Source: a virus. From it: a stretch of 64,000 nucleotides of DNA. Below the pieces are notes generated by a model. It ran no database searches. It was given only the letters and a program-made list of their open reading frames with translations, and had not been told where the DNA came from. Location of the stretch: the IMG/VR virus record IMGVR_UViG_3300018077_000007, positions 1-64,000 of that record; one strand, given 5' to 3'. A program made the position numbers and the translations under genes. Positions 1 through 64,000 of this stretch are shown piece after piece (position 1 is the stretch's first letter; each line of letters begins with the position of its first letter).

Positions 1-2493
1 ACCTCTGGGGCTGAATTTGCGTGTGCCGCACTGGCGCAGCGCGTCGAACGGGAGGGCCGCGCCGCCGCCTTGCCGGTTCGGGTCGCCTGCGTGAGGGATT
101 CTTGGATGAACCTGAATCGTGCCCTGAGTGTGGAATCCTCCGTGCTGACCCCGACCGGATGGATCAAGGCCGTGGATGTGTCGGTCGGGGACACACTAAT
201 TTCGCAAGACGGCTCCCACACTCGGGTCCTTGGCGTCTACCCGCAGCCAGCGCAGCCACTCTGGCGGGTCGTGTTGTCGGATGGCTCGTCCGCGCAGGTG
301 ACTGGCGATCATTGGTGGGCAGTGACGACTAAGCATTACCGTATTGGTCGTGGCAAGCCGAGGTCTGGGCGCGGAGGGAAGCCATATAGACCCCTCCAGC
401 TCGTCACGACCAGCGACATATGTGAGCGATTGGAGCGGCGCGGGAGCGCAAAGTGGTCACTCCCGCTCTTGAGCGCCCCGGCACAATTCCCAGCACAATC
501 CGTGCCGCTGGATCCCTATCTCCTCGGGTTGCTTCTAGGAGACGGGTGTTTTACCCCGCCCAGCGTGCGACTCATCACAGCCGACCAAGAACTCGTTGAT
601 AGGGTGAGCACAGCACTTCCAGCTGGCGTTGAGATTGGCCACCAAGGTCGGTACGCCTATGTCCTGAGAGGAGGACACCCAAACCCGGTCATTGGTGCCA
701 TCCGAGACTTAGGCTTGGTTGGCTACCGGGCCTGGGAAAAGTTCGTCCCTGCCCGATACTTGTGGAATAGCCCCGAGGTCCGTCTTGCGGTCCTCCAGGG
801 GCTGATGGATACCGACGGCCATGTGGATCACGGGCAGAGGCTGTTTACTACCACCTCCAAGGCGTTGGCCGAGGACGTGGTGTTTCTCGCCCAATCGCTT
901 GGCGGAACTGCCACCGTCCGCGTCCACACCACCTTCCCTCGCCCCCCGCGGAGACCGGCGTACAGAATGGGGCTGCGCTTGCCGCACGATTTCGCGGCGT
1001 TCAGGCTGACGAGAAAGCAGTCGGTGGCTCGACGTTATCAGGGAATCCGCAACGCTCCGAGGCGCTACATTGTGGGCGTCGAGCCGGCCGGTCATGGTCC
1101 AGCGGTCTGTTTCAGGGTCGATCACCCATCCGGCTTGTTTGTCATAAATGATTTTATCGTCACCCATAACACAACGATCCCCACATTCGAGGAGCAGGCG
1201 CAGAAGGGGCTCCCGATCGAGTTTCGCGAAGGCCGGACCGAGGCGATCATCCGGTGGGGAGCGCGCCCCGCCGTGCACTTCTTCTTTTTCGGCATGGATC
1301 GCCGCGCCGACGCGGATAAATTCCAAGGCTTCACGTCCGGGGTGCTCTGGTTGGAGGAGGTCGCGCCGGCCGCCGATCTGGCGACCGGCATCCCCGCCGA
1401 AACCCTCGGGATCGGCGTCGGGTCCGTCCGCCAAGCCGGGATTCCGCCCCGGGTCATCGTGACGTTGAACCCGCCTGATCCTGACCACTGGATTCTCAAG
1501 ATCGAAAAAGCTCTGGCCGAGCTGGGGCGGCCGGAGATAGAGGTCTACAAGCTGATGATCGCGCCCGGCGAGAAAGCGCGTCATTTCCGCGAGCTGGCCG
1601 CCGAAGCGACCGACCCCGAAGAGGCTCACGAGTGGGAAGAGGCGGCGCGCGCGTTCGAGGCGTACCGCGTCCGGGGCCAGTCCATCCTCGAACTCCTTCG
1701 CCCCGACTTGGCGGCCCGGCTGTTTGGCGGGGAAGTGCGGGGTATTACGCTCGGGGAGCGGGTCGTGCCCGAGTTTTCGCGGAAACTCCACGTCTCTGCC
1801 GAGCCGCTCGTGATCCGGCGGGAGTGGCCGATCTGGCGGGGGTGGGATGCGGGGCTTTGTCCCTCGGCGGTCTGGGCTCAGCCGGTGCCCGGTGGGGCGG
1901 GGATCAACATTCTGGGATCCCGGACGGCCGTGAACATGGGGATGGCCCAGATGATTCTGTATGACGTGACCCCCTTCCAAGAGCGGTATGGATTGGTCCC
2001 GGCTCGGCGCCGCAGCACGGGCTACCGGGGCTCCACGGGCGGTTATGAGTTTTCTGACGTGGGCGATCCGCAAATGACGTATGCGGCGGAGCAGGCGAAC
2101 TCCGAAGCCACGGTCGCCCGCACCGTGGAAAACATGCTCGGGACGACGATGATTCCAGGAGTCCGCACGTGGTCGGCTCGCCGAGAAGCCCTGCACGTGG
2201 CCTTTATTCGCAAGGGCGTGGGAGATCGAATGTTCGTCCAGATCGACCCGGACGAAAATGATATGCTCATCCAGGCCCTTGATTCGAAGTGCGTGTACCC
2301 CGTCGATCCCGCGACCGGGAGGATTAATGAGTCGGTGGAGGCGATGAAAAAAAGTAGCGGCCTCTTCCATAACGTTCTTGATGCCTTGTCCTATCTGCTC
2401 GCCCATCTCTATCCAGCGGAGGAGTGGTTAAAACGGGCAGTGGTGGCTCCGCCCCCCAAGACCCCCCGCCCGCAGAGTTGGTTAGGGGCATAG
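1..2493 (+). CDS. terL: Terminase large subunit, 5' end missing, interrupted by an intein
   Basis: This is the DNA-packaging motor ATPase and nuclease. Frame 1 is open from base 1, so the true start lies upstream; internal TTG or ATG codons near 70-106 are not starts. Removing the intein (121-1170) joins NLNR to TTIPTF, which restores the RDxxxNLxRTTxPTF motif of large terminases. The C-extein carries a Walker-B-like LWLEE (about 1366), a TLNPP coupling motif (about 1463) and a WDAG motif (about 1846) typical of the first Asp of the RuvC-like nuclease. The Walker A motif must lie left of the window. The gene ends TAG, three bases before the next ATG. Family assignment is confident; the subfamily is not determined. 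Confidence 0.93.
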   Translation, partial: TSGAEFACAALAQRVEREGRAAALPVRVACVRDSWMNLNRALSVESSVLTPTGWIKAVDVSVGDTLISQDGSHTRVLGVYPQPAQPLWRVVLSDGSSAQVTGDHWWAVTTKHYRIGRGKPRSGRGGKPYRPLQLVTTSDICERLERRGSAKWSLPLLSAPAQFPAQSVPLDPYLLGLLLGDGCFTPPSVRLITADQELVDRVSTALPAGVEIGHQGRYAYVLRGGHPNPVIGAIRDLGLVGYRAWEKFVPARYLWNSPEVRLAVLQGLMDTDGHVDHGQRLFTTTSKALAEDVVFLAQSLGGTATVRVHTTFPRPPRRPAYRMGLRLPHDFAAFRLTRKQSVARRYQGIRNAPRRYIVGVEPAGHGPAVCFRVDHPSGLFVINDFIVTHNTTIPTFEEQAQKGLPIEFREGRTEAIIRWGARPAVHFFFFGMDRRADADKFQGFTSGVLWLEEVAPAADLATGIPAETLGIGVGSVRQAGIPPRVIVTLNPPDPDHWILKIEKALAELGRPEIEVYKLMIAPGEKARHFRELAAEATDPEEAHEWEEAARAFEAYRVRGQSILELLRPDLAARLFGGEVRGITLGERVVPEFSRKLHVSAEPLVIRREWPIWRGWDAGLCPSAVWAQPVPGGAGINILGSRTAVNMGMAQMILYDVTPFQERYGLVPARRRSTGYRGSTGGYEFSDVGDPQMTYAAEQANSEATVARTVENMLGTTMIPGVRTWSARREALHVAFIRKGVGDRMFVQIDPDENDMLIQALDSKCVYPVDPATGRINESVEAMKKSSGLFHNVLDALSYLLAHLYPAEEWLKRAVVAPPPKTPRPQSWLGA
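121..1170 (+). other. Class 3 intein with LAGLIDADG homing endonuclease, inside terL
   Basis: This 350-residue in-frame insertion self-splices by family knowledge. It begins ALSVESSVLTPTGW and ends FIVTHN before extein Thr. Position 1 is Ala rather than Cys or Ser. The class 3 W-C-T triad is visible: Trp66 two residues after block B His64 (TGDHWW), Cys330 in block F (VCFRVD), and Thr348 before the terminal His349-Asn350. Two LAGLIDADG-type motifs, LGLLLGDG (about residue 136) and LMDTDG (about 228), mark the DOD homing endonuclease. The segment is less GC-rich than its exteins. The splice junction restores a conserved terminase motif, so excision is probably needed for packaging. Confidence 0.9.
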
Positions 2494-2496
2494 GCG

Positions 2497-2985
2497 ATGG
2501 GCGTCGGCTGGATCGTGGCTGGCATTCTTGTCGTGCTCGCCGTCGCTCTTCACCTCACATGGGGGTACCTGCTCCGCTCGGAGACAAAACATACCGGCTC
2601 ATGGCTCCTCGTGTCTGGCGTGCTTGCCGTGGTCATGGCGGGGGCACTCCTTGCCGAATGGCAGACCCAGAAGCGCATCACGGCCTGGAAGGTGATCGCC
2701 GCCGACACCGCCACAGCGGCTCACAACACCCGTGCCCACTGGGTAAAGATGGCAAACGCGGCGGCCACAGAGCGCATCCAACTCCGAGACGAACTCCAGC
2801 GTGCCCGCCGGGAGGCGTCCACAGCCTGGGCGGAGGTGGCCCGCCTCCGTCGGGGGCTCGCGACCTGCCAGGCCAAGGACGCCGTCCAGACCGAGTGGAT
2901 TCACCACCTCTGGGAGGCCGGGTTGGTTCCCGAGTGTCGAGGCGTCCCACCGGATTCTGCCCCGAAGGGCAGAATGGAGAACTAA
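2497..2985 (+). CDS. Membrane protein with coiled coil
   Basis: 162 residues. Two hydrophobic segments lie at about 4-26 and 36-54, followed by a polar helical region rich in Ala, Arg and Glu (about 85-125) that looks like a coiled coil. This is the general plan of inner-membrane spanin-like or holin-associated proteins, but no family is recognised and it sits far from the lysin. It begins 3 bases after the terminase stop. Its last codons (SAPKGRMEN) are encoded by a CTGCCC/GGGCAG palindrome. Function unknown. Confidence 0.6.
   Translation: MGVGWIVAGILVVLAVALHLTWGYLLRSETKHTGSWLLVSGVLAVVMAGALLAEWQTQKRITAWKVIAADTATAAHNTRAHWVKMANAAATERIQLRDELQRARREASTAWAEVARLRRGLATCQAKDAVQTEWIHHLWEAGLVPECRGVPPDSAPKGRMEN
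2955..2974. repeat. Dispersed palindrome copy 1 (8-bp arms, 4-nt loop)
   Basis: TTCTGCCC, CGAA, GGGCAGAA is a perfect stem. It sits in the last codons of the upstream gene and ends 13 bases before the next ATG. Related copies lie at 4118, 11885, 17834, 24591, 43672 and 52945. Confidence 0.7.
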
Positions 2986-2987
2986 CC

Positions 2988-4160
2988 ATGGCATGGTCGT
3001 TGCAATTTCTGGACCGGCTGGCCGGCGAAGCGATCATCGTGAAAGAGTTGTCGCCTTGGCCCGTGGAGGGCTGGCTCCGCTACCGCCAGCTTCCTCTCAT
3101 CGTGCGGGTGGCCCGACCCACCACGCTCCCGCTTCCCGAGCGTCCGCGTCTCTGGCTTTACTGGAAATGCAACTATGGTCAATACTGGTACGGGTCCCCC
3201 CTGACCCCCCTCGGTCTCCTGGCAGCGGTCGGGGTTGCCTTCCCGCTTCTGCTTGTGAACTATCTCGGTGGGATCGGCCGGGATCTGCGGGGGATCGTGG
3301 CTCGAATGCGGGTGGTCGGCGGCGGGGTGCCCCTGGCACCCGCTCCGCGCACTCTTGACGCGCTTGACCGAGACGATGGCCCGTTTCAGCGGGCTCTCAC
3401 GGCGTTCTACGAAGAACAGCCCAACCCTCCACAAGATAGCGATCCTGACACCATCGCCCGCTTGGTGGAATTCGCCCACGCCGGGAACCGCGCTGATTTC
3501 GATTGGCTGGCCCAGAGTGCCGGGGTGCAGGCAGGAGAACTGGACGCGCTGTGGGAGGGGACCTGTCAGCGCGTGCGGCACGGCGACTCCAGCCGGGGCC
3601 GGGGTGAGCCCGGTCTGTTTGAGTTGAATACCCTTGCCCGGCTCCGGCTTGAGCCCGGCCAGCCCCGAGGGGACCGCATCACCATCAACCGGGTCCGCCC
3701 GCTCGCTCTGCCAGAATTTGAATCGTCCCATGAAGACACGTTCTTTGTCCGCTTCCGGGCAGCCATGGGGGCCGAGCTCGAAGGGGCTCGGTGGGCGGGG
3801 CGACCGCTCCATGAAGTGGCCGTGGTGACGCTGGACACGATTGACACCCGGTGGGCCGTTGAAGTCCGTGATGGCACTCGGCGAATGATTACGCTGTTCG
3901 CCCGGGCGTTTCGGGAACGCGGAGCCGGAACTTTGGATCTCGCGCAGTTCATTCAAACCGCCATCCAGCGGGCGCTGAGGATCCCCCCGGGCCAGTGGAG
4001 TTTCGACGAGCTCCACGCCACGCGGGATCCGCGCCGCTATGATTGCGGGTGGGCCGCGCGGATGGCTCGTGGTGAGGACTGGCACCCGGTCTGCCGGACC
4101 TGGCACCGGCCAGAAAACTGCCCCGCAGGGCAGAATCCACAGCATTCAATGAAGGGCTAG
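2988..4160 (+). CDS. Unknown protein with one membrane segment
   Basis: 390 residues starting MAWSLQF at an ATG just after a GGAGAA-type ribosome site. The same frame is open upstream to 2424, but that part overlaps another gene out of frame and is not used. One hydrophobic stretch (about 68-92) is followed by a long soluble region with no motif I recognise. Its C-terminus (CPAGQN) is again encoded by the CTGCCC/GGGCAG palindrome. The position after terL suggests a late gene. Function unknown. Confidence 0.6.
   Translation: MAWSLQFLDRLAGEAIIVKELSPWPVEGWLRYRQLPLIVRVARPTTLPLPERPRLWLYWKCNYGQYWYGSPLTPLGLLAAVGVAFPLLLVNYLGGIGRDLRGIVARMRVVGGGVPLAPAPRTLDALDRDDGPFQRALTAFYEEQPNPPQDSDPDTIARLVEFAHAGNRADFDWLAQSAGVQAGELDALWEGTCQRVRHGDSSRGRGEPGLFELNTLARLRLEPGQPRGDRITINRVRPLALPEFESSHEDTFFVRFRAAMGAELEGARWAGRPLHEVAVVTLDTIDTRWAVEVRDGTRRMITLFARAFRERGAGTLDLAQFIQTAIQRALRIPPGQWSFDELHATRDPRRYDCGWAARMARGEDWHPVCRTWHRPENCPAGQNPQHSMKG
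4118..4133. repeat. Dispersed palindrome copy 2
   Basis: CTGCCC, CGCA, GGGCAG lies in the last codons of the 2988-4160 gene, about 30 bases before the next start. It has the same 6-4-6 architecture as the other gene-end copies. Confidence 0.65.
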
Positions 4161-4162
4161 CC

Positions 4163-4603
4163 GTGGCAATCGCCATCCACATCTTCGGCGTCGTCGTGCT
4201 CACTTTTGTCGTCGCCGACGTGGGCCACGGGATACGGGGATACGATTCCTATTATTATCGGTTCTACATCCCCTACACGGCCCCGCTCGGTTCTGATGAG
4301 GCGCTGGCCCAGATCCGAAATCTGCCCCTTGGCGTCAAAGCGTGGGTCCGCCGGGGGGGCGGGTGTGAATATCTTGTCTCGCATGAGCACCGACCCAACC
4401 AGGGAACCCACACCGCGGCGGTCCATGCCGCACGATCCAGATTCGGGCTCCCCTGTCACCGCGCCCCCAGCGAAGCGATTATTGCCGACGACCGCTCCGA
4501 TCCCTGCCGCTCGTGGCAAGCCCGCCGGAAACCCTCTGGCGGCGGCTGGATGACGCACTGGACATGCACGGAGAAGGAAGCACGGAGGGGCAGATCGCTA
4601 TAG
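4163..4603 (+). CDS. Small unknown protein with N-terminal hydrophobic segment
   Basis: 146 residues from a GTG two bases after the previous stop. The N-terminus (AIHIFGVVVLTFVV) could be a signal anchor. The rest is polar with a Gly-rich stretch and no recognised domain. The third-position GC is high to the end, which favours this frame over the shorter overlapping ATG frame at 4383-4553. The 3' end overlaps the next gene by up to 90 bases, so the exact boundary is uncertain. Confidence 0.4.
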   Translation: MAIAIHIFGVVVLTFVVADVGHGIRGYDSYYYRFYIPYTAPLGSDEALAQIRNLPLGVKAWVRRGGGCEYLVSHEHRPNQGTHTAAVHAARSRFGLPCHRAPSEAIIADDRSDPCRSWQARRKPSGGGWMTHWTCTEKEARRGRSL

Positions 4604-5424
4604 TTACGTACCTCGGCTCTCACCCCGAGGTTGCCTTTGCCTTGCCGATCCCGTTTGAGGGTCAGCCCGTGCGCCGGTGGCCCTTCCGGGGGAAGTCGCA
4701 CTACCTTGAAGCGGTGTCCCTGGTGCCCGACCTGCCTCGGCGCAAGTCCCGGTGGGTGGCGCTCTGGTGCGTCGGGATGCGCCGGCGGGATCGCGGGCCG
4801 TGGTTTCACGTGTCCTTGGAACCAGGGGAGTGGGCCGCGTGCCAACGGCAGGCCCCGTGCCAACGGCAGGCCCCGTGGCTTCAGAAAGCCACTGATATGC
4901 GGGCCTATACACACCCGGATCAGAACGCGCTGTTCTGGCAGATCTATGGGTGTCCCCCCGAGGGAGAACGGAGGAGCATGACCTACGTCGAGTGGCAGTC
5001 CCGCGATCAGGAAGGGCGAGAGCAACGCTTTCGGAACGCCGTGCGCGTCTCGATGGACACGCTCAAACACGATGGGGCACGGATCAACGAGTGGGCCACC
5101 CGTCGGCTCGCGGAGGCACTCGTGGAGATGGCGAACCGGCAGGGCTATGTCCCGTTGCGCCCCCTCGACTGGCATGAACAGTCCTTTGATTACGGCCATG
5201 CCCAGGGCTTTGCGGGAGACATCGTGGCCGTGTTCACCGCCACCAAAGATCAATTTATCCGCTGGCTGGAGTACGAGCTGGCGGAGCGGGATCGCCGCCT
5301 CCGAGTGTTGGAAGCGTGGTGGGGCTATCGGGCGTGGCGGGCGTGGCGACGGATCTGGGCGCGCACCATGAGGGGGCCGCGCCGCGTGTGGAGACGGGTC
5401 CGGCCCCCCGGCGAGGAGGACTAA
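4513..5424 (+). CDS. Unknown 303-residue protein with an internal 6-residue duplication
   Basis: The frame runs from GTG 4513; an ATG at 4564 (MHGEGS) is an alternative start that reduces the overlap with the upstream gene. The coding pattern already looks genuine before 4564 (ETLWRRLDDALD). The protein is Trp- and Arg-rich with a strongly basic C-terminus. An 18-bp tandem duplication gives CQRQAP twice near residues 110-121. No family recognised. The stop is directly coupled to the next ATG at 5424. Confidence 0.6.
   Translation: MASPPETLWRRLDDALDMHGEGSTEGQIAIVTYLGSHPEVAFALPIPFEGQPVRRWPFRGKSHYLEAVSLVPDLPRRKSRWVALWCVGMRRRDRGPWFHVSLEPGEWAACQRQAPCQRQAPWLQKATDMRAYTHPDQNALFWQIYGCPPEGERRSMTYVEWQSRDQEGREQRFRNAVRVSMDTLKHDGARINEWATRRLAEALVEMANRQGYVPLRPLDWHEQSFDYGHAQGFAGDIVAVFTATKDQFIRWLEYELAERDRRLRVLEAWWGYRAWRAWRRIWARTMRGPRRVWRRVRPPGEED
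4841..4876 (+). repeat. 18-bp perfect tandem duplication inside a gene
   Basis: Two adjacent copies of GCCAACGGCAGGCCCCGT. The unit is a multiple of three, so the reading frame is kept. It looks like a recent slippage or duplication event. Confidence 0.85.
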
Positions 5425-5585
5425 TGGCATCCCTGAACCGCTATTCGGAACTGTCCGAGGCCCAACTGCTGACCGAGATCACGGGGCTGTTCGCCGAGTT
5501 GTGGCACCGCGACAAGGTGATCGCCGTGATTATGGACGCCGAGGGGTCCCATCTGGTGGTGCTGGATCGGCGGGAGGCGACGTAA
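5424..5585 (+). CDS. Small unknown protein (53 aa)
   Basis: ATG 5424 follows GCGAGGAGGACTA, a strong ribosome site, and overlaps the previous TAA. The sequence begins MASLNRYSELSEAQLL and is mixed helix and strand (VIAVIMDAEGSHLVVLD). It lacks membrane segments and has no recognised family. Confidence 0.55.
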   Translation: MASLNRYSELSEAQLLTEITGLFAELWHRDKVIAVIMDAEGSHLVVLDRREAT

Positions 5586-5631
5586 CGCCATGACCCGCCC
5601 TGTTGGCGTGGGGGTGGCGAACGGAGGGGCG

Positions 5632-5928
5632 ATGATGAGCAAGAGCTATATCCTCAAAGACGGGAAGCCGGTCGAAGAGTCTGACATCACGGCGTGGGGG
5701 CGGTGGATGAAGACTGCCGAGCGGCATGTGGCCAACGACGAGCTTCCCGGCGTGCGGATCAGTACGGTCTTTCTCGGGCTGGATCATCAGTGGGGTGCTG
5801 GCCCTCCGATCCTCTACGAGACTATGATCTTTGGTGGTGCCCATGACGGATACCAAGCCCGCTATCACACCAGAGAGGACGCCGTTGCGGGTCATGCAGA
5901 GGCGCTGACCGTGGCGACAGGACCGTAA
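5632..5928 (+). CDS. Conserved small phage protein
   Basis: 98 residues starting MMSKSYILKDG; GGAGGGGC precedes ATG 5632, so the earlier in-frame ATG at 5590 is not chosen. The segment YETMIFGGxxDGYQARYHTREDAVAGH resembles a short protein seen in many phages, in which a YETMVFGG-like motif precedes a DG and a final GH. The role of that family is not established as far as I know. The gene lies two bases before the nuclease gene. Confidence 0.6.
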   Translation: MMSKSYILKDGKPVEESDITAWGRWMKTAERHVANDELPGVRISTVFLGLDHQWGAGPPILYETMIFGGAHDGYQARYHTREDAVAGHAEALTVATGP

Positions 5929-5930
5929 CG

Positions 5931-6401
5931 GTGCCCCGCGTTCCTCCATGGTTCGAGGTCGGCTTCCTGGCCGCATGGGTCGGGGTCTGGCTCCTCCTCG
6001 CCGTGCCGAGCCTCCTGCCCGCCTCTCATGTGCCGGGCCTCCTGCCCGTCTATCATGCGCAGGGCCTCCTCTGCAGTCGCCCCTTTTCCGTGCTCGGGAC
6101 CACGATCCGCGTGATCGACGGGGACACGCTGACGATGCGGCTCGCCATTTGGCTCGGGCTGGAGCAGCAGGAGACGATCCGGGTCCTCGGGGTGGACACC
6201 CCCGAGCTGCGGGGACCGGATCGGGTCCAGGCGCTCGCGGCCAAGCGGTTCACCGAAGCGTGGCTGGCCGCGGCCACGGCGCTGACCATTTCCGTCTGTG
6301 CGCGGGATAGTTTTGGCCGACTCCTCGCCGTGGTGGAGCGGGATGCTGGTGAGTCGCTTGCGGCGGCCCTGATTCGGGCGGGGCATGGGGTGAAGCGGTG
6401 A
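5931..6401 (+). CDS. Membrane-anchored staphylococcal-type (thermo)nuclease
   Basis: 156 residues from GTG 5931. The SNase fold is recognised from IDGDT (about 62-66), RVLGVDTPE (about 84-92, catalytic Arg and acidic residues) and CARDSFGRLLA (about 124-134, second catalytic Arg). These enzymes cleave DNA and RNA with calcium. A hydrophobic segment (about 10-30) suggests export or membrane anchoring, so it may act at the envelope on host or competing DNA. A repeated GLLP/SLLP stretch between anchor and domain comes from short imperfect DNA repeats. Confidence 0.85.
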   Translation: MPRVPPWFEVGFLAAWVGVWLLLAVPSLLPASHVPGLLPVYHAQGLLCSRPFSVLGTTIRVIDGDTLTMRLAIWLGLEQQETIRVLGVDTPELRGPDRVQALAAKRFTEAWLAAATALTISVCARDSFGRLLAVVERDAGESLAAALIRAGHGVKR

Positions 6402-6416
6402 TCTCGATTGTCAGGA

Positions 6417-6445
6417 TTGAGAACACGGCCCACTTCAGGTGTAGT
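6417..6445 (+). promoter_or_regulatory. Candidate sigma70 promoter
   Basis: TTGAGA (6417-6422), a 17-bp spacer and TGTAGT (6440-6445) lie in a 139-bp gap, the first real break in the gene string. It would drive the 6541 gene and the terminase-small-like gene. Seen by consensus match only. Confidence 0.45.
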
Positions 6446-6448
6446 TAA

Positions 6449-6482
6449 ATCACCCTAGACTCAAAAGGGTAATGCGGGTGAT
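6449..6482. promoter_or_regulatory. Nested inverted repeat, operator candidate
   Basis: ATCACCC (6449-6455) pairs with GGGTGAT (6476-6482), and inside it ACCCT (6452-6456) pairs with AGGGT (6466-6470). It begins 3 bp downstream of the candidate -10 box, where a repressor or an RNA structure could act. Confidence 0.35.
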
Positions 6483-6540
6483 GCGTTACGGTAGGTCCGA
6501 CCCATCAAAGATCGGGGCACTCGCTGGAGGGACCGGCGTT

Positions 6541-6849
6541 ATGGCTAACGAGATTCGGATTGTCCGGTGGCAGGGCGGCGGCGATCACGAACGAACCCGG
6601 GTGAGTTGCGGCGGCCGTCCAGACGCTCTGCTGGTGCATCCGTGGGGCGATGCGGAAGCTCTCCATGATGCCGAGGTGACGGAGGGGGACATTCGGTGGC
6701 ACCGGGGTCGCCTGTCTGCCTTGTGTGTGACGCAATTCGGCTACGGTCCCCACCCGTGTCGATGCGGCACCTTCGAGATGGTCGGGTTGTTCAAGATCGA
6801 CAGCGCGCCATACTGGGCGGAAGAAAGGGTCTCCACATGGTCGGGTTGA
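6541..6849 (+). CDS. Unknown protein (102 aa)
   Basis: ATG 6541 (MANEIRIVRW) follows GGAGGGACCGGCGTT, a good ribosome site, so the in-frame ATGs upstream are not used. The protein has no membrane segment. A short Cys pair (HPCRCG, about residue 76) is visible but not a full zinc site. It is the first gene after a promoter and operator candidate and is followed by a terminase-small-like gene. Confidence 0.5.
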   Translation: MANEIRIVRWQGGGDHERTRVSCGGRPDALLVHPWGDAEALHDAEVTEGDIRWHRGRLSALCVTQFGYGPHPCRCGTFEMVGLFKIDSAPYWAEERVSTWSG

Positions 6850-6864
6850 GGGAGGAGATCGACT

Positions 6865-7488
6865 TTGCCGAAACCCCCTGACGTGCCTGTCCGTCCGAAA
6901 CCGATGACCATTGCTCAGGGCCGTGGGGTCTTGTCTCCCACGGCGGGACCGGGGCGCCCGTCCAAGCTGACAGCCAAGATCCGGCACTCCATCCTGGATT
7001 CTCTTCGCCGGGGGAATTATTTAACGACCGCGGCGGATGTGGCGGGGATCAGCATCTCAGCCCTCCGGGAGGGGCTCGCCAGGGGAGAGCGTGAAAAATC
7101 AGGACCTTACCGTGATTTTCTGGTGGCGGTTCGGCAGGTCTCGGGGATCGTCGAAGATAACCTCGTGGGCGTCTTCCAAGGCGGCGCCGAGAATGACCCG
7201 ACGATCGCCAAGGAGTTCCTCGCCCGACGCTGGCCTCAGCGGTGGGGCGCCAAGGTCAACGGGGGGGAGCAGACTGTCGGCCCCATCGTGCCGATTCAGA
7301 TCATCTTTCGCACCCTGCCGCCGGGGTATGATCCGGTCGAGGCGGACAAGGCTGCTGCCCTCGAAGCCGAGGGGGGGGTGGTGGAGGCGGAGACGGCACC
7401 GGCCCACTCTGGCCAGGGCTCGCTGGCGGGGTTCGTGGAGCCCCAGGTGGCCGCCCCGCCGCCGATCCGGGTGTCCCCGCCCCGATGA
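6865..7488 (+). CDS. terS: Terminase small-subunit-like DNA-binding protein
   Basis: 207 residues from TTG 6865, chosen because GAGGGAGGAG precedes it. After a basic GRPSKLT segment (about 30-36) comes a helix-turn-helix region (NYLTTAADVAGISISALREGL, cited in part) and then FLARRWPQRWG (about 120-130), a combination common in small terminase-like phage proteins that recognise packaging DNA. The C-terminal 70 residues are low-complexity Ala, Glu and Pro. It lies about 4 kb after terL rather than next to it, so a general HTH regulator remains possible. Confidence 0.6.
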   Translation: MPKPPDVPVRPKPMTIAQGRGVLSPTAGPGRPSKLTAKIRHSILDSLRRGNYLTTAADVAGISISALREGLARGEREKSGPYRDFLVAVRQVSGIVEDNLVGVFQGGAENDPTIAKEFLARRWPQRWGAKVNGGEQTVGPIVPIQIIFRTLPPGYDPVEADKAAALEAEGGVVEAETAPAHSGQGSLAGFVEPQVAAPPPIRVSPPR

Positions 7489-7733
7489 TGACCCCGCGCT
7501 GCTCGAAGTGCGGGCAGGAGCCCAGACTCCTTGGCCAGCGATGGGGGCGCGCGTGTTTTGCGGCGGCCATGGGCCGGTCCCGGGTTAAACGGGCTGTTAA
7601 ACGCCCCGTTAAACGCCCCACCCCACCCTCCTCCCCCTCGGCCCCGTCACCAGCTCCCGCCTGGAAGGGACCCCCGCCCCACGGCCCGAGGTGTCAGTGT
7701 CTTCGGCATCGCGGTCGGCTGGAAAAGGGCTGA
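7485..7733 (+). CDS. Small zinc-finger-like basic protein
   Basis: 82 residues from ATG 7485 (a second ATG follows at 7488), overlapping the previous TGA. One CxxC pair (CSKCG) precedes LGQRWGRACFAAAMGR, then a basic tract KRAVKRPVKRP encoded by repeated GTTAAACG units and a Pro-Ser tail. Probably nucleic-acid binding; function unknown. Confidence 0.45.
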   Translation: MMTPRCSKCGQEPRLLGQRWGRACFAAAMGRSRVKRAVKRPVKRPTPPSSPSAPSPAPAWKGPPPHGPRCQCLRHRGRLEKG

Positions 7734-7753
7734 ATCCCGCCTGCATTTTTTCC

Positions 7754-7782
7754 TTGACACAATAAACTGCTTAGTGTAGTGT
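7754..7782 (+). promoter_or_regulatory. Candidate sigma70 promoter
   Basis: Perfect TTGACA (7754-7759), a 17-bp spacer, then TAGTGT (7777-7782). The segment around it is conspicuously AT-rich. It precedes a 29-codon ORF with an AGGAGGA ribosome site and the 7925 gene. Confidence 0.55.
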
Positions 7783-7800
7783 CCGAGGCAGGAGGAATCC

Positions 7801-7890
7801 ATGAGCCCGGCCAACCCACTCACGTCCCCGCTTCACGAGACTCCCGCACGCTACTACTCCCTTGGCCGGGCTCGGCGTGCGCGCTTGTGA
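7801..7890 (+). CDS. Short peptide ORF (29 aa)
   Basis: ATG 7801 follows GCAGGAGGAATCC, an excellent ribosome site, just downstream of a promoter candidate. The peptide begins MSPANPLTSPLHE and ends in a run of Arg residues (GRARRARL). It may be a leader peptide for the next gene or a small phage protein. Support comes only from the promoter, ribosome site and spacing. Confidence 0.45.
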   Translation: MSPANPLTSPLHETPARYYSLGRARRARL

Positions 7891-7924
7891 GGCGGGGGCA
7901 CCCAACCCCTTTGAGGAGTGAGCC

Positions 7925-8104
7925 ATGAACAACGTGACGCTTAAGACGGATGGAAACATCCTGACGATCACGGTCGATCTGAGTAAGCGGAATGGCCTGA
8001 GCAGCACCGGGAAGAGCCAGGTCATCGCATCGACCAAGGGGAACGCCGAGCTGCCGGGGCATCCCGGCGTGAAGATCGGGCTGAACGTCTACGTCAAGGC
8101 GTAA
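7925..8104 (+). CDS. Conserved small protein (59 aa)
   Basis: ATG 7925 follows TTTGAGGAGTGAGCC. The sequence MNNVTLKTDGNILTITVDLSK leads into STGKSQVIASTKGN and VKIGLNVYVKA. I recall small bacterial and phage proteins with a SKTGKSxxVASTxGN and VKIGLNVY core; their function is not known to me. It is predicted to be an all-beta soluble protein. Confidence 0.7.
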   Translation: MNNVTLKTDGNILTITVDLSKRNGLSSTGKSQVIASTKGNAELPGHPGVKIGLNVYVKA

Positions 8105-8148
8105 ACGCGGTGGAGAGATTATCATTAACGTTGGTGGAGGAGGAACCC

Positions 8149-8406
8149 ATGAAAATCGACTATCGCATCTGCCGAGAGAACCTGGGGGAATCGACCGACA
8201 CCGAGGCCAAGCAATACGTGACCAGCGTCCAACGCGCGCTCAAACAGGAATTCCCTGACTCGGAGATTCTCGTCTCCCTGGACAGTTCGTTCGCGACCGC
8301 CTCAGAAATTCTGATTTCGGGCTACGAGCCAGACGATCAAAACGTGCGGGAGCTGGTGGAGGAGATCGCCCATAGTGTATGGGACCACGGGCAGAGAACC
8401 GGCTGA
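8149..8406 (+). CDS. Unknown small acidic protein (85 aa)
   Basis: ATG 8149 (MKIDYRICRENLG) follows GGAGGAGGAACCC; an upstream in-frame GTG at 8110 has no such site. The protein is acidic, alternating helix and strand, without membrane segments or cysteine clusters. Part of the small-gene train under the 7754 promoter candidate. Confidence 0.6.
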   Translation: MKIDYRICRENLGESTDTEAKQYVTSVQRALKQEFPDSEILVSLDSSFATASEILISGYEPDDQNVRELVEEIAHSVWDHGQRTG

Positions 8407-8409
8407 GCG

Positions 8410-8595
8410 ATGCCCACCTGCCCACTCCATCCGTTGGTGGAGTTGGCCTGCCCAGCGTGCCGGGGGGTCCGGGGTGGTCTCGCCCGGACCCCCCGGAAGC
8501 GCCGGGCGGGGGTCCAGAACCTCAAGAAGGCCCGGCGGGCCAAACGGCGGCAGGCCAAAAAGAGAGGGGCGGCCTTCAAGGAGAGGGAACGATGA
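8410..8595 (+). CDS. Small Cys-containing basic protein (61 aa)
   Basis: ATG 8410 starts MPTCPLHPLVELACPACRG, which holds a CP..C and CPAC pattern that could bind zinc. It is followed by a strongly basic helix (KKARRAKRRQAKKR). Such small proteins often bind nucleic acid. Its TGA overlaps the next ATG (8592). Confidence 0.55.
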   Translation: MPTCPLHPLVELACPACRGVRGGLARTPRKRRAGVQNLKKARRAKRRQAKKRGAAFKERER

Positions 8596-9008
8596 AGTTG
8601 ATCATTGACCGATCCATCTGGTATCGTGGACGCGGATCTCGCGGATCCCGCCTACTCCGCCTCCAGGATGGCAGACGGTGTTGCCTGGGGATTTATCTTG
8701 GTGCTCTGGGGGTGGCAGATGAGGCCCTGAACGATACGCCGACCCCAGACACACTTGACGTACACGTGATCAAGAACATGCCAGCGGCAATGTGGCTCTT
8801 TGATTGGGCGCACAACTCTGATCTGCGGACGGTGAGGGGGGTAAGTCCCCTACTCAGTCTCCTGTGCAAACGCTTGCTGACAGTCAACGACGACTCCCAC
8901 ATCGCGGAGAGGCAGCGTGAGGACCGGGTGCAACGCTTGTTTGCCACTGCGGGCATCACCGTGACGTTCACAGGAGGCACCCCCGACGCGGCCGCTCGCG
9001 TCCAGTGA
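8592..9008 (+). CDS. Conserved hypothetical phage protein (138 aa)
   Basis: ATG 8592 (MKLIIDRSIWYRG) follows GGAGAGGGAACG and overlaps the previous stop. The RLLRLQDGRRCCLGIYLGALGV segment (about 20-42) resembles a phage and bacterial family with a CCLGF-like core preceded by a Trp-Arg-Gly start. Its function is unknown to me. No membrane segment. Confidence 0.6.
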   Translation: MKLIIDRSIWYRGRGSRGSRLLRLQDGRRCCLGIYLGALGVADEALNDTPTPDTLDVHVIKNMPAAMWLFDWAHNSDLRTVRGVSPLLSLLCKRLLTVNDDSHIAERQREDRVQRLFATAGITVTFTGGTPDAAARVQ

Positions 9009-9038
9009 GATCAGCGTTGCGGGGCACCGACCCCGAGC

Positions 9039-9434
9039 ATGAACACGTCGAGGCCGATCGTATGCGTAAACTTAAAGCTCACCGGCTGTCTCTTCCCTGT
9101 CGCTTGCGCCCAACTGGCGGGCGACCTCACCGACTGCCAGCGGGTCATGCACTACGGTCCCCCCACCGAGGCCACCCGTGGCGGGGTGCCGTCCGGGTAT
9201 CTGCCTGGGCTCCGCGATACGGCCTGGCCGGGCTTCTGGCGCGGCCGGTGCCGGTGGGCGACGCCCGTCGGGTGGGAGCGGATCAAGATGACCCTCCTGA
9301 GCTGGGCCGTGGTGGCCGGGGTGGTGCCGCCGCTGATCGGGATCCTGATCCTGACCCTGTGCTATGGGCTGGTTGCCGTGGTCGTTGTCGGATGTGACGC
9401 GATCTGGACGCGGCGAGGGCGTGCCCGTGCTTAG
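9039..9434 (+). CDS. Putative membrane protein (131 aa)
   Basis: Starts MNTSRPIVCVN. A long hydrophobic stretch at about 85-118 (MTLLSWAVVAGVVPPLIG onward) predicts one or two membrane helices, followed by a short basic tail. The reading frame competes with an Arg/Pro-rich alternative, which lacks a plausible protein composition. Overlaps the next gene by 14 bases. Confidence 0.45.
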   Translation: MNTSRPIVCVNLKLTGCLFPVACAQLAGDLTDCQRVMHYGPPTEATRGGVPSGYLPGLRDTAWPGFWRGRCRWATPVGWERIKMTLLSWAVVAGVVPPLIGILILTLCYGLVAVVVVGCDAIWTRRGRARA

Positions 9435-9921
9435 CAACGTGCCCGTGCCGGGGGAGTATACGACGCTGCAATCCTTTCTGCATCAGCTGGATACACTCCG
9501 CCGTGCCAATGGGCCGCGTCGCGTCGGGCCATACGAAACAGCGGAGGCGTTCCTGTTGAAGCACGGGCGCGAGTGGCCATGGGCACCGTTGCCGACGCGC
9601 GTGAACTTCGGGGTGGCCAAGGCGTGCTTTCACAACGCGCTGACGTTAGCGATTCGACGCCCGACGACGGTGGTGTACGCCGAAGGGTGGGCGATGGCCA
9701 TCATTCCCATCCGACACGCCTGGTGCGTGGACATCAAGACCGGCCGAGTCGTGGAGCCAACGCTGCGGGACCCAGCCTCCGAGTATTTCGGCGTTGCATT
9801 CGACCTGTCCTTTGTCCGCCGGATCATCTGGCAGCAGGGATACTTCGGGGTGCTGGAGCATCCAGCCGTCTATGCAGAGCCGCCGGGAAGCGTTGTGGCC
9901 GTACTCCCCTTACTTCCCTAG
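9421..9921 (+). CDS. Conserved hypothetical protein (about 166 aa)
   Basis: GTG 9421 follows GGCGAGGGC; an upstream GTG frame exists but would overlap the membrane gene heavily. The segments KACFHNALTLA, VYAEGWAMAIIPIRHAWCVD and GRVVEPTLRDP resemble phage and bacterial proteins with a YxEGxA...PIxHAWxVD core. No active site is established for that family to my knowledge. Soluble. Confidence 0.55.
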   Translation: MPVLSNVPVPGEYTTLQSFLHQLDTLRRANGPRRVGPYETAEAFLLKHGREWPWAPLPTRVNFGVAKACFHNALTLAIRRPTTVVYAEGWAMAIIPIRHAWCVDIKTGRVVEPTLRDPASEYFGVAFDLSFVRRIIWQQGYFGVLEHPAVYAEPPGSVVAVLPLLP

Positions 9922-9954
9922 AAATTTCCTTACGCTCTGTCTCTCCCCGTCCCG

Positions 9955-9960
9955 TACAAT
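9955..9960 (+). promoter_or_regulatory. -10 box of a leaderless-type promoter
   Basis: TACAAT is followed by exactly 6 bases and then ATG 9967, so transcription would start at or next to the start codon. No good -35 box is seen. The same -10 to ATG spacing occurs before 32232 (minus) and 58263. Confidence 0.5.
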
Positions 9961-9966
9961 CCCCCC

Positions 9967-10323
9967 ATGTGGCGCAAGAGTCGGAGCCGGATCGTCTCGG
10001 GGCTCTTGCTCGGCGTCCTGGTCCTGACGGGCTGCGCCCTCTTCCCCGCCGACCGCCTGAGCGTGGAGACGGGCCAGTTCTTCGTCGCCTACCGCCAGGC
10101 GTCGGTCGCCTACGCCGGGCTTGCGGCCCGGATGCGCCACGGGTGCCAGACCAAGACCCTCAGCGCCGAAACCTGCCAGGACGTGGCGGCGATCGACACC
10201 GAGATGCGGCGTCTGAGTGGAGAGATCGACCGGGCGATTCTCAAGGGGGAGCGGTCGGTAGATTGGGAGCGGTTAAACGAGATGCTCGGGACGGTGATTC
10301 GGTTGGCGTTTAAGGTGCTGTAA
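9967..10323 (+). CDS. Lipoprotein, possible outer-membrane spanin
   Basis: 118 residues with a lipoprotein signal: basic start, hydrophobic core and lipobox LTGC (Cys about 23). The mature part is helical with a Cys pair. Small lipoproteins beside a protein with one membrane helix and a coiled coil (10774-11106) are the usual layout of outer/inner spanin pairs that fuse Gram-negative membranes at lysis, but the two are separated here by an HNH gene and lie far from the lysin. Confidence 0.65.
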   Translation: MWRKSRSRIVSGLLLGVLVLTGCALFPADRLSVETGQFFVAYRQASVAYAGLAARMRHGCQTKTLSAETCQDVAAIDTEMRRLSGEIDRAILKGERSVDWERLNEMLGTVIRLAFKVL

Positions 10324-10769
10324 TGCGGAAGTTCACTGCGGAACGGTTTTGGGCAAAATCGAGTCCTGAACCGATGTCGGGGTGTTGGCTGTGGGAGGGC
10401 GAGATTGGGCGACACGGCTATGGGCGATATTACGATAGCGGTAAGCATCTGTTGGCGCACCGTGTCGCTTATGTATTGGGCAAGGGGTCCATTCCGCCGG
10501 GGTTGCATATTGACCACCGCTGCCATGTCCGTTCCTGCGTGAATCCTGATCACCTCGAAGCCGTGACGCCGCGCGAAAATAACCTCCGCTCTCCGACGTA
10601 TCCGCATAATCGCCGAAAAACTATGTGCCCTCGGGGTCATCCCTATACCGGAGAAAATCTTTATCAATGGCGAACTTATAGGTACTGTCGCCAGTGTGCG
10701 ACCGTTCATAAACGTGATTCTGCGCAACGGATACGTCGAGCCCAAGCCTTGAACGAAGAAGGACTGTAA
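10323..10769 (+). CDS. HNH homing endonuclease
   Basis: 148 residues; ATG 10323 overlaps the previous TAA by one base. Motifs in order: CWLWEGEIGRHGYG (about 20), AHRVAYVLG (about 45), the HNH core IDHRCHVRSCVNPDHLEAVTPREN (about 60-83; His, Asn, His visible) and a C-terminal zinc ribbon (CPRGH ... YCRQC). It is probably a free-standing selfish nuclease. Its base composition is noticeably more AT-rich than its neighbours, and it separates two spanin-like genes. Confidence 0.88.
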   Translation: MRKFTAERFWAKSSPEPMSGCWLWEGEIGRHGYGRYYDSGKHLLAHRVAYVLGKGSIPPGLHIDHRCHVRSCVNPDHLEAVTPRENNLRSPTYPHNRRKTMCPRGHPYTGENLYQWRTYRYCRQCATVHKRDSAQRIRRAQALNEEGL

Positions 10770-10773
10770 GCCC

Positions 10774-11106
10774 GTGCCCAAGGGCACCCCGACCCTCTTG
10801 CGCCAACTCGTCGCGCGCCTGACGTGGTGGCAACAGACCCTCGCGGCCCTGGTGGTGGTGGGGGGGACGGTCCTGAGTTTGGACGCCTATGTGGCCAAGA
10901 ACGCGGACTTGAGACAGTTGGCAGGCGAGGTGTACCAGGGCCAGCGCCGCACAGATCGGCGTCAATTGAGGCAGGAGGAAACTCAGCTCCAGTCAATCCC
11001 CGAGCGCGAACGGCGCTCCCGCACCCCGTTCGAGGAGCAACGGCTGAAGGAAGTCCAGCAGGAGTTGCGGGACGTGGATCGGGAGTTGGAGCAGCGGCGG
11101 AAATGA
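10774..11106 (+). CDS. One-helix membrane protein with coiled coil, possible inner-membrane spanin
   Basis: 110 residues from GTG 10774. One membrane helix at about 20-40 (LAALVVVGGTVLSL) is followed by a charged Gln/Glu/Arg coiled coil to the end. This is the topology of i-spanins (Rz type). The lipoprotein at 9967 would be its partner. Its stop overlaps the next ATG. Assignment by architecture only. Confidence 0.5.
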   Translation: MPKGTPTLLRQLVARLTWWQQTLAALVVVGGTVLSLDAYVAKNADLRQLAGEVYQGQRRTDRRQLRQEETQLQSIPERERRSRTPFEEQRLKEVQQELRDVDRELEQRRK

Positions 11107-11351
11107 GCACGGCGCCAATCCGTTCGCTCTTTTGGGATGTCATCGCCCCGCTGTCAGAGCGAGATCGGCTCGTCTTGACCGCCCGAAGTTTTGGAGTCCG
11201 CCAGGCACGTTTGGGGGCGGCGTTACACCTATCCAGACAGCGAATCTGGCAGATCGAAGTGCGAGCGCAGCAACGCGCGGCCGCCGCGTGGCGGTGGCGA
11301 CAGCGGTGTTACTGGATGATCTGGCGGCCCGGACCCGGCGGGCGGGCATGA
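11103..11351 (+). CDS. Sigma-region-4-like HTH protein (82 aa)
   Basis: ATG 11103 overlaps the previous TGA. LSERDRLVLTARSFGVRQARLGAALHLSRQRIWQIE (cited by its ends, about 14-50) has the pattern of sigma70 region 4: a helix with DRxVL, a turn and a recognition helix SRQRIWQIE. It could be a transcription regulator or a small sigma-like factor of the phage. No region 2 is present. Confidence 0.55.
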   Translation: MSTAPIRSLFWDVIAPLSERDRLVLTARSFGVRQARLGAALHLSRQRIWQIEVRAQQRAAAAWRWRQRCYWMIWRPGPGGRA

Positions 11352-11455
11352 TCCCGTGGTGGCTCCAACTCACCCTCGCCCTCGTGATAGGCTATGTCTT
11401 CGTGGTGTGTGTGTTGTGGCCGTTGTGGAAGGACCACGACGGCGACGATTACTGA
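11348..11455 (+). CDS. Tiny membrane protein (35 aa)
   Basis: ATG 11348 overlaps the previous TGA (ATGA). MIPWWLQLTLALVIGYVF begins one membrane helix (about 5-27), followed by an acidic tail KDHDGDDY. Function unknown. It shares its plan with the next small gene. Confidence 0.5.
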   Translation: MIPWWLQLTLALVIGYVFVVCVLWPLWKDHDGDDY

Positions 11456-11493
11456 AGGAAGGCGACGGGTGCTCCCATGACGAAGGGGAGGAA

Positions 11494-11637
11494 ATGAGCC
11501 TGTGGGAGTGGCTCACGGTTGCCCTCGCCTCTCTGGCGTTCATCGTCGTCGCCGGCTATGGCCTGGTGGTGTGGGCGTTGTGGCAGGACCCCGATGATCC
11601 CGACGGCGATGCTGACGACCCGGCAGGGGGTCCGTGA
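11494..11637 (+). CDS. Tiny membrane protein (47 aa)
   Basis: ATG 11494 follows AAGGGGAGGAA. One membrane helix (about 7-30) and an acidic tail DPDDPDGDADDPAGGP mirror the preceding 35-residue protein, suggesting related or cooperating small membrane proteins. Its TGA overlaps the next ATG. Confidence 0.5.
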   Translation: MSLWEWLTVALASLAFIVVAGYGLVVWALWQDPDDPDGDADDPAGGP

Positions 11638-11873
11638 TGCTGGCCTGGATGCTGCACGTGACGTGGCAGGGAGCCGTCGCCCGCTGGCGCCGGGTTCGGG
11701 CGCGCTTTCTGGCCCCCGTGCGGCTCTGGGACGAGCAGCGGTCCGGCTGGTCGGGGGCGTTGCCGATCTATCTGTTCTGGTGCCCTGGATGCCGGCGTTT
11801 CGGCCAGGACTATCTGCACGGCTGGCCGGGGCGGGAGTATCTCCAATGCGCGTGGTGCGCGGGGCGACGCTAA
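11634..11873 (+). CDS. Small zinc-ribbon-like protein (about 79 aa)
   Basis: Start is GTG 11634 or ATG 11637, overlapping the previous stop. Two Cys pairs, CPGC (about 50) and CAWC (about 72), frame RRFGQDYLHGWPG and could bind one zinc. The N-terminal half is basic and Trp-rich. Function unknown. Confidence 0.5.
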   Translation: MMLAWMLHVTWQGAVARWRRVRARFLAPVRLWDEQRSGWSGALPIYLFWCPGCRRFGQDYLHGWPGREYLQCAWCAGRR

Positions 11874-11884
11874 CGAAGGGAACG

Positions 11885-11904
11885 CTCTGCCCCCAAGGGC
11901 AGAG
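11885..11904. repeat. Dispersed palindrome copy 3 (perfect 8-bp arms)
   Basis: CTCTGCCC, CCAA, GGGCAGAG lies entirely between genes and ends 15 bases before ATG 11920. There is no T-run, so it is not a classical terminator. Confidence 0.7.
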
Positions 11905-11919
11905 TGACAGGAGGGTCAC

Positions 11920-12072
11920 ATGGCAAAACTCTCGTCCCAACAGCGGAAGAATCTCCCCCGAGGGGCGTTTGCGATCCCGCGGCAGGGCAGGAGGTGGATC
12001 ACCCAGGGCAAGCGGATCGGCAAGCCTGGGGTTCATTATGCCGTCGATCCGCTGCCGCCCCGCACCCAGTAA
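11920..12072 (+). CDS. Small basic phage protein (50 aa)
   Basis: ATG 11920 follows GACAGGAGGGTCAC, a strong ribosome site. MAKLSSQQRKNLPRGAFAIP resembles the start of phage proteins with an LSxxxRxxLPxxAFAxP motif, often linked to head or scaffold proteins. The rest is basic with a final Pro-rich tail. Confidence 0.55.
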   Translation: MAKLSSQQRKNLPRGAFAIPRQGRRWITQGKRIGKPGVHYAVDPLPPRTQ

Positions 12073-12088
12073 CCCCGTATGGACACCG

Positions 12089-12274
12089 GTGGACGACGCC
12101 GAGGTGCGGCGCCTCGTGACGGCCCTGCGGGTGGCCTTGCCCGAACCCGCCCGGGTGGCCGAGATCCGGGTTTCGCTCCTGCCGGGCATGGTTCTGGTCC
12201 GGGTCAATTGGGATCCTGGCGTGTCCTCCGTCAGCGAGGCGCGGAGTTTTGTCTCGCCGGGTGGTCCGGCGTGA
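12089..12274 (+). CDS. Small unknown protein (about 61 aa)
   Basis: The frame starting at GTG 12089 (VDDAEVRRLVTALRVALPEP) gives a plausible helix-strand protein ending SPGGPA. An ATG at 12079 opens another frame that is Arg/Gly-rich and less plausible. Start and existence are uncertain; its TGA overlaps the next GTG. Confidence 0.35.
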   Translation: MDDAEVRRLVTALRVALPEPARVAEIRVSLLPGMVLVRVNWDPGVSSVSEARSFVSPGGPA

Positions 12275-12426
12275 CCGACTGGGCCAGACGGCTCGCCGGG
12301 GTGGGGCTCGTGACGGTCGCGGTGGGCGTGATTCTGGTGGCCACCCCCTTCGTGGCGCTCTGGGGGGTGCTCTGGGGCGGCCCCAAGGACCCGCGGGAAT
12401 GCCCCCGGTGCCCCGACCCCCGGTAA
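12271..12426 (+). CDS. Tiny membrane protein (51 aa)
   Basis: GTG 12271 overlaps the previous TGA. MTDWARRLAGVGLVTVAVGV begins a long hydrophobic stretch (about 9-38), followed by a short tail CPRCPDP with a Cys pair. One membrane helix. Function unknown. Confidence 0.45.
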   Translation: MTDWARRLAGVGLVTVAVGVILVATPFVALWGVLWGGPKDPRECPRCPDPR

Positions 12427-12596
12427 CGGGTCCCCCGGGGTGCGCGGCCACGCCGTGCCGCGCGGCGACGGCGCAGTGGCGCCCACCCGATGCGCTCCAC
12501 GAGGATCACCGGCTGGCCCTCCTGGGCCGGGAATTTGCTGGTTGGCTGGTCGGACTCGGGTTTTTTCTGGCCTGGATGTTCCAGCGATGTCCGTAA
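12399..12596 (+). CDS. Possible small membrane protein (65 aa)
   Basis: ATG 12399 overlaps the preceding gene by 28 bases. A Pro/Cys-rich start is followed by HEDHRLALLGREFAGWLVGLG and a C-terminal membrane helix (about 45-60). The composition fits its neighbours in this train of small membrane proteins. No homology recognised. Confidence 0.35.
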   Translation: MPPVPRPPVTGPPGCAATPCRAATAQWRPPDALHEDHRLALLGREFAGWLVGLGFFLAWMFQRCP

Positions 12597-12615
12597 CGGA
12601 AGGGAGGTGAGGCCC

Positions 12616-12690
12616 ATGCCGCATAAAGGTTCGAAGAAGGACTACCCCCCGATGCCGGGTCATCCGAAGCCCAAGAAAAAGGAGAAGTAG
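12616..12690 (+). CDS. Micropeptide, Lys/Pro-rich (24 aa)
   Basis: ATG 12616 follows GGGAGGTGAGGCCC, one of the best ribosome sites in the region. The peptide starts MPHKGSKKDYPP and ends PKPKKKEK, all polar and basic. It could bind nucleic acid. Its TAG lies 3 bases before the next GTG. Confidence 0.45.
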   Translation: MPHKGSKKDYPPMPGHPKPKKKEK

Positions 12691-12695
12691 CGGTC

Positions 12696-13424
12696 GTGCC
12701 TCACGTGATCCCGTTGCGGGAGTTTCTGGGCGCGGCGCCGCCGGTGGGTGGGGTCTTCACTGGCGATCCCAGCCTACCGGCTCGCGCCCTTCCCTTGCCC
12801 TCCCCGACTGTCCCGACTTCTTATGAAGCCGCCCGGCTCTTTGGGCGGGCGTTCCAAGACTTGCCGGCCTGGATTCAAGCCGGGATTGCTCGGTCGATCC
12901 CCCAGGTCAGCCTGAGCCCCGGGGAGGTCGGGGGGTCGGCCTCGTTCGAACACGCCGCCGTCCGGTTTCCCGACAGGGGCGAGCAGACGGTCCGGATGCC
13001 GTGGGGATCCGTGGCCCCCGAGGACGTGGCCCGCCATGAACTGGGGCACGTGGGGCTCGACCAGACGATTCTGCGGCCCCCTGACCTGCGCCGCCGGCTG
13101 GCCGAGACACTCCGGGCGGCCTTTGCCACTGATCCCGGGAGCCTGATGCAGGCGACGAGCGCCCATGAGGGAGTCGCCGGGATTGAGGCCACGCAACCGA
13201 GGGCCGAAACGGTCTCCGTCTCCGACGTGGTGCGGTCTCGGGGCGCGGAGGCCGAAGCGCAGGCGCACAAGGTGGCCCTGCACGAGTTCTTCGCCTCCCT
13301 ATTGGAACATCGCGGCCAGCCCGTCCGGATGCCCTGGCCGACTCCGCATCCCGAGGACGCGGCCCTCCGGTCTCGTCTGGAGGCCATCCGGCGCCTCTTG
13401 ATCGCGCCGTCCGCGAGTCCCTAA
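12696..13424 (+). CDS. Putative zinc metallopeptidase, head-associated
   Basis: 242 residues from GTG 12696. ARHELGHVGLD (about 112-122) contains the HExxH zinc signature, and a later HEFFASLLEH adds candidate ligands. The N-terminus HVIPLREFLG matches the start and an internal repeat of the next protein. It may be a virion-associated protease, or a degenerate zincin with a structural role. Confidence 0.6.
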   Translation: MPHVIPLREFLGAAPPVGGVFTGDPSLPARALPLPSPTVPTSYEAARLFGRAFQDLPAWIQAGIARSIPQVSLSPGEVGGSASFEHAAVRFPDRGEQTVRMPWGSVAPEDVARHELGHVGLDQTILRPPDLRRRLAETLRAAFATDPGSLMQATSAHEGVAGIEATQPRAETVSVSDVVRSRGAEAEAQAHKVALHEFFASLLEHRGQPVRMPWPTPHPEDAALRSRLEAIRRLLIAPSASP

Positions 13425-13429
13425 CCCCC

Positions 13430-14608
13430 ATGGCCACGGTCCCGCTCTCCACCTTCTTGGGCCGCCCCGCGCCGCCCCTCGCTTCAGCGCCGTCGGCCCC
13501 TCGGGTGGTCCCGCTCCGCACCTTCCTGGGGGGCGACGGGGCCGCCGCCCAACCGCTCACTCGTGCCCCGTGGGTCCGGGCGACCCCTCCGATGATTCCT
13601 GGCGTTAACCCCGTGCTGACCGATCTGTCGCAGGCTCAGGCGGCGCTTGGGCAGGCGGGAGTGGCGGGGAGAGTGACGAATGTTGTGCGCCCCGGGACGA
13701 TCCCGTCTCAAGCCTTGGGGGGCCTCCAGGCGGGCGGGGGTGCCCTCCAGTTGGCCTTGGCGTTGGCCCGTGAGGGGCACCCCGTCTCACGGGCATTCGG
13801 AGGGGCGTCGGGCGCCGTGAACCTCGCGGGGGGGGCGCTGCGGGTGGCCCCCGAAGCGGCCACGGCCCTGTTGCCGGCGACGGGAGCCTTCTCGCCAGCG
13901 GCCCTTCAGAGCGGGTTCGGACTGGCGGGGGGGGTCCTGGGGCTCGGGACCGGCGCCTATCAACTCGCGCAAGGCAACACCGCGGCAGGGATCGGCGGGG
14001 TGGTGGGGGGCGGCGCGGCCTTGGCCGGGTCCGCCGCCTCGGCGGGGCTTCTGGGAAGCGGAACCGCCGCGGCCCTCGGAACCGTCGCCCCAGCCCTCGC
14101 GTTCCCGCTCATCGCCAAAGCGGCCATCGATCTGCTCACCTTCCTCACGACAGACCAGTCCCCTGTCAGTGCCCAGTCTCGGTGGGAAGCCGAGGCCGCG
14201 TCGAACCGCGAGGGCTTCGCCGGTGACATATCCACCGCCACGACTCCAGCAGACATTGCCGCCGTCTTCAATCGTCGCGTCGGCCGTCGGTATAGCGGAC
14301 AGGACATTACTCCCGAGGCGATGCGCCAGGAATTGGCAGGGAACCTCTTTGATCTTTCGGCCTCTGGGGGATCCGGAGCCAGCCTCGCACGGTCCATGTT
14401 GGCCCGGGCATTGACACGGGCATTTCCCGGTGAGCCATCCACGCCCTACACCCCGCTGTTTCACCCAGACCTGCTGCGCAATGCCGTTGCCAGGATTGCC
14501 CCCTACACGGAGGGGATCCATCCTGACACCCTTGAACTCTTGTACCCTGGAACCCGGGAGCGTCAGCAAAATGAAGATGCCAACCGGTGGGCTGGCATGA
14601 CATTTTGA
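13430..14608 (+). CDS. Gly/Ala-rich membrane-active protein, likely virion or ejection protein
   Basis: 392 residues. The N-terminus has two copies of the VPLxxFLG motif (ATVPLSTFLG, RVVPLRTFLG) also found at the start of the preceding putative peptidase. A central region (about 90-240) is a glycine-zipper-like hydrophobic stretch (GLAGGVLGLGTGAYQLAQG, GGVVGGGAALAGSAA), as in proteins that insert in membranes. The C-terminal third is soluble and helical. It may be ejected with the DNA. No family named. Confidence 0.55.
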   Translation: MATVPLSTFLGRPAPPLASAPSAPRVVPLRTFLGGDGAAAQPLTRAPWVRATPPMIPGVNPVLTDLSQAQAALGQAGVAGRVTNVVRPGTIPSQALGGLQAGGGALQLALALAREGHPVSRAFGGASGAVNLAGGALRVAPEAATALLPATGAFSPAALQSGFGLAGGVLGLGTGAYQLAQGNTAAGIGGVVGGGAALAGSAASAGLLGSGTAAALGTVAPALAFPLIAKAAIDLLTFLTTDQSPVSAQSRWEAEAASNREGFAGDISTATTPADIAAVFNRRVGRRYSGQDITPEAMRQELAGNLFDLSASGGSGASLARSMLARALTRAFPGEPSTPYTPLFHPDLLRNAVARIAPYTEGIHPDTLELLYPGTRERQQNEDANRWAGMTF

Positions 14609-14621
14609 TGGGAGGACTCTA

Positions 14622-14687
14622 ATGGCCACGGGGACTCCCGTCGCCCACGGGGCGGTGATTGGAAAGGCGAGAGGAGGGAGACGATGA
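14622..14687 (+). CDS. Short ORF (21 aa), translationally coupled
   Basis: ATG 14622 follows GATGGGAGGACTCTA. The peptide starts MATGTPVAHGAV and ends in Arg residues; its TGA overlaps ATG 14684. It may serve only to couple translation. Confidence 0.35.
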   Translation: MATGTPVAHGAVIGKARGGRR

Positions 14688-14839
14688 AACACAAGGAACA
14701 GGCCCGACGAGAGTTGAACGAGTGGGTTGACGCGCACGCGGCCCCTGCGCTCAACGCGCTGGTGGACGCGCACGGCACGATGATCATCCAGATCGGAGAC
14801 GGACTCCCAGTGATTCTCTACAAGGAAGGAGGCGCGTGA
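14684..14839 (+). CDS. Small unknown protein (51 aa)
   Basis: ATG 14684 follows GAGGAGGGAGACG. MKHKEQARRELNEWVDAHAA is a helix, followed by GTMIIQIGDGLPVILYKEG, a strand pair. It precedes the portal by three genes. No family recognised. The final base overlaps the next ATG. Confidence 0.55.
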   Translation: MKHKEQARRELNEWVDAHAAPALNALVDAHGTMIIQIGDGLPVILYKEGGA

Positions 14840-15057
14840 TGAAACGGAACCATACAGGAAAGCGGATGACACCCATGGCCGCCCCGATGGCTCCGAGCCC
14901 CGACGCGCGCCTGAAGTGGGCCGCCGAGAGCTTCGCCAGCACCGCGATGGAGGTGAATCCGGCCTTTGCCAAGGCGAAGGCGAGCCTAGTCGAACAGGCC
15001 AAGCAGCTCGCCAAACGCCCGCTCATCGTGCAGCCGCAGGGGAAGCGGAGGAAGTAG
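14839..15057 (+). CDS. Small unknown protein (72 aa)
   Basis: ATG 14839 overlaps the previous TGA and follows GAAGGAGGCGCG. The N-terminus is Met/Pro-rich (KRMTPMAAPMAPSP). The rest is an Ala/Lys helix ending KRRK. Soluble and basic. Confidence 0.5.
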   Translation: MKRNHTGKRMTPMAAPMAPSPDARLKWAAESFASTAMEVNPAFAKAKASLVEQAKQLAKRPLIVQPQGKRRK

Positions 15058-15492
15058 ATGGCGACGCCATCGCGCGCCTCTCAGCCCCCGCCCCTGTCTG
15101 AGCAGCAGCAACAAATTCTCGCCACGGCGCTCTCGGCGTTCGCGTGGGGGCAGGCCGTCTTGCCTCAGTTTCCGGCGGGGACCAAACTGGCCGGGTTTTG
15201 GTTGGGGGTAGCGTGGGAACTTTCAAACGGGGCAGTGGTGCAATCGCGCAGTCCGATCTTCGAGATTCCGATATGCGCGGCATCACGAGCGGCGACGAGC
15301 GACGCTGAACCCCAAGGCGAAGGCGGTGACGCACTCAGAGGAGCAAACGGCATGGCTGATCCGCAAGTTGTAAATTACCGCGAGCAGGAAAAGGCAAAGT
15401 TGCGCGTATGGAGTCTCCGCGTCTCAAAAGAAATTCAAGCGGAGCATGACGAGTGGCTATGGAACTTCCTGACAGGGCATCAGGATGGCTGA
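15058..15492 (+). CDS. Unknown protein before the portal (144 aa)
   Basis: ATG 15058 directly follows the previous TAG. It starts with a Ser/Gln/Pro stretch (PPPLSEQQQQ) and a hydrophobic region (about 35-58). The C-terminal 46 residues (from MADPQVVNYREQ, ATG 15352) are a clear charged helix and have their own GAGGAG site, so a shorter second product is possible. The 3' end overlaps the portal start. Confidence 0.5.
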   Translation: MATPSRASQPPPLSEQQQQILATALSAFAWGQAVLPQFPAGTKLAGFWLGVAWELSNGAVVQSRSPIFEIPICAASRAATSDAEPQGEGGDALRGANGMADPQVVNYREQEKAKLRVWSLRVSKEIQAEHDEWLWNFLTGHQDG

Positions 15493-17572
15493 TCCCGACG
15501 TCACCTCCCTCGCCGCCCTTCAAGCCCTCCCCGCTCAGGGCTCCAGCGGTGGGGCGGCCCCGACGACGGATGATTTGGCCGTCCAAGCCCGCCACGATTT
15601 TGCCGAGGCGTGGAACCACCCGCTCTGGAAGAAGCTCCGGGTCATGGCCAAGGAAGACCGGGGCTACTACGTCGGGGGGCTCGGGCAGTGGTCCGTGGAC
15701 GGCTCAACGGCCGATGCCGAGGCGCTCCAAGCGGCCAATCGTCCGGTCCTGTCGTTCAACCACGTGCAACGGTTCATCGACCTGTTGGTAGGCTACGAAG
15801 CGCAGAACCGCTATGATCCCCACGCGCTCCCGCAAGGCCAGGATGACCCCGAAGACGCCGAAACATGGTCCTGGCTCCTCAAGTTTTACGCCGACCAAAT
15901 AGAGCTTCAGGACGCCCTGGCCGAGCAGTTGGAGGACGGCCTGATTGAAGGGGTCCACGGCCTCCAACTCGGGGTGGAGTGGGAGGACCCGCTCCACGGG
16001 ACCATCACGAAGACCTTGTTGAAGGGCGGGGAGGAGGTCCTGTGGGATCCCTACGCCAAAGAATACGATCTCTCGGACGCGCGGTACTGCATCGTGTTCA
16101 AGCACCCCTTTCTCCCGACGCTCCTGGCCGAGTACCCCGACGAGGCGGCCGCGATCCGGGAGGCTCTGGGGCAGGTCGGGGGGGCGTTCGAGATGAAAGA
16201 CACGACGGTGAAGATGCCGACGCCAGACGGCTACGGATCGGTGCGGGGCCATCCGATCCTTGATACGGATGTGGAACAGCTCTTCTACGACCGGGAGCAG
16301 AACACGCTCCTCCTGATGGAGTATTGGTATCAACGCCTCGACTCCGAGTGGGTCGTGGTGGACTACGCTGCGAGCCGCGTGATCGAGGCCCAAGAGGACG
16401 CGGCGGGCGAGCCCCTCCCGTTTACGCGGGCCACGGCCGAGGCCGTGGCGCGGGCGGATCCCGAGCATCTCGAAGCCTACGAGCGCCGGATTCGCGTGGT
16501 GGATATGGCCGTGATCCTGCCCGCGACGTATCACATTTTGGAGGAAGGGAACCCCCACGAGAACGACCGCCGGGCCTATCCCGTCGTTCCCTACGTGGCG
16601 CGTCGAAAAGGGGACGACTTCTATGGCGTCGTCCGCAACCTGAAGGATCCCCAGAGGCTCGAAAACAAGCGGATCAGCCAAGCAATGGAGATCCTGGGCA
16701 AACTGGCGGGACTCCGACAGTATTACGAAGAGGGGTCGGTCGATCCACGGCAACTCACCGATCCCCATTCCACCGCCCCGCTTGCGGTGAAGCGCGGGAT
16801 GCAACCGCCCGGCTATCTCCATCCGCCCATTGCCGATCTGGTGGCCGTCTTGACGAACATGGGGCGCTTGATGGAAGCCCTGATGCCACAGATCACGGGG
16901 TTGAACCCCTCATTGATCGGCTATCAAGAAGGGGGCGCGGAGTCTGGGGTGGCCCTTGGGCGGAAAATCGGCCAAGGCCAAGTGATCGCGGCGGGGTTCT
17001 TTGCCCGGTTCCGGCGCACTCGGAAACTGACCTACCAGCGGTTGGCCCGGCGCATCCAGCAGGTGATGACCCGCGAGGAGTATGTGCGGCTGACGAACGA
17101 TCTGGGCGAGCCGGTGATCGTGCGGGTCAATCCCGCCGAGTTCGGGAAGCTGCCGGAGGAGGAGTGGAAGACGCGCCGGGCGACGATGCGGGCCGCGCAG
17201 CAGCCACGGGTCCTGCGGGACCTCTCCAAACTGAAGTACGACATTGTGCTGGCCGAAACCCCCAGTACGGCGACGGCCCGGGATGCGCTCCTGCTCAAGC
17301 TGATAGATCTGCTGCGGAGTGCCCCGATGCTGATGCAACTGGCCCCCGTGACGCTGGAGATTCTGGTCGAGTTGATGGCGGATCTGCCGCGCCGGGCCGA
17401 AATCATCCAGCAATTGAAAGCGACAGCCCAGCCCACTTCCCAGGCTGGGGCGGGCGGGGCTCCGTCTCCTTCCGGGGCTCCGCCCTTGTCGCCCACGGGC
17501 GCGGCGGCCCAGCCAGCGGTCTCGCCCGAGGTGGCGGCGGCGATGCGGGCGGCCACGGCGGGGGCGGGATGA
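15485..17572 (+). CDS. Portal protein, P22-like
   Basis: 695 residues, the size of P22-type portals. This ring at the capsid vertex is the channel for DNA. Recognised from the N-terminal RPVLSFNHVQRFIDLLVGYEAQNR region (about 79-102), the WDPYAKEYDLSDARYCIVFKH stretch (about 186) and the RRKGDDFYGVVRNLKDPQRLENKRISQ motif (about 372-398), all given here as landmarks. The C-terminal 60 residues are Pro/Ala/Gly-rich. It is followed by scaffold and capsid genes, which fits. Confidence 0.88.
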   Translation: MADPDVTSLAALQALPAQGSSGGAAPTTDDLAVQARHDFAEAWNHPLWKKLRVMAKEDRGYYVGGLGQWSVDGSTADAEALQAANRPVLSFNHVQRFIDLLVGYEAQNRYDPHALPQGQDDPEDAETWSWLLKFYADQIELQDALAEQLEDGLIEGVHGLQLGVEWEDPLHGTITKTLLKGGEEVLWDPYAKEYDLSDARYCIVFKHPFLPTLLAEYPDEAAAIREALGQVGGAFEMKDTTVKMPTPDGYGSVRGHPILDTDVEQLFYDREQNTLLLMEYWYQRLDSEWVVVDYAASRVIEAQEDAAGEPLPFTRATAEAVARADPEHLEAYERRIRVVDMAVILPATYHILEEGNPHENDRRAYPVVPYVARRKGDDFYGVVRNLKDPQRLENKRISQAMEILGKLAGLRQYYEEGSVDPRQLTDPHSTAPLAVKRGMQPPGYLHPPIADLVAVLTNMGRLMEALMPQITGLNPSLIGYQEGGAESGVALGRKIGQGQVIAAGFFARFRRTRKLTYQRLARRIQQVMTREEYVRLTNDLGEPVIVRVNPAEFGKLPEEEWKTRRATMRAAQQPRVLRDLSKLKYDIVLAETPSTATARDALLLKLIDLLRSAPMLMQLAPVTLEILVELMADLPRRAEIIQQLKATAQPTSQAGAGGAPSPSGAPPLSPTGAAAQPAVSPEVAAAMRAATAGAG

Positions 17573-17629
17573 CCCCCCAACGGGTGCAACTCGGGAGAAC
17601 GGTGAACCCCACACCCCAGGAGGCTCGTC

Positions 17630-17887
17630 ATGCTGATCGAGATCGAAGTGGTCGATAGGAAGGACGCGAATTTCAACCAGGTGCGGATCGGCGGGACCAT
17701 CGTGCTCGTGAAGGCGACGGATCTGGAGGCGGCGCAGCTGACGCTGCCGGACCTCGCGCCTGACCAGGCGACGGAACTCGCCGACGGGACCGCCCCGCCT
17801 CCCCCACCTCCCAATTCGGGTGCCGCCAACGACCTGCCCCCCGGGGCAGAAATTAGGAAGAGTCGCGGCCATTCCCAGAAGGGCTAA
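17630..17887 (+). CDS. Small unknown protein (85 aa)
   Basis: ATG 17630 follows CCCAGGAGGCTCGTC. MLIEIEVVDRKDANFNQVRIGG leads into strands and then a poly-Pro stretch. The C-terminus (DLPPGAEIRKSRGHSQKG) is encoded by another CTGCCC/GGGGCAG palindrome and ends HSQKG, close to the HSMKG end of the 2988-4160 protein. Confidence 0.55.
   Translation: MLIEIEVVDRKDANFNQVRIGGTIVLVKATDLEAAQLTLPDLAPDQATELADGTAPPPPPPNSGAANDLPPGAEIRKSRGHSQKG
17834..17849. repeat. Dispersed palindrome copy 4
   Basis: CTGCCC, CCCG, GGGCAG sits in the last codons of the 17630-17887 gene, the same gene-end placement as copies 1 and 2. Confidence 0.6.
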
Positions 17888-17901
17888 TCCCTCTGGCCAA
17901 G

Positions 17902-18138
17902 GTGCCCGCCTGGATCATGGCCGAACACGCCCGGTGGGGGGACGGCTTGACCGGCACCTTGGCCTTCGTCTATTTCAAGGGCAAACTCCGCCGCTGGCAC
18001 CCCCATGAGGACCGGATTCCGCCCGATGCTTCTGGGCCGGTCGAAGAGACGCCCGTCTGTGACGCCTGCGGGCAACTGATCACGGAGATCCGGGGGGGCC
18101 GGGCGTTTTGCGGGTGCGGGCGCGTGAAACGGCTATGA
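17902..18138 (+). CDS. Zinc-ribbon protein (78 aa)
   Basis: GTG 17902 after GGCCAAG. A C-terminal CDACG ... FCGCG pattern (about 52-74) makes a four-Cys zinc ribbon. The N-terminal half is mixed and Trp-containing. It probably binds nucleic acid or protein. The stop overlaps the next ATG. Confidence 0.5.
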   Translation: MPAWIMAEHARWGDGLTGTLAFVYFKGKLRRWHPHEDRIPPDASGPVEETPVCDACGQLITEIRGGRAFCGCGRVKRL

Positions 18139-18326
18139 CCGCAGAGCGCGAAGACGGGGCGGAGATCGTTCCAGACGACATGCCACCAGCCGTGCGCGCC
18201 CAGTTCTTTCTGCTGGAACATGCGAACCGCAGACGGGTCACCGGGGCCTCGCGTCCCTGCTCCTGTCAGGAATGCGAGCATCACCGGATGGTTCTCAAGT
18301 ACGCCCGCCCCCGGTTTGGGCTATGA
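18135..18326 (+). CDS. Small unknown protein with Cys cluster (63 aa)
   Basis: ATG 18135 (MTAEREDGAEIVPDD) overlaps the previous TGA. A CSCQECEHH segment near residue 46 could bind a metal. Acidic N-terminus and basic C-terminus. It is the last gene before the 359-bp leader of the head genes. Confidence 0.45.
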   Translation: MTAEREDGAEIVPDDMPPAVRAQFFLLEHANRRRVTGASRPCSCQECEHHRMVLKYARPRFGL

Positions 18327-18378
18327 GCCGCAGGGCGTCGGGCCGAGGGGGCCGACGCTGGCTGAGGCGAAACGAGAT

Positions 18379-18407
18379 TTGACAGACCGCCTATGATTTT
18401 GTAGCAA
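18379..18407 (+). promoter_or_regulatory. Candidate late promoter for the head genes
   Basis: Perfect TTGACA (18379-18384), 17 bp, then TAGCAA (18402-18407). It lies in the longest gene-free stretch of the window, about 280 bp upstream of the scaffold and capsid genes, with a large hairpin between. Confidence 0.5.
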
Positions 18408-18451
18408 TAGGGTAGCGAGCAGCACCGATTCTCGGGCCAACCCGACACCGG

Positions 18452-18524
18452 CAGCCCGAGTGTCTGAGGCGTTGGAGGACGCTCCTCCGCGACGATCAGG
18501 CACTCGGGCTGTTTGTGTTTTAGG
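18452..18524 (+). terminator. Large two-stem RNA hairpin with T-rich tail (attenuator or terminator)
   Basis: Outer stem: 18452-18467 pairs with 18496-18511 over 16 positions (CAGCCCGAGTG with CACTCGGGCTG, one T-G wobble, CTGA with TCAG). Inner stem: GGAGGA (18474-18479) with TCCTCC (18483-18488), loop CGC. TTTGTGTTTT follows directly. It is downstream of the 18379 promoter, so it may attenuate head-gene transcription or end a small RNA. A further hairpin, GCCGCAG with CTGCGGC, is at 18594-18615. Confidence 0.65.
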
Positions 18525-18685
18525 GGGAATTGAAGATCGTGACCCCTCGATTCATCGGTTCGCCGGGCCGATCGTCCCGGCGCGTTTCGCTTCGCCGCAG
18601 GGCGATCGCTGCGGCACCGGCTCGCCAGGCCGGGACTCTTGGCGCATCGGGATGCCCCCCGTGATCGGGCGGAAGGAGTCAGACC

Positions 18686-19660
18686 ATGGCAGGTGAGACG
18701 ACGCTCCAACTGGTGCCGGGCGAAGAGTACGTCGAGATCGACCTCCCCGAAGGCATGGTGCTGCCGGAGTCGCACGCACCCGGCGAGCCTGATGCCGTCC
18801 CGGTTCCGCCTCCGAGCCCCGCCGTTCCCAAAGAAGGCAATCTCGGGGTGGCGCTCCAGCAGGAGCGCGCCAAAACCCGCAATTACAAGCAGTTGTGGAA
18901 AGACGCGGAAGAGAAGATCGCGAGTCGCAAAGCCGAGACCCGTTCGACGGTCCCGCAAGGACCGGCGTTCGAGGTGAAATTCCCGGACTTCAATCTCGAG
19001 GAACTCGTGCAACAGGCCGATGCCGACGCCGGGGCCACGATGGGGACCCACGCCAAACTGGTGGTGGGGCACCTCAAAAAGGCCATGACGCAGTTTACCG
19101 CCGATCTCAACAAGCAGTTGACGGCCCATGGCCAACTCGTCGCGTTCAATGCGGCGCTCGAAGGGCAGAAAGCGACCTGTCGGCTCTTTTTTGACGACTA
19201 CGACCAAGTGATTGACCAGGCTGGGTTCAATCAAGAGCTGGACGTGGATCCCCGCACCGGCCAGTTCCGCAACCCCGAACTGGCCGCGTTGGTGTACCGA
19301 GACCAGTTCCCCGAACTGCAAAAATACCTCTTGGCCAAAGGGCGACTGGACGCGCGGGCGACCCCGGTCTCCGAAGTGCCCCTGCCGACCCCGGCGCCCG
19401 CCCCTGTGGTGGCGGCCCCCCAGACGGTCCCGGCCACCCCGGCTTCCGTGCCGAGCCTTGAGGCTCCACCGGCGCGTCCCATGGCCCGCGGGATCCGTCG
19501 CATCGTGAGTGCGGGGCAACCGCCACGGGTGGCCCTCACCCGGGCGTATCTGGACGAGCTGCTCGATCACAATTACCCCCTCTACAAACAACTGACCGAT
19601 GCCGACCCCCGTCTGATGAAGTTCCATCTGGGCGGGATTCCCCTGGACCAGGCTGGCTGA
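18686..19660 (+). CDS. Scaffold or capsid-assembly protein candidate
   Basis: 324 residues, ATG 18686 after GGAAGGAGTCAGACC. It sits directly before the major capsid gene, where scaffolds normally lie. The protein is acidic, with a charged helical middle (EERAKTRNYKQLW-like, LKKAMTQFTADLNKQ), a Pro/Ala-rich hinge (about 225-265) and a short conserved-looking C-terminus (RAYLDELLDHNYPLYKQL). These traits suit a scaffold; there is no direct motif proof. Confidence 0.6.
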   Translation: MAGETTLQLVPGEEYVEIDLPEGMVLPESHAPGEPDAVPVPPPSPAVPKEGNLGVALQQERAKTRNYKQLWKDAEEKIASRKAETRSTVPQGPAFEVKFPDFNLEELVQQADADAGATMGTHAKLVVGHLKKAMTQFTADLNKQLTAHGQLVAFNAALEGQKATCRLFFDDYDQVIDQAGFNQELDVDPRTGQFRNPELAALVYRDQFPELQKYLLAKGRLDARATPVSEVPLPTPAPAPVVAAPQTVPATPASVPSLEAPPARPMARGIRRIVSAGQPPRVALTRAYLDELLDHNYPLYKQLTDADPRLMKFHLGGIPLDQAG

Positions 19661-19746
19661 CGATGGGCTGGCGGGGCGGGGGGAGGGGTCGGCGCGGCCC
19701 GAGCCCGAGGGATCGGGCGTAACCCGGACTGTCGTAGGAGGACTCC

Positions 19747-20748
19747 ATGGCCGACACGCCCTTCACCACCAACTCCGCCGAAGCCGTCAAACTCTGGGCG
19801 AAGCTCCTCTACTACGAGCTGCCCCGAGAGTTGTATTTCTCGAAGTGGTTCAAGGAAGGGGACCAGAACACCATCATTGAGGTCAAGCGCGACCTCCAAA
19901 AGAGTCCCGGAGACCGTATCCGGTTCACGCTGCTCCGCAAGCTGGCCGGGGCGGGCGTCTCCGGGGACGCCAAGCAGGAAGGCTCGGAAGAGCCGATGGT
20001 CTATCAGTCCGATGATGTCACGATCAACCAGCGCCGGAACGCCGTGCGGCTGGCGGGGCGGATGTCGGAGCGGCTCACCCAATTTAATCAGCGGAACGAC
20101 GCCAAGAACGTCCTCCGCACGTGGATGGGGGAGACAATTGACGACGACATTTTCACTGCCCTGGCCCTGAGCCCCGCCGCGAGCCGCACGATCTACGCGG
20201 GGCAGCGCACCTCGGTCGCCCTGCTGCAAGCCGGCGATACCATGACGGCGCCCCTGATCGACCGGCTCCTGGGGACCGCCAAGAAAGCCACCCCGAAACT
20301 CTGGCCCGTCAAGGTGGACGGGATGGATCTGTTCGTCCTGCTCCTCCACACCGATGTGTCGTTTGATCTCCGGCAGAACTTCTCCTCGACCGGGGTCGCG
20401 TGGGCGTCGATCCAGCAGTACGCGAACGAGCGCGGCAAGAGTAACCCGCTCTTTCTCGGTGCCCTCGGGTTCTGGGGCGGCCAGTGCATTATTCACGAGC
20501 ACGAAAAGGTCCCGACCGGGACCGACGCTGGCGCCGGCGGGAACCTCGCCTGGGCCTCCAACATGTTCCTGGCGCGGCAGGCTCTCTGCTTTGCGTGGGG
20601 GGCGCCGCCCGAGGCGTGGGAGCAGCTCTTCGACTACGGGGCGCAGCCGGGCTTCTGTATCGGGGCCATCTGGGGGGCGAAGAAGTCGGTCTATGCCGGG
20701 GTCGATCACGGGTACATAGAATTAAGAACAACAAGAACGAATTTATAG
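19747..20748 (+). CDS. Major capsid protein, N4 gp56 family
   Basis: 333 residues, ATG 19747 after TAGGAGGACTCC. The order AVKLWAKLLYYE, KRDLQKSPGDRIRF, KLAGAGVSGDA ... EGSEE, RNAVRLAGRMSERL, NVLRTWMGETID and FDYGAQPGFCIGAIWGAKKSVY matches this HK97-fold coat family. The last 11 residues (YIELRTTRTNL) do not look like the usual family end (FGVIxVDT-like) and are encoded by suddenly AT-rich DNA adjoining an HNH gene, so the natural C-terminus may have been replaced. Confidence 0.9.
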   Translation: MADTPFTTNSAEAVKLWAKLLYYELPRELYFSKWFKEGDQNTIIEVKRDLQKSPGDRIRFTLLRKLAGAGVSGDAKQEGSEEPMVYQSDDVTINQRRNAVRLAGRMSERLTQFNQRNDAKNVLRTWMGETIDDDIFTALALSPAASRTIYAGQRTSVALLQAGDTMTAPLIDRLLGTAKKATPKLWPVKVDGMDLFVLLLHTDVSFDLRQNFSSTGVAWASIQQYANERGKSNPLFLGALGFWGGQCIIHEHEKVPTGTDAGAGGNLAWASNMFLARQALCFAWGAPPEAWEQLFDYGAQPGFCIGAIWGAKKSVYAGVDHGYIELRTTRTNL

Positions 20749-20768
20749 TTCAACGAAATCAGATAGTT

Positions 20769-21425
20769 ATGGTGACAGTGGAAACCGGGCTTGACATGAT
20801 GGAACCAACCGGAATCGGTGGTCAGGTCGTGCAGTTACAGAAGAAGTGCGGCCATTGTCGTGTGGTCAAGCCGATGGCGGATTTCCACCGAAGCCGGAAC
20901 AGATCGGACGGGAGGCAGGGGTGGTGCCGCACGTGTGGCCTTGCCTCTAAGGCCTCTCGCCGGGTACGAAAACGCCCGCTTGCTCCGCCGGGTTTGAAGC
21001 GGTGTGCGACGTGCGGAGAAACCAAGCCGGTCAGTGACTTTCGCCAACGGGTAGATGGACAACGATATGACGGCTCACATGGTGGACTCGGCCTGTATGC
21101 CTATTGCCGTCCCTGCGAACGGGCTTACAACAATGAGCGGGCTCGGGAGTTCAGCCGGACCGATCAGGGCAGGGTTGCTCGGCGCGAGAAGGTGCGGCGC
21201 GATTGTCGTGACGGGAAATATCAAGCCCGCCTCTTCGTGGCCATGTCTCTCAAGTATGGCTATCTCACGAAAGGCCCTTGTGAGGTCTGCGGCAGCGCCC
21301 GGGTTCACGCCCACCACACTGACTACAGTGACCCACTCAACGTTCGATGGCTTTGCCCGACCCATCACGGGCAGCTTCACACGGGCACCTTCACCATCAC
21401 GGCACACAAGGAGACGGTCGGATGA
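20769..21425 (+). CDS. HNH endonuclease with two zinc fingers, at the 3' end of the capsid gene
   Basis: 218 residues from ATG 20769. Two treble-clef-like fingers (CGHCRVVKPMADFHRS ... CRTC and CATCGETKPVSDF ... YCRPC) precede a C-terminal HNH core: CEVCGSARVHAHHTDYSDPLNVRWLC and HHGQLH. A free-standing homing endonuclease by family. It starts 20 bases after the capsid stop, and its 5' flank is AT-rich. It ends overlapping the ATG of the next gene. Confidence 0.85.
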   Translation: MVTVETGLDMMEPTGIGGQVVQLQKKCGHCRVVKPMADFHRSRNRSDGRQGWCRTCGLASKASRRVRKRPLAPPGLKRCATCGETKPVSDFRQRVDGQRYDGSHGGLGLYAYCRPCERAYNNERAREFSRTDQGRVARREKVRRDCRDGKYQARLFVAMSLKYGYLTKGPCEVCGSARVHAHHTDYSDPLNVRWLCPTHHGQLHTGTFTITAHKETVG

Positions 21426-22378
21426 AAAGATTCGCCATGACGCATCGACGGGTTTCGCGCAGTCTCGCGGCGGCCCTCGCCGCCGTCCTGCTCCTCGGGC
21501 CGGGGTGGTTCGGGTCCCTCGGGCTCACCCAGGTCCAGGCCCAAACGCAACGCTACTGGTGGTCGGTCGTGAACGAGCGCGGGGAGGTCTACCCGCAGGG
21601 GGCCGTCACGTGCTCGGTCCACCCGCATAACATCGCCTCCGAGGGCACCCACGTCTATTCCACGATGGGGAGCCCCGGCAGCGGGACCACGAGCCCGCTC
21701 GTCAGCAATGCCCAGGGGGTCTTTGAGTTCTTCTGGACCTCGGCCTCGGCCAGCTTTGATGTCGTGTGCGTCGGGCGGGGTGGCATGACGCGGCAGAAAA
21801 TGACGGACAACACGATTCATCTCCTGATGATGGATCGCTCTGGGGTCCGTCGCGTGTCCCGCTTCGCCTTCCACAACGCGGCCGGGACCGGGAACGCAGG
21901 CCAGATCGGAACCGACGTGGTGATCCCGCAGGGCGGTGTCATCCGCGATGTCATCGTGAACGTGACCTCGTGGGGGCGCGGCATCTCGCAGCATCTCAAC
22001 ATCGGGTTTGCAGGCAACCACGCGGTCTCGACCATGACCGCCCTTGCCGACGGGCTCAACCTCAGTAGCCACGGCGTGGGGTGGATTCGGCCCCATGCCA
22101 TCGCGACGGCGGGATTTGGCAACGTGTTGGCCGGCAACCACCGCGGCGGGGCACTCTCGCGGTTCCACCAATCCATCTGTTTCGGTGGCGTGTGTAGCGG
22201 CATCACCACGGCCGGCGGCATTTCACTCTATCTGGAAACGCCGTACCTCGTCCATCTCGCCGGTGGCCTTCAGGTGACCTATCAGATTTCGCTGAACCCC
22301 GACACCATCGCGGGCCACGCCTACATCTTGTGGGATCAGCTTCATATCGGGGCGAACCGCTGGAGCACGGTGGACTAG
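21422..22378 (+). CDS. Exported fibre-like protein
   Basis: 318 residues from ATG 21422, overlapping the HNH stop. A clear Sec signal (basic start, Ala/Leu core, VQA before QTQ) spans about 1-41. The mature protein is beta-rich with YWWSVVNERGEVY near the start and a long Gly/Ser/His region resembling phage fibre or decoration proteins. A signal peptide on a virion-type protein is unusual. It is first in a run of exported proteins. Confidence 0.6.
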   Translation: MKRFAMTHRRVSRSLAAALAAVLLLGPGWFGSLGLTQVQAQTQRYWWSVVNERGEVYPQGAVTCSVHPHNIASEGTHVYSTMGSPGSGTTSPLVSNAQGVFEFFWTSASASFDVVCVGRGGMTRQKMTDNTIHLLMMDRSGVRRVSRFAFHNAAGTGNAGQIGTDVVIPQGGVIRDVIVNVTSWGRGISQHLNIGFAGNHAVSTMTALADGLNLSSHGVGWIRPHAIATAGFGNVLAGNHRGGALSRFHQSICFGGVCSGITTAGGISLYLETPYLVHLAGGLQVTYQISLNPDTIAGHAYILWDQLHIGANRWSTVD

Positions 22379-22419
22379 CCCCGAAGCATAGCGAGTCCGG
22401 TGCGAGCACACCGCAGAGG

Positions 22420-22446
22420 CGGGTCGGGGGAGAGGCCCCCGGCCCG
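22420..22446 (+). terminator. Strong GC hairpin between genes
   Basis: CGGGTCGGGGG (22420-22430) pairs with CCCCCGGCCCG (22436-22446), 11 positions with one T-G wobble, loop AGAGG, followed by TCTT. It may end transcription of the 21422 gene or protect its 3' end. The T-run is poor, so termination is not certain. Confidence 0.45.
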
Positions 22447-22469
22447 TCTTGGGTGATTGAGGAGGGACG

Positions 22470-23987
22470 ATGCGCGAAGCGTGGACACTGGCCCCCCGAT
22501 GGGTGCTGAGTCTCACCGAGCGGCATGTGGCGCTCGGGGTCTGGATGGCCCTCGGGGTGCTGGTGGTCGTGCCGTTCCCGGTGCACAACTGGCCGATGGT
22601 GGAGCGGGCGGTCCCGATCATGTGGCTCCTCCTGGGCGGAGCTGTCTGTCTCTGCGCCAAGCTCGCCCTGCCGACGGTGCCCGGCCTGCATCGGGTGGCG
22701 TGGCCCTTGGCGGCATTGATCGCGTGGGCCTTGATCCGGGCGGGGATGATGGCGTTTCCGCTCCGGGCGTTGCAACTGCTCCTCCTGCTGGGCATGGCCG
22801 GGATGCTGTCAATGGCGGCCCGCACGCTTGATCCACGAGAGGTCCGGTGGGTGGCGTGGGCGATGTTCGCGGGCATCGCGTATGAGGCCATCCTGGGCCT
22901 CGTGAATATCACGCCACTCCTCTCGCCGCTGTGGCGGATGGCGCTGCTCGGGGTGTGGGCACCGTTCATCTGGGCGGGCCTCGTCATCCTCATGGTGGTC
23001 AGCGTGGTCCGGTCTGGATGGCCGCCGAGTCGATTCCACCTGGCGGGCCTCTGGGCGGGGGCGGTCGGCGTCGGCCTGTGGTGGATCGTGCGAGACGTGA
23101 CCGTGATGGCTGGCCCCTACCCCTACATGACGTTCGTGGAGCCCGCGTACTTCGGCAAACCGATGGGCTTTCTCACACACACCAACTATTTTGGCTCCCT
23201 GATGGCCCTCGGCCTGCCGCTGGTCTGGTCGCTGGTGGGGCTCCTCCCAGCAGCCGCTCTCTATGCCCTCATCATCACGTCCTGGTCCGGAGGGCCGATC
23301 ATTTCGGCCTCGGTTGGGGCCATCCTGATGGCGTGGCCGAGTCTGTCGCGTCGGTGGCGGGCGGTCCTGGTCGGCGTCTGCGTGGCCTCCGTCGGGTGGG
23401 TGATGACGGTCCATGAGTGGCGGCTTTCGGGGCGCTGGCAGGTGTGGCAGGCGATCTGGCCCGAGGTGAAACGGTATCCCCTGATCGGGCAGGGGCTCGG
23501 GTCCTGGCGCATCTGGGCCGACAACTACAACGTCAAACTCTCGGTCGCGGCCAACAAGCCCGTCGTGTTCGCCACTCTCCAAGCCCACAACGAAGCCTAC
23601 CAACTCTGGTTCGAGCTGGGGCTGATCGGGCTCGGGTTGGGCCTCGCGTGGGTGCTCTGGCTTGGGCGCGATGCGTGGCGGCTCTGGTGGGCCTGCCCAG
23701 CGGGCACCCCAGAGTTTTGGTCCCCGGGGCACGTCCCGCTCGACCGGGCCTGGATCGCCATGATCGCGGTGGCGGTGGTCAACTCGTTCGGGAGCCCGAT
23801 CTTTCACCTGCCCGGGCAAACCGTTTTTGTGCTGTTTGCGATGGCCCAAATGCAGGCGTCAACGGCGCGGCTTGCAGCGCTGACGCCAGACCCAGGATCC
23901 GACAACGGCACGGGATCGTCCCGCGCCCAACGGAGGCACGTCCATGGCACCCATCCCCGAAGACATCGCCCAGTCGTTGCCGCTTAA
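22470..23987 (+). CDS. O-antigen polymerase/ligase-like membrane protein (Wzy/WaaL family)
   Basis: 505 residues from ATG 22470 after TTGAGGAGGGACG. About 10-12 hydrophobic segments. The C-terminal half has the Wzy_C-type pattern: a periplasmic loop with LIGQGLGSWRIW (about 332), then AHNEAYQLWFELGLIGLG (about 372-389). These enzymes polymerise or ligate O-antigen in the inner membrane. In a phage it could change the host surface and block superinfection. It lies between exported fibre-like genes. Confidence 0.75.
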   Translation: MREAWTLAPRWVLSLTERHVALGVWMALGVLVVVPFPVHNWPMVERAVPIMWLLLGGAVCLCAKLALPTVPGLHRVAWPLAALIAWALIRAGMMAFPLRALQLLLLLGMAGMLSMAARTLDPREVRWVAWAMFAGIAYEAILGLVNITPLLSPLWRMALLGVWAPFIWAGLVILMVVSVVRSGWPPSRFHLAGLWAGAVGVGLWWIVRDVTVMAGPYPYMTFVEPAYFGKPMGFLTHTNYFGSLMALGLPLVWSLVGLLPAAALYALIITSWSGGPIISASVGAILMAWPSLSRRWRAVLVGVCVASVGWVMTVHEWRLSGRWQVWQAIWPEVKRYPLIGQGLGSWRIWADNYNVKLSVAANKPVVFATLQAHNEAYQLWFELGLIGLGLGLAWVLWLGRDAWRLWWACPAGTPEFWSPGHVPLDRAWIAMIAVAVVNSFGSPIFHLPGQTVFVLFAMAQMQASTARLAALTPDPGSDNGTGSSRAQRRHVHGTHPRRHRPVVAA

Positions 23988-24585
23988 GCGCGGGCCGGGG
24001 CGCCCCGCCCGCCCGGTCCAGTCCGGTCCGCCTCCCGAGGAGGCGGACGGCCCCGCCGTGGCCGTCGCGGTGGCCCCCGTCGGGGTGGACCTAAGCGGGT
24101 TCGTCTCCATCGAGCAGCAGATCCTCGCCCCGGTCCTGCCGGTCATCACGGATGCCAAGGGCCAGGGGGCCATTGTGGTGTATCTCGGGGCGGGGGATCG
24201 GTACTCTTGCGCCAAGCCCGGCAAGGTCGTGCGCGAGTCCTATGAAATCGCCCCCAACGAGTTTGAGATCCACTATTCCGTGTCCGAAGCCGGCATGGAA
24301 GCCCATGTGTTCGAGAGCCGGGATCTGGTGGGACACATCGTCTCCTCCCGGATCGTGGGCAGTACGGCGCCCCCGGCCGTCCAGGGACGCCCCTTTTGCC
24401 GATGCGCCCATCCCGAACACCTCCGGCTGTTCATGCGGGAGGTCGATGAGGCGAAGCGGCACCTTTTTCGCCTCTTCATCCCGCCCGAGGCGAACGCGGC
24501 CTTTACCCGGTACGTCCAGGAACGGGAGCGGAACATGCGGGAGCAGCAACAGTTCGAGGAGGATCTGATCCGCAACGCTTCGTAG
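23944..24585 (+). CDS. Unknown soluble protein (213 aa)
   Basis: ATG 23944 overlaps the 3' end of the Wzy-like gene by 44 bases. It begins with a Pro/Ala-rich linker (LKRGPGRPARP), followed by a mixed region and a helical, charged C-terminus (RYVQERERNMREQQQFEEDL). One FCRCAHPEH segment has a Cys pair. No family recognised. Confidence 0.55.
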   Translation: MAPIPEDIAQSLPLKRGPGRPARPVQSGPPPEEADGPAVAVAVAPVGVDLSGFVSIEQQILAPVLPVITDAKGQGAIVVYLGAGDRYSCAKPGKVVRESYEIAPNEFEIHYSVSEAGMEAHVFESRDLVGHIVSSRIVGSTAPPAVQGRPFCRCAHPEHLRLFMREVDEAKRHLFRLFIPPEANAAFTRYVQERERNMREQQQFEEDLIRNAS

Positions 24586-24590
24586 TCACC

Positions 24591-24608
24591 TCTGCCCCCC
24601 GGGGCAGA
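24591..24608. repeat. Dispersed palindrome copy 5
   Basis: TCTGCCC, CCCG, GGGCAGA lies between genes, 5 bases after a stop and about 18 bases before the next ATG, with GAAAGGAG right after it. Confidence 0.65.
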
Positions 24609-24626
24609 ACGAAAGGAGTCCATCCC

Positions 24627-24905
24627 ATGAGTGACGGGCGGTCAGTGCCTGAGAAGATTGACGGGAGCCCCTTCGTCCCGAAGGGCGACTTCGAGAACCT
24701 GAATGAAGGCCCCCCCACCGGCCCGGGGGATTTGCCCGAAGCCGAAGCCGCCGGCAAGGCGTTCGGCGGTCTGAAGCGCGGCCCGACCTATTCGACCGTG
24801 ACGGGGCCGGCGAAGGTCCCGATGCTGAAAGAGGTCGATAACCCGACTGACCTTCGGGGGTTGGAGAGCTATCCGATCACGTCGAAGGGCGGCGAGAAAG
24901 ACTGA
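24627..24905 (+). CDS. Small unknown protein (92 aa)
   Basis: ATG 24627 follows GAAAGGAGTCCATCCC. Polar, Gly/Pro-rich and largely disordered-looking (MSDGRSVPEKIDGSPFVPKG). No motif. It may be a minor virion protein given its place. Confidence 0.5.
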   Translation: MSDGRSVPEKIDGSPFVPKGDFENLNEGPPTGPGDLPEAEAAGKAFGGLKRGPTYSTVTGPAKVPMLKEVDNPTDLRGLESYPITSKGGEKD

Positions 24906-24917
24906 TCCAGAGGCTCC

Positions 24918-25274
24918 ATGCGGCGGCCCTGGCCCGGGTTCCTCGTGGGGGGGTGCGTGACCGTGGTGCTGGTGGCCACGGCCCTCGCCCAAGGGTTGCC
25001 GACGCGCCGGACGGCGACCTGGCGAGTGATCTGTACCGCCACGACCAGCCATGCCGTGGCCAGCCGGGATCGCCCCCGGGCCGTGACGTTCGGCAACATG
25101 GGGACGATCACCCTCTATCTCGGCAGTTCGGATGACGCCGTCCCCCGGATCACGCTTCATGCCGGGGCCACGCGGGCCTACACCAACACCTTTGCCGGGT
25201 TCGTGTGTGGCACGGCGGGCGAGTACGGCGGCACGGGGTCTACCACCTTGGAGGTCGAAGAGGAGCTCCCTTGA
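24918..25274 (+). CDS. Exported small beta protein (118 aa)
   Basis: ATG 24918. A Sec signal ends ALA before QGLPTRR. The mature part is beta-rich: FGNMGTITLYLGSS and ITLHAGATRAYTN, the type of a small beta-sandwich decoration or adhesin domain. Two cysteines could form a disulfide outside the cytoplasm. The stop overlaps the TTG start of the next gene. Confidence 0.55.
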   Translation: MRRPWPGFLVGGCVTVVLVATALAQGLPTRRTATWRVICTATTSHAVASRDRPRAVTFGNMGTITLYLGSSDDAVPRITLHAGATRAYTNTFAGFVCGTAGEYGGTGSTTLEVEEELP

Positions 25275-26164
25275 AGAAGTTCCCCTGGAGGCTTGTGGTG
25301 GCGGTCCTCGGGGCTGCGGGCCTCCTCCTGGGAGCCACGGTCACGTACTCCCCGTATCGCCCGACCGGGCCGGTAGTCTTCCAGCCCGGCTCGGTCACGG
25401 TGCCGCAGGTGACCGGCACCACCGGCCTCTTCAGCGGCCTCTACTGGCCGCTTGCGAACCATCTCGGCGTCACAATCAGCGGCCATGAAGCCGTCCGGTT
25501 TCACGGGACGGCCCTGACGCTTCACCACACCACGGCTCTCCGATTCACCCACTCTGAAGCCCAGATGCACGGGGGCCAGCGGAGCCACATCACGGCCCTC
25601 CGGATCAGCACCGTTGGGGCGGCGTCCAGCACCGATCCTGACGGGAACGACCAGCTCGTGGTGGGCCATGCCAGCACGGTGCTCCGGTTCGAGACCATTG
25701 GGGGGGAACTCTTCCGCCTCCACGCAGGCGGACTCATGGCGGTGGCCAACGGCTCGTGGACGATCGGCACGTCCGCTGGCAGCCGCCCGAACGCCATCCA
25801 TGTCCAAACCTCAATTGAGGCCCGCCAGTTCATCGCCCGGATTCACTCGACCACCATCGCCTCGGAGGGGACGGCGGCGGTCAATATTGAGCGGATTAAC
25901 CCCTCTCGGGACTATATCGAGTTGACCTGTAACGATGCCAATGGGTGCACGATTGTCATGGTGATCGGGGCCGATGCGGATGGCGGCGGCCTAGTCGCGG
26001 GGACCCGCGTCACGTTCGCTAACGCGGGATCGAATACCATCAACTTTTCTGATACAGCAGGCCGATCCGAACTGTCGGCAGCCTTGGCGGCGGCAGTGGA
26101 TCAAACGATCACGCTGGTCTATTCCGGCGTGAAGTGGCGAGAAGTAGGGAGATCAAGCAATTGA
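25271..26164 (+). CDS. Exported fibre-like protein with beta repeats
   Basis: 297 residues from TTG 25271, overlapping the previous TGA. An N-terminal hydrophobic signal or anchor (KKFPWRLVVAVLGAAGLLLG) is followed by His-rich beta segments (FHGTALTLHHTTALRFTHS) of the tail-fibre shaft kind, and a C-terminal domain (RDYIELTCNDANG, GGLVAGTRVTFANAG). Likely a receptor-binding or fibre protein; the signal peptide is unexpected. Confidence 0.55.
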   Translation: MKKFPWRLVVAVLGAAGLLLGATVTYSPYRPTGPVVFQPGSVTVPQVTGTTGLFSGLYWPLANHLGVTISGHEAVRFHGTALTLHHTTALRFTHSEAQMHGGQRSHITALRISTVGAASSTDPDGNDQLVVGHASTVLRFETIGGELFRLHAGGLMAVANGSWTIGTSAGSRPNAIHVQTSIEARQFIARIHSTTIASEGTAAVNIERINPSRDYIELTCNDANGCTIVMVIGADADGGGLVAGTRVTFANAGSNTINFSDTAGRSELSAALAAAVDQTITLVYSGVKWREVGRSSN

Positions 26165-26186
26165 TCGCCACCCCCGCGCCCAAGCC

Positions 26187-27257
26187 ATGACGCGCCGATG
26201 GGGTTGCTCGGTCGCCCTCCTGACCGCCGTGTTCCTGGCCGGCGTGCTCCTCGCCCAGTTGACGCCAGCCCCCGCGCAGGTCACGCCGGGGCGTCCGCAG
26301 GTCGTCAACGTCCAGCACATCAGCACGGTGGTCCACATTGCGGCAGCGGCAGCGCCGTGGCCGTTCTCAATGGCGATGGCCACGCGCTGTGTCAATACGG
26401 CGGGAACCGCGTTCGAGGCGTGCGGGGGAGGGGCCGGCGGTGGCGACGCCGTGAACGTGTTCCATCAATCGACCATTCGGCATATCTCCTCCATCACCCA
26501 CGTCGGCGGCACGATCAGCCTCGTGAACCAAGCCGGGACGTATGCGACCTTCACCGGCACCACCCTCGACGTGACGTGTACGGGATGCGCGGCGGCCTCC
26601 GTCGTGGCGGTGTCGCATATCTCCGGAGCGGTCCATATCGGGGGGACCATCGGCGGTGCCCAGTTCCATATCCAAGGGCTTGGGACTCCCGGCCAGTCGC
26701 ACGGCGGGGTGCTGTCCATTCAAGGCATTGGGGGCGGAAACCCCGTGCCGGTCATCGGGACCATCGGGCTCCCAGTGAATCAGCAGGGCGTGTGGAACAT
26801 CCAGGCGACCCATCAAGGGGGCCAATGGAACATGGCTCACGTGACCTCCGTGACCCATGTGGCGGTCACCGCATTCGGATCAACGGCGGTCGATCCATGC
26901 ATGGGGCGCTCGAAATCCTACGTCGGCATCAGCCAGACGGCGGGCACGCAATTGGTCACCGGGGTCGCCAACCAGCGGGTCTACGTTTGTTCACTCAACG
27001 TCGTGTCCGCCACCGCACAGAATTTAGCGGTTGTGGCGGGGACGGGCGTGACCTGTGCGACCACGACCGTTGGGGTGCCGGGCCTAACGGGAGGGGCGAC
27101 CGCCGCGACGGGATGGAATCTCGCGGCGAACGGCGGGTTGACGTTCGGGGCTGGAGCGGCCGCCATCGCGCAGACCACCGTCAATGGCGATTCGGTTTGT
27201 TTACTCCAGTCCGGGACCGGCCAAGTCTCGGGAGGTCTAAGTTATGTCACGCAATGA
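26187..27257 (+). CDS. Exported fibre-like protein with His-rich repeats
   Basis: 356 residues, ATG 26187. The Sec signal ends APA before QVT. The body repeats a V-x-H-I-S-x-V-x-H-I-G-G-T-like pattern (VQHISTVVHIA, VSHISGAVHIGG, SSITHVGGT). Comparable phage beta-repeat proteins, as I recall them, usually carry Asn at these places. A C-terminal domain contains Cys pairs. Likely trimeric fibre or surface protein. The 3' end overlaps the next gene by 14 bases. Confidence 0.55.
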   Translation: MTRRWGCSVALLTAVFLAGVLLAQLTPAPAQVTPGRPQVVNVQHISTVVHIAAAAAPWPFSMAMATRCVNTAGTAFEACGGGAGGGDAVNVFHQSTIRHISSITHVGGTISLVNQAGTYATFTGTTLDVTCTGCAAASVVAVSHISGAVHIGGTIGGAQFHIQGLGTPGQSHGGVLSIQGIGGGNPVPVIGTIGLPVNQQGVWNIQATHQGGQWNMAHVTSVTHVAVTAFGSTAVDPCMGRSKSYVGISQTAGTQLVTGVANQRVYVCSLNVVSATAQNLAVVAGTGVTCATTTVGVPGLTGGATAATGWNLAANGGLTFGAGAAAIAQTTVNGDSVCLLQSGTGQVSGGLSYVTQ

Positions 27258-28431
27258 GGACCACAGGGGACTCGTGGGCGTCTGGGGCCTGATCCTCTCT
27301 GCGGCTCTGCTCGTCGTGTTCTCTGCCCCGGCAGGGGCGCGCCCCATCCTCCCCGTGGCCACCTATCCTGCCGGGACACAGGCATTTGGCCCGCTCATGC
27401 TTCCGGCCACCGTGCACGATCTCGCCTTCGAGGTTGATGTCAGCGCGCACACGGATCCTGCTGCGGACCTGGTCGTCTCGGTGGACCTCTCCCGCGATGG
27501 GGGGACCACCTGGCAATTCTGGAAGGGGGTCTCTCGCCGTGGGGGAATCAAACGGCATCCCGACACGGGGCTGCCGGTCCCCCTGATGACCTCGCGCCAC
27601 TGGCTCCCGCCGGGACCGACGTGGGTCCGGGGCACCGTGACGGTAACGCACCCCCTGCAATTCGCCCTGGATCTGGAAACCGCGCAGAACGACGCCGACC
27701 CGCGCCTCCGGCCCACGGTCGCGGCTCCGGATGAGCATCGGTCCCTCTCGTTCGATACCTCGACCAACGGGGGCAACAACAACAATGTCACGAGCATCTC
27801 GTGGTCTCATACGACGGCGGCCACGGCGAAGGCCCTCGCGGTCTTCGGGTTCGTGGCGGATGGCACCGACGGCTCCCGCGACATCAGCAACGTCACCTAT
27901 GCGGCGGTGGCGATCACCAGCCTCATTGTGGACATCGACAACTCGGTGGGCAACATCGAGATGGAAGTGTGGTATCAGCTCTCCCCGACGACCGGCGCCC
28001 AGACCGTGGCCATCACGGGGAACGGCGGGGCTGGCTCGGCGGACGAGTTGACGGGGGTGGCCGTCACGCTCATTGACGATGTGGGCGCGCCCACGCTAGA
28101 CACGAGCGGGAGCGGAACCGGCAACGCGGACACTGGGAGTCAGTCCCTGACGATTGCGGACAATGCCTTCATGGTTGCGGGGATCATCACGGATCTCGCC
28201 AACCCGCTCAACCTGTCGGTGACCGTTGGGACCGAGCGGCAAGAACTGGACGTGGGCGGGCAAACGGTTGGCGGCGCGACCCGAGGCCCGCTGACCCCAG
28301 CCGGTGCCTACGCCATCACATGGGGCATCTCGGGGAATGCCGAGTTCGCCATCGGCGCGCTCTCGTTTGCCCCGGCGGTGGCGGGAGGGGCGGCGGTCCC
28401 GCTCCGGACCCTGATGGGCGTCGGGCAATAG
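27244..28431 (+). CDS. Exported beta-rich surface protein
   Basis: 395 residues, ATG 27244 after GGGAGGTCTAAGTT. A signal sequence ends AGA before RPILP. The mature protein has immunoglobulin- or jelly-roll-like strands (FEVDVSAHTDPAADLVVSVDLS, SRDGGTTWQFW) and a Gly/Asn-rich C-terminal half (STNGGNNNNVTSISW). It fits an adhesin or carbohydrate-binding virion protein. No catalytic motif seen. Confidence 0.55.
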   Translation: MSRNEDHRGLVGVWGLILSAALLVVFSAPAGARPILPVATYPAGTQAFGPLMLPATVHDLAFEVDVSAHTDPAADLVVSVDLSRDGGTTWQFWKGVSRRGGIKRHPDTGLPVPLMTSRHWLPPGPTWVRGTVTVTHPLQFALDLETAQNDADPRLRPTVAAPDEHRSLSFDTSTNGGNNNNVTSISWSHTTAATAKALAVFGFVADGTDGSRDISNVTYAAVAITSLIVDIDNSVGNIEMEVWYQLSPTTGAQTVAITGNGGAGSADELTGVAVTLIDDVGAPTLDTSGSGTGNADTGSQSLTIADNAFMVAGIITDLANPLNLSVTVGTERQELDVGGQTVGGATRGPLTPAGAYAITWGISGNAEFAIGALSFAPAVAGGAAVPLRTLMGVGQ

Positions 28432-28435
28432 CGCC

Positions 28436-28717
28436 ATGTTCCCTGATCTGCACCCGTTCAGCTACGTGGAGGTGACGGTTTCGACCGACGTGGTGAGCCT
28501 GTCCGTCCCGGCGGAGACCTGCTTTGCCGTGCTCCGATTCGAGGATGGGCCGGTGCGGTATCGCGTGGATGGGGGCGCCCCCTCCACCACCGTTGGGTTG
28601 CCGGGCGAGCACGGCGATCAGCTGCCGCTCTGGTATCAATCGGTCGCCCAATTCCGCGTGATTCGGAGCGGCGGGGCGGATGGCGTGGTTCGGGCGACGT
28701 TTTATCGGAAGCGGTAA
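28436..28717 (+). CDS. Small beta-rich protein (93 aa)
   Basis: ATG 28436 four bases after the previous stop. VEVTVSTDVVSLSVPAETCF, then RYRVDGGAPSTTVG and FRVIRSG resemble small head or tail decoration proteins with an RyRxDGxxPT core. No signal peptide, unlike its upstream neighbours. Confidence 0.5.
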   Translation: MFPDLHPFSYVEVTVSTDVVSLSVPAETCFAVLRFEDGPVRYRVDGGAPSTTVGLPGEHGDQLPLWYQSVAQFRVIRSGGADGVVRATFYRKR

Positions 28718-28733
28718 CCCGGAGGAGGAGGGG

Positions 28734-28979
28734 ATGCCCATTGATCCCGTGTGGGTGGTAAGTGGCCTCTTGGCGATCATTGGGGCCGTGCTGGGGTTGT
28801 CGGTGAAGATCATTTTGCAGAACCTCCAGCGACAGCACCAGGAGAACCTTGAGCAGTTCAAGACGATTTCGGCCGAGATCCATACGCTCAATACCCTGTT
28901 CCTGGACCATATCCGGGACCATGCGACGGGGGCGTTTCAGGCCCGCGCCCGCCAAGGAGGGGAGCCGTGGAAACCATAA
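28734..28979 (+). CDS. One-helix membrane protein with coiled coil (81 aa)
   Basis: ATG 28734 after GGAGGAGGAGGGG. A membrane helix at about 6-30 (VVSGLLAIIGAVLGLSVKI) is followed by a Gln/Leu/Ile coiled coil. It is of holin or spanin-like plan. Overlaps the next GTG by 13 bases. Confidence 0.5.
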   Translation: MPIDPVWVVSGLLAIIGAVLGLSVKIILQNLQRQHQENLEQFKTISAEIHTLNTLFLDHIRDHATGAFQARARQGGEPWKP

Positions 28980-29332
28980 GTGCCGACTGGTCGCGGATTG
29001 ACGGGGGCCTCATCTATACCTGGGTGCTCACGCCTGGGCATCCGGCGCAGCCGGTCTGGGCGGGGGCCACGCCGATCCGCCTGGTGCAGGCGAGCGGCTA
29101 TTTTGGGGGCGCGCGGGTCGGCCTCGTGGGTAGCCTCTTGATTGACGGCCCGTTTCATCCGATCCCGACGGCTGACGGCGGCGGGCCGTTTCTGGTGACG
29201 CGGTCGGGCGGCGCGGCCCTCAGCCTCGTGGGCCTGTGGCTCCGCCCAGAACTCGTCGGCGGCGATACGACAACGGCGGTGACCGTGATGGTCGCCTTGC
29301 TGAATCCTGGCCATCAACGGCCGATGGATTGA
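28967..29332 (+). CDS. Unknown beta-rich protein (121 aa)
   Basis: GTG 28967 after AAGGAGGGGAGCC. It begins METISADWSRIDGGLIY and continues with alternating strands and Gly turns (PIRLVQASGYFGGARVGLVG). Resembles small head-decoration or stopper-type proteins in composition, but no family is recognised. Confidence 0.5.
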   Translation: METISADWSRIDGGLIYTWVLTPGHPAQPVWAGATPIRLVQASGYFGGARVGLVGSLLIDGPFHPIPTADGGGPFLVTRSGGAALSLVGLWLRPELVGGDTTTAVTVMVALLNPGHQRPMD

Positions 29333-29340
29333 CAGGAGCT

Positions 29341-29973
29341 ATGCGCATGGCACCAACGCCCTCCACCCCCGACGCGATTCACATCGCCGCCGAGCAACTG
29401 CGGGTCGTCAAGCATCGGTTCCTCCTGCCGTGGCTGGAAATGTCGGACGCCCTGGATGCGGCGTCGGAGACGATTCTCGCCATTGGCGAAGCCGAACAGC
29501 GGCGGGCGCGGCTTCAGGAAGAACTGGCGGCCCTCGGGGCCGACGTGGCCACTCGGCGGGCCGAGACGACCGACGCGCTGATCGCTCTGACGGTGGAACA
29601 CGACACGGCCCTGGCGACGCTGGGCGCGACCTACGCCGCCAAGCACGCCACGCTGGAACAGGACTTTGCGAGGACCGTCAGCCAGCGACAGGCCACGCTG
29701 GCGGCCACGCTGGAGGAGACGTCGCGGCAGATCACGGAGGCCACCACACACCTGACCGAGGTGCGCCGCGAGCAGGCCGAGGCCCTGAAGGCGCATCAGC
29801 ACACGCTCAAGGTCTCGGCCGAGCGGGCGGACCAGCACCTCCAGGAGGTCCTCACGCGCACCGTGGCGGCCGACAAAGAGCTGCGCCGGCTGGATGCTCG
29901 CGTGCGGGAACTCCGCAGTGAGGCGCAGCGGGAAGCGACCCGGCTCCGGGAATTGGCGGATCGGGCGGGGTGA
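29341..29973 (+). CDS. Long coiled-coil protein (210 aa)
   Basis: ATG 29341 after GACAGGAGCT. After a short start (MRMAPTPSTPDAIHIAAEQL) almost the whole protein is a heptad-like helix rich in Ala, Glu, Arg and Thr with no Gly or Pro breaks (about 45-205). Probably a structural rod or assembly factor of the virion. It precedes the adaptor gene. Confidence 0.6.
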   Translation: MRMAPTPSTPDAIHIAAEQLRVVKHRFLLPWLEMSDALDAASETILAIGEAEQRRARLQEELAALGADVATRRAETTDALIALTVEHDTALATLGATYAAKHATLEQDFARTVSQRQATLAATLEETSRQITEATTHLTEVRREQAEALKAHQHTLKVSAERADQHLQEVLTRTVAADKELRRLDARVRELRSEAQREATRLRELADRAG

Positions 29974-29981
29974 GATAAGCC

Positions 29982-30881
29982 ATGGCGTTCGATGCGTATA
30001 CGACGGCCGAGGCGTATATCCTCGACCGGGTGGGCGAGGATGGGACGGTCACGACCACTATGCTGGCCTCGCTCGCGAGGGATTTTTTGATCGCGCGGTG
30101 GCGGGATCTGGTGCTCCGCTTCCCCTGGATCGGGCTGACCAAGACCCCCCCCGGGATTTTTTTAACGAGCGATGACATCAGCACCCTCACCATTACCGTG
30201 GCCGCGACGGGGATCGCCGCGGCCGGGACGCTCTCGGCGGCCCCGGCGGGGAGCCTCTCGCTTGTGGACTACAAGATGCGCCCGACCGGCAAGGACTGGG
30301 TGGCCCGGGTGACGGTCCATGCGGCGGATGGCACGGCGGTCACGCTCGATGCCGTCCCCGAAACCCTCGCGGCGGGATCCGCCATCACGCTTTTTCAGGA
30401 TGAATACACGTTGGCCTCTGATGTGGCCCTCTTCATTGATGGCCTGTGGACCCAGGAGGGGAACTTTGTGGCCCTCGTGGGCGAGGAGGAGTTGAAGGCG
30501 AAGTGGCCGGATCCGCCGGCCTCGGGGTATCCGCCCGAAGCGTTTGCTCGGCTGACGATGCGCCGCGTGCGGCTGTCGTCCTATCCCACGGCCCTGAAAC
30601 GGATCGAGTATCCCTATACCCGCATGCCCGCCGATCCCTCGGGCAGCGGCACCGTGGACTTGCCGAGTCAGTTACGCACCGTCTGGGTGGAATTGGCCCT
30701 GGCCGATCTGCTGGATGAGAAGTACGACCGGCGAGCGCATCCGGTGTTGCTCAAGGCCGAGGGCAAACTGGAGCAGTTGATCGGGCTGGAATCCCGGTTT
30801 CGGATGGGCGAGGGGATGCTGTCGCACGGGACGCGGGTGGCCCCGTATGGAGATGTGAAGCGGGGAGGGTACGGCTCTTGA
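29982..30881 (+). CDS. Head-tail adaptor-type protein
   Basis: 299 residues, ATG 29982. The N-terminus (YTTAEAYILDRVGEDGTVTT) and the C-terminal helix (VELALADLLDEKYDRRAHP ... KAEGKLEQLIGLE) are like podovirus adaptor or head-completion proteins that sit below the portal. The TGA stop (30879-30881) is formed by the right end of the TnpB element (TCTTGACATCC), so the last residues may differ from the ancestral protein. Confidence 0.55.
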   Translation: MAFDAYTTAEAYILDRVGEDGTVTTTMLASLARDFLIARWRDLVLRFPWIGLTKTPPGIFLTSDDISTLTITVAATGIAAAGTLSAAPAGSLSLVDYKMRPTGKDWVARVTVHAADGTAVTLDAVPETLAAGSAITLFQDEYTLASDVALFIDGLWTQEGNFVALVGEEELKAKWPDPPASGYPPEAFARLTMRRVRLSSYPTALKRIEYPYTRMPADPSGSGTVDLPSQLRTVWVELALADLLDEKYDRRAHPVLLKAEGKLEQLIGLESRFRMGEGMLSHGTRVAPYGDVKRGGYGS

Positions 30882-32103
30882 CATCCTCCACCGGATTGAA
30901 GTCCGGGGATTCCAACACCGACGCCACCCGGAAGGAGGCGCGGCATTGAGGTTCGCGGTTCACTGCCCGGCGGTGCTGCACCAAGGCTCCCCGCGCTGGC
31001 ACGGCCTGTCCGGCCGCGATGTTACGTGCTGCATTGGTATCGGCATGGCAGTGGAACCCGCAGACTACGCAACGGAAGCTCGCTTGGCTCTCACGAGACG
31101 CCGCCGCGACATGCCCGCACTCGCTGCACTGCTGGCTGGTGTACCTCGGGTCAACTCGGCGAACTCTCCCGTGCGCTTTGTGTTCAAGGCGCGTGAGGAA
31201 CAGGCCCCAGCCTTGCGCCAAGATGCTGCGGTTGAGGCCGGCCTTTTGCGCGACATTCCGACCGGGCGTTTGGAGGGTGCCGTGCGCCGAGCGCGTCATG
31301 GCACCGACGTTGAGATTCTCGACCTTCAGGACATCGTAGCGGCGGGCGAGGCTCGTGGTCGTCTGCTCCACCCAGTCCTTGCGGCGGGCCGTCTCGTGGG
31401 CTCGGAGCCGGGCGATGGCACGCTTGACCCGTCGCCGACGGTTCGAGCCCCGCTGGGCGCGGGCGAGGCGGCGCTGGAGCCGGAGGAGGCGCTCCGCTTC
31501 CTTGGGCCGCAGGACAGGCGCGTGGAGGCTCTCGCCTTCACTCGTCATCACGCTGACGGCGACTCCACGGTCAAGGCCAACGATCTCGCCCGTCCCTGGG
31601 CCGGGGAGGGGTGCCGGGATGTGGGCGAAGGCAATGTGCCAGCGGCCTGCGGGATCGCGCGTCACGCGGTACGATTTTACGCATGGAATCGGCCTCGTCT
31701 GTCGAAAGCGCACCCAGCCGATCTTCGGCACGAAGAGCGCCGTATGACGACGGTTCAATCGCCGCACATGACTGGGTTGAAGCGCGACGATGCGGAAGCC
31801 CTCGTCACGATCCCGCTTGCGCCACGTCGGGCGCCGGTGAGTGCCCCCGAAGAAGTTCCGTTTGGCTTGGTCGAAGTCTCGGAGTGCCTGCTGCTGGACG
31901 ATGACGCTGCCCTCGGCGAGCCATGGTTCAGCCGCACGCAACTCCGTGAGTTGCCGGCTCAATTCGGCGTAACCGGGCGCTGTCTTTCCCGGTTGCCAGA
32001 GTCGCCACTGCTCCAAACAGAGGTTCCAGAGAAACCGCGCCTGACCGCAGGCGTTTACCAGCATGGGCTCTTGTTCACGGGAGGGGTACAGGCGAAAGCG
32101 CAT
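30751..32103 (-). CDS. tnpB: TnpB RNA-guided nuclease (IS605 OrfB), 3' extended
   Basis: 450 codons on the minus strand. RuvC residues are all visible: Asp in GLDRGVAV, Glu in VENLNV and Asp in HADTNAARN. The four-Cys zinc finger is CSECG ... CVVCGF. The N-terminus MRFRLYPSREQ is typical. TnpB cuts DNA using an omega RNA made from the element's right end and a TAM next to the left end. After SVLESPDF the frame runs through the right end into phage DNA for about 40 codons without a stop, so the last residues are probably not functional. Confidence 0.9.
   Translation of the reverse strand: MRFRLYPSREQEPMLVNACGQARFLWNLCLEQWRLWQPGKTAPGYAELSRQLTELRAAEPWLAEGSVIVQQQALRDFDQAKRNFFGGTHRRPTWRKRDRDEGFRIVALQPSHVRRLNRRHTALFVPKIGWVRFRQTRPIPCVKSYRVTRDPAGRWHIAFAHIPAPLPGPGTGEIVGLDRGVAVSVMTSEGESLHAPVLRPKEAERLLRLQRRLARAQRGSNRRRRVKRAIARLRAHETARRKDWVEQTTTSLARRYDVLKVENLNVGAMTRSAHGTLQTPGRNVAQKAGLNRSILAQGWGLFLTRLEHKAHGRVRRVDPRYTSQQCSECGHVAAASRESQASFRCVVCGFHCHADTNAARNIAAGQAVPARGALVQHRRAVNREPQCRASFRVASVLESPDFNPVEDVKSRTLPASHLHTGPPASRATASPRPSETGIPARSTAPVCPRP
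30881..30915 (-). ncRNA. 3' end of the omega RNA scaffold of tnpB
   Basis: Minus strand: a CCGGA/TCCGG hairpin followed by GGAGGATGTCAAG, overlapping the tnpB reading frame. By family knowledge the guide is the sequence just beyond this end, here the 3' end of the adaptor gene (below base 30878). The 5' end of the RNA inside tnpB is not visible. Confidence 0.6.
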
Positions 32104-32232
32104 TTAGGCGCGCCTGAGGTAGGCATCGACCGCCCGGCGGATCAGTTCGGCCACCGTCAGGCCGGTGGTCTCGGCGAGCCGCCGCAGCAGGGTGAGTTGC
32201 CGCTCGGTCAGATGGAAGTTGACGCGCTGCAT
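32104..32232 (-). CDS. Ribbon-helix-helix regulator partnered with tnpB
   Basis: 42 residues: MQRVNFHLTERQLTLLRRLA, then ETTGLTVAELIRRAVDAYL. One strand plus two helices, the MetJ/Arc RHH fold, which binds DNA as a dimer. Its TAA touches the tnpB ATG, so both form one operon. A promoter lies directly upstream and the start is leaderless. It may repress the element's own promoter. A longer in-frame upstream extension (to 32343) crosses the promoter and end hairpin and is rejected. Confidence 0.8.
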   Translation of the reverse strand: MQRVNFHLTERQLTLLRRLAETTGLTVAELIRRAVDAYLRRA

Positions 32233-32238
32233 ACCCCG

Positions 32239-32267
32239 AGTATACACACTCACGTTGGGCGTGTCCA
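32239..32267 (-). promoter_or_regulatory. Leaderless-type promoter of the RHH-tnpB operon
   Basis: Minus strand: TGGACA (32267-32262), 17 bp, TATACT (32244-32239), then exactly 6 bases to the RHH ATG. The -35 and -10 each match consensus at 5 of 6 positions. Transcription would start at the ATG. Confidence 0.75.
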
Positions 32268-32286
32268 CCCACACACGGCGCTTCCT

Positions 32287-32306
32287 CCCCGCGCTGAAGC
32301 GCAGGG
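32287..32306 (-). repeat. Element-end hairpin upstream of the RHH gene
   Basis: CCCCGCGC, TGAA, GCGCAGGG (one mismatch). On the minus strand it is followed by GGGGAGGAAGCGC, resembling the omega RNA 3' end of a second TnpB family. It may be the left-end hairpin or a relic right end. Confidence 0.55.
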
Positions 32307-32327
32307 TTTCCGCGCCGGGAGCATCCG

Positions 32328-32588
32328 ATGAGCGTGACGGCATGGATTCCGGTGGTTCTGCTTGTCGCGCAACTCTTAACGCCCTATTCGCCAGAAATGG
32401 TCAAGGAGTTTGAAGCCATCCCGATTGGGGAAACTCGGGATGTGGCCTTCCCACAAGGTGACGGTTGTAATTCGTGTACGTGCCCGGTCCACCGGACCTC
32501 GGAAACGCATATCAAAGTCGGCAACTCTTGCCGCTGCACCCTCGTGAATTGTCGTCCGCTCTTTTCGCCGGAGATCCCGTTCAAATGA
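32328..32588 (+). CDS. Small Cys-rich protein with hydrophobic start (86 aa)
   Basis: ATG 32328 (MSVTAWIPVVLLVAQLL) next to the element end. A signal or anchor helix is followed by a Cys-rich middle (CNSCTCPVHRT, CRCTLVNC), suggesting disulfides outside the cytoplasm or a metal site. The start may have been altered by the insertion. The TGA overlaps the next ATG. Confidence 0.45.
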   Translation: MSVTAWIPVVLLVAQLLTPYSPEMVKEFEAIPIGETRDVAFPQGDGCNSCTCPVHRTSETHIKVGNSCRCTLVNCRPLFSPEIPFK

Positions 32589-33151
32589 CGACATGGGTGG
32601 GTGCTCTGGTCAGGATCGTCGTTGGAGGGCTCGTCTTCGCGAGCCTCTCTCTCCCAGGCCCCCTCATGGCCCATCCCGGGCGATTGGACGCGAAGGGTTG
32701 CCACCATGTCGAAACGAAGTTCGTCTATAAGTCGGGAAAGGTCGCCGAAGTGGGAGACTCTCATTGCCATCGCTCTCTTGGCGACATGCGGCTTGACGGC
32801 CTCGAAGTGCTCCAACAACCGCCGCTTGGCTTCCTGGAGTCGATTCCCTCGTCGCCGATCCCTCCCTGCTGGCCTGCGGGGGTGCCGTCCGTGAATCAGT
32901 GGACGCTCCACCGGGCCGAGATGCGCGAGGCGGATGGGCATACCTGGCTCGGGGCGCATTACCGATTGCCCTCGGGGCAGATGCTCTCGGCGGTGTGGCT
33001 GGATGGCGAGATCGTGGCCATCGACCCTGATCCCGCCGGCCCGGTGCCCATGTGGATTCAGGCAGGCCGCGTCGAAATCCGGGACGGGGGACCGCACCGG
33101 TTGCGGCGAATCGAGCCCCCCGGGCCGTGCCGGTGGGAGCGGTGGCCATGA
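32585..33151 (+). CDS. Exported protein with a YHCH-type Cys/His domain
   Basis: 188 residues from ATG 32585. The Sec signal ends LMA before HPGRLD. The mature start HPGRLDAKGCHH ... GDSHCHR matches the small bacterial module HSGGxDxxGCHxxxxxxxYHCH, whose role is unclear and which is often found beside exported nucleases. A longer mixed domain follows (about 75-188). Next genes overlap by ATGA. Confidence 0.6.
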   Translation: MTTWVGALVRIVVGGLVFASLSLPGPLMAHPGRLDAKGCHHVETKFVYKSGKVAEVGDSHCHRSLGDMRLDGLEVLQQPPLGFLESIPSSPIPPCWPAGVPSVNQWTLHRAEMREADGHTWLGAHYRLPSGQMLSAVWLDGEIVAIDPDPAGPVPMWIQAGRVEIRDGGPHRLRRIEPPGPCRWERWP

Positions 33152-33492
33152 GCGAACTCCGCTGGACCCTCACCGTGCCCGAACCGACCCGGTCCTGGGA
33201 TGAATGCCGCTTGGCCGCCGTGGAGTTTCGGTTTCCGGCTGACGCCCCGCCGGGCGTGACGCTCCGGTGGGAGCGGCGCCAGGGTGGCCAGATTGTGCAA
33301 GCGGATGGACTCGCCCTCGCGTGGGCGGAGATGGGGGATCCCACAGCCCTCTTGACGGCGTTGCTGGATTGGGCGACGGACCGGATGAAGACGGCGGGGG
33401 TCCTGCCCAGGGCCGCCGTGAAAGAACTCGGGCCAACACCCGAGAAGCCCGTGCCGGCGGCGGTGCCGGAACCGGGGATCACGCTGCGATGA
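33148..33492 (+). CDS. Unknown soluble protein (114 aa)
   Basis: ATG 33148 overlaps the previous TGA. MSELRWTLTVPEPTRSWDEC then mixed strands and a helix (LTALLDWATDRMKTAG), with a Pro-rich tail. No family recognised. It is probably a small tail-module protein. Confidence 0.5.
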   Translation: MSELRWTLTVPEPTRSWDECRLAAVEFRFPADAPPGVTLRWERRQGGQIVQADGLALAWAEMGDPTALLTALLDWATDRMKTAGVLPRAAVKELGPTPEKPVPAAVPEPGITLR

Positions 33493-33713
33493 GAACCCTG
33501 CCCGTCACGTATCCACGAGACCCCGAGACGCCAGGCGCGGCGATCCGCCCCTGCGTCCGCTGTCATCTCGATTTCTTGGCAGTGGCGGTGGCGGATCTGA
33601 GCGCCCTGGATCCCGCACTGTCGCGCTTCCCTGATCTCTGTGTCGGCTGCCGGGTCCTTGAGGCCCGGATGCTCCCTGACCGCCCATTGCCCATGTGGGC
33701 CACGGGGATATAG
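33489..33713 (+). CDS. Small zinc-binding-like protein (74 aa)
   Basis: ATG 33489 overlaps the previous TGA. CVRCHLDFLAVAV (about 22) and CVGCRVLEAR (about 51) give two CxxC pairs, a zinc-ribbon layout. Pro-rich ends. Function unknown. Confidence 0.5.
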   Translation: MRTLPVTYPRDPETPGAAIRPCVRCHLDFLAVAVADLSALDPALSRFPDLCVGCRVLEARMLPDRPLPMWATGI

Positions 33714-33718
33714 CGGTC

Positions 33719-35278
33719 ATGCCCTACGACGGCATTCCGGTGATCGAAATCCAACTTGGAGGCGAAGGGCTCTGGGGGGTGAGAAATCGTGGGCTCATCC
33801 CACAAAGCGCCCTCATCCAACTCAGAAATGCCACCCTCGAAGACCACTCGGTGCGCTCCGGTGGCGGGGCCACGAAACTCGGCGACGCCATCGGGGCCGT
33901 CACGCTCCAGGCCGCCATTGACTACTGGCCGGCGGTCACGACGCAACGGACCCTCGTGTCCGTCGGGGACGGGACGCTGCGGAAGGACACGGGGAGCGGG
34001 GCCGGGTGGTCCACCCTGGCCAGCGGGTTGACGACGTCGGGGCAAGTGGCGATCTGGGTGCCCGGGGGGGCCGAAAGCACCGGACGGGATCGGAAGGCGT
34101 TCCACGTCGATGGGGTGAACGCCGTGCAGGTGCTGGCGGCGGATGGGGCCGCGACCGCTGCGCTGGCGAGTCCGCCGGCGGCGTGGGCCGGGGCCAACCA
34201 ACCGCGCACGCTGTTTGTCCACCAAGCGTATCTGTTCGGCGGGGGCTCGCCGAATGACCCCCACCGGCTCCACCGGAGTTTGAACACCAACCATGAAGAC
34301 TTTCTGACGACGCCCTATTCGCTCCTGATTGATCCCGGTGCCGAATTCGGGGAATACATCGCCGCTGGGACCACCTTCAAAGGCGGCGCCATCATCTGGA
34401 AATTCCCGGAGGGCGTGTTTTTCATCGACACCTCCGACGTGGCGACCCCGGCGAACTGGCGCGTGATCCGCGTGGGGCGTCCCGGCATTGCGGGGCCGCT
34501 CTGTTGGGCCGCCGTGGAAGATGATCTGATCTGGGTCTCGCCCGACGGGTCCTGGCATCTCCTGAGCGCCACCCAAGCCACCGGGAGCGTGAAAGCATCG
34601 GATATTTCCACGCGCAAGCTCGGGAGCTTCTTCCGGGACAACGTGAACTTGGCCCAACTCGCCACGGCCCAGATGATCTACTACGCCAACAAGGGCGAGA
34701 TTCAACTGGCCTGCCACGGCCAGGGCCAGACGGCCAAGAACCGGCGGTTTCATATTGATCGCAACAAGCTCACGGATGAGCGGTGGATCTACTGGGACCG
34801 GGATCGGAATGAATCGCTCTTCCTCCGCAAGCGCTCGGGCATCCAAATCCCCGCCATGGGGGATAACGCCGGGCAGGTGTGGGAACTGGACCGGGTGGCC
34901 CGAAGTGCCGACGGGGTCGCCTACACCTTTGAATGGTGGCTCCGGGATCTCGACTTTGGGGAAGTGGTGCGCGGGTGGCGCGGGCGCAAAACCAACGGGC
35001 GGTTTTTGCAACTGGAATATGACGCCCGGGATAGCGTGACCCATGCGGTGGAGGTCTATCGAGACGGCACCTTGTCCCAGACGATCAACTTTGTGCTGGA
35101 CGGCGGGGCCGGAACGCTGCCCTTCACCCTCCCGATCACGTTTGGGGTCGGGGGGTTGCGCATCTCGCGCCCGCAACGGCTGCTCGGCCAGGCGCAACGG
35201 TGGAGCTTTCGGGGCCGCACGACGACGGCGAGTGATACGTCGATCACGCGACTCCTGATCGGGGCGGAGGCGGCATGA
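33719..35278 (+). CDS. Tail structural protein, beta-propeller-like
   Basis: 519 residues, ATG 33719. The pattern of repeated Trp/Gly-rich strands (GAGWSTLASGLTTSGQVAIW, LCWAAVEDDLIWVSPDGSWHLL, WRVIRVGRPG) resembles large podovirus tail-nozzle or stabilisation proteins (gp12/gp10-like). The N-terminus (IPQSALIQLRNATLEDHSVRSGGG) also fits that group. It is followed by the HNH gene on the opposite strand and the tail fibre. Confidence 0.6.
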   Translation: MPYDGIPVIEIQLGGEGLWGVRNRGLIPQSALIQLRNATLEDHSVRSGGGATKLGDAIGAVTLQAAIDYWPAVTTQRTLVSVGDGTLRKDTGSGAGWSTLASGLTTSGQVAIWVPGGAESTGRDRKAFHVDGVNAVQVLAADGAATAALASPPAAWAGANQPRTLFVHQAYLFGGGSPNDPHRLHRSLNTNHEDFLTTPYSLLIDPGAEFGEYIAAGTTFKGGAIIWKFPEGVFFIDTSDVATPANWRVIRVGRPGIAGPLCWAAVEDDLIWVSPDGSWHLLSATQATGSVKASDISTRKLGSFFRDNVNLAQLATAQMIYYANKGEIQLACHGQGQTAKNRRFHIDRNKLTDERWIYWDRDRNESLFLRKRSGIQIPAMGDNAGQVWELDRVARSADGVAYTFEWWLRDLDFGEVVRGWRGRKTNGRFLQLEYDARDSVTHAVEVYRDGTLSQTINFVLDGGAGTLPFTLPITFGVGGLRISRPQRLLGQAQRWSFRGRTTTASDTSITRLLIGAEAA

Positions 35279-35287
35279 GCCGGCCGC

Positions 35288-36265
35288 TTACAGGAGCCGC
35301 TGTGTCTTTCTCCGCCGGGGCACGTACCCATAAGGATTGGGACCGTGATGCTTCCCCTCAAGGATGAGCGAGACGGTTGCCCGGCTGACCCCGTGGCGTT
35401 GCGCGAGCCAGTGATGGGGGGCGTCTGGGTTATCGGCGGCATCGCGACGGAGCGCATCGACTTCGGGCGCGAGGAGGTTTCTGTAGGAAGGGCGAACGCG
35501 CAATCCTTTGGGCATCGGGACGTGCTTCCACGTCTGCCCTCGGATTACGTCGCTAATGTGTTGGCGGGAGACGCCAATTTGATCGGCCAAGGTAAAAATC
35601 GTTTCCCCGCCCTGCATGTACCGCCGACGAATGTCAACCACAAGACTTTCGTTCAACTTCACCGTTGTCCCACGCACGCGGGTTCCTCGGATAGGACGGA
35701 GTTCTATAGCGGCCCCGCCCGCGTCGCGACGCCCTCTGCGCTTCAAAATCACGCTAATGTGGTTCTTCGATACTCCGTAGGTGCGGGCGAGATCCGCGGC
35801 CGTCACGTTCAGGTTTGTCGCGTAGGTATCTCGGATGGCGCACACCTGCGCGTCCGTCAACTTCGCCGAATGGTGCCGCTCGCCCCGCGCCCGCAGAATC
35901 GGCGGGGGCAGAGTGTTGTTCATCACCCGTGGAAGCGGCGGGGCTGGAGAGTGGCGGCGGTCGGCCATGTTGTCCTGAGCCGACCCAGGCCGAAGATGTT
36001 CTGGATTCACGCAGGGCTTGTTCGAGCAAGCATGGAGGATGAACAGGCCAGGCGGAATTGGCCCGTTCGCCAGTTCCCAGGCGATGCGGTGGGCCAGTTC
36101 ATAGCGGGTGGCCCGTCCACGAGGCGAGGTCACCGTTACCGCGACGGTGCCGTATCCTTCTCGTCGGTCATGGGCGGCTCCGTGCCAGATCCAGCACGTG
36201 GGCGTTTTTTCAATTCTCGCCCAGTACGCTGCGAGGTCGATATGCCCGCCCTGGAGATTCTCCAT
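35288..36265 (-). CDS. HNH homing endonuclease with HTH repeats, minus strand
   Basis: 325 residues. N-terminal HNH: CWIWHGAAHDRREGYG, ELAHRIAWELANG, ILHACSNKPCVNPEHLRPGSAQDN. Three helix-turn-helix segments follow (AADLARTYGVSKNHISVIL, TLADQIGVSRQHISDVI, WLAQRHGVSRATVSLIL), probably NUMOD-like DNA-recognition modules. It has its own promoter and lies between two tail genes in opposite orientation, as expected for an inserted selfish gene. Confidence 0.88.
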   Translation of the reverse strand: MENLQGGHIDLAAYWARIEKTPTCWIWHGAAHDRREGYGTVAVTVTSPRGRATRYELAHRIAWELANGPIPPGLFILHACSNKPCVNPEHLRPGSAQDNMADRRHSPAPPLPRVMNNTLPPPILRARGERHHSAKLTDAQVCAIRDTYATNLNVTAADLARTYGVSKNHISVILKRRGRRDAGGAAIELRPIRGTRVRGTTVKLNESLVVDIRRRYMQGGETIFTLADQIGVSRQHISDVIRGQTWKHVPMPKGLRVRPSYRNLLAPEVDALRRDAADNPDAPHHWLAQRHGVSRATVSLILEGKHHGPNPYGYVPRRRKTQRLL

Positions 36266-36306
36266 GAGTAGCCGATCCTTTCTTCAGTTACGGAGTCGTT
36301 GCATTC

Positions 36307-36335
36307 ATTGTTGTATACCAACTTCTGTTTGTCAA
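36307..36335 (-). promoter_or_regulatory. Promoter of the minus-strand HNH gene
   Basis: Minus strand: TTGACA (36335-36330), 17 bp, AACAAT (36312-36307), about 40 bases before the HNH ATG. The perfect -35 box and AT-rich surroundings support it. Confidence 0.55.
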
Positions 36336-36386
36336 GCTCGGTGTATCGGGTCCGCACGGACTCACACAGAAAGGAGGTGATGCCCA

Positions 36387-36515
36387 ATGACAACCACGTG
36401 GAAACACTCTATAGCAATGATCTTTTGCTTGGTTGTGGTCTTCGCGTGGCTATCCCCGGCTGCTGGACAGGGTTCCTGCTCGATTTTCAGATCCTGGAGC
36501 GCCGGGGATCAGTAA
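36387..36515 (+). CDS. Signal-peptide part of the tail fibre, cut by an in-frame TAA
   Basis: 42 residues from ATG 36387, preceded by AAGGAGGTGATGCCCA, the best ribosome site here. MTTTWKHSIAMIFCLVVVFA is a Sec signal, cleaved after AAG. It ends SWSAGDQ then TAA; in the same frame two codons later LTAADL follows, and W-x-AGD-x-LTAADLN is a known tail-fibre start motif. So the stop divides one gene. The product alone is probably not functional. Confidence 0.6.
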   Translation: MTTTWKHSIAMIFCLVVVFAWLSPAAGQGSCSIFRSWSAGDQ

Positions 36516-36533
36516 CGGCTAACCGCTGCTGAT

Positions 36534-37961
36534 TTGACCACCTCGATGACGACCCTGGGCGTCACGAATATGCTCGTGAATTGCCTGGACTCGTGGTCCA
36601 ACTCGGACGCCCAGATGCAGACCACGACCTCGCCGTTCACCACCGCGATCTCGCGTCCGAGCGGGCTCGACGGCGAAGTGGAACGGCTCCGGTACATGTG
36701 GTCCCACGTGATGGGCTATAGCCAGTGGTATCGGCATGACGAGAACCTCCAGTTGCGGGATCGCATGGTGGCGAACCACCGGGGGGCCTTGACCTCGGCG
36801 GGCGAAGGGCTCTACCGAGGGCAGGCCACGCTAGGCGCGAACCTCCGGTACCACGCCGTCAGCTACGGGTTTGAAAACCAGGGCGCGCACCACGAAACGG
36901 CGCTCATGCTGATCCACGTGGGCGCGACGGCCCGGTTCATGGTCTCGCTCGGCGGCGATGTCCACGCCCTGTCCACGATGGCGACCGGCCCGGGGGCGCA
37001 ACGGTTCCCGGCCTACGCGACGGCGCGGTGGCATGGGACGGGTCTCTGGTTCCCCTCGGACGGGCAACTCGGCATTTCGGTCGGGGGCGATAGCCCGTAT
37101 CGGTTCCACGCCACGGGCTTCATGGCCCACGCGATCCTCTTCATGCACGCCGGATCGGGGCAATACACCGCGTTCGTCGCCCACGCCAATTCCTCGGTGA
37201 CGCGCACCTACCGGCTCCCGCAGACCTTCGGGACGCAGGGGCAGGCGTTGGCGATGGGGCCAAATGCCGGAGGCTTTGCGGATCTGGAATGGACCAACGT
37301 TGCCATCGCCCTACCAGTATCAGTCGCCAGTGGCGGCACCGGCCTTACTTCGGGCACTTCGGGCGGGATTCTCGGATTCACGGCATCGGGGACGCTCGCC
37401 TCGTCAGCCGCCTTGACCGCCAACGCCCTTGTCCTGGGCGGCGGGGCCGGGGCCACTCCGACCGTGCTGGGGTCTCTCGGCACGACGACGACGGTGCTGC
37501 ATGGCAACGCGGCGGGTGCCCCGTCGTTCGGTGCCGTGAGCTTGTCCGCCGACGTGACAGGCAATCTTCCCGTCGCCAATTTGAATAGTGGAACGGGGGC
37601 GGGTGCCACGACGTTCTGGCGCGGGGATGCAACCTGGGCGACAGCCTCGTCCCTCGAAACGGGCGTCTACGTCAACGAGACGGGCGTCAAGGTGGCCGGG
37701 ACGATTTACCAGAACACGAGCGGGCGCAAGCGACGGGTCTATCAAAACGTCGAGGGGGCTGGCTCAGGGAAGCTCAGCGCTCTCGTGGAGGTCGGGACTG
37801 CCTCGCCTCCGACGATTGCCATTGCCAATCTGATTATCGATGTCAATGCAGCGGCGGTCAACCACTCACTGCCCGTCTCCTATGAGGTGCCCAACAATAA
37901 TTACTACCGCCTCACTATCACGACGGGGAGTGTTACGCGGTGGGTGGAAATTGATGAATAG
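36534..37961 (+). CDS. Tail fibre protein body
   Basis: 475 residues counted from TTG 36534; ATG 36546 is the first Met. Neither start has a ribosome site, and the frame is continuous with the 36387 signal-peptide ORF except for one TAA. Fibre traits: [55 protein letters not shown] and the C-terminal [40 protein letters not shown] repeats (GGTG and LNSGTGA are widespread tail-fibre signatures). Likely the receptor-binding fibre. Confidence 0.75.
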
Positions 37962-38223
37962 TCAACTATCCCGAAGGCTCCGCCTCTGGGGTTCTCTCCT
38001 GATCGCGGGATTCTGCGCCTTTTCCCCAGTGGGGGCTCTCGCTCAACCCCCGCCGTTGTCCTGTGAGGACCAACTCCGCACCGTGCGGGTCTATGCCGAC
38101 ACGCTCAGCAACGTCCGCCAGCGGATCGAACTGGACGCCGCCCAAACGATTGCGACGCTGTTGAAGCGGATCGAGCAACTTCAGGCGGAAGTCACGGCCC
38201 TGAAAGGCACGAAAAAGGAGTAG
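37954..38223 (+). CDS. Exported small coiled-coil protein (89 aa)
   Basis: ATG 37954 overlaps the fibre stop. The Sec signal ends ALA before QPPPLSC. The mature part is a helix ([21 protein letters not shown] ... [17 protein letters not shown]) forming a coiled coil. It could be a periplasmic assembly factor for the exported fibre or a fibre accessory. Confidence 0.6.
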
Positions 38224-38227
38224 CGGG

Positions 38228-39820
38228 GTGGCCAACGAAGACATCGGCTTCACCGACTACACCGACTGGAGTTGGCTCCAAGCCCTGGGGTTTGAGGACT
38301 TCCGGTTCCCCGAGACGCAGTACGGGGTCTCGCCCGTTGACTTCCGTCCGGCCCTCGGCGATCAGGTGTTCGAAGATCCGTTCGGGCCGCCGGTTCAGCC
38401 CGCGTTCGAGATCACGCCAGAATTTCAGAGTCTCCTTCAGAACGTGCCTCCCGAAGATTTACGGGATTGGGGCGTGGATACCACGACGGGGCAAATTGTC
38501 GATACAAAGACCGGGAAGTCGCCGGAGAGCCTCAGCGCCCGAGATGCGGCCATCATTGCCGCCGTTCAGAAGCAACCGACCTGGCAGGATCGGCTCTTAC
38601 AGTTTGGCATTCCCACGGCGGCGGCGCTCGCGGGAACTGGGGTGGCCCGGCTCATCACGGGCGGTCCCACGACGGTCAAACTCCCCGAACTCACCGGGCC
38701 GGGGCCGGTCGCCACGGCGGGGCAGAACACGCTCCTGACGGCCCTGACCTCGCCGGCTCTCCGAAACGCCCTGACGCTCGCGCAAGGGGGTGATGGGACC
38801 TGGAGCCTTCCCGGAACGCCGGGGATGCCGAGTGCCACGGGCGGGCAAGATTTGGAACGCCTGATCCGATCGGCCCTCACGGGTCAGCGCACCATTGCCG
38901 ATCTGGCGACCGCCGCCGCAGGCCGAGAATTCGGGGCCGCCGAAGAAGAAGCCCCGCTCCAGCGGCTCTACCGGCTGGCGGCGCTGGCCCAACTGCCCGC
39001 GTTCATGGCCCGCCCCGGCCAAGCCGATGCCATGGCCCCGCTGCTCCAGGCGTATGCGGCGGCGAATCTGCCGCCCGCCGGGCCGATGACCGATCCCACG
39101 ACGGCGGCGTTGACGGCTGAACTGGAAGCGGCCTTTGCGGGCAAACTCGATCCTGAAACGGAACGCCGGATTGCCGAAGCGCGGACCTCGCTACGCAACA
39201 CCTTGGCGGCCCAACTCTTGATCAATCCTGGCGATGTCGAGTTGACGACGCCGGGGGCACAGCGCATGGCGGAATTCGAGCGCAATGCCGAGGAACTCCG
39301 GGGGGGCCAGCGGCGCCAGACGATTTCGACCCTCGCGCCCATCGAGCAGCAGCGGCGGCAATTCAACGTGACGACGCCACTGCTGACCCGGATGCAAAAT
39401 CTGGGGCTGCTGCTGCCGGAGGAACGGATTCGGACCCTGTCGGACGACGAGCGGCGCCGGGTCGGGTTGGCCGAACAACTCACGTTCTCAGGGCTCGGGC
39501 GGATCAATCCCGCCACCACCGCCGGCACGCTCTCGAACCTGCTGCCGATCTCCCCCCTGCTCGGGATTCAGCAGACCGATGCCGACCGGCAACTCCAGAA
39601 TGCGCTCCGGGTGCAGGCGGCGCTCTCGGGGTTCCAGGCCGAGACGCAGGGGAACCGCGATCTGGCGACGGCCATCAACCAAGCCTTCGGGATCGGGGCT
39701 TCGGCCCTCGCGCCCCGCGCCTCGTCAACCATGGACCTCTTGCCGCTGATGTTGGCGGGGGGCATGATGAGCCGCACTCCCGGCACTCCGCTCAGCGCAG
39801 AGTCCCTGATGGTGGGCTAA
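38228..39820 (+). CDS. Internal virion protein candidate
   Basis: 530 residues, GTG 38228 after AAAAGGAGTAGCGGG. Acidic and aromatic N-terminus (DWSWLQALGFEDFRFPETQYG), a Gly/Ala region (about 130-160) and long Ala/Leu/Arg helices to the end. It precedes two other helical giants in the arrangement of ejected inner-core proteins of podoviruses. No sequence family recognised. Confidence 0.55.
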   Translation: MANEDIGFTDYTDWSWLQALGFEDFRFPETQYGVSPVDFRPALGDQVFEDPFGPPVQPAFEITPEFQSLLQNVPPEDLRDWGVDTTTGQIVDTKTGKSPESLSARDAAIIAAVQKQPTWQDRLLQFGIPTAAALAGTGVARLITGGPTTVKLPELTGPGPVATAGQNTLLTALTSPALRNALTLAQGGDGTWSLPGTPGMPSATGGQDLERLIRSALTGQRTIADLATAAAGREFGAAEEEAPLQRLYRLAALAQLPAFMARPGQADAMAPLLQAYAAANLPPAGPMTDPTTAALTAELEAAFAGKLDPETERRIAEARTSLRNTLAAQLLINPGDVELTTPGAQRMAEFERNAEELRGGQRRQTISTLAPIEQQRRQFNVTTPLLTRMQNLGLLLPEERIRTLSDDERRRVGLAEQLTFSGLGRINPATTAGTLSNLLPISPLLGIQQTDADRQLQNALRVQAALSGFQAETQGNRDLATAINQAFGIGASALAPRASSTMDLLPLMLAGGMMSRTPGTPLSAESLMVG

Positions 39821-39824
39821 TTCC

Positions 39825-41522
39825 GTGGCCATCACCTTTGCGGCCCCCGCACCCACCGGGGCAGGGCTCTCGGCCTTCCTGGACGCCTACCTCAAGGGCC
39901 GGGGGGTTAAGCGGGAGGAAGAGAGCGACGAGCTCCGCCGCACCCTCGCGGCCATGCAGCTCCTTCAGGCTGGCCAGGCGTATCAGGCGGGCGAGCGCAC
40001 GACTGCCGAACAAGCCCTCGTGCCAGAAGCGATTCAGCGGGCTCTCGCTGTGCCGGAGCGCACCACGGCGCTCCCGGCGACCGGCATCCCGGGCACCGAA
40101 GCCGTGCCCCAGGTCTCGGAATACCCCGGCTATGCCGCGCCCGCCGAGATGCCAGGGCGCACCGTTCCGCTTGGACGCACCCCCGCCGATGTGCTGTCCG
40201 CCTTGCAGCCTGAGCAGATGGTGGCGTTGCTGAAACACGCGCCCGGCGTGCTCCCCGCGATGGGGCTCCAGAGCGAGGAACAGATCCGCCAGCGGGAACG
40301 CCGGGAGCAAGGCCGCCAGAAGATGCGCACCCTCTATGCGCAAATTCAAGACCTGGGGAAGTCCCGCCGGTGGATTGACGAGCTGGACAAGGAAATCGAG
40401 GGGATGGGGGTTCTCCTGGAGATGGCCGACACTCCCGAGCAAATGGCGGGGGTGCAGGGCGAGCGCCGCAAGCTGTTGGTGACTCGGAAAACCCTCGAAG
40501 ATGACGAGATTGAGCGCACGCTTGGCCCGCAGGAGAAAACGCGCATCTGGGAGGCCGTGGAGACCGCGCGGGTCGCCAAACTCAAGGGCACAGATGTGGC
40601 CCCCGCCATGAGTGCGTTGCACCAAGCGATCGGCACCGCCACGACAAAATTCGGGCGGGCCGAGGGGGAGAAGATCACGGATCGCATGTCGAAGAAACTC
40701 CTCGATGATCTCGTGGAGGACCCGACCGAGCGCGAGTTTCATCGGGCCGTCTGGACCGACGTGCGGGGGCGGCTCACGGCGAATGAACCCTGGTCCCCGG
40801 CGCTCTGGGCCAAGTCGGCGCGCGCCGTGATCGCAGCGGACCCGCAGCGGTACGGGGCGATGGGGTTCACCCTCCTCCAACATAAAACGGTCCCTGACTG
40901 GTTCAAGGAGGCATTCTTTGCGGGGGCGGGCACCGTGCCGGGACTGACGGACAAGGGACTCCCGCCAGAGATCCATGTCGGGAAGATCCAAGAGGAAGAC
41001 GAGGCCCGTCGGCAAGGTCGGTTGCCGACGTTGCAGGGCACGATTCAGAAAGCGCAAGCCTGGGTGCAGGGAAAGGCCACCCGCGATCCGGTGGCCTTGG
41101 CGCAATTGCGCCAGATCACGCAGGGGCAAGTCGATCAGGCCCAGCGGGATGTGCGCGACGCCGAACGCCATTTGGTCGAGGCTCAGAAGGAAGGCTTCCG
41201 GATGAGGGACTTCCTGCCAGGACTGGAAGCGAAAGTGACGGCCGCGAATGAAGTCGTCAAAGCGCGGGTCGCTGACCTGAAAGCGGTCGAGCAAATGGTG
41301 GTGGCGTCGCTGCCGCCGGGCCTGCGGGAGGTGTATGAAAAAGGCAAACCCGCGCCTGCACCGCCCCCGCCAGACATGAACCAGGTTCGAGCCCGGCAGA
41401 AGGCCCTGACCGAGGAGGAACACGCGAAGGAAGGGGCCACGCCCGAGAAGATCAAGGCGGCGGTGAAAGCGCGACTGCAACAGGAGTTTCCGACCCTTCC
41501 CTCCATATATTTCCCCCGATAA
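39825..41522 (+). CDS. Helical internal virion protein candidate
   Basis: 565 residues, GTG 39825 four bases after the previous stop. Mostly charged helices (EQIRQRERREQGRQKMRTLY, KSRRWIDELDKEIEGMGVLL), consistent with coiled coils. A short N-terminal Ala/Gly segment is visible. The last residues (LQQEFPTLPSIYFPR) end 6 bases before the giant gene. Probably ejected or an inner-core partner of it. Confidence 0.55.
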   Translation: MAITFAAPAPTGAGLSAFLDAYLKGRGVKREEESDELRRTLAAMQLLQAGQAYQAGERTTAEQALVPEAIQRALAVPERTTALPATGIPGTEAVPQVSEYPGYAAPAEMPGRTVPLGRTPADVLSALQPEQMVALLKHAPGVLPAMGLQSEEQIRQRERREQGRQKMRTLYAQIQDLGKSRRWIDELDKEIEGMGVLLEMADTPEQMAGVQGERRKLLVTRKTLEDDEIERTLGPQEKTRIWEAVETARVAKLKGTDVAPAMSALHQAIGTATTKFGRAEGEKITDRMSKKLLDDLVEDPTEREFHRAVWTDVRGRLTANEPWSPALWAKSARAVIAADPQRYGAMGFTLLQHKTVPDWFKEAFFAGAGTVPGLTDKGLPPEIHVGKIQEEDEARRQGRLPTLQGTIQKAQAWVQGKATRDPVALAQLRQITQGQVDQAQRDVRDAERHLVEAQKEGFRMRDFLPGLEAKVTAANEVVKARVADLKAVEQMVVASLPPGLREVYEKGKPAPAPPPPDMNQVRARQKALTEEEHAKEGATPEKIKAAVKARLQQEFPTLPSIYFPR

Positions 41523-41528
41523 TTCCCT

Positions 41529-44500
41529 ATGGCGAGTCCGTTTGAGACGGCCCTCGAAGAAGACCTTGCGGAACTCACCGGACACCGCCCCAAGGGGCGC
41601 CCGCCCGTCCCGCCCGTCCTTTCTCCTTTCGAGCGAAATCTCACGGAGGATCTGAAGGCGCTCACCGAAGAGAAACGCACCCGGCTCGCCGAGGAAGCCT
41701 TTGGCATTGACCTGGCGGGGCGCCCCCGGCCCACAATGGAGGAAGTGGCTGGCGTTTCCCCTGCTCAGATCCTTGCCCCCGCCCTTCCGACCTCTCCCGA
41801 AGCCGCCGCCGCCCTGAGCCTCCGCACCGCTCCAGAGCCGGTCATCCCCCCCGTGCCGTCTCACTTGGAGGTGCTCCGTACTCCGCCGGGGCAGCCCGGT
41901 CCGGGGATCGCGCCGGTGATCCCGGCGGGAGCGCCGTTGCCGGGGCGAGTGCAGCCCGTGAGTCGCCCGCCCGCCATGACCGCCGAGATGGCCTTCGCGC
42001 AGGCTCCCGAGGCGATGGTTGAGGCTCCTTCGACCACGCCTGACATCCTGGCGGCGCTTGCGGCACTCCCTCGGGTGGCGCGTCCGACTCTCGAAGAGAT
42101 GACCCCAGAGGCTAAGTTGCTTCGGAGCCTCATGGCTCTTCCGTCCGAGGTCTTTGCTCAACAGGGTCCTCCGGCCCCTCCGCCCAAGATCACGCCCTAC
42201 CAAGCCCCCTCGGTCTTTGAACCTCCTGAAACCGTGGCGGGTCGGGCAGGCCGAGCGATGGTCTTCGGACTCCGCACTGGAGCAGTCGGGCAATTTGCCC
42301 GGTGGCTCAATCAGCAGATCGGCGAGCAGCTTCCGGGGCCACCGTCCGGTCCCGTGCAGGCCATTGATCCTGACAACGCCTTTGAGCAATTGATTGCACT
42401 GGGCACCAGTCTCGGGACCGATTGGAAGCTCTTCAGCTTTGGCGGCAAGGTCGGCATGGAAGCCATGTCCCGCGTGCTCAACGGTATCGGAGCTGGGATG
42501 ACGAAGCGGGGCGTCGCGGCAGGGCTTACCGAGGCCGAGGCCCGTGCTGCGGCCCAGCAGGTGCTTCGGGAGAATCCGGTGGTCCAAATGCTCACCGGGG
42601 CTGCGGTGGGGGCCAGCGCCCTCGCGATTCCTGGAGCGGCTCGGGAAACAAGTCGAGAACTCGTGACCGGTGAACCCTTGCAACCCGGCAAGATCGCAGC
42701 GGCGGCAGGCAAGGAAGCGATCATCGGGGGGTTAACCTTTGGGGTCGCTGCCCCGATTGATTCCCGAATCCTCCGGGCTACCGCCCTGATCTTGGGGTTT
42801 GGAACATTGCCGCCGATTGTCCAGGAACAGCGGATGCCCACGGCCCACGACCTCATCAACGCGGGCGTGTCGATTGGACTCATTGAATTAGCCGCCGCCC
42901 TGATGGGAGTCAGGAGCGGGTGGCAGGCACGCCAAGCCAGAGGTGAACCACTTCCCGAACTGGGGCGCGATGTTGTTGGGAACGTGATTTATGACCGAGT
43001 TCTCGGCATTTTCAAGCGGAAGGGAATGTCGGAGAACGAGGCGCGGGCGAGTGCGGATCGCTTGATTCAGGAAACGGTTGGGGTTGCCGCCAAGCCGACA
43101 CGGGCGACGACCGGTGCCCAGCCAGCCACACCGGGAGAAGCTGGTTCCCTCGCCCGCCCCCGCGAGGGGTTGACCGAACCCGAAATCGAGTTGGACGTGC
43201 TGGAGCGCCGGGCCGCCGAACTGCACCGCCAGATCGCCGCCGAGGAAGCGGCACCCGCGCCGCCCCCCCCGCCAGCGGCTCCTCCCGCGCCCCTGCCGCC
43301 TCCAGCGCCCCGACCTCCTGCCCTCGTGCCCGTTCCACCGGCTCCCACTGAGATCGCCCCGCCTGTGCCCCCGGTGGCCCCAGGAGCCCCTCTTCCGGCC
43401 CCGATTGAGCGCCCTCCGGCCCCTGTGACATGGGGGGGGTGGCAAGAAACCCCCACAGGGCCACCGTTGGAGTTGTGGACCCTGACCGAGGCCATTCCGG
43501 GCCATCCCGATGGTTCGACGGTCGGCCGGGAGACCTTGGAAGCGGCAGGGTTCACGGTGCCCGAACCTCCAGAGATCCCGCCCCAAGTCCCGGCTCCGAC
43601 CCGTCCAGCCCCCCAGGTTCCCGTTCCACCGGCTGGAGTTGCGGGCGCTCCTCCGCCATCCGTTCCTGAAACTGCCCCGGGGGCAGAATTGCCACCTGAG
43701 ACTCCACGTGGAACATTACCCACCGAAGGATTCACGCGGGTTGGCGCTGCCGAATACGGGGACCTGCCGAAGGAAGGGCGCTCCATCTACAACCCGACCG
43801 GACTCCGTGGGCGCGTCGTCGGATCGGATGCGGAGAACTTCTACGTGAGTCGGCTCGCTGGATCCGTCGCCTGGGTGGATAAATACCCCCGACAACTGAT
43901 CGAAGACACGCAAGCCTACTTTACCGAAGGCGCTGCCGTCCAGACCCCCTATGGCCCCGCCACCCTCGTCACGCCACCGGCCCGCGATGACCGGGGCATG
44001 GTGATGGTGACGGTGCGCTGGCCGGCGGGCATTCCAGCAGAAGTGTCCGACCGCCTGGGCGCATCGGCGCTCTTGGATGCCCCGGTCTTCCAGGGGCGTC
44101 CCGAAATGCAGGCTGATTGGGTCGGCTGGCGAACCGTGCGCCCCGGCTATCCCTCGGTGGGGCAATGGAAGCTCCGGCAACCTATCAAGGGGCATGAGAG
44201 CGGGGAAGTCGTCACCGCCTTAGCTATTCGGGATGCAGGATTCCGGGCACCGATTCCTCCAGAAGCCCCGCCGGCTCCCCCCACCGCTCCCAAGGCCCCC
44301 GTTGCCCCGGTGCCGCCACCGCCGAAACCGCCCCGACCAGGAAAACGCCTTCTCAGGCCAGATCAACTCAGCGATTTTCGTCCCGGCATTGACCGGGTGG
44401 AACGGCGCGGAGATCGCACCTTTGTGGTGGACTCCCTCGGGGAACGGGCACCCGTTGAAGTGCAATCGGATGTCGTGATTCCAGAGATCGAAACTCGGCT

Positions 44501-47500
44501 CCGCGCCCAACGTACCCAACCTGCGTTGCGCAACCGAGCCATTCAAGCAATTCGACAAACCCCGTTCCTTTCACCAGAAGGAAAGGCCGAGCGTCTTCGG
44601 ATTCTTGAAGAGCCAGAGGAACTTCCAGCCCCAGAAGCGGCACCTCCGGTCACGCCGACAGTACAGCCGACCCCGCCTCCTTCGGGGGTGATCCCGGTCC
44701 CCCGCCCGACCGACTATCGGCTGGTTCAACGGCTCCCAACCGATCCCGTCACCATTCAGATGCGGGAACCGACCGGGCGCTGGACCACGGCCACCACCGT
44801 TGATGATGTCCCGGCCGCTGAAGAATGGGTGAGGGCCTGGGGAGGAACGATTATCCGGCGTACCCTGCCACCCCCGCCCCTTACCGCTGGCTCCCGCGTC
44901 CGGCTCAAGGATGGGCGGGACGGGACGGTCGAAAGCCTCAAGGGCGGCGTGGCCCGCGTGAAACTGCCCTCGGGGCAGAAGGTGAACGCCCCGCTGCGGT
45001 CGCTGACGCCGAAAGAACCCGAGATTGCCGTCCCTGCCGCCCCACCGCCCACCCCAACCCTGGAAGAAGGGCAGCGACAAGGAACCCTCGTCCCAATTGA
45101 GCCTGCCACCACCAAGGCGATTTCGGATCAGGTCAGCGAGTACCTGAAACGGCTAGAGCAGGTTGAAGGGACGCTAGAGCCCGAAGAGATCGCCGAGGGC
45201 CAGGTGTTACTGACTCGGGTGCAGGATCATCTGGATGAACTGCCCGCCGCCGCCCTGTCCCAACGAGCCGATATGCGGGCGGCGGAAGAAAAACTCCGGC
45301 TTCCAGCCGAACAGGGAACTCGGCCGGAATACGTTGGGCCGACTCGCCCGCCTCCTTCACCGCCCGAACCGCCGAAGCCCATTGATCTTGACCGCCTCGG
45401 GCCATCCATGCGGCGAGCTGAGATTCGCGGCGCGAAGGTCGGGCAGGCTGTCACGTTTCGAGGAGAGACCTGGGCGCTGGCGAAATCGGGATACTGGACG
45501 CATGGTGGTGAGACCCTGGCGACCCAGGCCCTCGTCTCACATTTCGAGTCGATGAGTCGCCAACCGGCTCCGATCCCGCCAGTTCCGCCAACCGAGGTTC
45601 TTCCCTCTGGGCGTGTGCAACTGGCCGATGGGCGTCAAGGAACCGTCGTCGGACGGTCCGAAGGTCTTGCCCCCTGGAAAGGAATCATCACGCGGGTTCG
45701 GCTCGACGACGGAACGGAGGTGAACGTTCGGACCGACCGCTTGACTTCTGTGCCAGCCGCGCCCACACTGGCTGGTGAGGAGGGTGGCCGTGCCGTTATC
45801 CCACCACGAGAACCCGAACGTCCCGCCGAGTCTCGCGGCCCAGATCGAAGACCACTGGCGGAAGTATCGCCCGAACCTAGTCCGCGCCCTAGAGGCGGAC
45901 AGCCAGTTGAAGGACTCGGTGGAGGAGGCCGCGCTCCTGACCGTGGAGGCGCTGGACGACCTGCTGGAGAAACGGGTGCCATACAACCAAGCGTGGGAGG
46001 CCGTCCGCCACGAGTGGGCGTTCCTGCCGGCGGAAGACGAGGTGCCCGACCTGCCCCTTCCGTTCCTACCAATCTCGATTACCGCTTCACCCCAGACGAC
46101 GCCGCCCGCATCGTAAGCGGCGGTCCTAAAGAGCGCGTTCGCCGCAACCTCGATAGCATCCGGCTCCTCAAAGAGATTGAGGCGGCTGGGCGCCCCGCCA
46201 CCCCCGAAGAACAGCAAACCCTGGCTGCTTACGTTGGGTGGGGACCCTTCAAACAAATCTTTGAGCGCTACTGGGATCCGAAATGGGCCGATCTCTACCA
46301 AGAGATCAAGGACACCCTCACCGAGGACGAATACGAAGCCGCCCGCGCCTCCAGCCTGAACGCCTTCTATACCACGCCGGGAGTGGTAGAAGCGATGTGG
46401 GGCGCAGTCAAGCAGTTCGGACTACCGGGTGGTCCCGCAACCCGCATCCTTGAACCCGCGATGGGGATCGGGTACTTTTTCGGCTTTATGCCCGACACCT
46501 TCACGGGGGTCCGGCGCGTCGGCGTGGAATTGGATCCGATCACGGGCCGGATGGCCACGCTCCTCTTCCCCAGTACCCGCGTCCATGTCCAGGGCTTCGA
46601 GACCGTGCCGTTTCCGAAGAACTTCTTTGATCTGGCGGTCAGCAACGTGCCGTTCGGGGAGTTCGGCGTCCATGACCCAGCTTATCGCCGAGAACCGTTC
46701 CTCACGGAGTCGATCCATAACTATTTCTTCGCCAAGGCTCTCGATGTGGTCCGGCCTAGTGGCGTCGTCGCGTTCATCACGTCACGCTATACCTTGGATG
46801 CACGAAATTCCCGATTTCGCCAATGGCTCGCGGATCGGGCGACCTTGTTAGGAGCGGTCCGGCTCCCCGAGACGGCCTTTCAACGCGCCGCTGGCACCGA
46901 AGTCGTTACCGACATTCTCTTCTTCCAGAAGTACCCCTCGGGCACGACCCCGACCTGGGTAGACAGCACCCCGATGCAGGTCAGTGGCGTCACGAAACAT
47001 GTGAACGCCTATTTCCAGGAGCATCCCGAGATGGTCCTGGGCCGGCATGTGGTCGAACGCGGGATGTACGAACCCGAGGCATTAACCGTCAAGCCAACTG
47101 GCGATCTCCTTCAACAATTAGCGGCGGCCCTCGCCGAGTTGCCGGAGGATGTGATCCGATCCGCCGGAATTCCCGTGCGCGACCCCCTCCCTGCCGCCGT
47201 GCCAGAACCGCCCGGTGCGGTCAAAGACGGCGGGTTCTTTCTTGACCAGGGGGCGATCTTCCGTAAGCACGGGACCGAAGCGGTCTCTGCCGACATTCCC
47301 GTCGCCCAGATCCCGAAGGTCACGGCACTCCTCCACATTCGGGACGCGGCCCGCGAGGTGCTCCGGGCGCAACTCGAAGAGCTTCCTGATGCCGAATGGG
47401 AGACGGCCCGCACCCACCTCAATCGACTCTACGACATCTTCCTCAAGCGACACGGACCGCTTTCGGCTCGAACGGTCCACCGAGAATTCACGGGCGACCC

Positions 47501-50500
47501 CGATTTCCCGTTCCTGCTGGCGCTCGAAAAGAGTTATGACCCTGACACGAACCGGGCGGAGAAGGCCGACCTCTTCATAAAGCGCACCATCCAGCCGTAC
47601 CGACCCCCCGAGCGAGCTGAGACCCCCCAAGCGGCCCTCCTGATCGCTCTGAACGAAACCGGGCGAGTGGATCTGGCCCGGATGGCGGCGCTGGTCGGGC
47701 AGTCTCCAGAAGGCGTCCAGACAGCCCTGGCCGGGTTGATTTATAAGAACCCTGAAGGCGACTGGGAAACCGCCGAGGAGTATCTCTCGGGCAACGTGCG
47801 GGAGAAGCTCCGGGCCGCCGAAGTCGCCGCGTCCCTAGAGTCTCTGTATCAGCCGAATGTTGAGGCACTTCTCCGCATCCAGCCGACGGATTTAGTCCCA
47901 GGTGAGATCGAGGTGCGCCTGGGATCGCCGTGGCTCCCGACCGACACGGCGGAAGCCTTTATTGGGCATCTCCTGGGCGCACAGCCGAGTGCCTTCCGCG
48001 TGGGTCATCACGCCGCGACGGCCACGTGGACCATTGAGGCGCGTGGATACCAAGGCGACCGTGTTCTCCAGAGTGCTGAGAATCTTCGGGTCTGGGGATC
48101 GGAGAACTACCGGGCCGTGGAGTTAATTCGGGATTCCTTGAATGGGGCATTCCCCACGGTTTGGACAAAAGATGCGGATGGAAAGAATGTGGTGGACCAA
48201 GACGCCACCCTTGCGGCCCGCGACCAGCAAGAGAAAGTGAAGGCCGAGTTTCGGAAGTGGGTGTGGACCGACGAGGACCGGGCCACCGCATTGGCCCAAC
48301 TCTACAACGAGCAGTTCAATGCCCTCCGGCTCCGGGAGCACGACGGGCGCCATTTAGAGTTGCCCGGCATGGCCAAGGGGGTACTCCGGGATGGTGATCT
48401 CGCCGCCCATCAAAAGAACGCCGTCTGGCGCATCCTCCAGGGCGGCAATGCGCTCATTGCCCACCACGTCGGATCAGGGAAAACCTATGTGGCCGCCGCC
48501 GCAATGATGGAGTTGCGTCGGCTCGGATTGGCCCGGAAGCCTATGCTGGTGGTGCCGCGAAGTCGGCTGGAAGGCACGGCAGCCGAGTTTCTTCAACTCT
48601 ATCCCGCCGCCCACCTGCTGGCCATCCAGCCGGAAGACTTGACGCCGCAGAAGCGTCCCGAACTGATGAGCCGGATTGCCACCGGCGACTGGGATGCCGT
48701 CACGGTGAGCCGAGAGAGCTTCGAGCGCCTGCCGGTGCGGAACGCGACCCTCGCCACTTTTATTCGGGAACAACTGCAAGAGTTGGAGGACGCGATCCGG
48801 GCCGAGAAGGTCGCCGAGGGACGCAGCCGAAGCCCGCTCATCCGCAAACTCGAAGTCGCCAAAAAGAAGCTGGAACAGAAGCTAAAAGACGCTCTCAAGC
48901 CCGAAGCGAAGGATGTTGCAGTAGCGTTTGAGGAATTAGGGGTCGATGCCCTTTTCGTGGATGAGGCCCAAGCCTATAAGAATCTGCCGGTCCGCACAGC
49001 GGCCCGCAACATCGCGGGGATCAACACGGCGGAATCCAACCGGGCCTTCGATCTGTTTATGAAGAGTCAATGGCTCCTGCGCCGCAACAACGGGCGGGGA
49101 CTGATCTTTTTGACGGGGACCCCGATTACCAACACCATTGCGGAGATGTATACGCTCCAGCGGTTTCTTGATCTTCCGCGTCTCCGGCAGTTGGGGCTGG
49201 CCGAGTTCGACGCTTGGCGGGGGCAGTTTGGCGAGATCGTTCAGAGCGTAGAACTGAACGTTCAGGCGACGGGATACCGGGTCAAGAGCCGGTTTGCCAA
49301 GTTTGTGAATCTGCCGGAACTCTTAACGCTCTATCGCACCGTGGCGGATGTGCAGACTGACGCGATGCTGAAGCTCCCGAAACCGGGGCTGGCGGGGGGC
49401 CGGCGCCGGGAGATCGTGACGACTCCGCATCCACGGATGCGCGCCTTCCTGGACGAGTTGAACCATCGGGTGGAAGCCATCCAGAAGCGTGTCGTTGAAC
49501 CGACCGTAGACAATATGCTCAAGGTAAGCACCGATGGACGGAAAGCCGCCATTGACATGCGGTTGTTCGATCCGACAGCCGGAGACGTGGCTGGGGGGAA
49601 AACCAGCCGAGCCGCCGAGGCCATCTACGAACAGTGGCACGTCAATCGGGCGATGAAGGGAACCCAACTCGTATTTGTGGACTTTTCAGCCCCGGCGACG
49701 GGAGCGTTCTCCGTGCCGACGGACCTCCGCAACAAGTTGGTTAAGTTAGGCATTCCGAAGGCCGAGATCGCCTTTATTCAGGACGCGAAGAACGTCAAGG
49801 CTCAGGAACAACTCTTCCAGAATGTTCGCCGGGGGCGCATTCGGGTGTTGATCGGGTCCACGGAGAAGATGGGGATTGGGGTGAACGTCCAAAACAAGGT
49901 GGTGGCCCTCCACCATCTGGATGCGCCCTGGCGTCCTGCCGATCTGGAACAACGTGAAGGCCGCGCTTTGCGGCCCGGCAACGAAAACGCCGAAGTCGAG
50001 GTTCTGCTCTATCTCACTCCCGGTTCCTTCGATGCCTATATGTGGCAAACCCTGGAGCGCAAGGCTCGGTTCGTCGACCAGATCATGCGGGGCGAAGTCG
50101 GAGTGCGGTCGGCGGAGGACATTGAGGGCCGAGCCTTCACCTACGCGGAGTATAAGGCCCTCGCGTCGGGGAACCCCATCGTGGCCGAAAAGGTCCAGGT
50201 GGACGCGGACATTCTGCGGTTGGGACGCCTCCGCGCCCACCATGACACACAGCAATGGCAGATCCGGCGCGATCTCGCGGGGCTCCCCGTACGCTTGGCC
50301 GAGGCCGACAAGCGGGTGACGGCAATCCAATCCGACATCGGAACCCGCAATCAAGACCGCCCCGCTGAATTCAGCATGACCATCGCGTTGATGCTCCGCA
50401 CGGAACACCGTGGCACCTTCACCGATCGAGTCGAAGCGGGTGAGCAACTCTGGAAAATGTTGAATGCGGCTCGTGGAAGCAGCGCGCCAACGAAACTTGG

Positions 50501-53500
50501 CGAATTTGCTGGCTTTGCCCTCATGGTAAAGGGGTTTGATACTTCAGACATTACGCCCGCCGTTTGGCTGGAGGGCCAAGCCGAGTATCCGGTTTCGACG
50601 CTTTCGGAAACCGGATTAGGTGTGATTCGCAGCATCGAAGGGCAACTTCTGCACCTCGAAAGTAAACTCACCGAAGCCGAGGCCGACCGTGCTGCCCTCC
50701 AGCAGAAGCGCACGACGCTCGAAGGTGAACTCGATAAACCGTTCCCAGAGGCCGCCAAACTGGCGGAACTGGAGCAACGCCAAGAAGAACTGGCGCAGCA
50801 GCTTGATCTCACGGCCAACGACCATCAGGCGGCAGGGCAAGAGACCGAGCCCGACGAGGGGGCCGAAGAACCCCCCGAGATCCGCGAACCCGAGTCCCGA
50901 ATCAACCCCGACGCTGTTCGCGGGTTCCTGTCTGAAATGCGCGTGGAGCGGGAAGGGGAAACCCGGGCGACGGCCGCGATGGACCCCCGGCTTCTCAAGG
51001 TGTTGGGCGGGAACCTCTATACCGGCGATCTCGGGAAAATCGCGGTGAAAGAGATGCTCCAGAACGCCGTGGACAGCGTGCGTGGTCTGGCCGACCAAGC
51101 TCAGGGGCGCGTGACGGTCGACGTGACGTTGACAGGCGATACCAAGACCATCGCGGTTGAGGATAACGGGGTCGGCATGACCCCCGAGGTGGCGACCCAG
51201 GAGTTGGTGGACATCGGCGGAAGCCAGAAGGTCGCCGGTGCCTCGGGTGGGTTCGGGATCGCCAAGGTCGCGATCTTCGCCAACGCTGCCACGATTGACG
51301 TGGAGACCACCGCGAAAGATCCGGCGGGCCAGGGGGCCACGCGCACGAGGCTCTCCGGCTCATCCGACGAATGGCTTGACCCGCAGCAGGGACTTCGCGT
51401 GGAGACCGAGCGGATGGCTCCCGACACGCCGACCGGAACTCGAATCAGCATTACCCTGGCCGATACCGTGCAGACGAATCCCTATGAGACCCGCAGCTTT
51501 CTGAACAGCTTCCTCCAGTGGCATCGGCTCCCGGTCTCGTTCCAGTTCCGTCTCAATGGGGAGATTCAAGCCCTGCCGCAGGGACGGGTTGACCCGCTGA
51601 AGACCCTCACGATTCCAGGCGGGACGATTGAGCTGTTTGCCACGTCCGACCTGGTGTCTCAAAGCGTAGTCCAGGTCGAAATCCTCAACCACGGACTCCC
51701 GCAGTTCCGCCAGGCGTTCTTTCTCGGGGTGGAGACACAGATCCCGGGGCGGATCGTGGCCGATATTCAGTCCCGAGAAGGGCCAGAAGCCCCCGAGTAT
51801 CCGTTTTCGCCGGATCGGGAACGACTCCGGCCGACGACCGAGAGGGCACTGACCGACTATCTGAAGGATGAACTCGCCAAAGACGCGATCACCAACGAGC
51901 GCCGCGAGTACCAACGCATCCTGTCGGAGGCTCCGGTCATTCCCGGCACGGGCGGTCACCGGATCGTGGACACGACGGAGGGGGTCTCCCGTGATCTCCT
52001 CGAAGCGATCGCCACATCCGACGCCACCCGTCGCGTCTCAGGACACCTGGCCGGGATCGTCGCGCGCCTGCGAGCTGAATTGGCCCGCGTGGAGGCGCAA
52101 CCGTACTGGGCACCAGAGCAAATTCAGTATTTTGGCTTGAGCGTCGCCGGGGCGCACTTGGGGATGAATCTCAATGGCCGCTTGATTGAAGGGAGAGATG
52201 ACGCCCCCAACCTCGTGGCTTTCAATCCCTATAGCATCCTCGATGAAGTGCAGACCTTGGCGCAGGTGGCCGGGTTGGCGGCCGACGAAATTCCCCAGCA
52301 GTTTGCCGCGAGAGCCGTATTCACGGTCATCCACGAACTGGCGCATCAAGCGAGCGGAGCGCACGAACAAACGTATGCGGGAGCCTTGACACGAGCGGGC
52401 GGCAACCTGATAATGCAGGCGGCGCAGGCCACCGCCGCATTGACGGCGCTCGTGAAGGAGCAGAACAATGCCATCCTCCGCACCCTCGCTGCCGACCTTG
52501 CCCGGCTCCGCCCTCAGTGGGGCGGAGAAGACCGTCTTAGCAAAGTTGTCACCGGCCTTGCAGCAACCACCGGAGCCGAAGGCCCTCCGGCTCCTCTTGG
52601 CAGACGCGAAGGCGCAGGGGCTCGACCCAGAGAAGCTCTACCAGCTGGCCGTCCAGGTGCGGTCCCCAGCATGGGTCCCGGCCCCGCCGTACCCGGAGGT
52701 CCGCCCGGCGTAGTCCAGGAACCCATCCTGCCCCCAGCACCCTACGGCGGGGCCGAACCGGCGGGACCGGAATACCGCGCCGCCATGGTGCAGCAGATTC
52801 TCGACGACCTCGTGACGGCGGGTCGGAGAGAATTGAAGACCGCCCCAACCTTTCCCGCGTGGCAAGCCCGGATGTTGGCTCAATGGGGCGATTGGACACG
52901 CCCGTATCTTCAGGCGACCTATGATCGGCTGACAGCGCCGGAAACTGCCCCGAGGGCAGAACCGACGACCGCCGGGACCCCGCTGCGCCCAGAGCCCGAA
53001 CCCGCTCCCCCCGAACCCGAACCGATGGATGCTGGAGTCCCGCCGGTGGAACCGCCGCCGCCCCAGGCCGAGACGATGGCCGCCCCGAATTTCCAGCCGC
53101 CGCGAACCCCGAGAGAACGGCAAGAATTGATCGCCAAGGCCGCGATCCTGAAGCGGCTCGAAGACGTGCTTCGGGTGCCGATCCAGACCGGGCGCGTGAG
53201 CCGCCCAGGAGCTCGAGGCGTCTTCCTCGTCGAACCCGAAGTGATCCGGCTCCGGTGGGCCGGAAACCTCCATACGGGGCTCCATGAGATCGGCCATTTC
53301 CTCCACAAGCGCGGGATGCTGCCCGAGGGGTGGGCGGCGCGGCTCGAAGCATTAGGGCAAGGGCATGAAGGCGATCCCGAACGCGAAGGCACCGCCGAGT
53401 TCGTGCGTCTGTTCGTCATGGACCCTGCGGGCGCGGAGGCCGCCGCGCCCGGGTTGCCAGACGCCTTCACGGCCCGCCTGAATCGGGACTGGCCCCGCGC

Positions 53501-56435
53501 CCTCGAAGCCCTCCTCTGGGCCAAGGAACGGCTGGCGGAATTTCGTCAGGCCCCTCTCCTGGCCCGGATTGAAGCGTCAACCGTGAAAGGCACTCGCCCG
53601 TTCCTGGCGCATCTCCGCAGCCGATCCTTCGCAGAGTGGGCCGTCCGGTTTTATACCGCTGTGGTGGACGATCTGGAACCGATCCGCCTGATCGACAGGA
53701 TTGTGGAAGAGGCCCAGGGGGAGCCGCTGCCCACGGATCGGCAAGCCTATGTACTGGCCCGGATGGCGCACGGGTGGACCGGGGTGGCGGCGGTTGCCGT
53801 GACCGATGGCGTGCCCGATTGGAACACGCTGGTCCCCCGCACGGATGTCCCGAGCTTCGTCAAGGCCGTGGAACCGATCTGGAAGGACTGGACGCGGTTT
53901 GGGGCCTATGTCCAGCTTCGGCGGGTGGTGGACGACCTCGTGGGTGCGGAGGCCCCGCCAGCGGACCTCACGGGGCCGGGACGGGCCAAGTGGGACGCGG
54001 CCCAACGGCGGCTCCAGGAAGCCGGGCGGCGCCGGCTCGCCGCGTGGGAGACGACGCCCGCCGAGGCCCAACGGCTCGTGGAGCAGATCGAGACCCCCGC
54101 GTTTCGACAGGCGGCCGAGGACCTCTATCGCTGGAATGGCGCGATCCTGGATTTCGTCGCAGCCTCGGGACGCTACGCCCCGGAGTTTTTGGATCTGCTC
54201 CGCCGGATGCACGCCCACTACGTGCCGTTTTATAGCTGGGTGGAGGAACCCGATGCGATGCCCGGTCCACCCGGCGGCGGCAATCGGCTGGCGAACTTGC
54301 CCAGTCCGATTCGGATGCTGCGGGGGAACGAGTTGCCGCTCCTTGATCCGCTCCTCGCCCTCGTGCGGAACGGCTTCGCCCTCATCAACGTGGCGATTCG
54401 GAATGACGTGGGGGCGACCCTCGTGGACAACATCGAGTCGGTCGAAGGGTTGGGGCATCTCCTCCATCGGGTGCCCCCTCAGATGGTGCCGACGCGCGTC
54501 TCTCTCGAAGAAATGCGCGGGCCAATGGAAGAGGCCGGGCTGGATCTGTCGGATGCCGATCTGTCCACCATGGGCACGGTGTTCCGGCCCGCTCGCGGGA
54601 AGGAGCAGGCCCCGTATCTGGTGATCTATCGCAATGGGAAGGCTGAACATTACGCCGTCGATCCCCTGCTCTACCAATCGCTCCTGTTCCTGACGCCTCC
54701 TGAAGCGAATCTTGCCGTGAAAACGGCGGCGTTCTTCGCCAAGATGCTCCGAGGCGGGGTAACGCTGAGTCCATCGTTTGCCGTGGCGAACGTTGTCCGG
54801 GATCAGGTGACCGTCGCGGCCACGGCGAAGGCCGTCCCGTTCCGTGAATGGGCTGAGGGGGTGGCGGCGATTATCGGCGGCACCGAAGTCGCGAAGCAGT
54901 ACGCCGCGAGTGGAGCCTCGATCTTCGGGATTCGCGGGGACGACGTGCGAAGCCTTGAACGCCTGATCCGCCGGGCAGCGCAGGGGCGATTTTCCACGCT
55001 CCGAGATGTGGGGGATCGACGGCAGGGGATGCGGGCTCTCTGGGAGGTGATGGCCGACGCGATAGACGCCATCAGCAGCGGGCAGGAAGCCATCACGGAA
55101 CGGGCCACCCGCGTTGGCGTCTTCGGGCGTCAATTAGAACGGCCTAGACCCGAAGATGTCGCCTCCGAACGACCACAACGGGCCATCGCCTTGCGAGCTG
55201 GGTTTGAGAGCCGTGAGGCGAGCGTGGATTGGCGACGGCATGGTGGCAGTCCCGCCCTCCGGCAATTTGCTATGACGACGGTCTTTTTCAATCCCTGGAT
55301 TCAGGGCGAGGACAAATTCGCCCGGACCATCGGGGGCAAGCAGAGCCGCGCCCGTGCCGCCTGGATGGGGGCCATCCTGTTTGGAGCCGGGCTGGTGGCG
55401 TATCTTTGGAACAAAGAGCATCCGTCCTGTTGGGATCAGCGGGCCACCTACGAGAAAGACACGAACTTTATCGTGTGCCTGCCGGGGGGGGAGGAGGCCG
55501 TGAAGGTGCCGGGCGCGTGGGAGTGGCACGTTGGATTTATCGCGATCCCGCGCCGGGTGTTTGAGTATTTTGACCGCACCGATCCCGACATCCTCCATAA
55601 CTTTCTTCGGACCTCTGGGCGCGGGCTCTTTCCCGGCAGTTGGCTTCCGAACATTTTCGTGCCCTGGCTGGAAAACGCGATGAACTGGTCCATTTTCCCG
55701 GGGCGCCCTTTGGTGCCCCGGGGTGTAGAAGGTCGGGAACCCGCCGAGCGTGACACGCCTGGGACCGCCGAAGTCGCCCGGCGGATCGGGAAGGCGCTGA
55801 ACTATCCCCCTCCGTTCGTCCAGAACGTCATCCGGGGCTATTTCGGCACGGTCGGGATGGAACTGACGCGGCTCCTCGATCCGCTCCTGGCGGATCCCAC
55901 CGCCCCGCCCCCGGCTCGGCGGCTGAGTGATTATCCCGTCATCCGCCGGTTCTTCGCGTCTGGCCCGTCCCTCCAGTCCGAATGGATCGAACGATTCTAC
56001 CGATACCGCAAGCAAGCGACCGAGGCGAAGGGGAGTTATGACCAGAAGCAGAAGATCGCCGGGTGGGCGGCATTGGTCGCCACCGATGAGGGTCGGAAGG
56101 AACTCCGACGCCGTGAACTCCAGGGCGATCCCCGGCTCCACGAGGTGGAGCGCTTTGCAAAAGCGCGGGCCTGGGAATTGACGATCGCCAGCAGTTTTGA
56201 GCACACCGCCAGCCTGTTTGCCCAGAGCCGGGAAGACTTCGAAGCGATCCGCGCCGATCCGAAGCTGACGCCCGAGCAGAAACAGGTGGAGTCGGACAAG
56301 ATCAAACGAGCCATGGTGCAGGAAGCGAAGGAACGGGTGCAGGGAGCCGACCTCTTGCGGCGCACCCTTAGCATCCAGGCGGCGGAGAAGGCGGCGGCGG
56401 CGGAGAAGGCGACCGCCGCAGGAGGAGGCCGATGA
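41529..56435 (+). CDS. Giant polyvalent virion protein (4968 aa): SH3-like, DNA methylase, SNF2 helicase, GHKL ATPase, zincins
   Basis: Order by residue: helical/Pro-rich N-terminus (1-630); duplicated W-x-GW ... GHxxG ... AGF module (about 635 and 864); SH3/KOW-like GSRVRLKDGRDGTV (about 1121) and GRVQLADGRQGTV (about 1362); adenine methylase with EPAMGIGYFFG (about 1641) and SNVPFGEFG (about 1704); SNF2-type helicase with HHVGSGKT (about 2311), VDEAQ (about 2477), TGTPITNT (about 2529) and REGRALRP (about 2809); GHKL ATPase with EMLQNAVDS (about 3175), EDNGVGMT (about 3211) and SGGFGIAK; zincin HELAH (about 3602); second HEIGH (about 3919); hydrophobic segment (about 4610); coiled-coil end. 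It resembles DarB-like polyvalent proteins ejected with DNA to shield it. The methylase motif is NVPF rather than NPPF. Confidence 0.9.
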   Translation: MASPFETALEEDLAELTGHRPKGRPPVPPVLSPFERNLTEDLKALTEEKRTRLAEEAFGIDLAGRPRPTMEEVAGVSPAQILAPALPTSPEAAAALSLRTAPEPVIPPVPSHLEVLRTPPGQPGPGIAPVIPAGAPLPGRVQPVSRPPAMTAEMAFAQAPEAMVEAPSTTPDILAALAALPRVARPTLEEMTPEAKLLRSLMALPSEVFAQQGPPAPPPKITPYQAPSVFEPPETVAGRAGRAMVFGLRTGAVGQFARWLNQQIGEQLPGPPSGPVQAIDPDNAFEQLIALGTSLGTDWKLFSFGGKVGMEAMSRVLNGIGAGMTKRGVAAGLTEAEARAAAQQVLRENPVVQMLTGAAVGASALAIPGAARETSRELVTGEPLQPGKIAAAAGKEAIIGGLTFGVAAPIDSRILRATALILGFGTLPPIVQEQRMPTAHDLINAGVSIGLIELAAALMGVRSGWQARQARGEPLPELGRDVVGNVIYDRVLGIFKRKGMSENEARASADRLIQETVGVAAKPTRATTGAQPATPGEAGSLARPREGLTEPEIELDVLERRAAELHRQIAAEEAAPAPPPPPAAPPAPLPPPAPRPPALVPVPPAPTEIAPPVPPVAPGAPLPAPIERPPAPVTWGGWQETPTGPPLELWTLTEAIPGHPDGSTVGRETLEAAGFTVPEPPEIPPQVPAPTRPAPQVPVPPAGVAGAPPPSVPETAPGAELPPETPRGTLPTEGFTRVGAAEYGDLPKEGRSIYNPTGLRGRVVGSDAENFYVSRLAGSVAWVDKYPRQLIEDTQAYFTEGAAVQTPYGPATLVTPPARDDRGMVMVTVRWPAGIPAEVSDRLGASALLDAPVFQGRPEMQADWVGWRTVRPGYPSVGQWKLRQPIKGHESGEVVTALAIRDAGFRAPIPPEAPPAPPTAPKAPVAPVPPPPKPPRPGKRLLRPDQLSDFRPGIDRVERRGDRTFVVDSLGERAPVEVQSDVVIPEIETRLRAQRTQPALRNRAIQAIRQTPFLSPEGKAERLRILEEPEELPAPEAAPPVTPTVQPTPPPSGVIPVPRPTDYRLVQRLPTDPVTIQMREPTGRWTTATTVDDVPAAEEWVRAWGGTIIRRTLPPPPLTAGSRVRLKDGRDGTVESLKGGVARVKLPSGQKVNAPLRSLTPKEPEIAVPAAPPPTPTLEEGQRQGTLVPIEPATTKAISDQVSEYLKRLEQVEGTLEPEEIAEGQVLLTRVQDHLDELPAAALSQRADMRAAEEKLRLPAEQGTRPEYVGPTRPPPSPPEPPKPIDLDRLGPSMRRAEIRGAKVGQAVTFRGETWALAKSGYWTHGGETLATQALVSHFESMSRQPAPIPPVPPTEVLPSGRVQLADGRQGTVVGRSEGLAPWKGIITRVRLDDGTEVNVRTDRLTSVPAAPTLAGEEGGRAVIPPREPERPAESRGPDRRPLAEVSPEPSPRPRGGQPVEGLGGGGRAPDRGGAGRPAGETGAIQPSVGGRPPRVGVPAGGRRGARPAPSVPTNLDYRFTPDDAARIVSGGPKERVRRNLDSIRLLKEIEAAGRPATPEEQQTLAAYVGWGPFKQIFERYWDPKWADLYQEIKDTLTEDEYEAARASSLNAFYTTPGVVEAMWGAVKQFGLPGGPATRILEPAMGIGYFFGFMPDTFTGVRRVGVELDPITGRMATLLFPSTRVHVQGFETVPFPKNFFDLAVSNVPFGEFGVHDPAYRREPFLTESIHNYFFAKALDVVRPSGVVAFITSRYTLDARNSRFRQWLADRATLLGAVRLPETAFQRAAGTEVVTDILFFQKYPSGTTPTWVDSTPMQVSGVTKHVNAYFQEHPEMVLGRHVVERGMYEPEALTVKPTGDLLQQLAAALAELPEDVIRSAGIPVRDPLPAAVPEPPGAVKDGGFFLDQGAIFRKHGTEAVSADIPVAQIPKVTALLHIRDAAREVLRAQLEELPDAEWETARTHLNRLYDIFLKRHGPLSARTVHREFTGDPDFPFLLALEKSYDPDTNRAEKADLFIKRTIQPYRPPERAETPQAALLIALNETGRVDLARMAALVGQSPEGVQTALAGLIYKNPEGDWETAEEYLSGNVREKLRAAEVAASLESLYQPNVEALLRIQPTDLVPGEIEVRLGSPWLPTDTAEAFIGHLLGAQPSAFRVGHHAATATWTIEARGYQGDRVLQSAENLRVWGSENYRAVELIRDSLNGAFPTVWTKDADGKNVVDQDATLAARDQQEKVKAEFRKWVWTDEDRATALAQLYNEQFNALRLREHDGRHLELPGMAKGVLRDGDLAAHQKNAVWRILQGGNALIAHHVGSGKTYVAAAAMMELRRLGLARKPMLVVPRSRLEGTAAEFLQLYPAAHLLAIQPEDLTPQKRPELMSRIATGDWDAVTVSRESFERLPVRNATLATFIREQLQELEDAIRAEKVAEGRSRSPLIRKLEVAKKKLEQKLKDALKPEAKDVAVAFEELGVDALFVDEAQAYKNLPVRTAARNIAGINTAESNRAFDLFMKSQWLLRRNNGRGLIFLTGTPITNTIAEMYTLQRFLDLPRLRQLGLAEFDAWRGQFGEIVQSVELNVQATGYRVKSRFAKFVNLPELLTLYRTVADVQTDAMLKLPKPGLAGGRRREIVTTPHPRMRAFLDELNHRVEAIQKRVVEPTVDNMLKVSTDGRKAAIDMRLFDPTAGDVAGGKTSRAAEAIYEQWHVNRAMKGTQLVFVDFSAPATGAFSVPTDLRNKLVKLGIPKAEIAFIQDAKNVKAQEQLFQNVRRGRIRVLIGSTEKMGIGVNVQNKVVALHHLDAPWRPADLEQREGRALRPGNENAEVEVLLYLTPGSFDAYMWQTLERKARFVDQIMRGEVGVRSAEDIEGRAFTYAEYKALASGNPIVAEKVQVDADILRLGRLRAHHDTQQWQIRRDLAGLPVRLAEADKRVTAIQSDIGTRNQDRPAEFSMTIALMLRTEHRGTFTDRVEAGEQLWKMLNAARGSSAPTKLGEFAGFALMVKGFDTSDITPAVWLEGQAEYPVSTLSETGLGVIRSIEGQLLHLESKLTEAEADRAALQQKRTTLEGELDKPFPEAAKLAELEQRQEELAQQLDLTANDHQAAGQETEPDEGAEEPPEIREPESRINPDAVRGFLSEMRVEREGETRATAAMDPRLLKVLGGNLYTGDLGKIAVKEMLQNAVDSVRGLADQAQGRVTVDVTLTGDTKTIAVEDNGVGMTPEVATQELVDIGGSQKVAGASGGFGIAKVAIFANAATIDVETTAKDPAGQGATRTRLSGSSDEWLDPQQGLRVETERMAPDTPTGTRISITLADTVQTNPYETRSFLNSFLQWHRLPVSFQFRLNGEIQALPQGRVDPLKTLTIPGGTIELFATSDLVSQSVVQVEILNHGLPQFRQAFFLGVETQIPGRIVADIQSREGPEAPEYPFSPDRERLRPTTERALTDYLKDELAKDAITNERREYQRILSEAPVIPGTGGHRIVDTTEGVSRDLLEAIATSDATRRVSGHLAGIVARLRAELARVEAQPYWAPEQIQYFGLSVAGAHLGMNLNGRLIEGRDDAPNLVAFNPYSILDEVQTLAQVAGLAADEIPQQFAARAVFTVIHELAHQASGAHEQTYAGALTRAGGNLIMQAAQATAALTALVKEQNNAILRTLAADLARLRPQWGGEDRLSKVVTGLAATTGAEGPPAPLGRREGAGARPREALPAGRPGAVPSMGPGPAVPGGPPGVVQEPILPPAPYGGAEPAGPEYRAAMVQQILDDLVTAGRRELKTAPTFPAWQARMLAQWGDWTRPYLQATYDRLTAPETAPRAEPTTAGTPLRPEPEPAPPEPEPMDAGVPPVEPPPPQAETMAAPNFQPPRTPRERQELIAKAAILKRLEDVLRVPIQTGRVSRPGARGVFLVEPEVIRLRWAGNLHTGLHEIGHFLHKRGMLPEGWAARLEALGQGHEGDPEREGTAEFVRLFVMDPAGAEAAAPGLPDAFTARLNRDWPRALEALLWAKERLAEFRQAPLLARIEASTVKGTRPFLAHLRSRSFAEWAVRFYTAVVDDLEPIRLIDRIVEEAQGEPLPTDRQAYVLARMAHGWTGVAAVAVTDGVPDWNTLVPRTDVPSFVKAVEPIWKDWTRFGAYVQLRRVVDDLVGAEAPPADLTGPGRAKWDAAQRRLQEAGRRRLAAWETTPAEAQRLVEQIETPAFRQAAEDLYRWNGAILDFVAASGRYAPEFLDLLRRMHAHYVPFYSWVEEPDAMPGPPGGGNRLANLPSPIRMLRGNELPLLDPLLALVRNGFALINVAIRNDVGATLVDNIESVEGLGHLLHRVPPQMVPTRVSLEEMRGPMEEAGLDLSDADLSTMGTVFRPARGKEQAPYLVIYRNGKAEHYAVDPLLYQSLLFLTPPEANLAVKTAAFFAKMLRGGVTLSPSFAVANVVRDQVTVAATAKAVPFREWAEGVAAIIGGTEVAKQYAASGASIFGIRGDDVRSLERLIRRAAQGRFSTLRDVGDRRQGMRALWEVMADAIDAISSGQEAITERATRVGVFGRQLERPRPEDVASERPQRAIALRAGFESREASVDWRRHGGSPALRQFAMTTVFFNPWIQGEDKFARTIGGKQSRARAAWMGAILFGAGLVAYLWNKEHPSCWDQRATYEKDTNFIVCLPGGEEAVKVPGAWEWHVGFIAIPRRVFEYFDRTDPDILHNFLRTSGRGLFPGSWLPNIFVPWLENAMNWSIFPGRPLVPRGVEGREPAERDTPGTAEVARRIGKALNYPPPFVQNVIRGYFGTVGMELTRLLDPLLADPTAPPPARRLSDYPVIRRFFASGPSLQSEWIERFYRYRKQATEAKGSYDQKQKIAGWAALVATDEGRKELRRRELQGDPRLHEVERFAKARAWELTIASSFEHTASLFAQSREDFEAIRADPKLTPEQKQVESDKIKRAMVQEAKERVQGADLLRRTLSIQAAEKAAAAEKATAAGGGR
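43672..43686. repeat. Dispersed palindrome copy 6, inside the giant gene
   Basis: CTGCCC, CGG, GGGCAG is 15 nt, so in frame, and encodes ETAPGAE within a Pro/Glu linker. The gene-end copies have a 4-nt loop (16 nt) instead. Confidence 0.5.
45790..46116 (+). CDS. Overprinted gene inside a linker of the giant gene
   Basis: 108 residues from GTG 45790 after GAGGAGGGTGGCC, in another frame of the giant gene. The product looks like a real globular helical protein: LAAQIEDHWRKYRPNLVRAL, EEAALLTVEALDDLLEKRVPY, AWEAVRHEWAFLPAEDE. Its codons end mostly in G or C, as in other genes here, while the giant frame in the same stretch is Pro/Gly/Arg low complexity with poor third-position GC. It resembles small phage proteins with an HWxxxxP ... 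EAxExVRxEWxxLP plan. Function unknown. Confidence 0.7.
   Translation: MPLSHHENPNVPPSLAAQIEDHWRKYRPNLVRALEADSQLKDSVEEAALLTVEALDDLLEKRVPYNQAWEAVRHEWAFLPAEDEVPDLPLPFLPISITASPQTTPPAS
52468..52713 (+). CDS. Second overprinted gene inside a linker of the giant gene
   Basis: 81 residues from ATG 52468 after GTGAAGGAGCAGAAC. The peptide SALSGAEKTVLAKLSPALQ and KALRLLLADAKAQGLDPEKL forms convincing amphipathic helices, and codons end mainly in G or C. The giant frame here is a Gly/Pro/Ala/Arg linker between the GHKL/zincin region and the next domain. The Pro-rich tail is shared by both frames. Function unknown; a regulator or assembly partner of the giant protein is possible. Confidence 0.6.
   Translation: MPSSAPSLPTLPGSALSGAEKTVLAKLSPALQQPPEPKALRLLLADAKAQGLDPEKLYQLAVQVRSPAWVPAPPYPEVRPA
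52945..52959. repeat. Dispersed palindrome copy 7, inside the giant gene
   Basis: CTGCCC, CGA, GGGCAG, 15 nt and in frame, encoding ETAPRAE, almost the same peptide as copy 6. Flanked by Pro/Thr linker. Confidence 0.5.
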
Positions 56436-56932
56436 GCGGACAGAACGGAACCGGCAACGGCTCCCGGTGGCGCTCGACGCACAAGCATCACCCCGAGAGA
56501 TGGCCGGCCCCGTTCGGGCGGGGACCGGATGGCTGGCCCCTGGTCGGATGCCTCCGGCCCTCCTGCGGGGCTCCCGTGCCCTGGATCAAGCGGGCCGGGA
56601 AGCTCATCCTGCCCTCGGCCTACTACCCGCTGAAATACTGTGGGGTGACCTGTAGCCTCCTGGCCCAACGCGCGGGGTTCTTTCCGCCTCGGCGACTCTC
56701 CCCGATTGATCTCTACCGGGCAGAGCCAGCGTTACCGTCCCCGATTTCGCCGGCATGGCCATCTCGTGACGAAGTACGGTGGTGCCCCCATTGCCATGCG
56801 AGTCGGGCCAACCTCCGCGTCGTCGGGACCGGCCTCTCCTGCTTTCAGTGTGGCACCCTGATCTTCACGCAGGAGGTCGATGTGGAGATGGAAGCGGCGA
56901 TCCTGTGTGGACGCATGGAGAAACCGTCGTGA
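56432..56932 (+). CDS. Zinc-ribbon protein (166 aa)
   Basis: ATG 56432 overlaps the TGA of the giant gene after GGAGGAGGCCG. Cys clusters: CLRPSCG, CGVTC and CPHCHASRANLRVVGTG ... CFQCG, the last being a standard zinc ribbon (about 118-140). Small aromatic and Pro-rich regions between. May bind nucleic acid. Confidence 0.55.
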   Translation: MSGQNGTGNGSRWRSTHKHHPERWPAPFGRGPDGWPLVGCLRPSCGAPVPWIKRAGKLILPSAYYPLKYCGVTCSLLAQRAGFFPPRRLSPIDLYRAEPALPSPISPAWPSRDEVRWCPHCHASRANLRVVGTGLSCFQCGTLIFTQEVDVEMEAAILCGRMEKPS

Positions 56933-57363
56933 GTCGCTTTCTTGATCCGCTCCGGGCGGAGCAACTTGACAGTGTGCGCTGGATGACCCTTACGCCGCTT
57001 CGGTATGAATCTACCCTCTTGAGTGATCTGGTCAGCGTGCCCGCCCGATTCATCACGGACTTCGCCTCGGTGCCACGCTGGTTGCCGGTGACGTGGTATC
57101 TCGCCGGCAACACGGCTCACCGGCCAGCGGTGATCCACGATTGGCTCTACCAGCGCCACGTCGTTGAGGGGATCGAGCGGGGCACCGCAGATGCGGTGCT
57201 CTACGAAGCAATGGGGGCAGACGAGATTGAACCCATCCCCGCGTGGCAGCAATGGATCATCTGGTCTGGAGTCCGCGCTGGCGGGTGGGTCGCCTGGCGG
57301 AACCACGAACGCCGGGGAGCGCAGCTCAACCCGAAGTGGACTGCGGCGGGGTGGCCGGCATGA
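56929..57363 (+). CDS. DUF1353 family protein
   Basis: 144 residues from GTG 56929, overlapping the previous TGA. VPARFITDFASVPRWLP (about 37-53) and HRPAVIHDWLYQ (about 64-75) are the hallmark of DUF1353, a phage family found beside lysis genes; the His-Asp motif may bind a metal, but its activity is not established to my knowledge. Located right before the lysin. Confidence 0.8.
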   Translation: MSRFLDPLRAEQLDSVRWMTLTPLRYESTLLSDLVSVPARFITDFASVPRWLPVTWYLAGNTAHRPAVIHDWLYQRHVVEGIERGTADAVLYEAMGADEIEPIPAWQQWIIWSGVRAGGWVAWRNHERRGAQLNPKWTAAGWPA

Positions 57364-57875
57364 GCCAGCCGGTGACCGTGCCGGAATTTTCCAATCTCGC
57401 CAGTCCTGACCTCTGGGACGACGTGACCCTAGTGGCGGCCACCGTGTTTCTCGAAGCGGACGGGGAACCTGACGAGGGCAAACTCGCCGTCGCGTATGTG
57501 ATCGTGAATCGACGCGACGCATGGCGGCTTTCCACGCGCCAAGTCGTGTTGGGACCCGAAGGGAGCGCGTGGGCGGATGCCAAACCGTTTGAAGCCTTTA
57601 GTTGCTGGAATGACGATTTTCGCCGAGTGGCCCAATCCCGCTTGGTAGCTGCCGGTCAGCAAGAACGGTGCTGGTGGGCGGCGACGGGGGCGCTCTGGCG
57701 GAGCCTGCCTGACCCGACTCAGGGGGCAACCTTTTATCTCAACGTGCCCCTGACGCTGAAAATTCGGGCCGACGGGCGCTTGCCCGCTTGGGCCGCTGAT
57801 CCCGCCGACCGGACTCGCCCCGATCCCAGCAAGGTAACCGTTGTCATCAACCGGCATACGTTTCTGCGGGCCTAA
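57360..57875 (+). CDS. Endolysin: SleB/CwlJ-type cell-wall hydrolase
   Basis: 171 residues from ATG 57360, overlapping the previous stop. The hydrolase_2 fold is seen in AATVFLEADGEPDEGKLAVAYVIVNR (about 24-49; catalytic Glu in FLEADGEP), FEAFSCWND (about 79) and GATFYLNVPL with a C-terminal INRHTFLRA. It cleaves peptidoglycan; in phages it acts as the endolysin. No signal peptide, so a holin is needed. The holin candidate follows. Confidence 0.85.
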   Translation: MSQPVTVPEFSNLASPDLWDDVTLVAATVFLEADGEPDEGKLAVAYVIVNRRDAWRLSTRQVVLGPEGSAWADAKPFEAFSCWNDDFRRVAQSRLVAAGQQERCWWAATGALWRSLPDPTQGATFYLNVPLTLKIRADGRLPAWAADPADRTRPDPSKVTVVINRHTFLRA

Positions 57876-57922
57876 CCCGCAAACACTGCCCTGCGAGGCA
57901 AGGCAGAAAGGGAGCGAAAATC

Positions 57923-58168
57923 ATGGCCCCTGAGACACCACCGCTCAACGGGTCGGGGATTGCCGCCGAGTTGACCCGGGCCTTGGTCCGCCCGATCATT
58001 TCTCTTTATCTAGTCGGCACCTGTGGCTGGCTGTGGCTCCATGGGCAGCCGGTTCCACCGGAATTGATGACCCTCACGACGGCGAGCGATGGATCGCCAA
58101 ACGTGGAGGATAAAGAACGACCATTTCTTTCCAGGTCGCCATGTGTGACGTGCCCTAGCAGCAGATGA
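57923..58168 (+). CDS. Holin candidate with an altered C-terminus
   Basis: 81 residues, ATG 57923 after AAAGGGAGCGAAAATC. The hydrophobic segment ALVRPIISLYLVGTCGWLWL and PVPPELMTLTTA match phage holins whose PVPPEL loop is normally followed by a second membrane helix. Here ASDGSPNVEDKER and a polar end replace that helix, just where an AT-richer HNH-bearing segment begins. The gene may be truncated by the insertion or now work with one helix. Confidence 0.55.
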   Translation: MAPETPPLNGSGIAAELTRALVRPIISLYLVGTCGWLWLHGQPVPPELMTLTTASDGSPNVEDKERPFLSRSPCVTCPSSR

Positions 58169-58228
58169 GGTAAGGGCAGCGCGTTCCTCGGGTTCACAAG
58201 CCACGAATTTCCCCCGAACATTATTTGC

Positions 58229-58256
58229 TTGACATGTTCATGTGCATGGATATACT
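58229..58256 (+). promoter_or_regulatory. Leaderless-type promoter
   Basis: TTGACA (58229-58234), 16 bp, TATACT (58251-58256), then exactly 6 bases to ATG 58263. The -35 is perfect and the -10 matches 5 of 6. Transcription would begin at the start codon. Confidence 0.75.
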
Positions 58257-58262
58257 GGCACC

Positions 58263-58370
58263 ATGTTTAAAGTGAAACTCCCAACAGTCAAGTGTCCCAA
58301 GTGCGGGCATCAATGGACCCCCAAGGTCCGCATTATCACACGTTGCCCGCGTTGTTTTCGGCATATCTAA
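58263..58370 (+). CDS. Micro zinc-ribbon protein (35 aa), leaderless
   Basis: MFKVKLPTVKCPKCGHQWTP, then a second pair CPRC. The two CPxC knuckles form one zinc site. It has its own strong promoter and no ribosome site. It precedes the HNH gene by 7 bases and may be part of the same inserted cassette, perhaps a regulator. Confidence 0.65.
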   Translation: MFKVKLPTVKCPKCGHQWTPKVRIITRCPRCFRHI

Positions 58371-58377
58371 AACGGCT

Positions 58378-58830
58378 ATGTGGGCGGAAATGGGCGGAAT
58401 TGGAAGGGGAAAGTGGGAAGAGAGATTTTTGAGCCGTGTACATAAATCGGATTCGTGTTGGCTATGGCGCGGTGGGGAATTCGTATCTGGATATGGGGCA
58501 GTCCAATGGAAAAGGAAACACCTTTCCGCGCATCGTGTTGCATGGCAATTAAAGTTTGGGCTAATCCCCCCAGGATTGAGCGTTCTGCACGCCTGCGATA
58601 CTCCAGCCTGCGTGAATCCTGAGCATTTATCCCTTGGAACGCAAGGAGCCAACAATGCGGATATGGTTTCCAGGGGCCGAGCCCGAGGAAACGCCAGATT
58701 AGATCCTTTGCTGGTTCGTCAAATAAGGTCCGCAAGCGGTACACAGGATCAGATCGCTCAGCAGTTCGGAATCTCGCAATCTTTAGTAAGCAAAATTGTT
58801 CATAGGAGGCTTTGGAAATGGGTTCTATGA
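58378..58830 (+). CDS. HNH homing endonuclease
   Basis: 150 residues, ATG 58378. Motifs: CWLWRGGEFVSGYG, LSAHRVAWQLKFG, VLHACDTPACVNPEHLSLGTQ (HNH core), then a C-terminal HTH (DQIAQQFGISQSLVSKIV). Same subfamily as the genes at 10323 and 35288. AT-richer than the surroundings. It lies between the holin candidate and small lysis-type genes. Confidence 0.88.
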   Translation: MWAEMGGIGRGKWEERFLSRVHKSDSCWLWRGGEFVSGYGAVQWKRKHLSAHRVAWQLKFGLIPPGLSVLHACDTPACVNPEHLSLGTQGANNADMVSRGRARGNARLDPLLVRQIRSASGTQDQIAQQFGISQSLVSKIVHRRLWKWVL

Positions 58831-59012
58831 AGGGAGGCCATATCGAGAGTGTCTACATCGCCCTGGTGTTCGGCGGCCGTCCCGAACAACGCCCGTGGTT
58901 TCGCTTTTGGTGGGGGGGGGCCCGGCGACGATGGATCTGGGTTTGGGTGCTGGGGGCCTGGGTGGGGGCGATGGGGATCATCCTAGCCCTGAGTGCGTGG
59001 GGAATCCTATAA
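58818..59012 (+). CDS. Small membrane protein (64 aa)
   Basis: ATG 58818 lies 9 bases after AGGAGG; an ATG at 58827 is an alternative. The sequence is Trp/Arg-rich (RPWFRFWWGGARRRWIWVW) with a C-terminal membrane helix (VLGAWVGAMGIILALSAWGIL, cited as a region). Overlaps the HNH end. It could be an anti-holin or accessory lysis protein. Confidence 0.45.
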   Translation: MGSMKGGHIESVYIALVFGGRPEQRPWFRFWWGGARRRWIWVWVLGAWVGAMGIILALSAWGIL

Positions 59013-59025
59013 GAGGAGGGGGCTC

Positions 59026-59202
59026 ATGCGACAATTCCTGTTCGGACTTTTGATGGGGACGGTGCTGGCCACGGCGGGGGGCGTCTGGGCGTGGGGGCAT
59101 ACCCCGACCGACCAACTCCGGGGATTACGCGATGATCTCCAGCGGCAGCAGCAGCAAGAACAGATCGACCGGATGCTGCGCCCGCTGCAACGACCCTGTT
59201 AA
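59026..59202 (+). CDS. Small membrane-anchored helical protein (58 aa)
   Basis: ATG 59026 after AAGAGGAGGGGG. One membrane helix (FLFGLLMGTVLATAGGVWAW) and a charged Gln-rich coiled coil (LRDDLQRQQQQEQIDRMLR). This i-spanin-like plan next to a lipoprotein (59263) suggests a spanin pair close to the lysin, better placed than the 9967/10774 pair. Confidence 0.55.
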   Translation: MRQFLFGLLMGTVLATAGGVWAWGHTPTDQLRGLRDDLQRQQQQEQIDRMLRPLQRPC

Positions 59203-59262
59203 GGTGGGGAGAGGTTCAATTCTGCCCTGCGGGACAACGTCTCAAGAGGAGGAGGATTCACC

Positions 59263-59595
59263 ATGAAGAAGCTCTTGATTGTTCTGCTCAGCGCGGTCCT
59301 GCTGAGCGGGTGCGCCGCGTTCGGCATCACGCCCATCGGGACCGTGGCGACCACCGGGATCACCTGTTACGCGGTGAAGGATCGGGATCTCGTGATCGCC
59401 CTGGGCCTGATCCTGTGTGAAAAGGAGGGCAAAGTGGTCGGGACGGCGGGCGGGGCCGCGCCGGGGTTAGGCCACGGGATTGCCCCGGTGTTGGGGGCGG
59501 CGCTTTTGGGCGCCGGGATCGCTGTGGGGGCGGGAATGCTTGAGATCGGGGTACCGGCGACGGCCGTCACGATCTCGCCGCCCGTGGTGCCGTAA
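59263..59595 (+). CDS. Lipoprotein with Gly-rich hydrophobic region, possible o-spanin
   Basis: 110 residues, ATG 59263 after AGAGGAGGAGGATTCACC. Lipobox LLSGC (Cys about 17). The mature protein has a Gly/Ala-rich hydrophobic segment (about 62-95), more than typical o-spanins. Imperfect CTGCCC palindrome DNA lies at about 59220 upstream. Likely lysis-related by position. Confidence 0.6.
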   Translation: MKKLLIVLLSAVLLSGCAAFGITPIGTVATTGITCYAVKDRDLVIALGLILCEKEGKVVGTAGGAAPGLGHGIAPVLGAALLGAGIAVGAGMLEIGVPATAVTISPPVVP

Positions 59596-59820
59596 ATGGA
59601 CCGCTCCCGTACCGAACATCTCGCTTGGTGCAAGCAACGGGCGCTGGCCATCGTGGATGCTGGCGATCTGCACCAGGCCTTCAGCAGCATGGTCAGCGAT
59701 CTCGGGAAACATCCTGATACGATTGAGCATCCTGGCATTTTACTCGGGGCGGCGCTCTTGATGAGCGGACGCCTATCGACCGCCACAAAGATGCGGTCGT
59801 TTATCGAGGGGTTCAATTAA
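59596..59820 (+). CDS. Conserved small phage protein (74 aa)
   Basis: ATG 59596 directly follows the previous TAA. HLAWCKQRALAIVDAGDLHQAFSSMVSDLGKHP (landmarks only) belongs to a phage family with an HLxWCKxRAL ... AxxSMxSDLxKHP ... FIEGFN plan. Function not known to me. It opens the early-type gene block. Confidence 0.75.
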   Translation: MDRSRTEHLAWCKQRALAIVDAGDLHQAFSSMVSDLGKHPDTIEHPGILLGAALLMSGRLSTATKMRSFIEGFN

Positions 59821-59826
59821 GGGGAC

Positions 59827-60114
59827 ATGCCGATGGAGCCGACCGTCCGTTACCGCGTGGTGGTGACGAAAATCACCGAGAAGATCACGAGGAAACCCAC
59901 ATGGCAGTGTCTCTATACCGATGTGACCTTTGCCGACGTGCGCCGCCAGAACCCCGACGCCAAGCAATACGACTATGCCACGGGCGACCTTCCCACCGTG
60001 GAAAGTAACGAAATCTACAATCAGACCGTCGGTGGCGAGTTTGATCTGTGGGGTGTGATCCAGGCGGTGAATGCCAAATCGGCCCCTGGGGGTAACCCCC
60101 TGCCCGGAGCGTAA
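59827..60114 (+). CDS. Unknown protein (95 aa)
   Basis: ATG 59827 after TTAAGGGGAC. Beta-rich start (VRYRVVVTKITEKI), then acidic and aromatic residues (ATGDLPTVESNEIYNQTV), and a Pro/Gly end. Soluble. No family recognised. Confidence 0.5.
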   Translation: MPMEPTVRYRVVVTKITEKITRKPTWQCLYTDVTFADVRRQNPDAKQYDYATGDLPTVESNEIYNQTVGGEFDLWGVIQAVNAKSAPGGNPLPGA

Positions 60115-60119
60115 GGGAC

Positions 60120-60362
60120 ATGGGTGCGTCTTTTTACTGGCAAGCTGTCTCGGGAACCGAGTTGGGCGTAGACGCTCCGAGCTCGTTTCTTATGATGTTG
60201 CGCAAGGCGTTCGGAAACGAGCCGTGGACCCTCACTACTTTCAGCATTGAGCGGCTTGAGGGGATGGCGGCGGCGGACGAAACGCATTTTGAAGCCCTGC
60301 ATCGGCTCATAGATGCGATCCACACGCATGGGGCAATCCGGGTCTGGGGGGAATCACGATGA
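60120..60362 (+). CDS. Unknown small phage protein (80 aa)
   Basis: ATG 60120. MGASFYWQAVSGTELGVDAP resembles phage proteins with a YWxxxxGxxLxVxxPS start that I associate with early regions. The helix LEGMAAADETHFEALHRLID follows. Its TGA overlaps the next ATG. Confidence 0.55.
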   Translation: MGASFYWQAVSGTELGVDAPSSFLMMLRKAFGNEPWTLTTFSIERLEGMAAADETHFEALHRLIDAIHTHGAIRVWGESR

Positions 60363-60715
60363 ACGAGCACCTGTCCAAGCCGCAACTGGAGCTTCTTCGC
60401 GCGGCCTGTAGGGGCGAGGGCAAAGTCCGCCATTGGGGTACACTCCCCCGCACGCTTGAAATCCTCCGTAGCGCTGGCTACATCAAGAAGGATTTGGCGA
60501 TTCGGGATGAGGTAGCGCGCGGCAAATTCCTCGAAGGGCAACGGACCATGATCGCGATGGCCTCTAAACAATTGGAGGCGGGCGATTGGCAAGGCGCACT
60601 GTCGTCCCTCCGATCAGCGGAGGATGCCCAGCGGCAACTGGACCAGCAGGCCGATTGGATCACGGAGGCGGGGCGGGCGGTGGTGGTGGAGGCGTCTGCG
60701 CCAGATCATGCTTGA
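60359..60715 (+). CDS. Possible winged-helix protein (118 aa)
   Basis: ATG 60359 overlaps the previous TGA. LSKPQLELLRAACRGEG ... TLEILRSAGYIKKD (about 5-42) has the helix-turn-helix-wing rhythm; the remainder is a long helical Gln/Ala region. It may be a DNA-binding regulator. Not confirmed by any motif. Confidence 0.5.
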   Translation: MNEHLSKPQLELLRAACRGEGKVRHWGTLPRTLEILRSAGYIKKDLAIRDEVARGKFLEGQRTMIAMASKQLEAGDWQGALSSLRSAEDAQRQLDQQADWITEAGRAVVVEASAPDHA

Positions 60716-60878
60716 GCACGAGCGCATTGCCCTCAACCCCTGTGGATGCCGGAACGACAAGGTGACGGGGCTCTATACGTTCATCTGCCCGGCCCATGAA
60801 GGGGAGCGAGATGCCGCGCTTGGGCAAGCGCGGTTGAAACGGAAGACGCCGACTCAAGAGAGTGAGGGAACGCCATGA
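60708..60878 (+). CDS. Small zinc-finger-like protein (56 aa)
   Basis: ATG 60708 overlaps the previous stop. MLEHERIALNPCGCRNDKVT then FICPAHEGE: a CxC and CPAH pattern that could hold zinc. The C-terminus is basic. Resembles small phage proteins that begin with an NPCGC-like knuckle. Confidence 0.45.
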   Translation: MLEHERIALNPCGCRNDKVTGLYTFICPAHEGERDAALGQARLKRKTPTQESEGTP

Positions 60879-61294
60879 GACCTCAAGACGCCAAAATTGG
60901 GACGCGGGTTCGTTCGCTCGTTGCGTTTTCGGGGGTTCCGCTCGGAACTGAGGACGTGATTGACGAGGATTACAGGACGGGCGTGACTATCGCATGGGAC
61001 GTGCCGGAGCATCGGTTGCCGACCGGCTATCGCATCTACGACGGCAGACCAGCGATTCAAAGCGGGATTCTCCGAGATGGATTCGACAAGGCCACGGCGT
61101 TGCATTATTTGGCCGTGGTGCTGCTCTGTGACATCTGCGGCCTCCGACTTTCTGAGGATGATGCCCTCGGGTGCTCTTTGGAGGGGTGTGACGCCTTCCT
61201 CTGCGGAAAGTGGGTTTGCGAGACGGACCACCGGGACACCCATGGGGCAGGTCGGCAGTATGCCAGGGATGTACGCGGGAGGGAGAGGCCGTGA
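60875..61294 (+). CDS. Protein with SH3-like start and Cys-rich zinc region (139 aa)
   Basis: ATG 60875 overlaps the previous TGA. GTRVRSLVAFSGVPLGTEDVI and VTIAWDVPE form an SH3/KOW-like barrel (about 8-45). The C-terminal part has CDICGLRL, C-x3-GC and CETDH ligands, probably a zinc finger of B-box-like spacing. Function unknown. Confidence 0.5.
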   Translation: MRPQDAKIGTRVRSLVAFSGVPLGTEDVIDEDYRTGVTIAWDVPEHRLPTGYRIYDGRPAIQSGILRDGFDKATALHYLAVVLLCDICGLRLSEDDALGCSLEGCDAFLCGKWVCETDHRDTHGAGRQYARDVRGRERP

Positions 61295-61464
61295 TGAAAA
61301 CGAAGAAGTACGAGGCGCAAGTCGCGGAGATTCGCTGGCAGGAGCAGGAGTGGCGACTCGCCGTCACCGATGGGGCATTCACGCTTGTTGTGAATGACAA
61401 ATTCAAACGCCGGGATGCGCTGGTGACAGCGATGCGGGCGTTAAGAAAAGGAGCGGGAAAATGA
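61294..61464 (+). CDS. Small basic protein (56 aa)
   Basis: ATG 61294 after GGGAGGGAGAGGCCGTG; a GTG lies just before it. MKTKKYEAQVAEIRWQEQEW, then LVVNDKFKRRDALVTAMRAL. Strand-helix fold, basic. Its TGA overlaps the next ATG. Confidence 0.5.
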   Translation: MKTKKYEAQVAEIRWQEQEWRLAVTDGAFTLVVNDKFKRRDALVTAMRALRKGAGK

Positions 61465-62078
61465 TTGACCGACGGCAACTAGAGGAAACGCTCCACGCCC
61501 GATTTGGCGGAGTGATTAGCTCGGGGTCCCACGCGCCAGACGGCCTCGGGTGCGCCCTGGAGGTCTGGTCGCAGGCCGAGGGGGTGGCGTGGACTGACAA
61601 CCCGAGGGCGCTGGATCTGCCGGATATTCGCCCGCTGAATGACGGTCCCTGGCCGTCGGACTCGCTACGCACGGAATGGATGGTCAACGTGCTCCACGCG
61701 GTTGTCCCAGCGTGGCGGCACGACCGCGTGGGGTTTGCCCGGCGACTCGCGCTCGGGACGGTACGGGATCTGCTCCCGCCTCTCCTGAGGCGAATCGGGA
61801 TGACGCAAGCGGCGGACGGCTGCGCGTCGGCTGCGGATTTGCCAGGCGCCAGGCACGCCGCCTGGCACGCCGCCAGGTACGCCGCCGACGCCGCCGCCGA
61901 CGCCGCCGCCGCCAGGTACGCCGCCGCCGCCAGGTACGCCGCCAGGCACGCCGCCAGGCACGCCGCCGACGCCGCCGACGCCGCCGCCGCCGCCGGCAGG
62001 AGCGAGAGCGGCAGTACTATGCTGATCCGCGCGTGCCAGGTGTGGATCGCGGCGGCGGAAGAGGGGGAACGGAAATGA
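61461..62078 (+). CDS. Protein with Ala-rich tandem repeats (205 aa)
   Basis: ATG 61461 after AAAAGGAGCGGGAAA. The N-terminal 125 residues are ordinary (VAWTDNPRALDLPDIRPLND). Residues about 128-178 repeat AARYAADAA or AARHA units encoded by GCCGCCAGGTACGCC-like DNA, giving a long Ala-rich helix of variable length. The last 25 residues are normal again. Phage proteins with such Ala/Tyr/His repeats are known to me only as hypotheticals. Confidence 0.55.
   Translation: MIDRRQLEETLHARFGGVISSGSHAPDGLGCALEVWSQAEGVAWTDNPRALDLPDIRPLNDGPWPSDSLRTEWMVNVLHAVVPAWRHDRVGFARRLALGTVRDLLPPLLRRIGMTQAADGCASAADLPGARHAAWHAARYAADAAADAAAARYAAAARYAARHAARHAADAADAAAAAGRSESGSTMLIRACQVWIAAAEEGERK
61850..61995 (+). repeat. 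GCC-rich short tandem repeat tract inside a gene
   Basis: Mixed units of CGCCAGGTACGC, CGCCAGGCACGC and GACGCCGCC repeat about ten times. All keep the codon frame. Likely length-variable through slippage. Confidence 0.8.
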
Positions 62079-62123
62079 ATCCCGGCATTGTGATGAGAAA
62101 GCGAAACTCGCACGGGGGAACCC

Positions 62124-63032
62124 ATGAAACTCCTCACGACCCTTGATCGCGCGAAGTGGCTGGAGGCCCGGCAGCTTGGGATTGGCTCCTCGGATGCCCC
62201 GGTGCTGGTCGGGGCGAGCCGGCGGAAGAGCCTCCTCGAGCTCTACGCCGAGAAAGCCGGGCTCGTAGAAGACAGCACCGAAGAGACCGAGTTGATGGAG
62301 GCGGGCCTGGAGCTCCAGCCGGGGATCGGGCGCATGTTCGCCCGGCGCACGGGGCGGACGCTGATCGACGTGGCGCCGTGGACCGTGTATCAGAGTGCCG
62401 AGGAGCCCTGGGCGCTGGCTTCGCCGGACTTCTTCTGCGGCCCCGTCAACGGGCACGAGACTCCTGGGGGCGTCGAGGTGAAGTTCGTCACCTTCGTCCA
62501 GGGGGACGACTGGGACGAGGAGCCGCCGCTGGCCGCGCAGATTCAGGTCCAGCACCAGATGTACGTCTGCGAGCGGGACTGGTGGACCGTGGCGGGGCTC
62601 GTCCGGGGGAAGCTCAAATATGCCGACGTGGAGCGGGATGAGCGGTTCCTCAAGGTGTTATGCGGACTGGCTCGGGACTTTATGCGCCGGATCGAGTTGC
62701 AGGATCCGCCGACGCCGGACGCCTCCGAGTCGGCCCGCCGGATCCTGGCCGGGTTATTTCCCCGCGAAGCGATGGGCAAGGTGATCCCGCTCCCGCCCGA
62801 GGCGTGGACGTGGGATGAGCAGTATGTCACGGCGACGGCGGACGAGAAGGACGCCAAAGCGCGGAAGGACGAGGCCGGGAACCAACTCCGGGCGTTGATC
62901 GGGGATGCCGAGCGCGGGGTCTTGCCGGGGGGCGGATCCTGGACCCTCAAGACTATCGAGCGGCACGAGCAACCTCGGGAGGCCCGCACGATTACCTACC
63001 GGGATCTCCGGCGGCATAAGGAGAAATCATGA
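62124..63032 (+). CDS. YqaJ-type viral recombinase exonuclease
   Basis: 302 residues, ATG 62124 after GGGGGAACCC. PD-(D/E)XK nuclease of the lambda-exonuclease/YqaJ family: LGIGSSDAPVLVGAS (about 18-32), LMEAGLELQPGIGR (about 55), SPDFFCG (catalytic Asp, about 99), GGVEVKF (catalytic Glu-x-Lys, about 112) and AQIQVQHQMYVC (about 130). It resects DNA ends for annealing-type recombination. Partner is the next gene. The C-terminal 80 residues are charged and helical. Confidence 0.85.
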   Translation: MKLLTTLDRAKWLEARQLGIGSSDAPVLVGASRRKSLLELYAEKAGLVEDSTEETELMEAGLELQPGIGRMFARRTGRTLIDVAPWTVYQSAEEPWALASPDFFCGPVNGHETPGGVEVKFVTFVQGDDWDEEPPLAAQIQVQHQMYVCERDWWTVAGLVRGKLKYADVERDERFLKVLCGLARDFMRRIELQDPPTPDASESARRILAGLFPREAMGKVIPLPPEAWTWDEQYVTATADEKDAKARKDEAGNQLRALIGDAERGVLPGGGSWTLKTIERHEQPREARTITYRDLRRHKEKS

Positions 63033-64000
63033 TAGGCGAACAGGACGAACCGAAAAAACCGGAAATCCGAGAACCCGAAGTGATCGAATCCTGGGGGAAC
63101 CCGCTGGCGGCCCTGAACCGAGTGGAGATTGATATTCAGATCGCCACGGCCAAGCGGTGGCCGCGCTCCATTGGGCGGTTCAAGGAGCTCGTCCGCACCC
63201 TGGCCACGTTGGACGAGGAGACGGCGGGGAGTATGTTCTACGCCCTGCCCCGAGAGGGGCGGACTATTGATGGCCCGTCGATCCGGTTCGCGGAGATCGT
63301 CGGGTCGGCGTGGACCAACCTCCGGTACGGGGGGCGCATCATGGGGATTGACGAGCGGCACGTCACCGCGCAGGGGGCCGCGTTCGATCTCGAGAACAAC
63401 CTGGCGTGCACCGTTGAAGTCAAGCGCCGCATCACGGACAAGCATAACCGGCGGTATTCTGACGACATGATTACCACAACGTCACAGGCCGCCATTTCGA
63501 TCGCCCTGCGCAACGCCATCTTTCGCGTGGTGCCGTTCGCGCTCATCAAGGATGTCTACGAGGAAGCGCGGACGGCATCAATCGGCAAAGGCAAGACGAT
63601 GGCGCAACGCCGCCAGCTCGCCGCCGACACGTTCGCCAAGTGGGGCGTCGCCCCAGACAAGATGTGCGCAGTGGCAGGCAAGGCTTCCCTCGACGATCTC
63701 GATGACGAGGCGTTGATCAAGCTGCGGGGGATCGTGACCGCGATCCGGGACGGGGAGACCACGATAGACGAGGTGCTCCGAGAGGTCCTCGCCCCGACCA
63801 CGGAGGAGAAATCAAACGAAGCGAAAGGCAAACTCACCACGCTGACTGAGAAGCTCGAAACGGCCCAGGATCGACGATCTCCAGGGGGACCGGTGCCTTC
63901 CCCTCCCCCCCCCCTGGAAAGTCCAGCGGCGGTGCCGCAGGGGACCCCAGAGGTTAAGTCCGAGCCGAAGGCGGTCGAACCGCCTCCCGAAACCGGAGCG
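63029..64000 (+). CDS. Probable single-strand annealing partner of YqaJ, 3' end missing
   Basis: ATG 63029 overlaps the YqaJ TGA; the frame is open to the window end (324 codons). Landmarks: FYALPREGRTIDGPSIRFAE (about 74-93), AFDLENNLACTVEVKRRI (about 125), DDMITTTSQAAISIALRNAIFRVVP (about 149-173). This widespread phage family with a GPSIRxAE ... RNAIFxxVP core often follows YqaJ or other exonucleases, so an annealing or ssDNA-binding role is inferred. The C-terminal part is Pro-rich. The end lies outside the window. Confidence 0.6.
   Translation, partial: MIGEQDEPKKPEIREPEVIESWGNPLAALNRVEIDIQIATAKRWPRSIGRFKELVRTLATLDEETAGSMFYALPREGRTIDGPSIRFAEIVGSAWTNLRYGGRIMGIDERHVTAQGAAFDLENNLACTVEVKRRITDKHNRRYSDDMITTTSQAAISIALRNAIFRVVPFALIKDVYEEARTASIGKGKTMAQRRQLAADTFAKWGVAPDKMCAVAGKASLDDLDDEALIKLRGIVTAIRDGETTIDEVLREVLAPTTEEKSNEAKGKLTTLTEKLETAQDRRSPGGPVPSPPPPLESPAAVPQGTPEVKSEPKAVEPPPETGA

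Follow-up and report, generated by a model that had tools for sequence, protein, structure and literature searches.

A putative small gene nested in the +1 frame of DarB-like methyltransferase-helicase genes is conserved across phages

In the phage spanin pair Rz/Rz1, Rz1 is nested in the +1 frame of Rz, and rz1 is annotated inside rz in PEp14. The arrangement described here resembles that pair in that a conserved small gene lies wholly inside another phage gene on the same strand, but it involves other proteins and another function, the host gene is 10-15 kb long, and the nested gene is unannotated in the records examined. The host belongs to the DarB-like methyltransferase-SNF2 helicases/polyvalent proteins, among them P1 DarB (PMC5512222), in which, however, the linker and the nested gene are both absent. 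We found no wording on nested or overlapping genes in the polyvalent-protein paper (Iyer et al. 2017, PMC5512222) and, within the open-access literature, no report of the nested gene. A conceivable precedent, P1 iddB, was discarded, as it runs antisense in ddrB and is unrelated, and P1 darB is without a nested ORF. The giant gp69 of the Bcep22-like phage JC1 is a virion protein by mass spectrometry, with 51 unique peptides (PMC9144972); by analogy with this relative alone, the giant studied here may be packaged and injected, its virion status not being known for the phage in question. The small protein, in turn, recalls TnpV (PF14198) of the Tn4451-type clostridial mobilisable transposons, likewise a small helical protein, although the gene described here lies inside another one and does not stand alone. 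For TnpV of Tn4451, a role in excision has only been postulated, from homology with lambda Xis (PMC3158075).

The window, that is, the whole stretch of DNA analysed, comprises 64,000 nt of a viral genome (positions 1 to 64,000 of IMG/VR record IMGVR_UViG_3300018077_000007). An initial annotation had proposed that a 108-residue ORF with a strong ribosome site, high third-position GC and a helical sequence is overprinted in a Pro/Gly/Arg low-complexity linker of a 4968-residue polyvalent frame, and that both frames are translated. The sequence traits were all borne out (Table 1). The perfect AGGAGG 6 nt upstream of the GTG gives an anti-SD duplex energy of -12.7 kcal/mol, whereas 5985 control ATGs in the +1 frame of giant ORFs have a median of -2.1. 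Read in the small frame, the nested bases have a codon-position GC of.72/.43/.84, and read in the giant frame one of.84/.72/.43, the giant outside this stretch having.71/.50/.72; the phase of the pattern is that of the small frame and not of the giant. A codon-usage score trained on the remainder of the giant reaches +0.13 in the small frame versus -0.08 in the giant frame over the same bases, and the +1 frame never comes out ahead by this score in the giant's 459 further windows of 108 codons, which makes the nested stretch the sole such +1 place in the giant. The ORF meets the criteria of a nested gene, in that it lies entirely within another ORF on the same strand in a different frame, has its own start codon and ribosome-binding site, and shows purifying selection in both frames (for the giant frame by stop avoidance only). 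The host gene, for its part, has the required adenine methyltransferase domain followed by an SNF2-type helicase: from the methyltransferase onwards it matches phrog_10089, DarB-like antirestriction (E 0 to 6e-139), and Pfam domains identify SNF2/ResIII helicase and HATPase in it.

Table 1. Features of the nested gene and its host gene in the window
Feature	Position	Strand	Remarks
Nested gene, 108-aa four-helix protein, distant TnpV relative	45790..46116	+	+1 frame of giant ORF; GTG start, TAA stop
Shine-Dalgarno AGGAGG	45778..45783	+	6-nt spacer to GTG 45790; anti-SD energy -12.7 kcal/mol
Alternative GTG start, 113 aa	45775..45777	+	Less likely: without SD, energy +1.9
Host gene, 4968-aa DarB-like polyvalent protein (adenine methyltransferase, SNF2-type helicase, HATPase)	41529..56435	+	Open frame; phrog_10089 DarB-like antirestriction
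Pro/Gly/Arg linker in giant frame, residues about 1421-1529	45789..46115	+	Same bases as nested gene
Methyltransferase domain start, adjoining nested gene's end	46110..47009	+	133 codons from small-protein match start to YVGWG motif
SNF2/ResIII-type helicase domains of giant	48399..49979	+	Pfam
HATPase_c (GHKL) ATPase domain of giant, downstream of helicase	51042-51341		Pfam

Used alone as a tblastn query, the window protein gave only weak phage matches (E 5e-6 to 2e-3), in Stean, Itty13, LASTA, SopranoGao and PBC5, and a locus search with this single protein returned zero matches in viral or genome collections; the family could be reached only via profiles built from those weak matches. In Stean, LASTA and SopranoGao the match lies in the +1 frame of an annotated DarB-like CDS and begins MNLNxWVSQAxxHWKQHxPT. 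Profile searches retrieved 32 viral loci at first and 80 later, as well as 30 in bacterial genomes, placing homologues in more than 100 viral and prophage loci, with zero homologues in plasmids. The small gene was covered by a long -1-frame ORF in all 34 loci of the first set and in the window; over all loci, 213 matches are nested in the +1 frame of a long ORF, none in the other frame and nine are free-standing, counts that are redundant because repeated loci are included. Carriers of the nested gene include Erwinia phages PEp14, Pavtok and Stean, Pseudomonas phage Itty13, Klebsiella phages LASTA and SopranoGao, Agrobacterium phage Atu_ph08, Vibrio phage VvAW1, Ochrobactrum phage POI1126, Sinorhizobium phage PBC5 and Microcystis phage Mwe-JY07. 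It is annotated in none of the phage records examined, which show the giant alone (save for antisense ORFs in Itty13 and the upstream half in PBC5), probably because annotation does not call nested genes. In Itty13 (L002, 3975-16310), the giant gene is itself absent from the deposited annotation and antisense ORFs stand in its place. As homologues hold the same frame and place in many phages, the small ORF is not a chance one. A lack of homologues would have refuted the initial proposal, as would a conserved linker with stops in the small frame; instead, homologues exist and share the nested frame, and it is the giant linker that varies among them while the small frame stays conserved.

Loci were also chosen by the methyltransferase domain alone (123 loci, of which 91 are non-redundant by a filter on shared k-mers, not by a tree), scoring the longest +1 ATG ORF that starts no more than 700 nt upstream of the methyltransferase. 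Its median length was 99 aa, and 84% of the 91 loci reached at least 75 aa. In 529 control windows taken from these giants the median was 41 aa and 16% reached that length; the same test in the +2 frame gave 0%. These control windows lie within the methyltransferase-helicase part and not in other linkers, and the tests of SD sequences, codon-position substitution and stop avoidance given below are independent of them. A FastTree phylogeny of 105 methyltransferases, with weakly supported deep branches, placed the loci without a nested ORF mainly in one group of 12 rows (nine without, two with spurious-looking ORFs, one too short), while 84/86 rows of the other large group carry one. P1 DarB and the Streptococcus suis prophage methyltransferase-helicase are without the nested gene, so the methyltransferase-helicase can work without it. 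At the level of sequence comparison, these data demonstrate an old arrangement: most members of a large DarB-type clade have the small gene in the same frame and immediately before the methyltransferase domain.

Profile-negative loci usually hold a different small +1 ORF at the same place. One such protein, type B, reads MQxLYxPxxYPxxxxxxLxxMPPLAxEIANRWMLGWPKRVKALI... and occurs also in Pseudomonas phage 8P; at the same place and in the +1 frame we observed type B (WMLGWPKRVKALI...HLARHEIAELYGL) at L188, L204, L205, L211, L214, L221, L226, L235, L242, L243, L260 and L281. Its predicted helix lay-out is similar to that of the TnpV-like nested proteins. Homology between the two remains unproven in sequence (hhalign probability 10%, Foldseek E 4.9) and was not accepted; helix lay-out and tree position only suggest kinship. 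A third nested +1 type lies upstream of the methyltransferase in the Bcep22-like phages JC1 (L282, 2654-2989, 112 aa) and BcepIL02 (L283), with SD energies of -8.8 and -12.4, respectively, and a marginal match to the profile (E about 3e-4 to 7e-4).

We then compared the two frames in relatives, as the initial annotation had advised. Counted by small codon position (1/2/3), the nested genes of 35 disjoint pairs differed by.092/.082/.199 substitutions per site; in the flanking methyltransferase of the same pairs the values were.110/.079/.322 by giant codon position. Small position 3 is giant position 1, and small position 2, the least substituted, is the giant's silent third position. With the two frames compared over identical sites, 94% of 5252 (non-independent) pairs had the higher amino-acid identity in the small frame. 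Among 59 non-redundant loci picked by the small protein only, the giant frame was open in 59/59, as against the 6.4/59 (giant's codon usage) or 24.7/59 (own codons permuted) expected from synonymous recoding; the giant frame is therefore kept readable, and the third frame was open in 0/59. Substitution patterns, stop avoidance and the start-codon SD strength given below together show that both frames are under selection. Judged by the substitution patterns, constraint is stronger on the small frame, and the giant Gly/Arg/Pro linker, with 89% disorder-promoting residues, looks like a disordered by-product. The earlier suggestion that the linker may owe its existence to constraint by the small gene agrees with both this composition and the low substitution at the giant's silent position. 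That both frames are translated is upheld only as far as selection goes, translation itself being without ribosome-profiling evidence.

Start signals are conserved as well. An ATG lies ~12 codons ahead of a conserved HW in nearly all members, the window member starting with GTG where most relatives have ATG. An SD-like sequence accompanies the conserved in-frame ATG in 82% of 83 non-redundant genes versus 9% of control ATGs, with median SD energies of -6.5 and -2.1, respectively (p 3e-30). In 12/94 non-redundant genes a small-frame stop falls no more than 5 codons before the ATG, in some only 0-2 codons. We consider it highly probable that the locus is a dual-coding gene whose small protein would come from internal initiation, with no ribosome profiling, proteomics or mutant data at hand. 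In the mechanism we propose, an SD and a start codon, the latter conserved, inside the giant mRNA would open a helical +1-frame protein of 75-130 aa by inferred internal initiation, and the giant would also be read through the same 327 bases, so that one stretch would yield two proteins.

Other accounts of the small ORF fare less well. Its being a mere by-product of GC-rich codon bias in a low-complexity linker, and no gene at all, gains some credit from the control windows, 16% of which hold a +1 ORF of 75 codons or more; yet by-products would not explain homologous proteins in phages of several bacterial phyla, free-standing homologues, SD enrichment, substitutions concentrated at small position 3 or the reversed codon-position GC, and the substitution, stop-avoidance and SD tests refute the idea as far as sequence allows, leaving it scarcely conceivable. 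We also regard as very improbable that ribosomes on the giant enter the small frame by programmed +1 frameshifting, producing a shortened giant with a C-terminal helical domain. Such a product is what the deposited PBC5 record depicts, in which gp22, the upstream half, ends in the small protein without a change of frame; in phrog_938 the small protein is likewise C-terminal. However, PBC5 stands alone among known phages in this, and since its other frame is open as well, one indel or sequencing error in the 2001 record could account for it. Internal initiation is favoured because start and SD are conserved and stops closely precede the ATG; between those stops and the domain there is almost no room for the conserved shift site that +1 frameshifting would need. 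In the PBC5 loci (L006/L022), the deposited giant is split by a frame change, with the small protein fused to the upstream half.

With the small protein taken as a product of internal initiation, it may be asked which frame came first. Overprinting usually adds a new gene to an existing one (review, PMC8227390), which would make the giant frame the older and the small gene a later arrival in the linker. This order seems unlikely, since the native codon pattern is found in the small frame, whose protein is also the better conserved, since the giant frame is anomalous over the nested bases, and since TnpV-type relatives occur as free-standing genes. The native codon pattern and the free-standing relatives argue that the small gene predates the overlap. 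The simplest history, an inference, is an extension of the host frame over an older small gene: a tnpV-like gene would once have stood beside or just inside the start of a methyltransferase-helicase gene, the host frame would have extended over it, and polyvalent upstream domains would later have joined through that stretch.

AlphaFold2, run on 35 sequences, predicted helices at residues 13-26, 28-36, 40-60 and 65-77 with pLDDT near 90. Foldseek found no match to this model in PDB and a single one in BFVD, Q8W6J4_2, which is taken to be PBC5 gp22. Pfam TnpV (PF14198) matches 20/26 phage members below cut-off (best E 3.6e-5) and 9/10 members of a gut-phage nested type, MxKMLITxxQYxxLTPIGKEIHxYWMxFKPKMYKEM... 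(best E 1.5e-6), and the profiles of the phage and gut-phage types match each other with a profile-profile probability of 97%. The matches for which a score is given (20.5, 24.4 and 18.5 bits) do not meet the PF14198 gathering score of 27 bits, nor is the role in a Tn4451-type transposon fulfilled, the loci being phages/prophages or chromosomal methyltransferase-helicases. Membership in TnpV was accordingly rejected, as the Pfam cut-off is not reached, and the small protein was classed as a distant relative. The nested protein also corresponds to C-terminal positions 2084-2169 of phrog_938, annotated as endolysin; this part probably reflects PBC5-like records that join the small frame to the upstream half, and the endolysin label belongs to the other parts of phrog_938.

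What the small protein does can only be inferred, no function having been shown. That it has stayed linked for so long to a single enzyme module suggests a role as accessory to the methyltransferase-helicase, which we put forward tentatively and with more doubt than conviction. Such an accessory, made from the same mRNA in step with the enzyme, might act as a chaperone, as a loading factor or as the keeper of its inactive state until DNA ejection. A real product that acts independently of the giant, for instance as a DNA-binding or recombination/antirestriction factor after the proposed excisionase role of TnpV, is possible too, short of an even chance and about as likely as the accessory role; this alternative concerns function only and is compatible with a dual-coding gene. 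It draws on the distant relation to TnpV, postulated to act in excision (PMC3158075), and on free-standing copies near restriction or mobilisation genes. Free-standing or degraded-context copies adjoin McrBC (L136, L138), HsdM (L133), Mob_Pre (L120) and an HTH protein (L134), and the L119 copy lies beside HsdM/HsdS with a methyltransferase-helicase remnant. Because some free-standing copies have no such module nearby, the small protein is not strictly tied to the methyltransferase-helicase, although these copies are few and not randomly chosen. Against independence, the very strong and old linkage to one site is easier explained if the products cooperate, and the Xis-like function of TnpV is itself merely postulated. 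The free-standing protein at L136 bears a long C-terminal extension.

Joining these lines, we offer as one possible reading, without regarding it as the probable one, that the DarB-type methyltransferase-SNF2 helicase has a dedicated partner in the TnpV-like small protein. Both would have been passed on as one dual-coding stretch, in which the small frame is ancestral and the giant linker its frozen by-product; the lineages carrying it would include Verrucomicrobia, gut phages and the phages of Proteobacteria, cyanobacteria and Bacteroides. The WMLGWPKRVKALI and Bcep22 types would then be versions of this nested protein that have diverged rapidly. The gene is apparently present in most phages of a large clade with antirestriction giants, cultured and well-annotated ones included, and missing from the records examined. 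The locus would be an instance of deeply conserved dual coding that lets the direction of constraint be read directly; it suggests that a disordered linker in a giant protein can be the shadow of another gene, and it adds an untested component to DarB-type antirestriction.

The initial annotation had named a giant polyvalent gene as the host. The nesting inside the giant stands, but the module to which the nested gene belongs is the methyltransferase-helicase. In Verrucomicrobia, methyltransferase-helicases of about 1,720-1,760 aa that lack the polyvalent front carry the nested gene near their own N-terminus, their genes beginning only tens of bases before the small gene; since these short proteins have it, the polyvalent front is unnecessary. 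A beta-clamp-like QLxLF upstream of the methyltransferase was considered and set aside, being only weakly enriched (12/124 versus 20/449 control windows). The short methyltransferase-helicases L141, L143, L146, L164, L194 and L220 have, near the N-terminus, a QL[SDE]LF that resembles a beta-clamp-binding motif.
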